Part shown: positions 1 to 40,473 of the stretch, in pieces | Position numbering within the stretch: the first letter of the stretch is position 1 | How the letters are laid out: each line of letters starts with the position of its first letter | Source of the DNA: Cypionkella sp. | Lineage (GTDB): Bacteria; Pseudomonadota; Alphaproteobacteria; Rhodobacterales; Rhodobacteraceae | Assembly (NCBI GenBank): GCA_025458525.1 | Contig: JALOSF010000014.1 | Coordinates: forward strand, 1 to 40,473 | DNA length: 40,473 nt | Direction of reading: 5' to 3' | Notes under the pieces: generated by a model | Seen by the model: the letters and a program-made list of their open reading frames with translations, nothing else | Databases searched by the model: none | What the model was told of the DNA's origin: nothing | Program-made: the position numbers and the translations under genes

Positions 1-46
1 CCAACTTAGGCATGCCGAGTCGCGCATTTGACGATTGGAGATCGAA

Positions 47-247
47 ATGCCCAAGATGAAGACCAAATCCGCCGCGAAGAAGCGCTTCAGCTTCACCGCA
101 AGCGGTCGTGCAAAAGCTGGCGTCGCCGGCAAGCGCCACGGCATGATCAAGCGTACGACCAAGTTCATTCGCGATGCTTCTGGCACGATGTTGCTGTCCG
201 CTTCGGACACCAGGATCGTCAAGAAGTACATGCCCTACGACCGCTAA
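47..247 (+). CDS. rpmI: 50S ribosomal protein L35
   Basis: Small basic protein of the large ribosomal subunit. The 66-residue translation begins [14 protein letters not shown] and ends KKYMPYDR, the normal L35 length and character: Lys/Arg-rich throughout, with the family's [10 protein letters not shown] opening. The ATG at 47 is chosen over an in-frame TTG at 35 because GGAG (37-40) sits 6 bases upstream and family members start MPKMKT. It lies 12 bases before rplT, the universal L35-L20 pair. infC usually precedes this pair and would be just left of the window edge; only 46 bases are visible, so its L20-type leader control cannot be judged. Confidence 0.97.
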
Positions 248-259
248 GGAGAGACACCC

Positions 260-625
260 ATGGCTCGCGTTAAATCTGGTGTCGTCACGCACGCACGTCA
301 CCGCAAGGTCATCAAGAAAGCCGCCGGCTACTACGCCGCCCGCTCGACCAACTTCCGCACCGCTACTCAGGCCGTTGACAAGGCCCAGCAGTATGCAACC
401 CGTGACCGCAAGGTCCGCAAGCGCCAGTTCCGCGCCCTGTGGATTCAGCGGATCAACGCCGCGGTGCGTCTGTTCGATCTGGAAATGACCTATTCGCGCC
501 TGATCAACGGCCTGACCAAAGCCGGCATCGAAGTGGACCGCAAGGTTCTCGCCGATCTCGCCGTGCACGAGCCCGAGGCGTTCAACGCCATCGCCGCGCA
601 GGCAAAGGCCGCTCTGGCCGCCTGA
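260..625 (+). CDS. rplT: 50S ribosomal protein L20
   Basis: Primary 23S rRNA-binding assembly protein of the large subunit. The 121-residue translation opens [25 protein letters not shown], a long basic extension that threads into 23S rRNA, followed by the globular part ([30 protein letters not shown]), which matches L20 in length and order. An AGGAGA Shine-Dalgarno lies 9 bases before the ATG. It is cotranscribed with rpmI and followed closely by an intrinsic terminator, so the operon ends here. In enteric and Bacillus systems L20 represses its own operon; nothing here tests that. Confidence 0.97.
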
Positions 626-647
626 TTTCGGGCAAAGACATCGGAAA

Positions 648-674
648 GGCCCTGCCAAACGGCGGGGCTTTTTG
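648..674 (+). terminator. Intrinsic terminator of rpmI-rplT
   Basis: GCCCTGCC, loop AAAC, GGCGGGGC, then CTTTTT. An 8-bp GC-rich stem with one G-U pair followed by a U run, 24 bases after the rplT stop. Confidence 0.85.
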
Positions 675-783
675 CATTCTGGGCTGTGGGCTGGTCTGGC
701 GTGTGCCGCGTGCGCGCGCGCAAGGCACCCGGCTTTGGGCAAAAACAACGGCGGGCGTCTTGCCCCGATCAGCGGAGAGGAAG

Positions 784-1317
784 ATGGCAACAGGTCACAT
801 GTTCATGGCGATGAGTCTGGATGGCTTTGTCGCCCGCGAGGATTTCGGGCTGGATTGGCTGATGAAGCAAAAGACCGAAGGCGAGGATCACGGTCACGAT
901 GCGTTCATGGCCTCGGTCGATGGGATCGTGATGGGAAGCGGCTCCTATCGCACCGTGTTGACGTTTGACGCATGGCCTTATGAAAAGCCGGTCATCGTCA
1001 TGAGTCGCACCCTCTCGCCGGACGATGTTCCAGAACATCTGCGGGGCAAGGTGACAGTCAGCGCGCTTGCACCACGGGAGGTGATGCAGTTTGTGTCAAG
1101 ACAAGGCTGGACACGCGTTTACATCGACGGTGGACTGATCATTCAGAGCTTTCTGCGCGAGGGATTGATCGCAGACATGACCGTGACTGTCGTTCCGATC
1201 CTGATCGGGCAAGGCAAGCGGATGTTCGGCGCTTTGGACGCCGATATCGATCTGCACCTCCTTGAGTCAAAGTCCTTTCCCTCTGGCTTGGTAACGTCAC
1301 GCTACGCGGTGGTCTAA
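784..1317 (+). CDS. Dihydrofolate reductase-fold (RibD C-terminal) protein
   Basis: Predicted cytoplasmic NAD(P)H-dependent reductase of the RibD C-terminal/DHFR-like superfamily; substrate unknown. The 177-residue translation starts MATGHMFMAMSLDGFVA, the family's first strand and SLDG turn, with MASVDGIVMGSGSYRTVL at about residues 38-55 and VYIDGGLIIQSFLREGLIAD near 117-136 (the glycine-rich cofactor-side motif), then PILIGQGKRMF. Start at ATG 784, with AGCGGAGAGG just upstream; a longer open frame begins inside rplT but has no family similarity. The gene stands alone between the rplT terminator and pnp. A role in riboflavin or folate synthesis should not be assumed: many stand-alone members have no known job. 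Confidence 0.85.
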   Translation: MATGHMFMAMSLDGFVAREDFGLDWLMKQKTEGEDHGHDAFMASVDGIVMGSGSYRTVLTFDAWPYEKPVIVMSRTLSPDDVPEHLRGKVTVSALAPREVMQFVSRQGWTRVYIDGGLIIQSFLREGLIADMTVTVVPILIGQGKRMFGALDADIDLHLLESKSFPSGLVTSRYAVV

Positions 1318-1576
1318 GACGCGCAAGGTGGAGCCGGTGGATCCTGCCGGTTCACCCGTGAAATCGTCGTGCGGGCGGATGGGCGCGACGGGGGCAAACC
1401 GTCGTCCTGCAACAGCCCGCTTCCCAAAGCCCCTGTTTTCCTGTATGGCCCCGCCATCTGCGACGTGAGGCCCGCCCCCGGCCGCATGCAAAGGATAGGG
1501 GGCGGCGGCAATGGGGCCGCCATGCAAGCGGAAGACACGGCAGGGGCCGTGGGTGCTTCCATATAGGGAACGATAG
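1318..1576 (+). other. 259-base gap upstream of pnp, probable pnp leader
   Basis: No convincing gene. It holds an imperfect palindrome at 1331-1353 centred on GGATCC, with no U run, and a GGCGGC/GCCGCC hairpin near 1503-1524. Either could be part of a structured pnp 5' leader; no promoter stands out. Confidence 0.35.
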
Positions 1577-3718
1577 ATGTTCAACGTGACTCGTAAATCC
1601 ATCCAGTGGGGCGAAGAAACCCTGACACTGGAATCGGGCAAGATTGCCCGTCAGGCCGACGGCACCGTGATCGCCACCTTGGGCGAAACCAGCGTCATGG
1701 CCAACGTGACCTTCGCGAAATCCGCGAAACCGGGGCAGGACTTTTTCCCGCTGACCGTCCATTACCAGGAAAAATACTATGCCGCCGGCAAGATCCCCGG
1801 TGGCTTCTTCAAGCGTGAAGCCCGTCCTTCGGAAAAGGAAACGCTGACCTCGCGCCTGATCGACCGTCCGTGCCGCCCGCTGTTCGTCGAAGGCTTTCGC
1901 AACGAAGTTCTGGTGATGTGCACCGTTCTGTCGCATGACCTTGTGAATGAACCTGACATTGTCGCCATGATCGCCGCTTCGGCCGCGCTGACGATTTCGG
2001 GCGTGCCGTTCATGGGCCCCATCGGTGCGGCCCGCGTTGGCTTTACCAACGGCAGCTATGTGCTGAACCCGACCGTGGATGACATGCAGAACCTGCGTGC
2101 CAACCCGGACCAGCGCCTTGATCTGGTCATCGCCGGCACCAAAGACGCCGTGATGATGGTGGAGTCGGAGGCCTATGAACTGACCGAAGCCGAAATGCTG
2201 GGCGCGGTGAAGTTCGGCCATGAGGCGATGCAGCCGGTGATCGACCTGATCCTCGACTTCGCGGAAGACTGCGCCAAGGAACCCTTCGATTTCACGCCGC
2301 CCGATTATTCGGCGCTTTATGCCCGCGTGAAAGCCGCTGGTGAGGCGCAGATGCGCGCCGCCTTTGCGATCCGCGACAAGCAAGAACGCACCAATGCGAT
2401 CGACGCCGCAGCCGCCGCCATCGTGGCCGCGCTGTCCGAAGAAGATCAGAACGACAGCAACCTTGGCGCTGCGATCAAGAAGCTGGAATCGTCGATCCTG
2501 CGCGGCGATGTCGTCAAGAACGGCACCCGTATCGACGGGCGCGACACCAAGACGGTTCGCCCGATCACCTGCGAAACCGGCATCCTGCCGCGCACGCACG
2601 GCTCGGCCCTGTTCACCCGTGGCGAAACCCAGGGTCTGGTCGTGACCACGCTTGGCACCGGCGAGGATGAGCAGATCATCGACGCGCTGCACGGCAACAG
2701 CCGGTCGAACTTCCTGCTGCATTACAACTTCCCGCCCTATTCGGTGGGCGAAGTGGGCCGCGTCGGCTCGCCCGGACGGCGTGAGATCGGCCACGGCAAA
2801 CTGGCATGGCGCGCGCTGCAAGCCGTGCTGCCTGCGCCGACCGACTTCCCCTATACCATCCGCGTCGTGTCCGAAATCACGGAATCGAACGGCTCGTCCT
2901 CGATGGCTTCGGTCTGCGGCGGCTCGCTGTCGATGATGGACGCAGGCGTTCCGCTGAAGGCCCCGGTGGCTGGCGTGGCCATGGGTCTGATCCTGGAGGA
3001 GGACGGGTCTTACGCCGTTCTGACCGACATCCTGGGTGACGAAGACCACCTGGGCGACATGGACTTCAAGGTGGCAGGCACCGCGAACGGCATCACCAGC
3101 CTTCAGATGGACATCAAGGTGGCCGGGATCACCCCCGCCATCATGGAACAGGCGCTTGCGCAGGCCAAGGATGGCCGTCTGCACATTCTGGGCGAAATGG
3201 CCAAATCGCTGACCAGCGCCCAGGCCTTCAGCCAGTATGCACCAAAGATCGAAACGATGCAGATCCCGACGGACAAGATCCGCGAAGTGATCGGGTCAGG
3301 CGGCAAGGTGATCCGCGAGATCGTGGAAACCTCGGGCGCGAAAGTGGACATCAACGACGACGGCATCATCAAGATCGCCTCGAACGATGCCGCTGCCATC
3401 AAGCGTGCCTATGACATGATCTATTCGATCGTGGCAGAGCCGGAAGAAGGCCGCATCTACACCGGCAAGGTGGTGAAGCTGGTCGATTTCGGCGCCTTCG
3501 TGAACTTCTTCGGCAAGCGCGACGGTCTGGTGCATGTGTCGCAGATCGCCAACAAGCGCCTGAACCACCCGAACGAGATCCTGAAGGAAGGCCAGGAAGT
3601 GAAGGTCAAACTTCTGGGCTTTGACGACCGTGGCAAGGTGCGCCTTGGCATGAAGATGGTCGATCAGGAAACCGGCGAGGAAATCGCCGAGAAGAAGGAA
3701 GAACCCTCCGAAGCCTGA
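1577..3718 (+). CDS. pnp: Polyribonucleotide nucleotidyltransferase (PNPase)
   Basis: Phosphorolytic 3'-5' exoribonuclease of RNA decay, a homotrimer that can join the degradosome. The 713-residue protein has the full order: a first RNase PH-like domain (from [29 protein letters not shown]), an all-alpha linker (about 235-310), the catalytic second RNase PH domain ([53 protein letters not shown]), a KH domain with its GSGG loop ([13 protein letters not shown], about 570-585), and a C-terminal S1 domain ([21 protein letters not shown]). It runs opposite to rpsO, which lies 2.5 kb beyond the gene end, although rpsO normally precedes pnp on the same strand. The 259-base upstream gap is a plausible leader for the autoregulation known in enterics, but no conserved element was recognised. 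Confidence 0.98.
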
Positions 3719-3733
3719 TGGGCGCGCAGGGTG

Positions 3734-3760
3734 CGGCGGGGCCATTGGCCCCGCCGTTTT
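3734..3760 (+). terminator. Intrinsic terminator of pnp
   Basis: Perfect 10-bp stem CGGCGGGGCC / GGCCCCGCCG with loop ATT, followed by TTTT, 15 bases after the pnp stop. Confidence 0.9.
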
Positions 3761-3814
3761 CGTTTCAGGCTGATGTGTGTCGCCAGATCGTGACCGGTGC
3801 TGCCTTGCCAAATC

Positions 3815-3842
3815 TTGATTCGCACAGCCGCTTGCATATGGT
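3815..3842 (+). promoter_or_regulatory. Possible sigma-70-like promoter for the L,D-transpeptidase gene
   Basis: TTGATT (3815-3820), 16-base spacer, TATGGT (3837-3842), about 50 bases before the ATG and beyond the pnp terminator, so some promoter is needed here. The -10 is a weak match. Confidence 0.35.
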
Positions 3843-3890
3843 TAAGCCAGACTGGCGCGCGATCGCGTTGATTTGGAAAGGGCTTTCACG

Positions 3891-4490
3891 ATGCATTCCC
3901 GACGTCACCTCTTGATCGCAGCCACAGCCGCACTTTTTGCCCCCGCGCTAGTCCGGCGTGCCGAGGCGCAGGTTGCCAAGCCACCAGAGGGGTGGGTGTT
4001 CCCCGCGGAATTCGAGCCTGCGGTGGTGCGTTTGCGCGACCAGTTCGAACCGGGCTCGATCCTCGTCGATCCCAATACCTTCTCGCTTTACTGGACGATG
4101 GAGAAGAAGCAGGCGATGCGCTTCATCGTGGGGATCGGCAAGGGCAATCTTTACGAATCCGGCGTGTTCACTGTCGGCGCAAAGAAGGAATGGCCAAGCT
4201 GGACCCCGACCAAATCGATGATCGAGCGCAATCCGGGCGCATATGCGCAATATGCCGATGGCATGCCGGGCGGGCCGAACAATCCGCTTGGGTCACGCGC
4301 CCTTTATCTGTTTGACGACCAGAGGGGCGACACTTTCCTGCGCATCCACGGCACTCCGGCACCCTGGACCGTTGGCTCTGCGGTGTCCAACGGCTGTGTC
4401 CGGCTGGCAAACCCGCATATCGAACTGCTGTATGACATGGTTCCGATCGGGGCCCCCGTGGTGCTGTATTCCAAGCGCGGCGAGGCCTGA
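3891..4490 (+). CDS. Secreted L,D-transpeptidase (YkuD fold)
   Basis: Periplasmic YkuD-domain enzyme; family members make 3-3 peptidoglycan cross-links or attach proteins to peptidoglycan using a catalytic cysteine. The 199-residue translation starts with a Tat-like signal peptide (MHSRRHLLIAATAALFAPAL, arginine pair before a hydrophobic stretch), probably cleaved near RRAEAQ. The YkuD domain spans about 54-195 and carries the HGT motif (His153) and SNGCVR with Cys169 as nucleophile. ATG 3891 is chosen because GGAAAGG lies about 9 bases upstream; an in-frame start at 3873 lacks this and only adds residues before the signal. It is monocistronic between terminators. Whether it acts as a cross-linker or a lipoprotein-anchoring type cannot be told. 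Confidence 0.92.
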   Translation: MHSRRHLLIAATAALFAPALVRRAEAQVAKPPEGWVFPAEFEPAVVRLRDQFEPGSILVDPNTFSLYWTMEKKQAMRFIVGIGKGNLYESGVFTVGAKKEWPSWTPTKSMIERNPGAYAQYADGMPGGPNNPLGSRALYLFDDQRGDTFLRIHGTPAPWTVGSAVSNGCVRLANPHIELLYDMVPIGAPVVLYSKRGEA

Positions 4491-4520
4491 GCGCCCGCAC
4501 GCCCTCCGGTCAACGCCTCA

Positions 4521-4548
4521 GATGCGCGCCCCTGTGGCGCGCATCGGT
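4521..4548 (+). terminator. Terminator-like hairpin after the L,D-transpeptidase gene
   Basis: Perfect 10-bp inverted repeat GATGCGCGCC / GGCGCGCATC with loop CCTGT, followed by a weak GGTGTTT stretch, 30 bases after the stop. Stable stem but a poor U tract. Confidence 0.6.
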
Positions 4549-4579
4549 GTTTATATGGCCGACACAAGGCTCTTTTGAC

Positions 4580-4608
4580 TTGAGACGGGTTCCGGGTCAG
4601 GCTAGATA
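4580..4608 (+). promoter_or_regulatory. Promoter of the CobW-family gene
   Basis: TTGAGA (4580-4585), 17-base spacer, TAGATA (4603-4608). The -10 runs into the adjacent palindromic operator, so a bound repressor would occlude RNA polymerase. Transcription would start about 20 bases before the ATG. Confidence 0.55.
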
Positions 4609-4626
4609 TGTTATGATATAACATAT
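4606..4626 (+). promoter_or_regulatory. Zur-like zinc operator
   Basis: Perfect inverted repeat: 9-bp arms ATATGTTAT and ATAACATAT around a GAT centre, ending 10 bases before the ATG of the CobW-family gene. The arms resemble the proteobacterial Zur box as I recall it (ATGTTATA and TATAACAT halves). The A/T-rich site stands out sharply in GC-rich DNA and overlaps the -10 element, so zinc-loaded Zur would be expected to repress the gene. Other Fur-family regulators use similar palindromes. Confidence 0.75.
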
Positions 4627-4636
4627 TGGATCAGCC

Positions 4637-5839
4637 ATGCACCAACGTCTTCCTGTCACCGTCCTGTCTGGCTTTCTGGGGGCGGGCAAAACCACCCTGT
4701 TGAACCATGTCCTGAACAACCGCGAAGGCCGCCGCGTCGCGGTGATCGTGAACGATATGAGCGAGGTGAACATCGACGCCGATCTGATCCGTGGCGGAAC
4801 AGACCTGTCGCGGACCGAGGAGAAGCTGGTCGAAATGACCAACGGCTGTATCTGTTGCACCTTGCGCGATGACCTGCTGGTCGAAGTGCGGCGGCTGGCG
4901 GCCGAGGGGCGGTTCGATCATCTGCTGATTGAAAGCACAGGGATCGCCGAACCGCTGCCCGTTGCCGCCACTTTCGACTTCCGCGACGAAGCGGGGCAAA
5001 GCCTGTCTGATGTCGCCGCACTCGACACCATGGTGACAGTGGTGGATGCGATCAACCTGCTGCGCGACTTTTCCAGCCATGATTTTCTGGCCGACCGTGG
5101 CGAGGTGATGGGAGAGGGCGACACGCGCACCCTTGTCGCCCTGCTGACCGATCAGATCGAATTTGCCGATGTGATTGTGCTGAACAAATGCCGGGACGCC
5201 GGGGCGGAACGGGTGGATGCCGCGCGCAAGATCATCCGCGCGCTGAACCCGGATGCCAAGCTGATCGAAACCGATCACAGCCGGGTGAGCCCGGACGAGA
5301 TTTTTGCGACCGGCCGGTTCGATTTCGATCGCGCGCACGAGCACCCGCTTTGGGCCAAGGAACTGTATGGCTTTGCCCATCACACCCCGGAAACCGAGGA
5401 ATACGGCATTTCCTCCTTTGTCTATCGCGCGCGTCAGCCGTTTGATCCGGCGCGCATCCATGCCGTGCTGAACGGGGATCTGCCGGGTGTCATCCGGGCA
5501 AAGGGCCATTTCTGGATCGCGACGCGGCCGAATTGGGTGGCCGAGTTTTCACTGGCCGGGGCCGTGTCTTCGATCACGCCGCTCGGGGGGTGGTGGGCTT
5601 CGGTGCCACAAGACCGCTGGCCCACCCATCCTGACGCCCGCGCCGAGATGGAGCGCCACTGGCAAGAGCCTTGGGGCGACCGCAGACAAGAGATCGTCTT
5701 TATCGGGGCGGGAATGGACCAAGCTGCCCTGACAGCCGCGCTGGACGCGGCCCTCGTCGATTCGGATGGCTACACGCCGCAGCTTTGGGCTGGCTTGACC
5801 GATCCCTTCCCGGTCTGGCGGCGGCAGCAGGCAGCATGA
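4637..5839 (+). CDS. CobW/ZNG1-family metallochaperone GTPase
   Basis: G3E-family P-loop GTPase of the COG0523 group, which hands metal (zinc in the ZNG1/YciC/YeiR branches) to client enzymes at the cost of GTP. In the 400-residue protein the Walker A motif GFLGAGKTT is at 12-20, the metal-binding CxCC signature NGCICC at 69-74, ESTGIAEP follows as the switch region, and VLNKCRDA near 178 is the NKxD-type guanine motif. The C-terminal CobW_C domain starts near [14 protein letters not shown] (about 236). A Zur-like palindrome over the promoter argues for zinc rather than cobalamin or nitrile hydratase work; no cob genes are nearby. The stop overlaps the start of the next gene (ATGA). Confidence 0.93.
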
Positions 5840-6102
5840 CCCGCAACCTGACCTCCCCCCGTGCCCGGTGGCGCGCGGTCAATCCGATGACCGAACATGA
5901 CCGCTTGCCCGCGCCGCTGCGCATCTGGGCCGCGCAAGCCGCCCTGCCGTGGAGCGCACGCTCCCTGCGCCGCCTGTGGACACGGGCGCTACGCGAAACC
6001 GGCTGTCCCAAGGCGGCGCTTTCGCGTTTGTCCCGCGCGGAACGGGCGACCCTTAACCGCGAGGCAGCCCGGGTCTGGGGTCCGGCCTATCCGGCGCATT
6101 AA
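5836..6102 (+). CDS. Small basic protein, probable DUF6525 family
   Basis: An 88-residue arginine-rich protein ([31 protein letters not shown]...). From memory it resembles the DUF6525 family found next to CobW-type genes in Rhodobacteraceae; function unknown. Its pattern is a basic N-terminus, a [19 protein letters not shown] segment and a [18 protein letters not shown] tail, with no signal peptide, membrane segment or metal-binding cysteine pair. The ATG at 5836 overlaps the CobW-family stop by 4 bases, so it is translationally coupled and should share the Zur-type control. A strong hairpin ends the transcript 25 bases downstream. Confidence 0.75.
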
Positions 6103-6127
6103 GGCTGCGGCGGTCGCCCAAACGCAA

Positions 6128-6155
6128 AACGTCCGTATCTTTCGATACGGACGTT
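6128..6155 (-). terminator. Hairpin terminator shared by rpsO and the CobW operon
   Basis: Perfect 12-bp stem AACGTCCGTATC / GATACGGACGTT with a 4-base loop, lying between two converging genes. On the minus strand it is followed by TTTGCGTTT, so it suits rpsO best, but it can stop both transcripts. Confidence 0.85.
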
Positions 6156-6179
6156 CGTTGTTTCGCTGTAAAGCTGCGC

Positions 6180-6449
6180 TTAGCGGCGCAGGCCCAGACG
6201 CGAGATCAACGACGCATACCGCGCCTCATCCTTTGCCTTCAGATAGTCCAGCAGCTTGCGGCGCTGGGCAACCATCATCAAAAGACCACGACGCGAGTGG
6301 TTGTCTTTCTTGTGGCCCTTGAAATGCTCGGTCAGGGTGGCGATGCGCGACGACAGGATGGCCACCTGAACTTCCGGCGAGCCGGTGTCGTTCTCTTTCG
6401 TGGCGTATTCCTTGATCAGGCGGGCTTTTTCTTCAACGGTGATCGACAT
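6180..6449 (-). CDS. rpsO: 30S ribosomal protein S15
   Basis: Primary 16S rRNA-binding protein of the small subunit. The 89-residue translation starts [33 protein letters not shown] and includes [30 protein letters not shown], the signature S15 segment, ending SRLGLRR. Length and motifs are standard. AGGAGA lies 6 bases before the ATG. It follows the truB side of the RNA-processing cluster on the same strand, but an RTX gene on the other strand sits between them, and pnp, its usual downstream partner, is inverted and 2.5 kb away. It therefore needs its own promoter in the gap upstream. Confidence 0.97.
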
Positions 6450-6765
6450 CGGATATCTCCTGTGCAGAAGGGTGAAGGTGCAAGCCGGGATGTCGTCCAG
6501 CAAGACCGATGATCCCCGAACATCGAGGATGCGTGCGTATAGGGCAAAACCACGCAGATGAAAAGCCCCGCACCGATGAAGGCCGGGAGGGACGCAATAA
6601 ACGCGGGGTTAATCATGCTTTCAGATTTCCGCCCCGCCCTTGTGCCAAAGATAGAGAGCAAGCCCGATTCGTGATATGCCCTGTGACAAGGTTTTCTTTC
6701 GTAATCCGTTGGTTGCGATGGAAAGTGGTTAACGCGCGGGGGCGCGTCGATAAGGGGTGTTCGAC
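6450..6765. other. 316-base divergent gap between rpsO and the RTX gene
   Basis: Must hold the rpsO promoter/leader (minus) and the RTX promoter (plus). A TATACG element on the minus strand near 6540 is a candidate -10 for rpsO. An in-frame stretch from 6616 on the minus strand encodes a hydrophobic peptide but runs into rpsO and was not accepted as a gene. Nothing else recognised. Confidence 0.4.
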
Positions 6766-7821
6766 ATGCTGGCTTTGCTTGCGATTTTTGGTGCCGTCGG
6801 GGCCGGTCTGATCGCCGACAGCCTCATGCGCTCGCCCGAAGCCGAGGACGATTCGCCCCCCGAGGGTGAGGAGCCGGCCGCCGAGGACGACACCTCGGAT
6901 CAATCGGTCAACCTGGACTGGATCGAAGACGAGGAGGCGGTTCAGGCAGAGGCAAGGCCGGCCGGCTTTGTCGATGACGGCATGCCGGTGTCGGATGACA
7001 TCGCCGATCCGGTTGACGCGCCCATCACCGCTGCCGGTAACGCCGCTGACAACATCCTGAACGGGGGCGCCGCCGGTGACACGTTGTCGGGCGGAGCCGG
7101 CCACGACCAGCTGACCGGCCGCGGCGGGGCCGACCGTCTGGCCGGTGGGTCCGGTCAGGACCACCTGCACGGCGAGGAGGGCGACGACACTCTGCTTGGC
7201 CAGGGCGGTGACGATGTGCTGATCGGAGGCGCCGGGAATGACATCCTTTCTGGCGGGCGCGGGGCTGATTCGCTTGCCGGGAGCGAGGGCGACGACGCCG
7301 TGTCGGGCGGGGGCGGCGCGGATACCCTGATGGGCGGCGAGGGTGAGGATACACTCAACGGTGGCATGGGCCGTGACTGGCTGGTGGGCGGCAGCGGCAA
7401 CGATCAGATGATCGGCGGCGGCGCACAGGACAGTCTGGATGGCGGGGCGGGCGATGACACGCTTTGGGGCGGGGCCGAAGGGGGCAGCGATGCCGCCATA
7501 GACCTGCTCAACGGCGGGTCCGGCAACGATTTGATCGGCGTCGGCGCCGGCGATATCGCCATGGGCGGCGACGGGACAGACACGTTCCAGCTGCAAGATT
7601 ACGCGCCCGGTCTGCCGGTGTCGGAAATCGTGGACTACAATCCAGACGAAGATGATCTTGTCGTGGTCTATGATCCGGCCCAGCACGAGGCTCCGTCCCT
7701 GACGACCGAAGCCGTCGCGGGGACCGAGGACGTGACCCTCCTCCTCGACGGGGTTGCCATCGCGCTGATCCGCAACGCGGTTGACCTCGACCTGTCGCAG
7801 ATCACCCTGCGCGCCGCCTGA
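6766..7821 (+). CDS. RTX-type calcium-binding repeat protein
   Basis: A 351-residue acidic protein. Residues 1-21 (MLALLAIFGAVGAGLIADSL) form a hydrophobic N-terminal segment, a membrane anchor or uncleaved signal. Residues about 25-85 are an Asp/Glu-rich linker. Residues about 90-275 carry at least 15 nonapeptide repeats of the GGxGxDxLx type (GGAGHDQLT, GGSGQDHLH, GGAGNDILS), which bind calcium as a parallel beta-roll. The remainder is a beta-rich cap (DTFQLQDY...VVYDP...DLSQITL). AAGGGG lies 8 bases before the ATG. No type I secretion genes are adjacent, and the N-terminal hydrophobic segment differs from classical C-terminally secreted RTX proteins. A surface or periplasmic structural role is a guess. 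Confidence 0.85.
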   Translation: MLALLAIFGAVGAGLIADSLMRSPEAEDDSPPEGEEPAAEDDTSDQSVNLDWIEDEEAVQAEARPAGFVDDGMPVSDDIADPVDAPITAAGNAADNILNGGAAGDTLSGGAGHDQLTGRGGADRLAGGSGQDHLHGEEGDDTLLGQGGDDVLIGGAGNDILSGGRGADSLAGSEGDDAVSGGGGADTLMGGEGEDTLNGGMGRDWLVGGSGNDQMIGGGAQDSLDGGAGDDTLWGGAEGGSDAAIDLLNGGSGNDLIGVGAGDIAMGGDGTDTFQLQDYAPGLPVSEIVDYNPDEDDLVVVYDPAQHEAPSLTTEAVAGTEDVTLLLDGVAIALIRNAVDLDLSQITLRAA

Positions 7822-7838
7822 CCATTGCAGCCGGCCTT

Positions 7839-8369
7839 TTAGCCGGGCCAAGGCTGGGGCTGATGACCATAGCTGATGTAAAGCGGATGTTTCGGGTGCC
7901 CGGCCGCCGTCAGGCCAAGATGCCAAAGCGGGATACCGGTGGTCCGCAGCATCTGTTCCACCGCCAGCCCGCGCCCCATATGTGCGCCATGGGTGCCCCA
8001 GGCGCAGATAACCTGATCCGGCGCCCAAGCCTGCACACTCGATAGAATCGCGGCATCATTGCCAGGCCCGATCGGATCAACCTCGGCCCGCATGCGTTTG
8101 GGATCGGTCGCGCGAAAGGCAAAAATGTTCACAACGCGAAACCCACCAAAGCCAAGCGCCCTCGCCCTGCGCTCACAACGCTCGACGGTCGGGTCATTCT
8201 GCACCTCGGTCGCGGTCGAAGGGTTCAGCATCACGAACAGCGCCTTGCCGGACTGCGGCGCCCAGAGTCGCGTCAGAAGATAGCGATAGCGCATGCAGGC
8301 CGAATAGACGGCCTCTGACGCGGCATCCCCTTTCAGATGGCGGCGCAGGACCTGTTCTTCACCCGGCAT
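7839..8369 (-). CDS. DUF1643 domain protein
   Basis: A 176-residue cytoplasmic protein of the DUF1643 family; function unknown. Recognised by RYRYLLTRLW, the core ALFVMLNPSTATEVQNDPTVERCERRARALGFGGFRVVNIFAFRATDP (about residues 43-87) and VICAWGTHG near 123. The conserved LNPSTA...DPT pattern suggests a ligand site but no activity is established. ATG 8369 is preferred over 8375 because AGGGAAG is 8 bases from the former and adjoins the latter. It is downstream of truB on the same strand with a 104-base gap containing a hairpin, and converges on the RTX gene. It may be read as the tail of the rbfA-truB transcript. Confidence 0.8.
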   Translation of the reverse strand: MPGEEQVLRRHLKGDAASEAVYSACMRYRYLLTRLWAPQSGKALFVMLNPSTATEVQNDPTVERCERRARALGFGGFRVVNIFAFRATDPKRMRAEVDPIGPGNDAAILSSVQAWAPDQVICAWGTHGAHMGRGLAVEQMLRTTGIPLWHLGLTAAGHPKHPLYISYGHQPQPWPG

Positions 8370-8440
8370 TTGCATCTTCCCTGATCCCCACAGCACCCGC
8401 AAGCGCGCCCTGTGCCGTCATCCCGTGGCAACGCCGCCGC

Positions 8441-8459
8441 GCGGGGCTCGATGCCCCGC
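8441..8459 (-). terminator. Hairpin between truB and the DUF1643 gene
   Basis: 7-bp inverted repeat GCGGGGC / GCCCCGC with a 5-base loop, 15 bases downstream of the truB stop. No U tract on either strand, so it may attenuate or protect RNA rather than terminate. Confidence 0.4.
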
Positions 8460-8473
8460 AAGGCGGCTGCTGG

Positions 8474-9379
8474 CTAAAGATTGAAAACCCGGCTGGGATG
8501 CAACTCCCCCGCCTTGTAGATGCCCACCGCCACCGCACGGCCCTGATGGCTGGCCCAGGCCTCATCGCCCCAATCCACATCGGATGCCAGGACCATCCCC
8601 GGATTGCCATGACGCAAGCGTGCCGCCCCTTCGGGCGTTGCGGGCAGTTCCGGCAGATCGCTCAGGCCAAGCTCCAGCGGGCGCAGCAGCGCGTCAATCT
8701 CGTCGGTCCGGGCCAGCCGGTCGATGTCCTCAAGACTGGCCGCACCAACCGCGTCAAACGGCCCTGACCATTCGCGCCGCAGCCAGGCCACATGCCCCAG
8801 GCAGCCCAAGGCCTGGCCCAGGTCGCGCGCAATGGACCGGACATAGCCGCCCTTGCCGCACACCATTTCCAGATCGACGTGATCGGCATCCGGCCGCCCC
8901 AGAACCTCAAGCCGCTCCACCCAAAGCGGGCGGGCGACAAGGTCCATCTCTATCCCTTCGCGGGCCAGATCATAGGCGCGTTCCCCCTCGACCTTGACCG
9001 CCGACACCTGCGGCGGCACTTGCAGGATATCCCCGCGAAACCCGGCAAGCGCCGCCTCGATCTGCGCATCATCAGGCCGATGGTCGCGCTGGTCCAGAAC
9101 AAGGCCCGAGGCGTCATCGGTGCTGGTCGCGGCGCCAAAAGCCACGCGGAAACGATAGCATTTCAACCCATCGGTCACATAGGGCACGGTCTTGGTCGCC
9201 TCGCCCAGCGCAACCGCCAGCACGCCGGTGGCATCCGGGTCCAGCGTTCCCGCGTGACCGGCCTTCTGCGCCTGAAAGGCCCATTTCACCTTGTTGACCA
9301 CGGTGGTCGATCCGACGCCCGCAGGCTTGTCGATGATGACCCAGCCCGAAACGGCGCGGCCCTTTTTCACGCGACCCAT
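8474..9379 (-). CDS. truB: tRNA pseudouridine(55) synthase
   Basis: Makes pseudouridine 55 in the T-loop of tRNAs. The 301-residue protein has [21 protein letters not shown] (residues 12-32), the catalytic block [14 protein letters not shown] with Asp47 as the attacking residue, [39 protein letters not shown] and the [12 protein letters not shown] motif near 187-198, then a PUA-like C-terminal region. The ATG is 4 bases after the stop of the phosphodiester glycosidase gene. The rbfA-to-truB proximity is conserved across bacteria within the nusA-infB-rbfA-truB-rpsO run; nusA and infB are not here. Confidence 0.97.
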
Positions 9380-9383
9380 GGCA

Positions 9384-10109
9384 CTAGTCCTTGCTTACAA
9401 CAGTGCCAACGATCGGCCCCATGGCAAATCCCATGTCGTTGCGCCCCAGCGCCGGCGCAAACAGCCGCGAAATCTTGCCATCGAAATACAACGCATTGGG
9501 CAGGCCAAGCGCGTCACGGAAAAACCGGGCAAAGCGGTGAAAATTGACCCGGTCGTTCGATATGACAAACACAGCCCGCCGCCCATCCCCGCTGACCCCC
9601 ACGCCATTTCGGATGTAAAGGCTGTCACTGTCCGGGATCAGACGCGGATGCAGCATCCCGTCGATCACGATCATCGGCCCCGACTGGCTTGCATAACGGC
9701 ACGCAGGGGCTGTTGCGGCGAATCGCCGGCTTTCGATCACGGCAAAACGATCTGCAATGCAGAACACACCGTTTGGCAACAGTCCGAAATTGCCCGGACC
9801 CTCGGCGGTGACGAGTTCGGTTTGAACACGCCCCTTTTCGATGAACAGGCCCACGGGGGCGCGATCTGCGTGATACATGCCTGCATTCATCGCGAAACCA
9901 AGCTGCTTGCCCTCGGCAGCCAACATGTCATTGACCGCGCCGAAGCTGCCCAGCGGGCCAGATGGTCCAGAATGGAACAGGCGCAGATCCTGTTCCAACC
10001 CGACCTCGCAAGCGACAAAGGACGCCCCCTCGAACGGCAGGGTCTTGCACGGGGTGGCCCAGGCCGCAGAGGGCAACAACAGAGACAGCAGGGCTGCAAG
10101 ACGCAGCAT
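9384..10109 (-). CDS. Secreted phosphodiester glycosidase family (DUF2233) protein
   Basis: A 241-residue exported protein of the NAGPA-like phosphodiester glycosidase (DUF2233) family, whose known members cleave sugar-1-phosphodiester bonds; the substrate here is unknown. Signal peptide [18 protein letters not shown], cleavage probably after AWA. Family blocks are [53 protein letters not shown] and [13 protein letters not shown], covering the mature protein. The start is ATG 10109, one base after the rbfA stop (TGA-G-ATG), and the stop is 4 bases before truB, so it is translationally coupled between two RNA-maturation genes with no obvious functional link. A longer frame extends into rbfA but would lose the signal peptide. 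Confidence 0.88.
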
Positions 10110-10110
10110 C

Positions 10111-10542
10111 TCAGACGTCCCCGGCTGGATCGCTTTCGTCATCTGGCGATGACAGGTCCTTGACCACCTTCGGATCGGAAAACAGGCGGCGGGTTTCATC
10201 CAGCCGGTCAAAGGTTTCGTCCGGGCGAAAACGCAGATCGGGCGCGTATTTCAGGGTAAGCTGCGAGGCGACACGATGGCGCAGTTCGGCCTTGTTGCGC
10301 GCAAGCGCGGCAATCGCCTCATCCACCGGGACAGAGCCCATCAGCGGCATCACATAGACGGTCGCGACCTTGAGATCGGTGGAACAGGACACCTCGCCCA
10401 CCGTGATCGACATCCGGTTCAGGTCAGGGTCATGAATTTCGGCGCGGTTCAGCACATCGGACAGGGTGCGGCGAATAAGTTCGCCCACCCGAAGCTGGCG
10501 CTGATTTGGGCCATCGCCCGAGGAATTGCGTTTGTTCGACAT
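10111..10542 (-). CDS. rbfA: Ribosome-binding factor A
   Basis: 30S maturation and cold-adaptation factor that binds near helix 1 of 16S rRNA. The 143-residue translation has the KH-like RbfA core: [50 protein letters not shown] and [26 protein letters not shown], plus a short acidic tail. The start [19 protein letters not shown] at 10542 fits the family; an ATG three codons upstream (10551) is possible since neither has a clear Shine-Dalgarno. It heads the minus-strand run rbfA, phosphodiester glycosidase, truB, and diverges from dapB across 98 bases that must hold both promoters. Confidence 0.95.
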
Positions 10543-10640
10543 GGGGGGCATGTAAGCTGTTTTTGCCTTCCCCGCAACGGCAGGCTTTTGCATCGTGCCG
10601 CAACAGGCTACACCGCGCGGGCGCAATGATGGGGATCAGC

Positions 10641-11450
10641 ATGCAAACCTTGCCGGGAATCGTTGTCACCGGGGCTTCGGGCCGGATGGGACAAATGCTG
10701 GTCCGAACCATAACGGCCTCCGACAAGGCGCGGCTGATCGCCTGTGTGGAACGCGCGGGCCATCCTTGGGTCGGGCGCGACATTGGCGAATGCCTTGGGG
10801 GGGCCGCGCTTGGCGTGACCGTTACCGACGACCCGCTGGAGGCCTTTGCCAAGGCGCAAGGCGTGATCGACTTCACCGCGCCCGCCGCGACGGTGGAATT
10901 TGCGGCCCTGGCGGCGCAGGCGCGGGCGGTGCATGTGATCGGGACCACCGGGCTGGAGCCGGGGCATATCGCCGCCATCGACGCGGCCGCCCGCCATGCT
11001 GTCATCGTGCGGGCCGGCAACATGAGCCTTGGCGTCAACCTTCTGGTGCGGCTGACGCAAAAGGTGGCGCAGGCGCTGGATGCCGATTGGGACATCGAAG
11101 TGGTCGAGGCGCACCACCGGATGAAGGTGGATGCCCCCTCGGGCACCGCGCTGATGCTGGGGCAGGCCGCCGCCGATGGGCGCGGTGTGCCGCTGGAACA
11201 GGCGATGGTTTCGGGCCGTGACGGGATCACCGGAGCACGCAGCCGGGGCAGCATCGGTTTTGCCGCCATTCGCGGCGGCGATGTGGTGGGGGAACATGAC
11301 GTGATCTTTGCCGCCGATGGCGAACGCATCGTGCTGCGCCATCTGGCGACTGACCGGGCAATCTTTGCCCGCGGCGCCCTCAAAGCGGCGCTGTGGGGAC
11401 AGGACCAAAAGCCCGGTCACTATGACATGATGGATGTTCTGGGACTTTGA
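10641..11450 (+). CDS. dapB: 4-hydroxy-tetrahydrodipicolinate reductase
   Basis: NAD(P)H-dependent reductase of the diaminopimelate/lysine pathway. The 269-residue protein has the Rossmann motif GASGRMGQ (11-18), [11 protein letters not shown] (78-88), [10 protein letters not shown] (101-110), the catalytic and substrate block [15 protein letters not shown] (156-170, with His158/159 and Lys162), and a C-terminal [17 protein letters not shown] region. Start at ATG 10641, with GGGGAT 4 bases upstream; ATG 10626 is in frame but has no Shine-Dalgarno. It diverges from rbfA. Note that the window also carries saccharopine-type genes, which would use lysine rather than make diaminopimelate. Confidence 0.96.
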
Positions 11451-11461
11451 TTAAGCTCGAG

Positions 11462-11491
11462 TGAACCAAAACCTGTCAGCCTGCGTATCTG
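11462..11491 (+). promoter_or_regulatory. ECF-type (RpoE-like) promoter candidate
   Basis: TGAACC (11462-11467), 18-base spacer ending TGCG, TATCTG (11486-11491), 27 bases before the ATG of the small secreted protein. Spacing and the TGCGTATCT block match the rpoE promoter candidate at 18119-18148; the -35 differs at one base. Confidence 0.45.
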
Positions 11492-11517
11492 GTAGGATAT
11501 GAAACGTGAGGCGTGCC

Positions 11518-11880
11518 ATGCGTGGTCTGTTGCTTGCTGCCCTTTTGTCTTTTGTGCCCGGACTGGCCCTTGCCAACGGCTTTGAACCGATCAAGGACAA
11601 GGACACCTTCCTGTCGCTGGTCAAGGACCGTGAATTGCGGATCGGAATTTACAACCTGACGCTCAAGGTTCTTCCCGACGGCAAGATCCAGGGCCGCGCT
11701 TTGGGCTGGGACATCAGCGGCAACTGGAAATGGGAAGACGGCTATTTCTGCCGCGACATGGACTGGAGCGGCTATGCCATCCCCTTCAATTGCCAGCTGG
11801 TCGAGGCGCGGGGCGAACGCGAGCTGCGCTTTACCGTGGACCGCGGCAAAGGCAACTCCGCATCTTTCCGCCTGCGCTGA
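11518..11880 (+). CDS. Small secreted protein of unknown function
   Basis: A 120-residue protein with a clear signal peptide (MRGLLLAALLSFVPGLALANG, cleavage likely after ALA). The mature part is a compact beta-rich domain: DKDTFLSLVKDRELRIGIYNLTLKVLPDGKIQGRALGWDISGNWKWEDGYFCRDMDWSGYAIPFNCQLVEA, with two cysteines that could form a disulfide. I recall related proteins in Rhodobacterales sometimes being named dihydrodipicolinate reductase, probably by transfer from the dapB neighbour; nothing in the sequence supports that activity. Start at ATG 11518 with GAGG 6 bases upstream. The promoter resembles the RpoE promoters of this window, so it may be an envelope-stress protein. Confidence 0.75.
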   Translation: MRGLLLAALLSFVPGLALANGFEPIKDKDTFLSLVKDRELRIGIYNLTLKVLPDGKIQGRALGWDISGNWKWEDGYFCRDMDWSGYAIPFNCQLVEARGERELRFTVDRGKGNSASFRLR

Positions 11881-11883
11881 CGA

Positions 11884-12057
11884 TCAGAAATCGATCGCCA
11901 GCCCCTTTTTTTCCCAATCGCCATAGCGCACGGGCTCCGGCCCGGCGCGCCCGCCAAGTTCCTTTGGCAGAGCAAGTTCTTGGGCGGCCTTGCGCCGCGC
12001 CTCTGCTTCGGCAAGGGCGCGCTGCGCAGCGGGTGGAAGATCGGGTGTGTCTGTCAT
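11884..12057 (-). CDS. DUF1674 (SdhAF4-like) protein
   Basis: A 57-residue protein read directly from the minus strand. It begins MTDTPDLPPAAQRALAEAEA and ends with the DUF1674 signature GPEPVRYGDWEKKGLAIDF. Eukaryotic relatives (SDHAF4/Sdh8) bind the flavinylated SdhA subunit during succinate dehydrogenase assembly; the same role is plausible in alphaproteobacteria. No sdh genes are nearby. It ends 3 bases from the convergent secreted-protein gene and diverges from rsmB across 72 bases. Confidence 0.88.
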   Translation of the reverse strand: MTDTPDLPPAAQRALAEAEARRKAAQELALPKELGGRAGPEPVRYGDWEKKGLAIDF

Positions 12058-12129
12058 GGCGGCTTTCCTGTCAGTCGGTCTTGATATACGGCGTTTGCGC
12101 AGCCAGACAAGACGCAGGGACGCCGCAGC

Positions 12130-13386
12130 ATGAAGGCCGGATCAGAGACAGTCACCGCACGCAGCGCCGCCGTTGCCGTGTTGAATGCGGTGCTGGGCGA
12201 AGGGGCAATGCTGTCGCAAACCCCGCTGCCCGACGGGCTAGCCGGGCCAGATCGCGCCCGCGCCGAACGGCTTGCGACGCAGGTTTTGCGCCAACTTGAC
12301 CGGATCGACCGCGTTCTGAAACCGCTTTTGCGCAAGCCGCCCCCGCTTGCCGTGCTGAACATCCTGCGGCTGGCGGTTCTGGAACGTGCCGAGGGCGCCG
12401 CGGCGCATGGTGTGGTGAACGAGGCTGTGGCGCTTGCCCGGCGCGGCAAGCGGACCGTGCATCTGTCCGGTCTGGTCAATGCGGTGCTGCGCGCCCTGCC
12501 CGATCCGCTGGACCTTGCCAGCCTGCCGCCGCCAATGATGCCGCGCTGGATGCGGCAACCCCTGGTGCATGCCTATGGGCGCGAGGCGGTCGCGGCAATG
12601 GAACAGGTCCATGCCCTCACGCCGCCGATCGATATCACCCCGAAGGCGGGTGCAAGGGCGCTGCCAGATGGGCTGCGCCTGCCCTCGGGCAGCCTGCGAC
12701 TGGCCTCGGCGGGGCAGATCACGCAGTTGCCGGGCTATGCCAACGGCGAGTGGTGGGTGCAGGATGCCGCCGCCGCGATGGCGGTGCAGATCATGGCGGT
12801 GCAACAGGGCGAAACGGTGCTGGACCTCTGTGCCGCACCGGGGGGCAAGACCCTGCAACTCGCCGATGCGGGTGCGGCGGTGACTGCTCTGGATATCTCT
12901 GCGCCGCGCTTGGCGCGGATCGAGGAAAATCTGGCGCGCACCGGCCTGACAGCCACCCTTGTGACCGCAGACGCCCTGCATTGGCAACCCGGGGCGCAGT
13001 TTGACGCCATCTTGCTTGACGCCCCCTGTTCCGCCACCGGCACGCTGCGCCGGCACCCCGACTTGCCCCATGTCAAGGACGGGTCGGAACTTGCAACCCT
13101 TGTGCCGCTGCAAGCCGCGCTGCTTGACCGCGCGCTGGGCTGGCTGAAACCCGGCGGGCGGCTGGTCTATTGCACCTGTTCGCTGTTGCCGGCAGAGGGT
13201 GAGGATCAGCTTGCCGCAGTGCTGACCCGCCACCCGCGCCTTAGGGTGCAGCCACCCACCCTCTCATGGCTGCGGCCAGAGTGGATCACGGCAAACGGCG
13301 GCTTGCGCCTGCGCCCCGACCATTGGGCCGACGTGGGCGGGATGGATGGCTTTTTCATCGCCAGCCTGATCGCGCCTGCGGGCTAA
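12130..13386 (+). CDS. rsmB: 16S rRNA cytosine-967 C5-methyltransferase
   Basis: SAM-dependent RNA m5C methyltransferase. The 418-residue protein joins an N-terminal NusB-like RNA-binding domain (about 8-130: ARSAAVAVLNAVLGEG, HGVVNEAVALARRGK) to a Rossmann methyltransferase domain with LDLCAAPGGKTLQLADAG near 231-248, motif IV DAPCSATGTLRRHPD near 297 and motif VI YCTCSLLPAEGE near 347; the cysteines of the last two are the release and nucleophilic residues. The GTG codons upstream were not chosen because ATG 12130 gives the family start (TARSAAVAVLN). It ends 1 base before the convergent SDR gene. In Rhodobacterales it is often near heparinase-purH, which here lie 15 kb away. Confidence 0.93.
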   Translation: MKAGSETVTARSAAVAVLNAVLGEGAMLSQTPLPDGLAGPDRARAERLATQVLRQLDRIDRVLKPLLRKPPPLAVLNILRLAVLERAEGAAAHGVVNEAVALARRGKRTVHLSGLVNAVLRALPDPLDLASLPPPMMPRWMRQPLVHAYGREAVAAMEQVHALTPPIDITPKAGARALPDGLRLPSGSLRLASAGQITQLPGYANGEWWVQDAAAAMAVQIMAVQQGETVLDLCAAPGGKTLQLADAGAAVTALDISAPRLARIEENLARTGLTATLVTADALHWQPGAQFDAILLDAPCSATGTLRRHPDLPHVKDGSELATLVPLQAALLDRALGWLKPGGRLVYCTCSLLPAEGEDQLAAVLTRHPRLRVQPPTLSWLRPEWITANGGLRLRPDHWADVGGMDGFFIASLIAPAG

Positions 13387-13387
13387 C

Positions 13388-14128
13388 CTATTTGCGCGGC
13401 GCGAACAGGCGATAATAAAGCCAGTCCGGCATGAACTGCGACAGGCGGAACAGCCACGAGAACACCATCGGGAAACTTTTCTTGAAGGCGTCACTGTTCA
13501 TGTGATCGAACATCTCGCGCGCAGCGCCCTCCGGCTCCATCAGGAAGGGCATCGAGAAATCGTTCTTTGCCGTCAGACGGGTGCGGATGAAACCGGGATT
13601 GGCCACCTGCACCTCGATCCCGCTGTCGCGCAGATCGGCATACATCGATTCGGCAAGCGCCATGACCCCGGCCTTTGACGCGGCATAGCCAATCGCGCCG
13701 GGCAGCCCGCGAAAGCCGGACAGCGACCCGGTGATGACGACATGCCCGCGCCCACGGGCAACCATGCCGGGCAGCACGGCCCCCATCACGCGCGCGCAGC
13801 CCGTGAAGTTGATGTCACACATCGCCTCTACCTGTTCGGCATCCCAGTCTTGCGCCTTGGTCGGCCAATAGACACCGGCCAGATAGACGACACCGTCGAT
13901 CGGCCCGATCTGATCGGCCGCGGCCTGCACCGAGGCACGGTCAGACACATCGCATGCCACCGCACTTGCCTTGCCGGGAAGCGTGGCAACGGCAGCGGCA
14001 AGACGATCCTCGGACCGGGCCGACAAGATCACCTCGGCCCCGGCGCGCGACAAAAGCGTGGCGAGCGCAAGGCCAAGACCTTCGGACGCCCCAATCAACC
14101 AGTAGCGTTTTCCTGTCCAGTCTCTCAT
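13388..14128 (-). CDS. Short-chain dehydrogenase, last gene of the RpoE-type operon
   Basis: A 246-residue NAD(P)-dependent SDR oxidoreductase. The cofactor motif GASEGLGLALA is near residue 14, CDVSDRASV near 64, GVVYLAGVYWP holds the NAG-like turn, and the catalytic set is ITGSLSG (Ser) and YAASKAG (Tyr and Lys). Start at ATG 14128 with GAGGAGCG just upstream; 13 bases follow the DUF3833 stop. It is the fifth gene of the operon divergent from rpoE-chrR. From memory, the matching Rhodobacter sphaeroides run is RSP_1091 to RSP_1087, part of the singlet-oxygen response and linked to unusual methylated or furan fatty acids. The C-terminal segment (LFRLSQFMPDWLYYRLF) is hydrophobic and may touch the membrane. 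Confidence 0.87.
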   Translation of the reverse strand: MRDWTGKRYWLIGASEGLGLALATLLSRAGAEVILSARSEDRLAAAVATLPGKASAVACDVSDRASVQAAADQIGPIDGVVYLAGVYWPTKAQDWDAEQVEAMCDINFTGCARVMGAVLPGMVARGRGHVVITGSLSGFRGLPGAIGYAASKAGVMALAESMYADLRDSGIEVQVANPGFIRTRLTAKNDFSMPFLMEPEGAAREMFDHMNSDAFKKSFPMVFSWLFRLSQFMPDWLYYRLFAPRK

Positions 14129-14141
14129 CTGCCTTCGCTCC

Positions 14142-14714
14142 TCACGTCTCATATTCCTTCGGGTTCTTGCGCATTGTGGCGACCAGTTCCGCAACAGTCA
14201 CCCCGAACTTTGTAAACTGACTGCGGTTCATGATGGTTCCGTTTTCCATCAGATACATCCAGTCCACCACATCAAGCTCGTGCCCGCCGGCCGAGGCGTC
14301 GAGCTTGATGCGATAGCGCATCTGCACGGCCGGGCCTTGCGCGATGCCCTGTCCGGCGCCCACCACATCGGGCGCGGTGGCGCGCAGGTGCCCCCCCTCG
14401 CCAAGCTGAAGCGTCCAGCACCGGTCTTGCACCGCACCGCTGTCATAGTGAAACCGCTCGCGCAGGGTGCCGGTGTTGCCATCCCAGCTGCCTTCCATCT
14501 CGGCCACAAAACGGCTGGCGACGCGGCCGGTGGGGCCATAGATCACGCCTTCGCACAGGATAGGGCCGTTCAACTGCTGCCGCAGATCGAACTGCGGGCC
14601 ACGGGCGGCAAGATCCGCAGGGCTTTGCGTGCGAAACCCGACAAAGCGCCGCAGCACGGCGATGGCAGACAGTGTCAGGATCACGCCGATCAGGATGAAG
14701 AAACCGGAACTCAT
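14142..14714 (-). CDS. DUF3833 family envelope protein
   Basis: A 190-residue protein with an N-terminal hydrophobic segment (MSSGFFILIGVILTLSAIAVL) followed by a beta-rich domain of the DUF3833 family: FDLRQQLNGPILCEGVIYGPTGRVASRFVAEMEGSWDGNTGTLRERFHYDSG and WMYLMENGTIMNRSQFTKFGV. Family members accompany the DUF1365/FAD-oxidoreductase cluster; a lipocalin-like lipid-handling fold has been suggested but no activity is known to me. The start overlaps the MFS stop by 4 bases (ATGA). Like the rest of the operon it should be under RpoE. Confidence 0.85.
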   Translation of the reverse strand: MSSGFFILIGVILTLSAIAVLRRFVGFRTQSPADLAARGPQFDLRQQLNGPILCEGVIYGPTGRVASRFVAEMEGSWDGNTGTLRERFHYDSGAVQDRCWTLQLGEGGHLRATAPDVVGAGQGIAQGPAVQMRYRIKLDASAGGHELDVVDWMYLMENGTIMNRSQFTKFGVTVAELVATMRKNPKEYET

Positions 14715-15961
14715 GTGGCAACCTCTGGAATTCTTGTGACAGCCAACAGGCAGAATGCCAGCAGCTTCAAGGCGCAGGGCAGCGCCGCATAAAGGAGGGA
14801 CAGAGCCATCAGCGCCTGCGATGTATTCGCGGCCCCCGGGGTGAAGCCTGCAAGCGACAGGGCCGGCAACAGCGTTGCCGCGGCCAGAGCGAGCGAGAGT
14901 TTTGACACAAAGGACCATAGACCGAAGGCCGCGCCCTCACCCCGGCCCAGCGTGGCAAGGCGTCGGGCAAACAAGGCGGGCAGCAGCGTCAGATCGGCAC
15001 CAAGCGCCGCCCCGGACGCGGCGCAGATCACCGCAAAGGCGACCACATCCCCCTCGCCCAAGCCAGTTGCCCAAAGAAATGTCACCATGGCGAGCAGCAT
15101 GGCCGCCATCAGGCTTTGCTTGGGGCCGAAACGCCCGGCCGCCCAGCCCCAACCCGGCGCCGAGGCAGCAGCGCAGAGGAAAAACAGCAAAAGCAGCGGC
15201 CCCTCCCATCCGGGGGCGGCAAGACGGCTTTCCACATAGAACAGGAACAGGGTCGATGTCACCGCAACGGGCGCCGCATTCAAAAGCGCGATCAGAAGAA
15301 GCCGCCGCGCCAGCGGATCGGCCAGAACCGGGCGAAACAGCGATCCCGCCTCGGGCGCCGCCGCCGCGACGGGACCCGCCTGCCATGCCCCCCGCATCGC
15401 AACAGCGGCAAGGATCGCCAGCGCCGCAAAGCCCAAGGCAAAGCCGGTAAACGGCTTGTCCATCGCGGCGCCCAATGCGACCGGGGCAACCGCAGCCAGC
15501 GATACCCCGATCAGCGACCCGCTTTCGCGCCAGGCTGCAAGCCGGAAATGCCCCGAAGGCCCAAGCTGTGCGGCGCGATCCACGCCTTGGGCATAGAACA
15601 CGATGGTCAGGAACGAAAACCCGCTGAACAGCAGCGCAAGCGTGATGGCAAACCACAACAGCGGCGCAATCGGCGGCGGCACGGCAAACAGGCCATACAT
15701 CGAAACAGCCATGACAGCGACGGCGATGGCGACCCATTGGCCACGGTGCCGCCGCCCCGTCTCGGCCAACCAGCCCAGCAGCGGGTCTTGCACAACGTCG
15801 ATCAGGCGCAGCAGGGCAAGCGTGCCGCCCAGGGCCGCAAGGCTGACCCCATAGCTGTCAACGTAAAATTTCGGCGCATGGATATAGATCGGCAGCCCGG
15901 CGGCTGCGATCATCGCGGCGAACAGCGACCATGGCCACAGCCTGACCCGGGTGCTGTTCAT
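14711..15961 (-). CDS. GPH-type MFS transporter
   Basis: A 416-residue inner-membrane protein with about 11-12 hydrophobic helices, of the glycoside-pentoside-hexuronide symporter branch of MFS. The branch signature is RLIDVVQDPLLGWLAETGRRHRG near residues 50-72. Substrate unknown; its fixed place in the RpoE-type operon suggests a lipid, lipid precursor or head group rather than a sugar, but this is inference. The start ATG 15961 overlaps the stop of the DUF1365 gene (ATGA), and its own stop overlaps the DUF3833 start. A longer frame begins in the DUF1365 gene and adds only a basic non-membrane stretch. Confidence 0.88.
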   Translation of the reverse strand: MNSTRVRLWPWSLFAAMIAAAGLPIYIHAPKFYVDSYGVSLAALGGTLALLRLIDVVQDPLLGWLAETGRRHRGQWVAIAVAVMAVSMYGLFAVPPPIAPLLWFAITLALLFSGFSFLTIVFYAQGVDRAAQLGPSGHFRLAAWRESGSLIGVSLAAVAPVALGAAMDKPFTGFALGFAALAILAAVAMRGAWQAGPVAAAAPEAGSLFRPVLADPLARRLLLIALLNAAPVAVTSTLFLFYVESRLAAPGWEGPLLLLFFLCAAASAPGWGWAAGRFGPKQSLMAAMLLAMVTFLWATGLGEGDVVAFAVICAASGAALGADLTLLPALFARRLATLGRGEGAAFGLWSFVSKLSLALAAATLLPALSLAGFTPGAANTSQALMALSLLYAALPCALKLLAFCLLAVTRIPEVAT

Positions 15962-16710
15962 CGTGACACATCTTCGGCGGGCGGGGTTGGCCGGTTGCGA
16001 AACTTGACCCGCTTCAAGGCGAGCTTCAGCGCCTGCCAATGGATCAGGGCCAGCACGCGGCGCGATCCGAACGGACGGCGCAAGCACGCGCGCAGGATGG
16101 CCCCATCTGTCAGTGGCACGCGCTGCCCAATCAGATTGGTGAACAGGCCGCCATCTTCGGTCGAATAGTCGATCCAGATGCCGACGCGCGTGTCGGTTAT
16201 GTCAAAACGAAAGGCATAGCCGCCCTCGATCGGCTGAAAGGGCGAGACGTAAAAGATCTTTCGCGCAAGCAAAGTATCCTCGCGGGTGATCGGGCCATGA
16301 TCATCGCGGTGCACCAGATAGGAATGCCGGTCGCCATAGGTGTTCGACACCTCGGCGATCACCACCCGCAACTGGCCCGCCTCATCCTGGCACAGCCAGA
16401 AGGACACCGGGTTGAACACATGCCCCAAGACCCGCGGCTGCGCCATCAGGACGATGCGCGACGGCGTCGGCAGCGCATGCCGGGCCAGCACCTCGCGCAC
16501 CCATCTGGCACCCCGCCCGGCGCCGGGCGGTCCGCCATGATCGCTGTCCCAAAGCGCGGTCAGATTGGCCCTGTTGCGCCCAAAGAGCCGCGGCCCGCGA
16601 ACCGGCGCCTCGGCGTCAAGCGCCACATAATCCACGGTGTATCGAAAGCTGTTGCGGACCGCGCCTTTGCGGCCGTGAAACGTCTCGCCGCGGATCAGAT
16701 CAACCGTCAT
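15958..16710 (-). CDS. DUF1365 family protein
   Basis: A 250-residue protein of the DUF1365 family, nearly always next to the FAD oxidoreductase seen here and often to a cyclopropane-fatty-acid-synthase-like methyltransferase. Motifs: RGETFHGRKGAVRNSFRYTVDYVALDAE at the N-terminus, QPRVLGHVFNPVSFWLCQD near 122-140, VIAEVSNTYGDRHSYLV near 148-164, and KIFYVSPFQPIEGGYAFRFDI. Function unproven; involvement in modifying membrane acyl chains is inferred from the gene company. Start ATG 16710 overlaps the upstream stop by 4 bases. No cfa-type gene is present in this operon. Confidence 0.88.
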   Translation of the reverse strand: MTVDLIRGETFHGRKGAVRNSFRYTVDYVALDAEAPVRGPRLFGRNRANLTALWDSDHGGPPGAGRGARWVREVLARHALPTPSRIVLMAQPRVLGHVFNPVSFWLCQDEAGQLRVVIAEVSNTYGDRHSYLVHRDDHGPITREDTLLARKIFYVSPFQPIEGGYAFRFDITDTRVGIWIDYSTEDGGLFTNLIGQRVPLTDGAILRACLRRPFGSRRVLALIHWQALKLALKRVKFRNRPTPPAEDVSR

Positions 16711-17999
16711 GCGATCACACCGGATGTGCTGCGCTGGCGCATCGCCTGCACCACATCCACCGCGCTGCCGATGCCGTCTTCGTGAAAGCCGTTCTTCATC
16801 CATGCGCCGCAGAACCACGTGTTCAAGGTGCCGTTCATCTGCCGGACCGTGCCCTGCGCGGCCAATGCGGCACTGTCATAAACGGGGTGGCGGAAGCTGA
16901 CGCTGTCATAGATCAATTCGTCACGGATCGGGCGGTTGCTGTTCAGCGTCACGAAATGCGGATCATCCTGCGGGATGGGTTGCAGGCTGTTCATCCAATA
17001 GGTCAGATCGATTCGATCGCCCGGGCCGCCTTGCGGTTCGACATAAGACCAGCTTGACCAGGTCTTGCGCAGCTTTGGCATCATCGATTCGTCGCGGTGC
17101 AGTACGGCGTGATTGGTCTGATACGCCACCGCGCCCAGGGCCGCGCGCTCCGCCTCCGTGGCGTCGGACAAAAGCGCGAGGGCATCGTCGGAATGGGCGG
17201 CGATCACCACATCGTCAAAGGCCTCCCACTCGCCCCCCTGGGCCCGGACATGCACCAGACCATCGTCACGACGCACCCCGGCAACCGGGGCGCCAAGCCG
17301 CAGGTCAACCCCCTGTTGCACCAACGTCGCTTGCAGGCGTTGCACATATTGCACCGACCCGCCCTGCACGGTGAACCACTGGTGCTGCCCGTCGGTGTGA
17401 AGCAGACGGTGATTGTCGAAAAACCGGATCATCGCATCTGCGGGAAAATCCAGGATACCCTTGGTCGGCGTGGACCAGATCGCCCCCGAAAACGGGGTGA
17501 TGTAATAATCGCGGAAATAATCGCCGGTGCCCAGCGCAGCCAACAGATCGCGGATCACCATGCCCGGCTTTGCCGTTGCAACCGCATGTTTGTTGAACCG
17601 CAGGATATCGCGGATCATCCCCAGAAACCGGGGATTGGCCAGGTTCTTGCGCTGGGCAAACAGGGTATCGAGGCTGGCGAGCGCATATTCGATCCGCCCG
17701 CCATCGATGCTGGCGCCAAAGCTCATGCTGCTTTTGGCGACGGGCACCTTCAACTTCTCGAACAGCTTCACCAGATGCGGGTAATTCACAGTGTTGAACA
17801 CGATAAAGCCAGTATCGACCGGCTGATCGCCGCGCTTTCCCGCCATCACAGTGCGCGCATGTCCGCCCAGACGCGGCTCCGCCTCAAACAGGACGACGGC
17901 GTGATCCTCTGCCAGCATATGGGCAGCGGACATGCCGGATATTCCCCCCCCGATAACAGCAATGCGGCGGGGTGCGGCTCCGATCGGTTCAAATGGCAT
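16707..17999 (-). CDS. FAD-dependent amine-oxidase-like oxidoreductase
   Basis: A 430-residue NAD(P)/FAD-dependent oxidoreductase. Dinucleotide motif RRIAVIGGGISGMSAAHML at about 11-29, VVLFEAEPRLGGHARTV next (the GG-motif of the amine oxidase/desaturase branch), VDTGFIVFNTVNYPHLVKLF near 62-81, and a C-terminal FAD-closing segment (NTWFCGAWMKNGFHEDGIGSAVDVVQAM). It leads the operon and starts 49 bases from a TGATCC-N17-TATAAA promoter. In the R. sphaeroides counterpart the cluster is needed for unusual lipid products under singlet oxygen; a fatty-acid desaturation or oxidation role is plausible here. AAGGAA lies 8 bases before ATG 17999. Confidence 0.88.
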   Translation of the reverse strand: MPFEPIGAAPRRIAVIGGGISGMSAAHMLAEDHAVVLFEAEPRLGGHARTVMAGKRGDQPVDTGFIVFNTVNYPHLVKLFEKLKVPVAKSSMSFGASIDGGRIEYALASLDTLFAQRKNLANPRFLGMIRDILRFNKHAVATAKPGMVIRDLLAALGTGDYFRDYYITPFSGAIWSTPTKGILDFPADAMIRFFDNHRLLHTDGQHQWFTVQGGSVQYVQRLQATLVQQGVDLRLGAPVAGVRRDDGLVHVRAQGGEWEAFDDVVIAAHSDDALALLSDATEAERAALGAVAYQTNHAVLHRDESMMPKLRKTWSSWSYVEPQGGPGDRIDLTYWMNSLQPIPQDDPHFVTLNSNRPIRDELIYDSVSFRHPVYDSAALAAQGTVRQMNGTLNTWFCGAWMKNGFHEDGIGSAVDVVQAMRQRSTSGVIA

Positions 18000-18024
18000 A
18001 GGGCGGTTCCTTGGTCGTTTGGGC

Positions 18025-18053
18025 TTTATACGCACAGTTCCTGCGCCGGATCA
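18025..18053 (-). promoter_or_regulatory. RpoE-type promoter of the FAD oxidoreductase operon
   Basis: On the minus strand: TGATCC (18053-18048), 17-base spacer ending GTGCG, TATAAA (18030-18025), 25 bases before the ATG. The -35 is identical to that of the rpoE promoter candidate facing the other way, and both share GTGCGTAT at the -10. Confidence 0.75.
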
Positions 18054-18118
18054 CTCTGTCATTTTTTCCTGACACATCTCCCTTGACAGCCCGCCGATCC
18101 GTTACACTTCTGCGAAAG

Positions 18119-18148
18119 TGATCCAGCAAGATCATCGGTGCGTATCTT
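18119..18148 (+). promoter_or_regulatory. RpoE-type autoregulatory promoter of rpoE-chrR
   Basis: TGATCC (18119-18124), 18-base spacer ending GGTGCG, TATCTT (18143-18148). TGATCC is the -35 reported for R. sphaeroides RpoE promoters. A start near 18155 leaves a leader of about 100 bases and excludes the upstream in-frame start at 18138. Confidence 0.75.
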
Positions 18149-18257
18149 TGTCATGATGCTTGATGCGACACAGACCGAAAAACCGGATGCGCCTTTCGCA
18201 CTGCGGCCTTATGGTGCAGGTGACAGGCAGGATTTGCGCCGGAAAGGGAATGTGCGC

Positions 18258-18821
18258 GTGACGTCGGACGCGGAACAACCGGATTGGGCCGCACAGGTGT
18301 ATCTTGTGCGCGACCGGCAGGACAAAGCGGCCTTTGCCGCACTTTTCAGGCATTTCGCGCCCCGCGTGAAGGCCTTCTTGATGAAATCCGGCGCCTCGGA
18401 GGCGCTGGCCGAAGAATGTGCGCAAGACGTCATGGCGACGCTGTGGCAAAAGGCGCATCTGTTTGATGCCGAACGGGCGTCGGTGGCCACCTGGGTGTTC
18501 ACCATCGCGCGCAACCGCCGGATCGATGCGTTGCGCAAATCGCGGCGCCCCGAGCCAGAAGACCTGCCCTGGGGGCCAGAGCCTGAACGTGATCAGGCCG
18601 AAGCACTTGAGGTCCAGCAAGAAACCGATCGGTTGGGCGAGGCACTTGCCCAGCTTCCTGTAAAACAGCGCGCCTTGATCGAACGGGCCTATTATGGCGA
18701 TCTTTCGCACAGCGAGATTGCCGCCGAAACCGGGCTTCCGCTCGGCACGATCAAGTCGCGCATAAGGCTGGCGCTCGAACGGCTGCGCCATCAGATGGAC
18801 GTGAAGGCACCTCAACGATGA
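18258..18821 (+). CDS. rpoE: ECF sigma factor RpoE
   Basis: Extracytoplasmic-function sigma factor of the RpoE-ChrR (ECF11) type, which directs the singlet-oxygen response when released from ChrR. The 187-residue protein has the sigma-2 region (DKAAFAALFRHFAPRVKAFLMKSGASEALAEECAQDVMATLWQKAHLFD, then ASVATWVFTIARNRRIDALRK) and the sigma-4 helix-turn-helix (LPVKQRALIERAYYGDLSHSEIAAETGLPLGTIKSRIRLALERLRHQM). GTG 18258 is chosen because GGAAAGGGAA lies 8 bases upstream and because the promoter at 18119-18148 sits inside the longer frame from 18138. The stop overlaps the chrR start (ATGA). Confidence 0.95.
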   Translation: MTSDAEQPDWAAQVYLVRDRQDKAAFAALFRHFAPRVKAFLMKSGASEALAEECAQDVMATLWQKAHLFDAERASVATWVFTIARNRRIDALRKSRRPEPEDLPWGPEPERDQAEALEVQQETDRLGEALAQLPVKQRALIERAYYGDLSHSEIAAETGLPLGTIKSRIRLALERLRHQMDVKAPQR

Positions 18822-19462
18822 AGATCAAGCACCACCTTTCTGACGAACTTCTGATGGCCTATGCCGCAGCCGAACTGCCCGAGGCGTTCAGCCTTGTCAT
18901 CGCATCGCACTTGTCGATGTGCGATGAATGCCGGGCCCGGTCGATGGCATTCGATGCCCTCGGGGGCGCCGTGATGGAAGATCACGCGGTCGAAATGTCA
19001 GAAGGCAGTCTGGCGGCCTGTCTTGACCGGATTGACACCTTGCCACAGGCCAATGCCCGTGCCTTGCGCCGGTCCCAGGGCATCGTGCCGGCCCCCTTGC
19101 TCGATTACCTTGGCGGCAGTCTGGATCAGGTCAAATGGCGCCCGCTTGGCCTTGGGGTGCGGCAAGCGATCTTGCGCACCAGCGACAAAGGCGCCTCGGC
19201 GCGTCTGCTCTATATCCCCGGTGGCGCCGCGGTGCCCGACCATGGGCATCGTGGACTGGAACTGACGCTGGTGCTTCAGGGTGCGTTCCGCGACGAAACC
19301 GACCGCTTTGGTCCCGGCGATGTCGAGGTGGCGGATTCTTCGGTTGAGCACACGCCCATCGCCGAGGAGGGCGCAGCCTGCATCTGCCTTGCCGCAACCC
19401 AAGGGGCACTGCGCTTCAACGCGCTGCTGCCGCGCCTTGCCCAGCCCTTCTTCAGGATCTGA
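18818..19462 (+). CDS. chrR: Anti-sigma factor ChrR (zinc, cupin)
   Basis: Cytoplasmic zinc anti-sigma factor that holds RpoE until singlet oxygen or organic peroxides act. The 214-residue protein keeps the full two-domain layout: an N-terminal ZAS domain with the zinc set His6, His31, Cys35 and Cys38 (HLSMCDEC), and a C-terminal cupin-like domain with candidate metal ligands His142, His144, Glu148 and His178 (VPDHGHRGLELTL, SSVEHTPI). These line up within one residue of the R. sphaeroides positions as I remember them, so both RpoE inhibition and the signal-sensing site look intact. Translation is coupled to rpoE. Its stop codon directly abuts the stop of convergent rmuC. Confidence 0.95.
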   Translation: MKIKHHLSDELLMAYAAAELPEAFSLVIASHLSMCDECRARSMAFDALGGAVMEDHAVEMSEGSLAACLDRIDTLPQANARALRRSQGIVPAPLLDYLGGSLDQVKWRPLGLGVRQAILRTSDKGASARLLYIPGGAAVPDHGHRGLELTLVLQGAFRDETDRFGPGDVEVADSSVEHTPIAEEGAACICLAATQGALRFNALLPRLAQPFFRI

Positions 19463-20623
19463 TCACTCTGCCGCGTCAGGCGCGATCACAGGCGTCGGGG
19501 GTGTCGTCGCGATTTCCTCGAAGTCGAAATTATCAAGCCGACGCGCGCGCTTTGTGGCCTTTTCCGAACTGATCTTGATTTCCTCGATATCCTTGGCTGC
19601 CTGCCCGAAATGGCGGTCAAGGTTTTCGACCCGGGTGCCAAGCCGATCCACATCGGCGTAAAGCAGCGCAAGCTCCTTGCGGATCGCCCCGGCCTGCTCG
19701 CGCATTCGCGCATCTTTCAACACGGCCCGCATGGTGTTGAGCGTGGCCATGCACGTGGTGGGCGAAACGATCCAGACCTTGGCGGCAAATCCTTCGCGCA
19801 CGATGTCGGGAAAGTTGGAATGCAACTCGGCATAGACCGCCTCGGACGGCAGGAACATCAGCGCGCCATCCGCCGTTTCGCCTTCGATGATGTATTTTTC
19901 GGCAATCGCCCGAATGTGCTGACGCACCGCACCGCGCATGAGCGTGGCCGCCTCTTGCGCCTGTCGCGGGGTGTCGGCACGACGGATCGCCTCATAGGCC
20001 TCCAGCGGGAACTTCGCGTCGATCACGATCGGACCCGGAGGATGGGGCAAGTGAATGAGGCAATCGGCGCGGCGGTTGTTCGACAGCGTTGCCTGCATCG
20101 TGTAGGCATCCTTGGGCAGCGCCTTTTGCACGATATCATTCAGCTGAATTTCGCCAAAGGCGCCGCGCGTCTGTTTGTTCGAAAGAATATCTTGCAAACT
20201 CAGCACATTGCCCGACAGCTTTTCGATATTGGCTTGCGCCTTGTCGATGGTTTCCAGCCGCTGCTGCAACTCGCCAAGGCTGCGCGCCGTGCGGGTCGAT
20301 GTGCCATGCAGGCTTTCCCCCATCTGGCGCGACACCTCGGCCAGACGTTGTTCCATCACCTGCAACATGGCGGTCTGGCTCATGGCTTGCGTCTCTGACA
20401 CATGGTGCAGCCCGCCGGCCAAACGCTCCTGCCCGTCGCCAAGCTGCTGCACGCGTTGCGACAGCCAGCCGATTTCACGCATGAGAGGCTCTGCCATGGT
20501 GGCAGACCGGCCCGCCGCCCGGAGGATCAGCGCCAGAAAACCGACAAGGACCAGCCCCGCACCGCCAAGGATCAGGACCTCGGGGTCGGTCCAGGCGAAA
20601 CTTTGACCAAAAAGCACAATCAT
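19463..20623 (-). CDS. rmuC: DNA recombination protein RmuC
   Basis: RmuC-family protein with a predicted restriction-nuclease-like core, known for limiting recombination at inverted repeats. The 386-residue protein has one N-terminal membrane segment ([21 protein letters not shown], about 16-36), a coiled coil (about 45-140), and the RmuC domain: [49 protein letters not shown] (the PD-D/ExK-type IDAKFP motif near 209), [15 protein letters not shown] and [16 protein letters not shown]. Start ATG 20623 overlaps the mutL stop by 4 bases, so it is cotranscribed with mismatch repair. It ends exactly where chrR ends, with no terminator between. Confidence 0.92.
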
Positions 20624-22437
20624 CTGCGACCGAACAGCCGTTCGATATCATGGAGTTTCAACTCCACATAGGTCGGGCGGCCATGGTTGCACTGGCCGGA
20701 ATGGGGCGTCGCCTCCATCTCGCGCAAAAGCGCGTTCATCTCCTCTGCCCGCATCTGACGACCCGACCGGACCGAGCCATGGCACGCCATGCGCGACAAG
20801 ACGGCATCGATCTTGCCGCGGATCAGATGCGATTGCCCGGCATCGACCAATTCGTCCAGCACATCGCGGATCAGCGCCGCTGCATTCACCGCACCCAGAA
20901 TGGCGGGCGTTTCGCGCACCGCAACAGCGCTGCCGCCAAAGGGTTCGATCACCAGCCCAAGCTGCGCCAGCGTTGGCGCGGCATCGATCAGCCGCGCGGC
21001 ATCGGTGGGCGACAATTCGACAATTTCGGGGATCAGCAAGGCCTGCGCGGTGATGCCCGTCTCGGCCATCTGGCGCTTCAGCCGCTCATAGACCAGACGC
21101 TCATGGGCGGCATGTTGGTCAACGATCACAATGCCCTGCGTGGTCTGGGCAATGATATAGTTTTCATGCACCTGCGCCCGCGCCGCGCCCAGCGGGTGAT
21201 GGGCATCCGCAGCTTGCGCGATCTCGGCGACCCGCGCCGTCGGCGCCTCGGCAAAGCCGGTGCTGGCGGGCGCCTGAAAGGCAAACGCGCGCGCGAAACT
21301 GGCCTGCGAAGGGCGGTCCTCGGCATAGGCCGGGCCGGGCTCGGGGCGCATGGCCGCCAGCGTTTCGGTCGCCACGGTGGTCGAAGCCCGGTGCCCCGCC
21401 CCCGAAAGCGCCGTGCGCAATCCGGTGATGATCAGGCTGCGTGCCGCTTCGGGTTCACGAAAGCGCACCTCGGATTTCGCGGGATGCACGTTCACATCGA
21501 CCCGTTCGGGATCGCAGCCAAGGTTCAGCACCGCCGCCGGATGGCGATCCCGGCTGAGAAAATCGAAATAGGCCACCCGCAGCGCCCCAAGCAGCAGCTT
21601 GTCCAAGACCGGGCGGCCGTTCACGAACACGAACTGCTGCGCCGAAGACCCGCGCGAATAGGTCGGCAGGGCCGCATAGCCGGTCAGGTGCATCCCGTCG
21701 CGCGCCACATCGATCCGCAGGGCGTTCTGGGTGAAATCCGCGCCCAGAATGCCCGTCAACCTGCCATGCAGCGCATCAAAGAAATCGCCCGGCTGTGGAT
21801 CGGCGCGAAAGATCACCCGCGCCTCTCCGCCCGACATGTCGGTCAGGGTAAAGCCGATCTGCGGTTCCGCCATGGCAAGGCGGCGCAACACCTCGGCGAT
21901 CGCCTGCGCCTCGGCCCGGTCGCTGCGCAGGAACTTCAGCCGGGCCGGCGTGGCATAAAACAGATCGCGAAGCTCGACCACCGTGCCGCGGGTCAGGCCC
22001 GCGGGCCGCACAGCGCCCATACGCCCCCCGGCGACGGTGATCTGCGCGGCCTCTTGCCCCGCGGCCCGAGATGTCAGCGTCAGCCGCCCCACCGCGCCAA
22101 GCGAGGCAAGCGCCTCGCCGCGAAAACCGAAGCTGTGGATGTTGAGCAGATCGGACCCATCGATCTTTGACGTCGCGTGCCGGGCGACCGCCAAAGGCAG
22201 GTCTGCGGCCGTCATGCCGCAGCCATCATCCGTCACCCGGATCAGCGTTTTGCCACCATCGGCAAAATCCACCGAAATCCGCGTCGCCCCGGCATCCAGC
22301 GCATTTTCCACCAACTCCTTGACCGCCGAGGCAGGCCGCTCCACCACCTCGCCGGCGGCGATGCGGTTGATGGCAGCCTCATCCAGCGGGCGGATCACGG
22401 GTTGGATTGCGGATATGTTGGGGGTGAGAATGTTCAT
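20620..22437 (-). CDS. mutL: DNA mismatch repair endonuclease MutL
   Basis: Mismatch-repair ATPase and nicking endonuclease that follows MutS. The 605-residue protein has GHKL ATPase motifs [10 protein letters not shown] (41-50), DDGCGM (70-75) and [10 protein letters not shown] (101-110), the FVNGRPV and [11 protein letters not shown] transducer motifs, a Pro/Ala-rich linker, and a C-terminal domain with the metal-binding endonuclease motif [12 protein letters not shown] (DQHA-x2-E-x4-E, near 439), plus [10 protein letters not shown] and GQCNHGRPT. That motif marks the MutH-independent type, usual in alphaproteobacteria. It opens the mutL-rmuC pair; the 45-base gap to the M16 genes upstream holds no obvious promoter. 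Confidence 0.96.
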
Positions 22438-22482
22438 ACCCCCAATTGTAGCATCCTGGCGACCAAAGGGCCATAGATTCGG

Positions 22483-23793
22483 TCAGTCCGTCGCGGTGAC
22501 GCCTTCGGGCTGACCAACCACGACAAAGCGCAGATCGGCCTCGCGGAACAGGCGCGCGGCGACACGGCGGACATCGTCCATCGTCACCGCCTCGACCTTG
22601 GCATTGCGGGTTTTGGGGTAATCCGGCGTCAGCCCGATCATCTGCATCCCGACCAGCATGCTGGCAATCGGACCGTTGCCATCAAAACGCAGCGGGTAGG
22701 ATCCGGTCAGATAGGTTTTCGTGTTGGCCAACTCCGCCTCGGTCACGCCATCGGCGGCAATCTTGCGCCATTCCTCGCGGATCACCTCGATCGCCTGGCC
22801 GACGGTGGCATTGGCCGACGAAAATTGCCCCATGACCAACTCTGCCTGATCATAACCCAGCAGATAGGTGCCAATCCCATAGGTCAGGCCGCGCTTTTCG
22901 CGCACCTCGGACATGAGCCGGGCCGAAAAGCGCCCGCCGCCCAGAATTTCGTTCAGGATCGTGGCGGCAAAGAAATCGGGGTCGTCGCGCTTGATCCCTT
23001 GATGCCCAAAGATCACGGTGGCCTGTGGGCCGGGAAAATTCTGCACGGTGATCCCGCCCGAAAGGTCCATCGGCGCCCGGTCTGGCAGTGCCGCGCCGGT
23101 GGCGGGCAACCCGGCAAACAGCGTGTCAAGCAGCGCCCCCAATTCCTGCGCCGAGATATCCCCGGCAGCCGCCACATAAACCCGGTCGCGCGCAATGGCC
23201 GCCCGGTGCGCTGCGATCATGTCGTCGCGGGTCAAGGCCGAGACGGTTTCCTCGGTGCCATCGCCGCTGCTGGCATAGGGATGCGCGCCAAAGGCCAGCG
23301 CACGGAACTGCCGACTGGCAAGCGTGCCCGGATCTTTGGCGTCTTGCCGCAATCCCGCAAGCACCTGCCCCCGCACCCGATCCAGCGCCTGTTGGTCAAA
23401 CCGCGGCTCGGTAAGCGCACGACGCAGCAGATCCACCGCCTGATCGCGGTTTTCGGTCAAGAACCGGGCCGACACTGCCAGCGTGTCCTCATCGGCGCGG
23501 AAACTGAAACTGGCGGCCAGATCATCGCGGGCCCGGGCGAAGCCGACGCTGTCCAGATCGCCGGTGCCTTCCTCGATCAGCGCGGTCATCAGATTGACCG
23601 CCCCGCGTTTGCCCGGCGCATCAAGTGCGGTGCCCCCCCGGAACCGGATTTCCAGCGCGGTAAAGGGGATGCCCGGTTCCTCGGCCAGCCAGGCCGTGAT
23701 CCCGCCGGGCGACGTGACAGTCTGGATCTCGATCTCGGCCCGCGCCGGTAGGGCGATCAGCAGCAAGACTGCGGCAAGTTTGAACAGTTTCAT
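22483..23793 (-). CDS. M16 family peptidase, non-catalytic subunit
   Basis: A 436-residue exported pitrilysin-family protein. Signal peptide MKLFKLAAVLLLIALPARAE. It keeps the two M16 lobes (FRGGTALDAPGKRGAVNLMTALIEEGTGDLD, then FFAATILNEILGGGRFSARLMSEVREKRGLTYGIGTYLLGY), including the R/Y residues of the C-terminal lobe. However, the zinc motif HxxEH is replaced by RGAVNLMTALIEE, so it cannot bind the catalytic zinc. This is the usual inactive half of a heterodimer with the upstream gene, as in mitochondrial processing peptidase-like pairs. Start ATG 23793 overlaps the upstream stop by 4 bases. Confidence 0.92.
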   Translation of the reverse strand: MKLFKLAAVLLLIALPARAEIEIQTVTSPGGITAWLAEEPGIPFTALEIRFRGGTALDAPGKRGAVNLMTALIEEGTGDLDSVGFARARDDLAASFSFRADEDTLAVSARFLTENRDQAVDLLRRALTEPRFDQQALDRVRGQVLAGLRQDAKDPGTLASRQFRALAFGAHPYASSGDGTEETVSALTRDDMIAAHRAAIARDRVYVAAAGDISAQELGALLDTLFAGLPATGAALPDRAPMDLSGGITVQNFPGPQATVIFGHQGIKRDDPDFFAATILNEILGGGRFSARLMSEVREKRGLTYGIGTYLLGYDQAELVMGQFSSANATVGQAIEVIREEWRKIAADGVTEAELANTKTYLTGSYPLRFDGNGPIASMLVGMQMIGLTPDYPKTRNAKVEAVTMDDVRRVAARLFREADLRFVVVGQPEGVTATD

Positions 23794-25124
23794 GGGGTGA
23801 CCTCCTCGGCAGCGGGCATCAACCAACCGGTCACGGCACGCCGCCGGTCCAGCACCTCGCGCGCCGCCTGTTGCACATCCTCGGGGGTGACAGCATCAAG
23901 GATCGCGGGCCAGTCCTGGACATCCTGCACCGTCAGGCCAACGGCAAGCGCCTCGCCATAGCGGCGGGCAAGGCCATCCACATTGTCGCGGGCATAGATC
24001 TGTTCGGCCCGGATCTGGGTCTTGATGCGGGCAAAATCGTCGGGGTCGGGGCCGGTTTCGATGAAATCGGCGATCACCTTGTCCATCGCGGCCTCGGCCT
24101 GTGCCAGATCGACACCCGGCATCGGCACGACGAACACCCCGAATGTGCCGTCATCCAGCCCCGTCCCGTCGTAATAGGCTGAAGAAAACACCGCGACCGG
24201 AGCTTCGCCAAACTGCAATCCCTGCGCGAAAAGCGAGGTCTGGCCCGACCCGCCCAGAAGCGCCGCAAGAATGCTGAGCGCGGCGGCTTTCGACTGATCG
24301 CCACTGTCCCGCTCGGGGGCAAGGTAGGTGCGGGTGACATAGGGCTCTGACACCCTTTCGTCGCGCAACGTCAGCCGACGCTCCGCGATCTGTGGCGGTT
24401 CGGCGGGGCGGATACGATCGGTGATCGCGTTGGACGGCGCAATCGGGCCGTAATGCCGTTCGGCCATGGCGCGCACCGCCTCTGGCTCCACATCGCCGGC
24501 AACCACAAGGATGGCATTGTTGGGCGCGTAAAAGCGCACGTAATGGTCCAGCGCCGCCTGGCGATCCAGCTGCTCCATCTCGTGCTTCCAGCCGATGATC
24601 GGAATGCCATAGGGATGGTTAAGGAACTGCGCCGCCCGCATCTGTTCTTGCAACAAGGCACCGGGGCTGCTGTCGGTGCGCTGCTTGCGCTCCTCGATGA
24701 TCACGGCGCGCTCGGTGGCGATGTCCTCCTCAGACAGTTGGAGGTTGCGCATCCTATCGGCTTCCAGCTGCATCATCAGATCAAGCCGATCAGCGGCAAC
24801 TCTTTGAAAGTAGGCGGTATAATCCCAACTGGTAAAGGCGTTGTCATTACCGCCCTGTGCCTCGACCGTTGCGGAAAATTCGCCGGGCGCAAGCGTATCG
24901 GTGCCCTTGAACATCAGGTGTTCCAGAAAATGCGCGATGCCGGATTGCCCGGGCGGCTCATCGGCGGCCCCGGTGCGATACCAGACCATATGGGTCACGA
25001 CGGGCGCGCGATGATCTTCGATCACGACCACGTCCATGCCGTTGCCAAGCTCGAAACTCGTCACCTCCTCGGCCAAGGCAGGGGTTGCGGCAAGAAAACA
25101 CAGCACGATCGCATTGCGCAGCAT
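23790..25124 (-). CDS. M16 family zinc metallopeptidase, catalytic subunit
   Basis: A 444-residue exported pitrilysin-family protease. Signal peptide MLRNAIVLCFLAATPALAEE. The inverted zinc motif HFLEH is at 65-69 with the third ligand in the downstream helix (EEDIATERAVIIEE). FTSWDYTAYFQRV and GWKHEMEQLDRQAALDHYVRFYAPNNAILVVAGD follow in family order, and a second lobe completes the clamshell. It probably acts in the periplasm with the inactive partner encoded just downstream; substrates are unknown, with signal or envelope peptides most likely. Start ATG 25124; a longer frame upstream lacks the signal peptide. Confidence 0.94.
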   Translation of the reverse strand: MLRNAIVLCFLAATPALAEEVTSFELGNGMDVVVIEDHRAPVVTHMVWYRTGAADEPPGQSGIAHFLEHLMFKGTDTLAPGEFSATVEAQGGNDNAFTSWDYTAYFQRVAADRLDLMMQLEADRMRNLQLSEEDIATERAVIIEERKQRTDSSPGALLQEQMRAAQFLNHPYGIPIIGWKHEMEQLDRQAALDHYVRFYAPNNAILVVAGDVEPEAVRAMAERHYGPIAPSNAITDRIRPAEPPQIAERRLTLRDERVSEPYVTRTYLAPERDSGDQSKAAALSILAALLGGSGQTSLFAQGLQFGEAPVAVFSSAYYDGTGLDDGTFGVFVVPMPGVDLAQAEAAMDKVIADFIETGPDPDDFARIKTQIRAEQIYARDNVDGLARRYGEALAVGLTVQDVQDWPAILDAVTPEDVQQAAREVLDRRRAVTGWLMPAAEEVTP

Positions 25125-25231
25125 GGTGGGGGTATCCTTGATCCTTGTCAGGCGACACATACGCCGACAGGCCTGATGTGCAAGACCAGCCACAGCAACG
25201 TGACCAAAAGGCCCGTCCAGAATTGGGGTGC

Positions 25232-25750
25232 TTACTCGCCGTCTTGCGGCGGCGGGGCCGAAGGTGTGCGCACACCACGCTGACGCCAGCGCCACAATTC
25301 GGCATGCTGATCCAGCGACTGCTCCTCATAGGCGCGGTAATAGACGTTCACGTTGAACAACCGCTCCAGAATTCGACCGTTGTTGTCGCGCCGCCACTCC
25401 AGATCCTCGCTTGCCAGGGTCTGGCGGATGCCGGAGGCCACGCCATAGCGTGACACATGGTTGACGATCCCCCCGTCCAGCCCGGCCCCCGCGCCGGGGC
25501 GTCCGCCCAGCGCGATGATCGCATCGGCTTCGGGCGTTGGATCGGTGCGGTTCGTGCCACCGGGCGTCGGTTCGGGCAGTTGCGCCAGATCCTGAGGCAG
25601 TTCCAAGGGCTTGGGTGGCAGGATGCCAAACTCGTCCGGCCCGGCCGTGGACGAGCGGATGTTCATCAACTCGGGCGTGTCGCTGCCATTGCCGCAGGCC
25701 GCAAGCATGGCTGCGCATGTCACCGCGAGGATCACCCGTGCTGCCTGCAT
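25232..25750 (-). CDS. DUF3035 outer-membrane lipoprotein (BamF-like)
   Basis: A 172-residue lipoprotein. The signal MQAARVILAVTCAAMLAACGNG has the lipobox LAAC, so the mature N-terminus is acylated Cys and, without Asp at +2, should go to the outer membrane. The mature region begins PDEFGILPPKPLELPQDLAQLPEPTPGG, the DUF3035 signature. This family has been described as BamF, an alphaproteobacterial accessory of the beta-barrel assembly machine, which I recall without certainty. Start: GGAGG precedes a double ATG; the second (25750) has the better spacing. It sits next to lspA, which encodes the peptidase that matures such lipoproteins. Confidence 0.85.
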   Translation of the reverse strand: MQAARVILAVTCAAMLAACGNGSDTPELMNIRSSTAGPDEFGILPPKPLELPQDLAQLPEPTPGGTNRTDPTPEADAIIALGGRPGAGAGLDGGIVNHVSRYGVASGIRQTLASEDLEWRRDNNGRILERLFNVNVYYRAYEEQSLDQHAELWRWRQRGVRTPSAPPPQDGE

Positions 25751-25815
25751 CATCGCCTCCAAAACCCTCAACGTCCCCCTCTTAGCGCAATAGATGCCCG
25801 GCGTCACGGGGTCTT

Positions 25816-26307
25816 TCAGCGCGCTTTTGGCCGCTTTGGCCTATCTTTGCCATCGCCGGAAAACAAGACAAGCCCCGCCGCACCCGCAAAAATCGCGATA
25901 TCGGCCACGTTGAACGCATAGGGGTTTTCAAACCCGCAACAGGACATATTCAAGAAATCGGCCACCGCGCCATAAAGAATGCGGTCGATCACATTGCCCA
26001 GCGCGCCGCCCACCAGCAGGCCCGCCGAAATCTGCGTCCAGCGCCCCGGCTCCTCGCGCCGCACCCAAAGCCAAACCCAGGCCGAAATCGCCAGCGAGAT
26101 CACGATCAACGCCCAGCGCACCGCCTCGGCATCATTGGCCAGCAGGCCGAAGTTGATCCCCCGGTTCCATGCCATGCGAAACACCAGAAACGGCGGCGCA
26201 ACCTCGATCACGCCACGTTCGATCAGGTTCATGGCATGAACCACAGCGTATTTTGTCAGCTGATCCAGCCCGAAAATGACCGCAGCAGTCACAGTGGCGA
26301 TACGCAT
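25816..26307 (-). CDS. lspA: Lipoprotein signal peptidase
   Basis: Inner-membrane aspartyl peptidase that removes signal peptides from diacylglyceryl-prolipoproteins. The 163-residue protein has four hydrophobic helices, the FGLDQLTKYAVV opening helix, WNRGINFGLL, and the two catalytic blocks GALGNVIDRILYGAVADFLN and FNVADIAIFAGA, with the conserved Asp residues in NVIDR and NVADI. Start ATG 26307, where the family start MRIATVTAAV follows; the ATG 60 bases upstream lies inside purH. It is 7 bases after the purH stop and 65 bases before the lipoprotein gene. Confidence 0.95.
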   Translation of the reverse strand: MRIATVTAAVIFGLDQLTKYAVVHAMNLIERGVIEVAPPFLVFRMAWNRGINFGLLANDAEAVRWALIVISLAISAWVWLWVRREEPGRWTQISAGLLVGGALGNVIDRILYGAVADFLNMSCCGFENPYAFNVADIAIFAGAAGLVLFSGDGKDRPKRPKAR

Positions 26308-26314
26308 CGTGCCC

Positions 26315-27904
26315 TCAGTGCCGGAAATGGCGCATGCCGGTAAAGACCATCGCAAGGCCCGCCTCATCCGCGGCGGCGATCACCTGCGCGTCGTTCATGC
26401 TGCCGCCGGGCTGAATCACCGCTGTCGCCCCGGCCTCGGCCGCGGTCAGCAGACCATCGGGAAACGGGAAAAAGGCGTCCGATGCCACCACCGACCCTTG
26501 GGTCAGCGGCTGCGCAAGGCCCAGCGCCTCGGCCATGTCCTGCGATTTGCGGGCCGCGATGCGGGTGCTGTCCACCCGGCTCATCTGGCCCGCGCCGACG
26601 CCCACCGTGGCCCCATCCTTGACATAGACGATGGCGTTCGACTTCACATGCTTGGCGACTTTCCAGGCAAAGAGCAGATCGGCCAGTTCCGCCTCGGTCG
26701 GCGCCCGTTTGGTGACAACCTTCAGATCGGCAGCCGAAATCCAGCCGTTGTCGCGGTCTTGCACCAAAAGCCCGCCAGACACCTGCTTGAACGCAAGCCC
26801 GGCTGCGCGCGGGTCGGGCAGGCCGGCGGTGGTCAGAAGCCGCAGGTTTTTCTTGGTGGCAAAAATTGCCTTCGCCTCGTCGCTCGCGCCCGGCGCGATG
26901 ACGACTTCGGTAAAGATCTTGATGATTTCTTCGGCCGTTTCCCCATCCAGCGGCATGTTCAGCGCGACGATCCCGCCAAAGGCGCTGGTCTGGTCGCAGT
27001 GATAGGCGCGCAGATAAGCGTCCTTCAGGCTGGACGCCCGGCCCACGCCGCAGGGATTGGCATGCTTGATGATCGCACAGGCCGGCCCATCCGCGGGCGC
27101 GAATTCCGCGACCAGTTCAAAGGCCGCGTCGGTGTCGTTGATGTTGTTATAGGACAGTTCCTTGCCCTGCCACTGGCGCGCGGTCGCCACACCTTCGCGC
27201 TTTGACCCATCGGTGTAGAACGCCGCCGACTGGTGCGGGTTTTCGCCATAGCGCAGCGTCTGCGCCAGCTTGCCGGCAAAGGACCGATTGCGCGGGGCCT
27301 TTTCCTTGATCTCGCCCGCAAGCCAGGTGCTGACCGCCGTGTCATAGGCCGCCGTCTTGGCATAGGCCGACAGTGCCAGCTTTTGCCGGAACGCAAGGCT
27401 GGTCGCGCCATCCTGTGCGCGCAGCTGGTCCAGCAGCGGCGCGTAATCTGCGGGGTCCGTCACCACCGCCACAAACTTGTGGTTCTTGGCCGCCGCCCGG
27501 ATCATCGCCGGGCCGCCAATGTCGATATTCTCGATGCAGGTCGCGTGATCCGCGCCCTTGGCCACGGTTTCCTCGAACGGATACAGGTTCACGATCAGCA
27601 GATCGATCGGTTCGATCCCATGCGCCGCCATCGCGACCAGATGTTCGTCATCATCGCGCAAGGCCAGCAAGCCGCCATGCACCAAAGGGTGCAGCGTTTT
27701 CACCCGGCCATCCATCATTTCGGGGAACCCCGTCACATCCGACACGTCGCGCACCGGCAGCCCCGCCGTGCGCAACATTCCCGATGTTCCGCCGGTCGAG
27801 ATAAGCTCGACCCCCATCCCGTGCAGCGCGCGCGCGAGGTCCAGCAGGCCGGATTTGTCGGAAACGGAAATCAGCGCGCGGCCGATGGGGACGAGGTTGG
27901 TCAT
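26315..27904 (-). CDS. purH: Bifunctional AICAR formyltransferase/IMP cyclohydrolase
   Basis: Catalyses the last two steps of de novo IMP synthesis. The 529-residue protein has the N-terminal MGS-like IMP cyclohydrolase domain ([80 protein letters not shown]) and the C-terminal AICAR transformylase domain ([28 protein letters not shown], the catalytic [11 protein letters not shown] near 272, [20 protein letters not shown]). It lies 14 bases after the heparinase-family gene in one minus-strand run. No purine riboswitch or PurR-like site was seen. Confidence 0.97.
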
Positions 27905-27918
27905 GGGCAGCCCTTACG

Positions 27919-29667
27919 TCAGAGGGGGACCGGAGTGTCCTCGCGGTCCAGATCGCGGATGGCAAGCGGAGTATCCTGTGCCTTCGCCAAGGTCCAGCCG
28001 ATACGGGTTTCAATCTCGGCGGCAAAGCCGGAAAGCACGATCTGTTTTGTCGCACGCGGCTTTATCCGGCCCTTTTCCAGATAGACCGATGGCTCAAGCG
28101 CCAGTTTGCAATGGCTGGAATGGCGAAACACCCAGATTTCGCCCGATTTCAGGGCAATCGACACCGCATTGCCGCCCATATCCAGCGTGGAATCGCTGTC
28201 GGGATGCAGGTGAAAGCGGATGGAAAAGGCAACGCCCTGCAACCCGGTCGCGGTCAGCACCCGTTCAAACCGCGCCTTGCCCTGCGGGTTGAGCGATATC
28301 AGCGTATCCATCCCGGCCAGCTGACGGCCATCGGCAGACAACGCCAGATCGCGCGCATGGGTCAACCCATGGGTTACGGCCCAACCGTCATGGGCGGCAT
28401 GCACCGCGACGCCCTGTTCATTGCCCTGTTGGCGCAGGGTCAGGACGGCCGCCCGCTCCTCCAGCACATCGCCCGATCCGGACCCAAAGCGCGAGGACGA
28501 CACGCCGTCGATCCCCAGCGTCGAATGGGAGGGCGTCGCGCGCCCGGCCCGCCGCCATTCGGTGCCAAAGGGCGCGCCGGACCCGCAGTTGACGATCATC
28601 GGCCTGCGTCCGGATGTCACTTCCATCGCAAGGGTAGAGGCATGGGCCGACCCGCCCGCACGCCCGCCGGGGGGGGCTGCCGCGTCCATCACCACGGTCG
28701 TGCGCCCAGCCGATAGGCGCACAAAGCCCATCGCCGGGGGACGATCCTGCCCGGCCACCGGGCGCGGCTTTACCCCGGCACTGGCCAGCGCCTGATCCAG
28801 CCGCCCTTCGGCCCCCTTGCCACCGCCATGAAACCGCGCCAACCCGCCATCGGCATGACGCAAGGCGCGCAGCGTGGGGGCAATGCGCTCAATCGCGGCC
28901 AGATGATCCTGCGGCACCGGATGCCCCGCCTCTGTCAGCGCAAGGGCGGCCCAGTTCAACAGCGTGAACACCTCCAGCAATTCCTCGGGGTTGCGGGTCG
29001 TGATGCCGCCCCCTGCGTCGATCTCGCGCTGTGCCTCGGTTGCAAGGGCTGCGACGGCGGGGCCGACCAACGGCTCCATCCCGATCAGGGACAACCCGGC
29101 ATAGACCAGCCCGGTCAACGCCTCGAACCGCGGCAGGCCCGGCGCGGCCTTGGCCCAATGGCGCGACAGGTAGCGGGTCTGCACCGTCAGCGCGCGATAA
29201 AAGGCATCGCTTTGTGCGCGCTCGGCCCCGTTGAGCAGAAACACCGCATGGTGGATCCAGCGGATCACCCGGCGCCCGGTCAGGTCCGGGGTCCAGCCCG
29301 GCCCGCGCCCCGCGCCATAGCGGGCGATCCAATCCTGCGTCCAGCCTTGGGCCCGAGCCCGCGCCTGCGCATCGCCCAGCGCCGCAAGATCACCCAGCCA
29401 GGCAAAGCCCTGAACCTCGGCGGCGAAATCGGCATCGGGCGGATCGATATCCCACAGGCCCGTGCCCGGCGCCTCGACCAGATGGCCCGCGAACAGGTAA
29501 TTGCCGGCCACCAATTGCCGCCCGCGCGCAAACAGGCCAATGGACCGCGGTTCGGGCGCGGAGGTGAAGCCCTGCGCGACCGGCCCGCGCGCGGCGCGCC
29601 AGACGGCCAGACGCGCGCGCCAGCCGCCCGCGCCAAATCCGCCCTGTGATGCGCCGAAAATCGCCAT
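27919..29667 (-). CDS. Heparinase II/III family protein
   Basis: A 582-residue protein of the heparinase II/III-like polysaccharide lyase family. N-terminal alpha/alpha toroid (residues about 70-290; GRRVIRWIHHAVFLLNGAERAQSDAFYRALTVQTRYLSRHW), then a beta-sandwich (about 320-582) with the family hallmark MIVNCGSG...WRRAGRATPSHSTLGIDGVSSSRFG and SIRFHLHPDSDSTLDMGGNAVSIAL. No signal peptide, so cytoplasmic or exported by an unknown route; substrate unknown. In Rhodobacterales it is regularly upstream of purH, so its job may be internal glycan turnover rather than heparin breakdown. The start codon at 29667 gives the short conserved opening MAIFGASQGGFG. Confidence 0.88.
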   Translation of the reverse strand: MAIFGASQGGFGAGGWRARLAVWRAARGPVAQGFTSAPEPRSIGLFARGRQLVAGNYLFAGHLVEAPGTGLWDIDPPDADFAAEVQGFAWLGDLAALGDAQARARAQGWTQDWIARYGAGRGPGWTPDLTGRRVIRWIHHAVFLLNGAERAQSDAFYRALTVQTRYLSRHWAKAAPGLPRFEALTGLVYAGLSLIGMEPLVGPAVAALATEAQREIDAGGGITTRNPEELLEVFTLLNWAALALTEAGHPVPQDHLAAIERIAPTLRALRHADGGLARFHGGGKGAEGRLDQALASAGVKPRPVAGQDRPPAMGFVRLSAGRTTVVMDAAAPPGGRAGGSAHASTLAMEVTSGRRPMIVNCGSGAPFGTEWRRAGRATPSHSTLGIDGVSSSRFGSGSGDVLEERAAVLTLRQQGNEQGVAVHAAHDGWAVTHGLTHARDLALSADGRQLAGMDTLISLNPQGKARFERVLTATGLQGVAFSIRFHLHPDSDSTLDMGGNAVSIALKSGEIWVFRHSSHCKLALEPSVYLEKGRIKPRATKQIVLSGFAAEIETRIGWTLAKAQDTPLAIRDLDREDTPVPL

Positions 29668-29729
29668 GAGGATGCGCCCGCCCTGCCCGCCCGGATTCCC
29701 GGTGCTTGTCAGCGCCGATCATAGACGAA

Positions 29730-29754
29730 GGGCGGGGCTTCTGTCACCCCGCCC
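29730..29754 (-). terminator. Hairpin terminator after the Lys9-type gene
   Basis: 8-bp stem GGGCGGGG / CCCCGCCC with a 9-base loop, just after the Lys9-type stop and before the heparinase gene on the same strand. Short TTCGTC tail only. Confidence 0.6.
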
Positions 29755-29760
29755 CAAGCA

Positions 29761-30912
29761 TCAGGCCAGATGATCCACCCGGTCAAGGTATTGCACCAGC
29801 CCCTGCACCTGATCCATCCAGCGGGTGATCAGTCTGGGATCATGCGGGGCGGCATGCACCCCGGCGGGGATTTCGCGGTTGGCAACCGCCTCCACGCCCA
29901 GCGACACAGGGACCGACACAAGCCGCCCCATGGCGGTGCCCCGCGCGTCCCCGGCCGCATCCATCGCCCAGGTTTCATGAAACACCGGCTTGCCCTCGCG
30001 CTCGGCCTTCAGCGACACGAACAGGACCACGCGGTCCGGCTCTCCGGGCGCATAGGAGTTTTCCTGCAACAGCGCATTGGCCCGAGCGGTCAGGGCGGCA
30101 TCGATCTCGGCGGGGCTGCGGCCCTCCAGACCTTCGATCTCGCGGAAGATCGGCGCCCAAGCCTCGGCCCAGCCGTTCAGCCGGATGGTGCCGCGCACGA
30201 AATCGCGCAGTTTCCACGCCGGATCAAAGCGATAATCGGCAATAAACGGATAGCTGTCGCGGTTCGGATAGACCTCGAAGCTCTCGGCCAAGGGCAAGGG
30301 CGCGTCATAGGCGGTGATCGCCTCCCACGGGCGATTGACGCGCAGTTCGCTGAAGTTGCGCAGCGACCGCGAGGGCGAGCGCAGCGCCTTGAGCACCCCG
30401 GCAGGCGCCCATGAAAACTTGTAGCGGAAGGCATTGGCGATCTTTGGCACGCCGCCACAATAGCTGGTGAAACTCAGCACATTCTCAGCGTGATAGGAGG
30501 GGCTCGCACGATAACGCGCCACCAGATCATGCGCCATCAGATGGTCGATCCCGGGGTCCAGCCCGATTTCGTTCAGGCTGACCAGCCCCTTGTCGCGGAA
30601 CGCGCCATCCAGCGCACGCATTTCGGGCGCGATATAGCTGGAGGAGACAAAATGCGCCCCTTTTTCAAGGCACAGGGTGGCGATGGCCACATGCTGATCG
30701 GCGGGCAGCATCGATATGGCGATATCGCCCGGTTCCAGCGCCGCGGCCAGCGCCTCGATCGCATAGGCGCGAATGTCGGTTGCACTCTCACCCACCGCTT
30801 CGCGCGCCTTGGCCACCGTGCGGTTCCACACCACCACCTTGTGGCCCGCGTTGATCAACCGCCGCAAACCGGGGCCCGAGGACAGGCCCGTGCCGCACCA
30901 ATGAATTGTCAT
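29761..30912 (-). CDS. Saccharopine dehydrogenase, Lys9/glutamate-forming type
   Basis: A 383-residue NAD(P)-dependent saccharopine reductase/dehydrogenase. The N-terminal Rossmann region HWCGTGLSSGPGLRRLINAGHKVVVWNRT replaces the textbook GxGxxG with GTGLSSGPG. The substrate domain carries LNEIGLDPGIDHLMAHDLV, the GIDH block of Lys9, and SYCGGVPKIANAFRYKFSWAPAGVL, very like yeast Lys9 YKFSW. Together with the Lys1-type gene 12 bases upstream it can split lysine plus 2-oxoglutarate via saccharopine to glutamate and aminoadipate semialdehyde. The direction is inferred as catabolic because dapB shows lysine is made by the diaminopimelate route. No aminoadipate semialdehyde dehydrogenase is in the window. 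Confidence 0.87.
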   Translation of the reverse strand: MTIHWCGTGLSSGPGLRRLINAGHKVVVWNRTVAKAREAVGESATDIRAYAIEALAAALEPGDIAISMLPADQHVAIATLCLEKGAHFVSSSYIAPEMRALDGAFRDKGLVSLNEIGLDPGIDHLMAHDLVARYRASPSYHAENVLSFTSYCGGVPKIANAFRYKFSWAPAGVLKALRSPSRSLRNFSELRVNRPWEAITAYDAPLPLAESFEVYPNRDSYPFIADYRFDPAWKLRDFVRGTIRLNGWAEAWAPIFREIEGLEGRSPAEIDAALTARANALLQENSYAPGEPDRVVLFVSLKAEREGKPVFHETWAMDAAGDARGTAMGRLVSVPVSLGVEAVANREIPAGVHAAPHDPRLITRWMDQVQGLVQYLDRVDHLA

Positions 30913-30924
30913 GTCTCTTTCCCC

Positions 30925-31974
30925 TCAGACCGTTGCGATGTGGCGGTCAAATTCCGCCCGCGCCCTGCCCCAGACGCCCGCCTCCAGCGCGGTCAGCGTC
31001 AGCAGGCTGGGCAAGAGTTGTGCTGCATAATCCTCGCTCGATTCCACCGGCAGCAAGGATGGCAGGTTGTCGATGGCCGTCACGTCCAGCACCGGGTCCG
31101 TCGCCACGCGCAGCGCCGGGCTGTCCCAGTCGGTTGCGCGGTCATACACCTTGATGGGCGAGAAATCCGACGTCGGATCGCAAGCGATGTCGCCGATCAC
31201 CGTCAGGGCGCGCGGGCCCGACTTGGCGCTTTCGGGCACGAAAACCGGGCAACCGGGCCGCGCCAGAATGCAGTTCAGGAAAATCTCGTGCTGCAAGACC
31301 TCGGGAAACGGCCCGCCATGCGCGGTTTCCGCCATATCCCATTTGGTCACGGCCACGCCCAGCGCGTCGCACAGATCGCTGGCCCCGGTGCCGACCCGGC
31401 CCAAGGCCCCGATGACAATCGCGCGCGGGCGCGGCAGGCTGCGCATCTCGGCGGCCAGATCGTCGAGCAGGGCCGTCTTGCCGGGGTATTTCGCAACCGG
31501 ACCAATGATATCGCCGCGCTGCTGCGCCGCCCAGGTTTTCAAGGCCACAGCCGCACCAGCATAGCCCGCCCAATAGCCAAAGGCGGCCACGCGGCGCCCG
31601 TCCTCGTTCACCAGATATTCCAGATCATAGAGCGTGCCGCCCCCGGCCTTGAACCGCTTGAGCAAGTCGCGCCCGGCGGGCTGGCCCTTGTAGGCATGGC
31701 CGAACATGATGTGGCGATGGTGCAGCGGCGTGCCGTCTTCGGGCAGCTCTTTCAGCCCGAAGATGATCGCATCCGCCGGGGCCTGCGGCCAGAGGTTTTC
31801 TTCGGCGATCTCGCAGCCTGCCTGCACATAGCCGTCCAGCGGAATGGCGCGCACCGACGATTTTTCGACCGTCACCCGCAGCCCGGCGCGGATCAAAGCG
31901 GCCGCGCCTTCGGGCGTCAGGCCCACACGTTCCTCGTTCGGGCGCTGTTCGGCCCGCACCCACAGATGCGTCAT
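30925..31974 (-). CDS. Saccharopine dehydrogenase, Lys1/lysine type
   Basis: A 349-residue NAD-dependent saccharopine dehydrogenase of the Lys1 (AlaDH/PNT-like) fold, linking lysine and 2-oxoglutarate with saccharopine. It begins MTHLWVRAEQRPNEERVGLTPEGAAALIRAG, the family opening, and has IIFGLKELPEDG and HRHIMFGHAYKGQ, which carry the Lys and His matching the yeast catalytic pair (Lys77, His96). The nucleotide fold is AIVIGALGRVGTGASDLCDALG near 203. Start ATG 31974 overlaps the WGR gene stop by one base (TGATG). Operon order is WGR, Lys1-type, Lys9-type. Confidence 0.88.
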   Translation of the reverse strand: MTHLWVRAEQRPNEERVGLTPEGAAALIRAGLRVTVEKSSVRAIPLDGYVQAGCEIAEENLWPQAPADAIIFGLKELPEDGTPLHHRHIMFGHAYKGQPAGRDLLKRFKAGGGTLYDLEYLVNEDGRRVAAFGYWAGYAGAAVALKTWAAQQRGDIIGPVAKYPGKTALLDDLAAEMRSLPRPRAIVIGALGRVGTGASDLCDALGVAVTKWDMAETAHGGPFPEVLQHEIFLNCILARPGCPVFVPESAKSGPRALTVIGDIACDPTSDFSPIKVYDRATDWDSPALRVATDPVLDVTAIDNLPSLLPVESSEDYAAQLLPSLLTLTALEAGVWGRARAEFDRHIATV

Positions 31975-32207
31975 CAGGCTTTTCCTTCTGTGATATAGCC
32001 GCGCCGGGTGGCCCGCTTGCGCCACCTTTCGGCGGCGATGCAGGCGTCGCGCAGATTTGAAAACCAGACCAGCAGATGTTGCCCCCGCCGCCCTTGCGGC
32101 CCCCATTCGCGCACAACCGAATATTCGCCAAACAGGTTATAGGCGACTTCGACACGGTAGAACCGAGGTCGGGACGGCGCCGCGCGGGTCAACAGAAAGG
32201 TGAGCAA
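31974..32207 (-). CDS. Small WGR-domain protein
   Basis: A 77-residue protein that is almost all WGR domain: RFYRVEVAYNLFGEYSVVREWGPQGRRGQHLLVWFSNLRDACIAAERWRKRATRRGY. WGR domains occur in PARPs and bacterial nucleic-acid proteins and are thought to bind DNA ends or RNA. Stand-alone copies are common in this order and uncharacterised. Start: TTG 32207 with GGAG 8 bases upstream; no ATG is available in frame. It is translationally coupled to the Lys1-type gene, an odd partner that may reflect only shared transcription. Confidence 0.78.
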   Translation of the reverse strand: MLTFLLTRAAPSRPRFYRVEVAYNLFGEYSVVREWGPQGRRGQHLLVWFSNLRDACIAAERWRKRATRRGYITEGKA

Positions 32208-32277
32208 AAATCAGGCTCCATCTGGTCTTTCGAGAGGAGAGTTATCAGATATGCAGGCGGGCAACAGAGGGAAAGCG

Positions 32278-33213
32278 ATGCGCAAAGGGATCCTTGCACT
32301 GGCAATAGCCGCCTTGGCCGGGGGGGCGTGGTGGTGGCAGCAAGGGCGGCTGGCAAAGCCGTTGACGCCCGACGATCTTGCCGCGCGGCTTTCGGTGCCC
32401 TTGCCTGCACCCGATGGCCCGCTGGCGGTTTATCACCTTGGCCACAGCCTTGTCGGGCGCGACATGCCGGCAATGCTTGCGCAGATGGCGGGGCATGAGC
32501 ACGCCAGCCAGCTTGGCTGGGGCAGCAGCCTGAAGGATCACTGGACGGGCAATGTGGCGGGGTTCGAGACGGAAAACGCCCACCCCAAGCATCGCCCCGC
32601 GACCGAGGCGCTGGACAGCGGCGATTACCCGGTGGTCGTGCTGACCGAGATGGTCGAGCTGCGGGACGCCATCTCCTATCACGACAGCGCGCGTCACCTT
32701 GCGCTTTGGGCCGCCGCCGCGCGCAAGGCCCGGCCTGATGTGCGGCTTTATCTTTATGAAACATGGCACCGGCTGGACGATGCCGAAGGCTGGCTGGAAC
32801 GGATCGACCGCGATGGCGCGCGCTATTGGCACGGCACCTTGCTGGCGGGCGCGATGGCGCAGGATGGTGTGGGCGAGATCTATGTCATCCCCGGTGGCCC
32901 GGTGATGGCCGCCGCGGTGCGCGCGATCGAGGCTGGGCAGGTGCCCGGCCTGACCCGGCGCGAGGATCTGTTCGCGCGGGATGCCGCGGGCCTGCCCGAT
33001 ACCATCCATTTCAACGATGTCGGCGCCTATCTGATGGCGCTGACGCATTACGCGGTGATCTATCAGAAAAGCCCCGAAGGTTTGCCACAACCGACCACCC
33101 GCGCCGATGGCAGCCCGGTCACACCGCTTGCGCCACCAACCGCGCTGGCCTTGCAGCGCATAGTCTGGGACACCGTGTCGGGCTATGCTTTGACCGGATT
33201 GTCGAAAGGTTAG
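32278..33213 (+). CDS. Membrane-anchored SGNH-like hydrolase
   Basis: A 311-residue protein with an N-terminal anchor (KGILALAIAALAGGAWWW, about 3-20) and a periplasmic SGNH-like domain. The block I motif is YHLGHSLVGRDMP with Ser57 as likely nucleophile; DTIHFNDVGAYL near 241-252 supplies the DxxH catalytic pair. LYLYETWHR and VRAIEAGQVPGL are shared with the next gene, showing a tandem duplication. The family remove or add acyl groups on glycans; the adjacent glycosyltransferase supports an exopolysaccharide or envelope role, but this is inference. ATG 32278 has AGAGGG 6 bases upstream; ATG 32251 also has a usable AGGAGA. Its TAG stop is in frame with the following gene. Confidence 0.8.
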   Translation: MRKGILALAIAALAGGAWWWQQGRLAKPLTPDDLAARLSVPLPAPDGPLAVYHLGHSLVGRDMPAMLAQMAGHEHASQLGWGSSLKDHWTGNVAGFETENAHPKHRPATEALDSGDYPVVVLTEMVELRDAISYHDSARHLALWAAAARKARPDVRLYLYETWHRLDDAEGWLERIDRDGARYWHGTLLAGAMAQDGVGEIYVIPGGPVMAAAVRAIEAGQVPGLTRREDLFARDAAGLPDTIHFNDVGAYLMALTHYAVIYQKSPEGLPQPTTRADGSPVTPLAPPTALALQRIVWDTVSGYALTGLSKG

Positions 33214-33222
33214 GGGGCGCGC

Positions 33223-35769
33223 TTGGGTATCTTCACGATTTTGACCGATATCCTGTTCGTGGGGCACAGTCTGGTCGGCCCCGACCTGCCGCCCTTGGTT
33301 GAAGGGGGGCTGCAAAAGCTGGGCCAACCCGCCACTGTTTCGGCACAGATCATCAACGGGGCACCCTTGCGGTTCAACCTGCAAAACGGCGCCACGGCCG
33401 AAGGGGTCAATGCCGAGGCCGAGCTGGCCAAGGGTGAGACAGAGGTTCTTATCCTGACCGAGGCGATCCCGCTGGCCGAACATCTGAAATGGAATGACAC
33501 GCCGGGCGCCATCGCGGCCTATGCCGGGCTTGCCCGCGCCGCCAACCCGCAAACGCGCGTTTTCGTCTATGAAACATGGCACAGCCGCACCTCCGGCCCC
33601 GGCACGGTGATCGAGGGCGATCCGAATGCCGGTCTGCCCTGGCGCGACAGGCTGACGGCAGACCTGCACCTGTGGGAGGAGGCGCTGGCACAGGCCGAGG
33701 CAAAGGGCGCCGATGTCGCCCTTATCCCTGCCGGTCAGGCGATGGCGCGGCTGTCCGATGCCGTTGCGGCAGGTCAGGTGCCCGGCATCACCACGATGGA
33801 TGCGTTCTTTTCCGACGATATCCACCTGTCCGACAAGGGCCGCTATTTCGTTGCCCTGGTCCATATCGCGGCCATCAGCGGCACATCGCCCGAAGGCTTG
33901 CCCGCAATGCTGACGCGCAGCTGGAAAAGCCGCGATGCGATCATCGAGGATGATCTGGCGGCGGTTCTTCAGCGGCTGGCATGGGAGACGGTCAGCAGCT
34001 ATGTGCCGCCCGCGCCAGCAGCCGCCGACCCCCCCGTGCCAGACGCCCCCCCGGCCCCACAGCAGGCGGCGGCCAACCCGCCTGGGGCAGAGCCCGCACA
34101 AGCCGCAGCCAGTGCTGCCGATGACCTGCACGGCCGCGCGCTGACCGCCATCACCAACCCCAATCTTGCGCTTGGCTTGAACGGCATCAGTGATTATTCC
34201 GTGCAGCAACCCTTTCTGAACGTGATGAAAACCGGGCGCGAATGGACCGGCCATCTGCCGGGGCAATACGGCGGCTGGGATCATGCGCGTCTGGCCGCCG
34301 CAGGGGTTCTGGATGAAAATGGCTGGCCCACCGCCATCCCGCCCGAGCTTACGGGCATATCGACGCTGGTCATGGTCGATCTGCCGCCAGATGCCGCCGG
34401 AGTCGCCGGGCGCTATCTGGTGAGCTATGACGGCAAGGCCAGTCTGCGGTTGGAAGGCCGTGCCCAGAACCCGCGCTATGGCGAGGGGACTGCGGTCTTT
34501 GATTTCACGCCCGGCGAAGGCGGGGTGATCCTGACGCTTGACGCGATAGACGCCGCCGACCCGATCCGCAACATCACCATCGTGCGCGAGGATCGCGCCG
34601 ACCTGCTGGCGCAGGGGCAGATCTTCAACCCCGATTGGCTGGCGCGTTTGGGCGGCGTGAAAACCATCCGGCTGATGGACTGGATGCACACCAACAACAG
34701 CACCGTCCGCACGCTGGCCGACCGGCCCAAGCCCGACGATTACACCTGGGCCCGCATCGGTGCCCCGGTAGAGGTGATGGTGGCGCTGGCCAATGAACTG
34801 GACGCAAATCCGTGGTTCACCCTTCCGCATCTGGCCGACGATGGGCTGGTGCGCTTTTATGCGCAAACCGTGCATGACAGGCTGGACCCGGCCCTTGTGG
34901 CGCATGTGGAATTTTCCAACGAGGTCTGGAACTGGCAATTTGCCCAGGCTGCCTGGGCCGAGGAGCAGGGCCGCGAACGCTGGGGCCGCGAAGCGACCTG
35001 GGTGCAGTATTACGCCCTTCGCGCGGGCGAGGTGGCGACGATCTGGGCAGAGGTGTTTGGCGACGCCGCGCAGGACAGGCTGGTGCGGGTGCTGGCCACC
35101 CAAACCGGCTGGCTGGGTCTGGAAGACCAGATCCTGACCGCCCCTGATGTGATGGCCGAGGGCAAACCCGCGCCGGCAACGCTGTTCGATGCCTATGCCG
35201 TCACCGGATATTTCAGCGCGCTGCTGGGCAGCGACGAAAAGGCACCGATGGTGCGCGACTGGATCGCCCGGTCCGAAGCCTCGGCCCGTGCGGCCGCCGC
35301 CGCCCAGGGTCTTGCCGGGGCGGAAGCCGATGCTTGGGTCGCGCGGCACCGCTTTGACGCAGCCGTGGCGATGGCCGTGCCAGAGTTGCAAGGTGGCCTC
35401 GTCACCGGCGACCCCGAAGACAGCGTGACCGATTATCTGACCCGCATCCTGCCGCATCAGGCGGCGGCCGCTTCGGCGCATGGGCTGCGGCTGATGATGT
35501 ACGAGGGGGGCAGCCATGTGGTCGGTTTTGGCGCGCAGGTCGATGATCCGGCCCTGACCGCGTTTTTCACACATCTCAGCTATACGCCGGAAATGGCCCA
35601 GCTTTACGATCAGCTGATGCAGGGGTGGGCCAAGGCCACCCCCGAGCCCTTCAATGCTTTCGTCGATGTGGCCACGCCGGGAAAATGGGGCAGTTGGGGT
35701 GCGTTGCGGCATTTGGGCGACGATAACCCGCGTTGGCAGGTGCTGGCCAAAGGGTGCCTTGCGTGCTGA
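33223..35769 (+). CDS. SGNH-like domain fused to a cellulose-binding/glycosidase-like module
   Basis: An 848-residue two-module protein. Residues 1-258 repeat the upstream SGNH-like domain (FVGHSLVGPDLP with Ser16, VFVYETWHS, DDIHLSDKGRYFVAL with Asp198 and His201). Residues about 261-302 are an Ala/Pro linker. Residues about 305-848 form a module often labelled cellulose-binding protein in this order: LALGLNGISDYSVQQPFLNVMK, HLPGQYGGWDH, FMDWM-like RLMDWMHTNNST, and HVEFSNEVWNW, where Asn566-Glu567 resembles the acid/base pair of clan A glycosidases. The start is TTG 33223 behind AGGGGG; no ATG or signal peptide exists, odd for such a protein. Only one TAG separates it in frame from the anchored upstream gene. 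Confidence 0.8.
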   Translation: MGIFTILTDILFVGHSLVGPDLPPLVEGGLQKLGQPATVSAQIINGAPLRFNLQNGATAEGVNAEAELAKGETEVLILTEAIPLAEHLKWNDTPGAIAAYAGLARAANPQTRVFVYETWHSRTSGPGTVIEGDPNAGLPWRDRLTADLHLWEEALAQAEAKGADVALIPAGQAMARLSDAVAAGQVPGITTMDAFFSDDIHLSDKGRYFVALVHIAAISGTSPEGLPAMLTRSWKSRDAIIEDDLAAVLQRLAWETVSSYVPPAPAAADPPVPDAPPAPQQAAANPPGAEPAQAAASAADDLHGRALTAITNPNLALGLNGISDYSVQQPFLNVMKTGREWTGHLPGQYGGWDHARLAAAGVLDENGWPTAIPPELTGISTLVMVDLPPDAAGVAGRYLVSYDGKASLRLEGRAQNPRYGEGTAVFDFTPGEGGVILTLDAIDAADPIRNITIVREDRADLLAQGQIFNPDWLARLGGVKTIRLMDWMHTNNSTVRTLADRPKPDDYTWARIGAPVEVMVALANELDANPWFTLPHLADDGLVRFYAQTVHDRLDPALVAHVEFSNEVWNWQFAQAAWAEEQGRERWGREATWVQYYALRAGEVATIWAEVFGDAAQDRLVRVLATQTGWLGLEDQILTAPDVMAEGKPAPATLFDAYAVTGYFSALLGSDEKAPMVRDWIARSEASARAAAAAQGLAGAEADAWVARHRFDAAVAMAVPELQGGLVTGDPEDSVTDYLTRILPHQAAAASAHGLRLMMYEGGSHVVGFGAQVDDPALTAFFTHLSYTPEMAQLYDQLMQGWAKATPEPFNAFVDVATPGKWGSWGALRHLGDDNPRWQVLAKGCLAC

Positions 35770-36581
35770 GTGTCATCATCCCGGCCTCGAACGAGGCGGG
35801 TTACATTGCAGAATGCCTGCGGCATCTGTGCGCCTCGGATCTGGACGGGGCGCAGGTGATCGTGGTGGCGAACGGCTGCCACGACGCAACCGCCGCTGTC
35901 GCGCGCGCCGCGCTTGCGGCCCATTTGCCACCGGGCTGGACGGGCCAAGTGATCGAGCTGGACACCGGGTCAAAGCCGCGCGCCCTCAACACCGGGGACG
36001 ATGCGGCAGAGCATGCGATACGGGTCTATCTGGATGCCGATGTCACCGTCTCGCCGGGGCTTCTGTCAGCGTTGTGGCAGGCGCTGCGCGGCGAGGCGCC
36101 GCGCTATGCCAGCGGCACGGCGGTTATTCCGCCCGCGAAAAGCGCGGTCACACGCGCCTATGCCCGGTTCTGGCAACGCCTGCCGTTCAACCAGATGCCT
36201 GCGCCGGGCTATGGGCTGTTTGCGGTGAACGCAGCGGGACGGGCGCGCTGGGGTGCGTTTCCGGCGCTGATTTCGGACGATACATTCGTGCGGCTTCAAT
36301 TCGCCCCGCAGGAACGGGTGCAGGTGGGCGAGCCCTATCTCTGGCCGATGATCGAAGGCTTTGCCGCCCTGACGCGGGTGCGGCGCAGACAGGATGCCGG
36401 TGTGCGTGAACTGCAAAGGCTTTACCCTGCCCTGCTGGCGCAAGAGGGCAAGCCGCCCTTGACCACGCTTGCACTCGCCCGGCTGATCCTGTCCGACCCC
36501 GCAGGCTTTGCGGCCTATGCCGCCGTCTCACTTGCCGTGCGCAGCCGACGCGGCGGCGCGGGCTTTACGCGCGGCCGCTAG
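35763..36581 (+). CDS. Family 2 glycosyltransferase
   Basis: A 272-residue GT-A glycosyltransferase. It begins VLSVIIPASNEAGYIAECLRHL, the GT2 nucleotide-sugar fold, with VVANGCHDAT, the LDTGSKPRALNTG loop, and the metal-binding DxD in YLDADVTVSPG near residue 91-101. FPALISDDTFVRLQF gives the downstream D-D acceptor block. No convincing membrane helices apart from a mildly hydrophobic C-terminus (AAYAAVSLAV). GTG 35763 is chosen because it overlaps the preceding stop (coupling) and has AAAGGG about 8 bases upstream. Sugar donor and acceptor unknown; together with the two SGNH-like genes it outlines a small glycan synthesis and acylation locus. Confidence 0.88.
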   Translation: MLSVIIPASNEAGYIAECLRHLCASDLDGAQVIVVANGCHDATAAVARAALAAHLPPGWTGQVIELDTGSKPRALNTGDDAAEHAIRVYLDADVTVSPGLLSALWQALRGEAPRYASGTAVIPPAKSAVTRAYARFWQRLPFNQMPAPGYGLFAVNAAGRARWGAFPALISDDTFVRLQFAPQERVQVGEPYLWPMIEGFAALTRVRRRQDAGVRELQRLYPALLAQEGKPPLTTLALARLILSDPAGFAAYAAVSLAVRSRRGGAGFTRGR

Positions 36582-36588
36582 GCGCCCG

Positions 36589-37377
36589 TCACAGATCAAA
36601 GGTTGCAAAGACCGGCACATGATCCGACGGCTGATCCCAACCCCGCACCGGGCGCAGGATCCGGCTGGAATGTCCGGCATTGGCAATATCAGGCGTGGCC
36701 CAGATGTGATCCAGCCGCCGTCCCTTGTCGGCTGCGTCCCAATCCGCGGCACGGTAGGACCACCAGCTGTAAAGCAGCCCCTGCGGGATATCCTTGCGGG
36801 TGATGTCTTGCCAGCCGCCCGCCTCCATCACCTGCATCAGGTGATCGACCTCGACAGGCGTGTGACTGACGATCTTGAGAAGGGCCTTATGGCTCCAGAC
36901 ATCATCCTCACGCGGGGCGATGTTCAGGTCGCCCACAAGAATTGACCTGTCCGGTTTGTCCCAACGGCACCATTCGCGCATGTCGGTCAGGAAATCCAGC
37001 TTTTGCCCGAATTTGGGGTTTTCGTCACGGTCGGGGATGTCGCCCCCCGCCGGCACATAGCAATTGTGGATGGTGACCCCGTTTTCCAGCCGCGCGGCCA
37101 CATGGCGCGCGTGGCCCATGCGGGCAAAATCGCGATCGCCTGCATCCATGATCGGCAGCTTGGACAGGATGGCCACGCCGTTATAGCCCTTTTCCCCCCG
37201 CGCGACCATGTAGCGATAGCCAAGCGCCTGAAACTGCTCGACCGGGATCTTCTCGACCGGGCTTTTGCATTCCTGCAAACACAGGATATCGGGCGATTCC
37301 TCGGCCATCAGTCGGGCCACCAGACCTTCGCGCAGTCGCACCGAATTGATGTTCCAGGTGGCAAGGGTAAAGGGCAT
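36589..37377 (-). CDS. xth: Exodeoxyribonuclease III
   Basis: AP endonuclease and 3'-5' exonuclease of base-excision repair. The 262-residue protein has the full ExoIII motif set: TLATWNINSVRLR, CLQECKSP with the metal-binding Glu, GVAILSKLP, NCYVPAGGDI, ILVGDLNIAPREDDVW with the catalytic Asp-Asn, and the closing GWDQPSDHVPVF with the Asp-His pair, plus RRLDHIWATPD. It ends 7 bases from the convergent glycosyltransferase. The region upstream holds the two sRNA-like units on the same strand; the closer unit has a terminator, so xth needs its own promoter. Confidence 0.95.
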   Translation of the reverse strand: MPFTLATWNINSVRLREGLVARLMAEESPDILCLQECKSPVEKIPVEQFQALGYRYMVARGEKGYNGVAILSKLPIMDAGDRDFARMGHARHVAARLENGVTIHNCYVPAGGDIPDRDENPKFGQKLDFLTDMREWCRWDKPDRSILVGDLNIAPREDDVWSHKALLKIVSHTPVEVDHLMQVMEAGGWQDITRKDIPQGLLYSWWSYRAADWDAADKGRRLDHIWATPDIANAGHSSRILRPVRGWDQPSDHVPVFATFDL

Positions 37378-37496
37378 GGCGTGACTCCTGTCTGGCGCGC
37401 AGTCTAGGGGGCGGGCAGCACAGCCTCAACCCCTTGCGGGCGGCGTGGTGCCGGGGCGTGGCAGCCTCCGGTCTGGCGGGCGCGCGGGGCAGACAG

Positions 37497-37550
37497 AAAA
37501 AAGCCCGGATCTTTCGATCCGGGGCAAAGTCCAACAGGGAGGTATGCCAT
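37497..37550 (-). ncRNA. sRNA-like unit B with CCUCCC anti-SD motif and terminator
   Basis: Minus-strand unit of about 54 bases, a diverged copy of unit A 39 bases downstream of it. It opens ATGGCAT, has the same ACCTCCCTGTTGGAC (37543-37529), here inside a GGCA/TGCC mini-stem, then a perfect 8-bp terminator stem CCCGGATC / GATCCGGG, loop GAAA, and TTTTTT. Outside the 15-mer and the opening the two units differ, including the terminator stems, as expected if structure and the anti-SD loop are what is kept. Confidence 0.65.
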
Positions 37551-37588
37551 CAAAACGCCGCAGCGCGCCACGGGTTCCGGGCAAAAAC

Positions 37589-37643
37589 AAAAAAAGGCCG
37601 GGCATAAAGCCCGGCCAGGTCCAACAGGGAGGTGCCGTGCCAT
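37589..37643 (-). ncRNA. sRNA-like unit A with CCUCCC anti-SD motif and terminator
   Basis: Minus-strand unit of about 55 bases. It opens ATGGCAC, carries ACCTCCCTGTTGGAC (37633-37619, the complement of the shared 15-mer GTCCAACAGGGAGGT), and ends with a perfect 8-bp stem GGCCGGGC / GCCCGGCC, loop TTTAT, and seven Us. CCUCCC is a complement of the Shine-Dalgarno sequence. The layout recalls the CcsR/cuckoo sRNAs of Rhodobacter. The 5' end is not determined; the RNA may be processed from the regulator's 3' end. Confidence 0.65.
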
Positions 37644-37726
37644 AACCCCGACACGACAAGGGGAACTTGTGTCATCAATCTCAACCATAAAGGTATATGA
37701 AAGATGAATTGGGCAACAATAGGACG

Positions 37727-38413
37727 TTAGGCTACCAACCGATATCCGCCGCTTTCTGTGACCAAAATGCGCGCATTCGACGGGTCCGGCTCGATCTTTT
37801 GCCGCAGACGATAGATATGCGTCTCAAGCGTGTGGGTCGTCACGCCCGCATTATAGCCCCAGACCTCGTGCAGCAGGACATCGCGCGGAACAACCCCAGA
37901 TTGCGCCCGATACAGGAATTTCAAGATGTTGGTCTCTTTTTCCGTCAGCCGGATCTTCTTGTCCTTTTCATCGAGCAGCATTTTCTGCGCCGGTTTGAAG
38001 GTATAGGGGCCAAGCTGAAAGATCGCATCCTCGGATTGTTCGTGCTGCCGCAACTGCGCGCGGATGCGGGCCAGAAGGACCGGAAACTTGAACGGCTTGG
38101 TCACATAATCATTCGCCCCGGCATCCAGACCAAGGATCGTGTCCGAATCAGTGTCATGCCCGGTCAGCATCACGATGGGGCATTTGACACCCTGCTTGCG
38201 CATCCGTCGGCACAATTCGCGCCCGTCCGTGTCGGGCAGACCCACGTCAAGCATCACAAGATCGTAAAGCGCGGCCTTGGCTTTCTCCATGCCCTCGGCG
38301 CCGGTGCGGGCTTCGAACACGTCGAAATCCTCGGTCATCACCAGTTGTTCGCTCAGCGCCTCGCGCAGATCGTCATCGTCGTCCACCAGCAGGATCTTGC
38401 GCAGCTGCGCCAT
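37727..38413 (-). CDS. OmpR-family response regulator (CenR/OmpR-1-like)
   Basis: A 228-residue two-component regulator. Receiver domain 1-120: acidic pocket VDDDDD (10-15), phospho-acceptor Asp in VMLDVGLPDTDGRELC (about residue 56), the Thr in VMLTGHD and the Lys in YVTKPFKFPVLLARIRAQLRQ. Winged-helix DNA-binding domain about 130-228 (IRLTEKETNILKFLYRAQSGVVPRDVLLHEVWGYNAGVTTHTLETHIYRLRQKIEPDP). No histidine kinase is adjacent. It resembles, from memory, R. sphaeroides RSP_0847 (CenR/OmpR-1), whose 3' region yields the SorX sRNA, which fits the RNA units just downstream. It diverges from ribA over 143 bases. Confidence 0.93.
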   Translation of the reverse strand: MAQLRKILLVDDDDDLREALSEQLVMTEDFDVFEARTGAEGMEKAKAALYDLVMLDVGLPDTDGRELCRRMRKQGVKCPIVMLTGHDTDSDTILGLDAGANDYVTKPFKFPVLLARIRAQLRQHEQSEDAIFQLGPYTFKPAQKMLLDEKDKKIRLTEKETNILKFLYRAQSGVVPRDVLLHEVWGYNAGVTTHTLETHIYRLRQKIEPDPSNARILVTESGGYRLVA

Positions 38414-38556
38414 CGGGGCCTCCAGTCATTGGTCGCTTGGGCAGGAGATGCGCCTGCTTCACGCCCCCTGCAAGAATTGTAACCTCTGGCTCACGCGGAC
38501 GTGTCACCTGCGGGGGATATGTTTCAATTCTGCAATTGCCGGGATATGGATAGGGC

Positions 38557-39657
38557 ATGACACCCGCGCCCGCCTTGGCCCCGACGATCATCGAACGACT
38601 GAACCGCGCGCGCGGCGATTTGCGCATGGGCGTGCCTGTGCTGCTGACAGGGGGCAGCCGCTCTGTTCTTGTGGTCGCGGTCGAGGCGCTGTCGCCCCCC
38701 CGCCTTGCGGCGATGCGAACCTTTGGGGCTGCGGAACTGGCGCTGACGGCGCGGCGTGCCGAAACGCTCAAGGCGCGGGCCTATGATGGCGATCTGGCGC
38801 GCATCGCCGTGCCAGACGAGGCAGGGGTGGACTGGCTGCGCGCGCTGGCCGACCCTTCGGATGATTTGCGCCACCCGATGAAGGGGCCGCTGCGATCCCT
38901 GCGCGAGGGGGCGGCCGACCTGCACCGTGCGGCATTGGCCCTGGCCAAATCGGCGCATCTGCTGCCTGCCGCCTTGTTGGTTGCGGTGCCAAACGGGCTT
39001 GCGGTGGCAGCGGATCTTGGCCTGACGCTTTTGCCGCTTGACGCGATTGCCCCGGTGCTTCTGGAGCATTCGCCCCTGCACGCGGTAACGTCGGCCCGTC
39101 TGCCGATGGTCGCGACCACAGCGGGGCGTGTCCACATCTTTCGGCCCGAAAACGGCGGCGATGAACATTATGCCATCGAAATCGGCCAGCCCGATCGCAA
39201 GGCTCCGGTGCTGACGCGGCTCCATTCCGCCTGCTTTACCGGCGACGTGCTGGGCAGCCTGAAATGCGATTGCGGCCCGCAACTCCGGGCCGCTCTTGCC
39301 CAGATGGGGGGTGAAGGGGCAGGCGTTCTGCTTTACCTCAACCAAGAGGGCCGCGGCATCGGCCTTGCCAACAAGATGCGTGCCTATTCCCTGCAAGATC
39401 AGGGGTTTGATACGGTAGAGGCCAATCATCGCCTGGGGTTTGAAGATGACGAGAGGGATTTTCGCATCGGCGCCGATATCCTGCGCCGCATGGGCTTTGG
39501 CGCCGTGCGGTTGTTGACGAACAACCCCCGCAAACTCGCCATGATGCAAGCCTGCGGACTTGCGGTCGTGGAGCGCGTGCCCCTGCGTGTCGGGCAAACC
39601 GAACAAAACGCCGCCTATCTGGCCACCAAGGCCGCCAAATCGGGGCATCTGCTGTGA
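38557..39657 (+). CDS. ribA: GTP cyclohydrolase II with N-terminal extension
   Basis: First committed enzyme of riboflavin synthesis, opening GTP to the diaminopyrimidinone with release of formate and pyrophosphate. In the 366-residue protein the C-terminal half (about 185-366) is the GCHII domain: [19 protein letters not shown] with zinc ligands Cys226, Cys237 and Cys239, [31 protein letters not shown], and [16 protein letters not shown]. The first 180 residues resemble a worn DHBP-synthase (RibB-like) domain without its recognisable active-site acidic cluster, so the protein is probably monofunctional. Its stop overlaps the GTG of the next gene. No FMN riboswitch was seen upstream. Confidence 0.93.
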
Positions 39658-40157
39658 CCCCGTTCGATCTGGTCGTCACCCGGCAGGGCGCGCGCTTCTT
39701 GGGCCGCTGGTTTCCCTGCTCGGTCGGGCGCGGTGGCATCGTCTCCGCAAAAGCCAAGCGCGAAGGCGATGGCGCCACACCCGCCGGGGTGCACCGCTTT
39801 GTCGGGATGCTTTATCACCCGGCCCGCCTGACCCCGCCGGCCGACTGGGCGCTGCCCACCGCGCCCGCGGACCGCTGGTCGGATGACAGCGCGGATCCCG
39901 ATTACAACCTGATGGTCCGCCTGCCGCATGGGTTCAGCCATGAGCGTCTGCAACGGCCAGACCCGCTTTACGACCTGATCCTGATCAGCGACTGGAACTG
40001 GCCCCACGCCGAACCGGGGCGGGGATCGGCGATTTTCGTGCATACATGGCGCCGGCCCCGCTTTCCCACCGCAGGCTGCGTGGCCTTTGCCCGCGCCGAT
40101 CTGCTTTGGATAGCGGCGCGGATTCGCCACCGTTCCCGCCTGATCATTCGCGCCTAA
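39654..40157 (+). CDS. L,D-transpeptidase-fold protein without a signal peptide
   Basis: A 167-residue YkuD-fold protein (COG3786-like group). The catalytic pair is visible: GSAIFVHTW with His130 and FPTAGCVAF with Cys142. Earlier segments ([20 protein letters not shown], then [17 protein letters not shown]) follow the family pattern. No signal peptide or membrane segment is present, so either it works in the cytoplasm or export is unusual; calling it a cross-linking enzyme would be premature. The GTG start at 39654 overlaps the ribA stop (GTGA), implying translational coupling to riboflavin synthesis. Confidence 0.87.
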
Positions 40158-40217
40158 ATCTCTTTCCAAACCGCTTTGGATTGCATAATCTGCCGCCACG
40201 AACAGGGGAGGACGATC

Positions 40218-40473
40218 ATGGCCAAGGCCGCCGCCGCATCTGCGGATGACGAAATTTTTGCGCTGCGGCTGGATCGATCTGCCCCCGACCTCTGGCCTAT
40301 GCTGGAACTGCTTTATGGCCGTCACCCCGAGTTTGATGCCTTTCGCAAGACCCTGCTCAAGACCCTGAAAAAGGCTTGGGAGGCCCGCCCCGCCGACCTG
40401 AAGCGGCTTGACCTGAAACGTGATCTGGAACCCGACAGGTTCCAGCGCGCCGATATGGCCGGCTATGTCTTTT
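40218..40473 (+). CDS. Amylosucrase-like GH13 enzyme, 5' part only
   Basis: The first 85 codons of a gene cut by the right window edge (MAKAAAASADDEIFALRLD...). The segment DLWPMLELLYGRHPEFDAF, then WEARPADLKRLDLKRDLEPDRFQRADMAGYVF, resembles the N-terminal helical domain of amylosucrases (GH13 subfamily 4), where R-x-LK-x-LD...PDWF...GYVCYVD precedes the TIM barrel. Amylosucrase makes alpha-1,4-glucan from sucrose; relatives hydrolyse sucrose. The catalytic barrel lies outside, so assignment rests on this domain alone. GGGGAGG lies 7 bases upstream of the ATG. Confidence 0.65.
   Translation, partial: MAKAAAASADDEIFALRLDRSAPDLWPMLELLYGRHPEFDAFRKTLLKTLKKAWEARPADLKRLDLKRDLEPDRFQRADMAGYVF

Follow-up and report, generated by a model that had tools for sequence, protein, structure and literature searches.

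Behind the gene of a CenR-like response regulator in a Cypionkella genome, two short units follow one another on the minus strand, both carrying the same anti Shine-Dalgarno (anti-SD) stretch. The first is the known sRNA SorX. The second is best read as a separate, undescribed SorX paralogue, a predicted sRNA of about 49 nt that would be transcribed from an EcfG-type promoter of its own. We give this reading a probability of roughly 0.68; the own promoter, the input from the general stress cascade and the pairing with ribosome-binding sites (RBS) belong to it jointly. Among the titles and abstract openings surveyed, none describes a second SorX unit, and the strings CCUCCCUGUUGG and CCTCCCTGTTGGAC are unmatched in the papers covered; the primary papers on SorX and SorY lie outside this coverage, and absence from print is unproven. 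The window referred to below is the whole stretch of DNA that was analysed, 40,473 nt in length.

Table 1. Features of the locus (positions in the window).
Feature	Position	Strand	Basis
OmpR-family response regulator, CenR orthologue	37727-38413	-	ORF; matches OmpR-family response regulator models
Possible own SorX promoter within the cenR 3' region: sigma70-like box TTGTTG-N16-TATACC	37692-37719	-	weak
SorX sRNA (RF02784), unit 1	37590-37663	-	81.4 bits, gathering cut-off 46.6
SorX anti-SD seed ACCUCCCUGUUGGAC	37619-37633	-	exact 15-mer
SorX terminator hairpin, then U run	37596-37616	-	hairpin search
Putative EcfG-type promoter: GGAAC (37578-37574), N16, CGTT (37557-37554)	37554-37578	-	motif match, conservation
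Unit 2, predicted sRNA, about 49 nt, 5' AUACCUCCC	37497-37545	-	start predicted from promoter geometry
Unit 2 anti-SD seed, at the 5' end	37529-37543	-	exact 15-mer
Unit 2 terminator hairpin, then U run	37504-37523	-	hairpin search; both-sided pair changes in relatives
Exodeoxyribonuclease III gene, downstream	36589-37377	-	TIGR00633, 154.7 bits, cut-off 99.05

SorX and the unit behind it

On the minus strand the order is regulator, unit 1, unit 2 and exodeoxyribonuclease III gene. Every match shown between the regulator and OmpR-family response regulator models lies below the curated cut-off. Over 228 residues, the regulator shares 90% identity with the product of the gene preceding SorX in G066, a genome inferred to be R. 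sphaeroides 2.4.1, and the gene in this position in R. sphaeroides, RSP_0847, is given as CenR (PMC9275681).

Unit 1 is SorX and not a new sRNA, as seen from Rfam score, gene order and structure. It is the single match at or above the cut-off in an Rfam scan of the window and is located at the 3' end of cenR; G066 exhibits the same order, with SorX (88.8 bits) at the corresponding place. In R. sphaeroides, SorX, formerly RSs2461 (PMC5036791), is described 3' of RSP_0847 as a processed 3' UTR product (PMC6238624). Hfq binding and RNase E maturation were reported (PMC6238624, PMC5036791), and SorX is described as Hfq-dependent and as lowering polyamine uptake (PMC9438474). The parallel to SorX drawn in the earlier note was thus right, and for unit 1 it amounts to identity. 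The sigma70-like box in the cenR 3' region may be a weak candidate for an own SorX promoter: TTG-N16-TATA, a looser pattern that also matched in 20-50 of 500 shuffles per sequence, recurs 3' of the cenR stop codon and ahead of SorX in all 15 congeners that carry SorX, and a stricter sigma70-type scan of 37380-37800 found no promoter. In another genus (G037, L125), two SorX-like units stand 223 nt apart, both with a 5' hairpin by eye. This is apparently a full tandem duplication of SorX and is not counted below as a second unit of the unit 2 kind.

The earlier note had described two minus-strand units with a common exact 15-mer, each closing in an 8-bp hairpin and a U run. This description is confirmed: GTCCAACAGGGAGGT occurs exactly in both units, with the two seeds 90 nt apart. 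Allowing up to three mismatches, four matches were found in the window (shuffled mean 0.77; none of 100 shuffles reaches four). Several details have to be revised. The borders, given as 54-55 bases per unit, do not hold for unit 1, a 74-nt RNA with a 5' hairpin. ATGGCA, supposed to open both units, is shared by coincidence: it belongs to the SorX 5' hairpin in unit 1, and of the genus's 11 second units whose seed is intact or has one change, only that of the window carries it directly 5' of the seed (in G012 it lies further up, within the promoter spacer). Likewise, the anti-SD stretch had been taken for a hairpin loop; it connects two hairpins in unit 1 and makes up the 5' end of unit 2.

Unit 2 (fold z-score -2.9) has the 15-nt seed and the terminator close behind in common with SorX. 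It differs from SorX in its own promoter motif, in a score of 25.5 bits against RF02784 (gathering cut-off 46.6) and, given the predicted start, which places the seed at the 5' end, in having no 5' hairpin before the seed. SorY (RF02651, formerly RSs1543) carries an equal seed with flanks CAUACCUCCCUGUUGGACUU, depends on RpoHI/RpoHII (PMC5036791), and is described as having its own promoter and not as a 3' UTR product (PMC6238624), which resembles what we propose for unit 2. However, the SorY model has a 5' hairpin that unit 2 does not have, and unit 2 reaches 25.8 bits against a cut-off of 111. A SorY candidate with the same seed is present on contig C160 of the same genome (74.5 bits, below the strict cut-off of 111). 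By eye, this candidate (G000:C160:10852-10934; L002, L084) is located behind a LysR-like gene and has a CTTG-type RpoH-like promoter.

GsrN of Caulobacter, with a 5' C-rich loop and a positive effect on KatG expression, is set apart from unit 2 by its description. The hairpin loops of the CcsR/cuckoo RNAs carry CCUCCUCCC, whereas the motif of units 1 and 2 is CCUCCCUG and lies outside stable hairpins. CcsR1-4 likewise show C-rich stretches in tandem units with stress links, but lie behind a DUF1127 gene and arise by cleavage of a single transcript (PMC10253847), whereas the units here follow an OmpR-family regulator. With another neighbour and another motif, the kinship to this family, as suggested before, is rejected. 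Nor could the earlier reading show that unit 1 falls into a catalogued family, that its seed recurs in SorY, or that unit 2 is built differently.

Conservation of seed and terminator

The seed recurs more often than expected by chance. The 14-mer CCTCCCTGTTGGAC was found in 80 of the 147 genomes searched and in 79 of the 90 same-family genomes, with at least two copies in 62 of these 79, while the reversed control pattern gave one hit in all 147 genomes. Within the genus, 15 of 16 genomes carry the seed; G011, which is 85% complete, has none. A second unit near SorX occurs in 13 of 16 congeners. Eleven of these have an intact or one-change seed, including G015 with one change and G003, which is counted with SorX and the second unit at two contig ends. 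The other two (G002 and G014) have altered seeds, while promoter and terminator remain. The 11-mer CCTCCCTGTTG is kept in the second unit of 11 of the 16 congeners, ten of which keep the full 14-mer. No second unit was found within the 420 nt read in G001 and G005. Absence in two genomes and seed alteration in two others thus suggest that the unit is dispensable or that its target contact drifts.

Among the best 80 of 593 related-regulator loci, three of which hold less than 160 nt after the regulator, 56 carry a seed somewhere 3' of the regulator. A second seed at most 220 nt from the first is present in five of these best 80 (L005, which is from the same genome as L123, and L014, L019, L047, L076), and in two (L043, L004) further seeds lie 0.7 to 1.5 kb from the regulator. 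At the G066 locus, the stretch from SorX to the exodeoxyribonuclease gene is free of a second seed. At other loci (L148, L154, L160, L162, L146, L141), seed units with terminator-like hairpins and differing upstream sequences were observed, possibly further kinds of paralogues.

The terminator of unit 2 and its relatives is conserved as a structure: 95.3% of cells are paired (1 of 500 shuffles as high), four pairs are changed on both sides (2 of 500 shuffles), and the covariation score is matched by 1 of 500. Further pair types in these terminators do not rise above the shuffles (105 of 500).

Two promoter types in front of the second seed

GGAAC-N16-CGTT before unit 2 is the sole match of this pattern in the window, where 0.33 are expected from shuffles. 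It fits the published EcfG motif, GGAAC-N17-20-GTT (PMC6599016). At the same position, GGAAC-N16/17-[CG]GTT is found in 8 of the 16 congeners, the window included (four with CGTT, four with GGTT), and ends 9 or 11 nt 5' of the seed; six of these belong to the 11 second units whose seed is intact or has one change, and two are those with altered seeds. In approximate dinucleotide shuffles of the upstream 70 nt, the motif appeared in 0 to 5 of 3000 per sequence, and the FNR box treated below in 0 to 4 of 3000; since both motifs were first noticed by eye in the tested sequences, these figures are descriptive. Stronger support comes from the contrast between motif and spacer: GGAAC and GTT are kept in all eight, whereas the five N17 spacers average 38% identity. 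None of the SorX, SorY and other units in the first offset scan has the motif at that offset.

The combined pattern of EcfG-type motif and seed hit 13 of 394 family genomes, two within the genus (G000, G010) and 11 outside, against 7 reversed-control hits, and is thus near the control rate outside the genus. Seven of the 11 outside matches are not before a full seed; the other four (L178, L179, L183, L187) stand ahead of SorX- or SorY-like seeds, in part because GGGTT is already present in the SorX hairpin. Single matches therefore mean little, and the case rests on repetition at one locus in one clade. A promoter in the 3' region, which had been suggested for both units, is supported for unit 2.

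The genome encodes an ECF sigma factor (306.6 bits, cut-off 270), NepR and PhyR (353.3 bits, cut-off 240) together; the sigma factor is named EcfG here from its location beside NepR and PhyR. A back-to-back pair of GGAAC-N16/17-CGTT motifs lies between nepR and phyR, as in 14 of 18 NepR loci, which supports the motif as the EcfG promoter of the genus. NepR was found in 15 of 18 genomes examined, including all eight EcfG-type congeners and three of the five FNR-type congeners described next, so that presence of the cascade does not separate the promoter types. In R. sphaeroides, the general stress cascade has a role in membrane stress (PMC5830050).

In five congeners, TTGAN6TCAA ends exactly 35 nt before the second seed. 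Outside the genus, the box stands 34 to 36 nt away in six further units of this FNR type and 36 nt away in one more, L004; over the 11 units compared, the distance is 35 nt in eight and 34 or 36 nt in three. If FNR acts from -41.5, the start would be the base just before CCTCCC. The pattern of FNR box and seed was found in 7 of the 394 family genomes with no control hit; three matches precede a unit 2-type unit and four precede SorX itself at 36-37 nt. In L190, L191, L192 and L194, FNR boxes lie at the regulator stop codon, 36-37 nt 5' of the SorX seed. Three of the seven outside-genus units are not directly behind a cenR-adjacent SorX. The unit of G249 is separated from its SorX-like seed by about 1.4 kb, that of L043 follows an additional SorX-like unit 0.8 kb away from the regulator, and that of L004 is located 1.4 kb downstream. 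G356 and G196 have altered seeds. FNR-type units away from a cenR-adjacent SorX were seen at L043:2905, L043:3036, L004:4686 and L195:1550, and the FNR-type sRNA may be mobile in its own right. The second units of G036, L014 and L076 show neither motif and are unclassified.

On the cenR tree (27 rows, midpoint-rooted, nine label-less rows uncounted, with L004 wrongly among the latter and G249 missing for want of cenR at its locus), EcfG type and FNR type require two changes each against a shuffled mean of 6.2, a value as low in 0 and 1 of 500 shuffles, respectively. Provided that the root separates the genus from the others, the FNR type is that of the earliest-branching congeners and of other genera while the EcfG type is nested, which suggests a swap from an FNR to an EcfG promoter before unit 2. 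With 6 of 24 inner branches starred, one swap is the simplest reading, not a proven one. In G008 (L119), the FNR box runs straight into GGAAC-N17-CATT before the second seed. This box is letter for letter the dksA site in the FnrL table (PMC4634722), and G008 may represent an intermediate between both promoter types.

ChIP-seq of R. sphaeroides FnrL located a site in the putative RSs2461 promoter region, the effect of which could not be established in that paper (PMC4263372). Among 159 seed units, an FNR box at most 180 nt 5' of the seed is present in 15 of 71 SorX-like, 0 of 27 SorY-like and 16 of 61 unlabelled units, where the labels come from a simple, rough pattern and the second units fall among the unlabelled; 12 of the 15 SorX-like cases have the box at 64-66 nt, several from one genus. 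Together with the FnrL site at RSs2461, these boxes make oxygen control of the locus plausible in general.

Competing explanations and biological role

Unit 2 could instead be a second 3'-end product of the cenR-SorX transcript, formed without any promoter of its own when transcription runs through the SorX terminator and an RNase cuts the RNA. Both units lie on the same strand with their seeds close together, SorX is known as a processed 3' UTR product (PMC6238624), and GGAAC-type matches near such seeds also occur by chance. We nevertheless regard this explanation as unlikely, as SorX appears to have a strong terminator (8 G-C pairs and 7 Us) and two promoter types stand at a near-fixed register 5' of the seed while the spacers have diverged. 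Less probable still is that unit 2 is a partial SorX duplicate that has no function and is decaying. Decay would fit the congeners and the R. sphaeroides locus that have no second unit, and likewise the altered seeds of G002 and G014, but it fits poorly with the 11-mer and 14-mer retained in most congeners, with covarying terminator pairs and with promoter elements kept beside diverged spacers.

A small coding gene is a very improbable source of the repeats and is rejected. A 94-codon minus-strand ORF does cover both units, and three of 11 congeners have no stop in any frame within 60 nt of the second seed. However, no frame around the second seed is open in all 11: one or more frames are interrupted by a stop in eight, and all three are in G015. 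In ten genomes of the genus, the two seeds are separated by anything from 90 to 185 nt, a distance that is not preserved modulo 3 and leaves no common reading frame, and the hairpins with U runs are terminators. Hairpin and seed are thus kept while codons are not, and the sRNA character assigned to the units in the earlier note is borne out.

For unit 2 as a paralogue with its own promoter, the following course can be proposed. SorX would be released from the 3' end of the cenR mRNA, whereas unit 2 would be transcribed from the EcfG-type promoter that lies past the SorX terminator and ahead of the second seed, starting near 37545. The resulting RNA would expose the anti-SD seed at its 5' end, with the Rho-independent terminator close behind. 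The PhyR-NepR-EcfG general stress cascade would switch it on and, like SorX, it would pair with RBS, probably with Hfq, and lower translation, with targets presumably overlapping the SorX and SorY target sets. In the older form of the unit, found in earlier branches and some other genera, the FNR box stands at about class II distance, and expression is probably induced at low oxygen via FnrL.

Pattern searches in three genomes gave no usable signal for target prediction. AACAGGGAGG then ATG occurs 2, 1 and 1 times with no control hits, and CAGGGAGG then ATG 17, 21 and 20 times against 2, 1 and 1 in the control; as the reversed control lacks a Shine-Dalgarno sequence, the latter excess says nothing on sRNA pairing. 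By eye, some of the genes inspected resemble transporter binding proteins, which is a lead only.

From a wider point of view, one conserved 14-nt anti-SD seed may be wired to several separate stress inputs within a single cell: SorX to the cenR mRNA, SorY to RpoH and the second unit to EcfG. An exchange of FnrL for EcfG control, with the RNA start kept in register, would then let the second unit respond to low oxygen in certain species but to general stress in others. We put forward this broader picture tentatively, at slightly less than even odds. If unit 2 is what we propose, the SorX/SorY group gains a third arm tied to the general stress response, one of which R. sphaeroides, where SorX was worked out, has no copy at the locus. 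It would also offer a compact example of how a promoter is replaced while the sRNA behind it stays fixed, and species of FNR type and EcfG type, with their different promoters before an equal seed, would allow a direct comparison of how regulatory input evolves.
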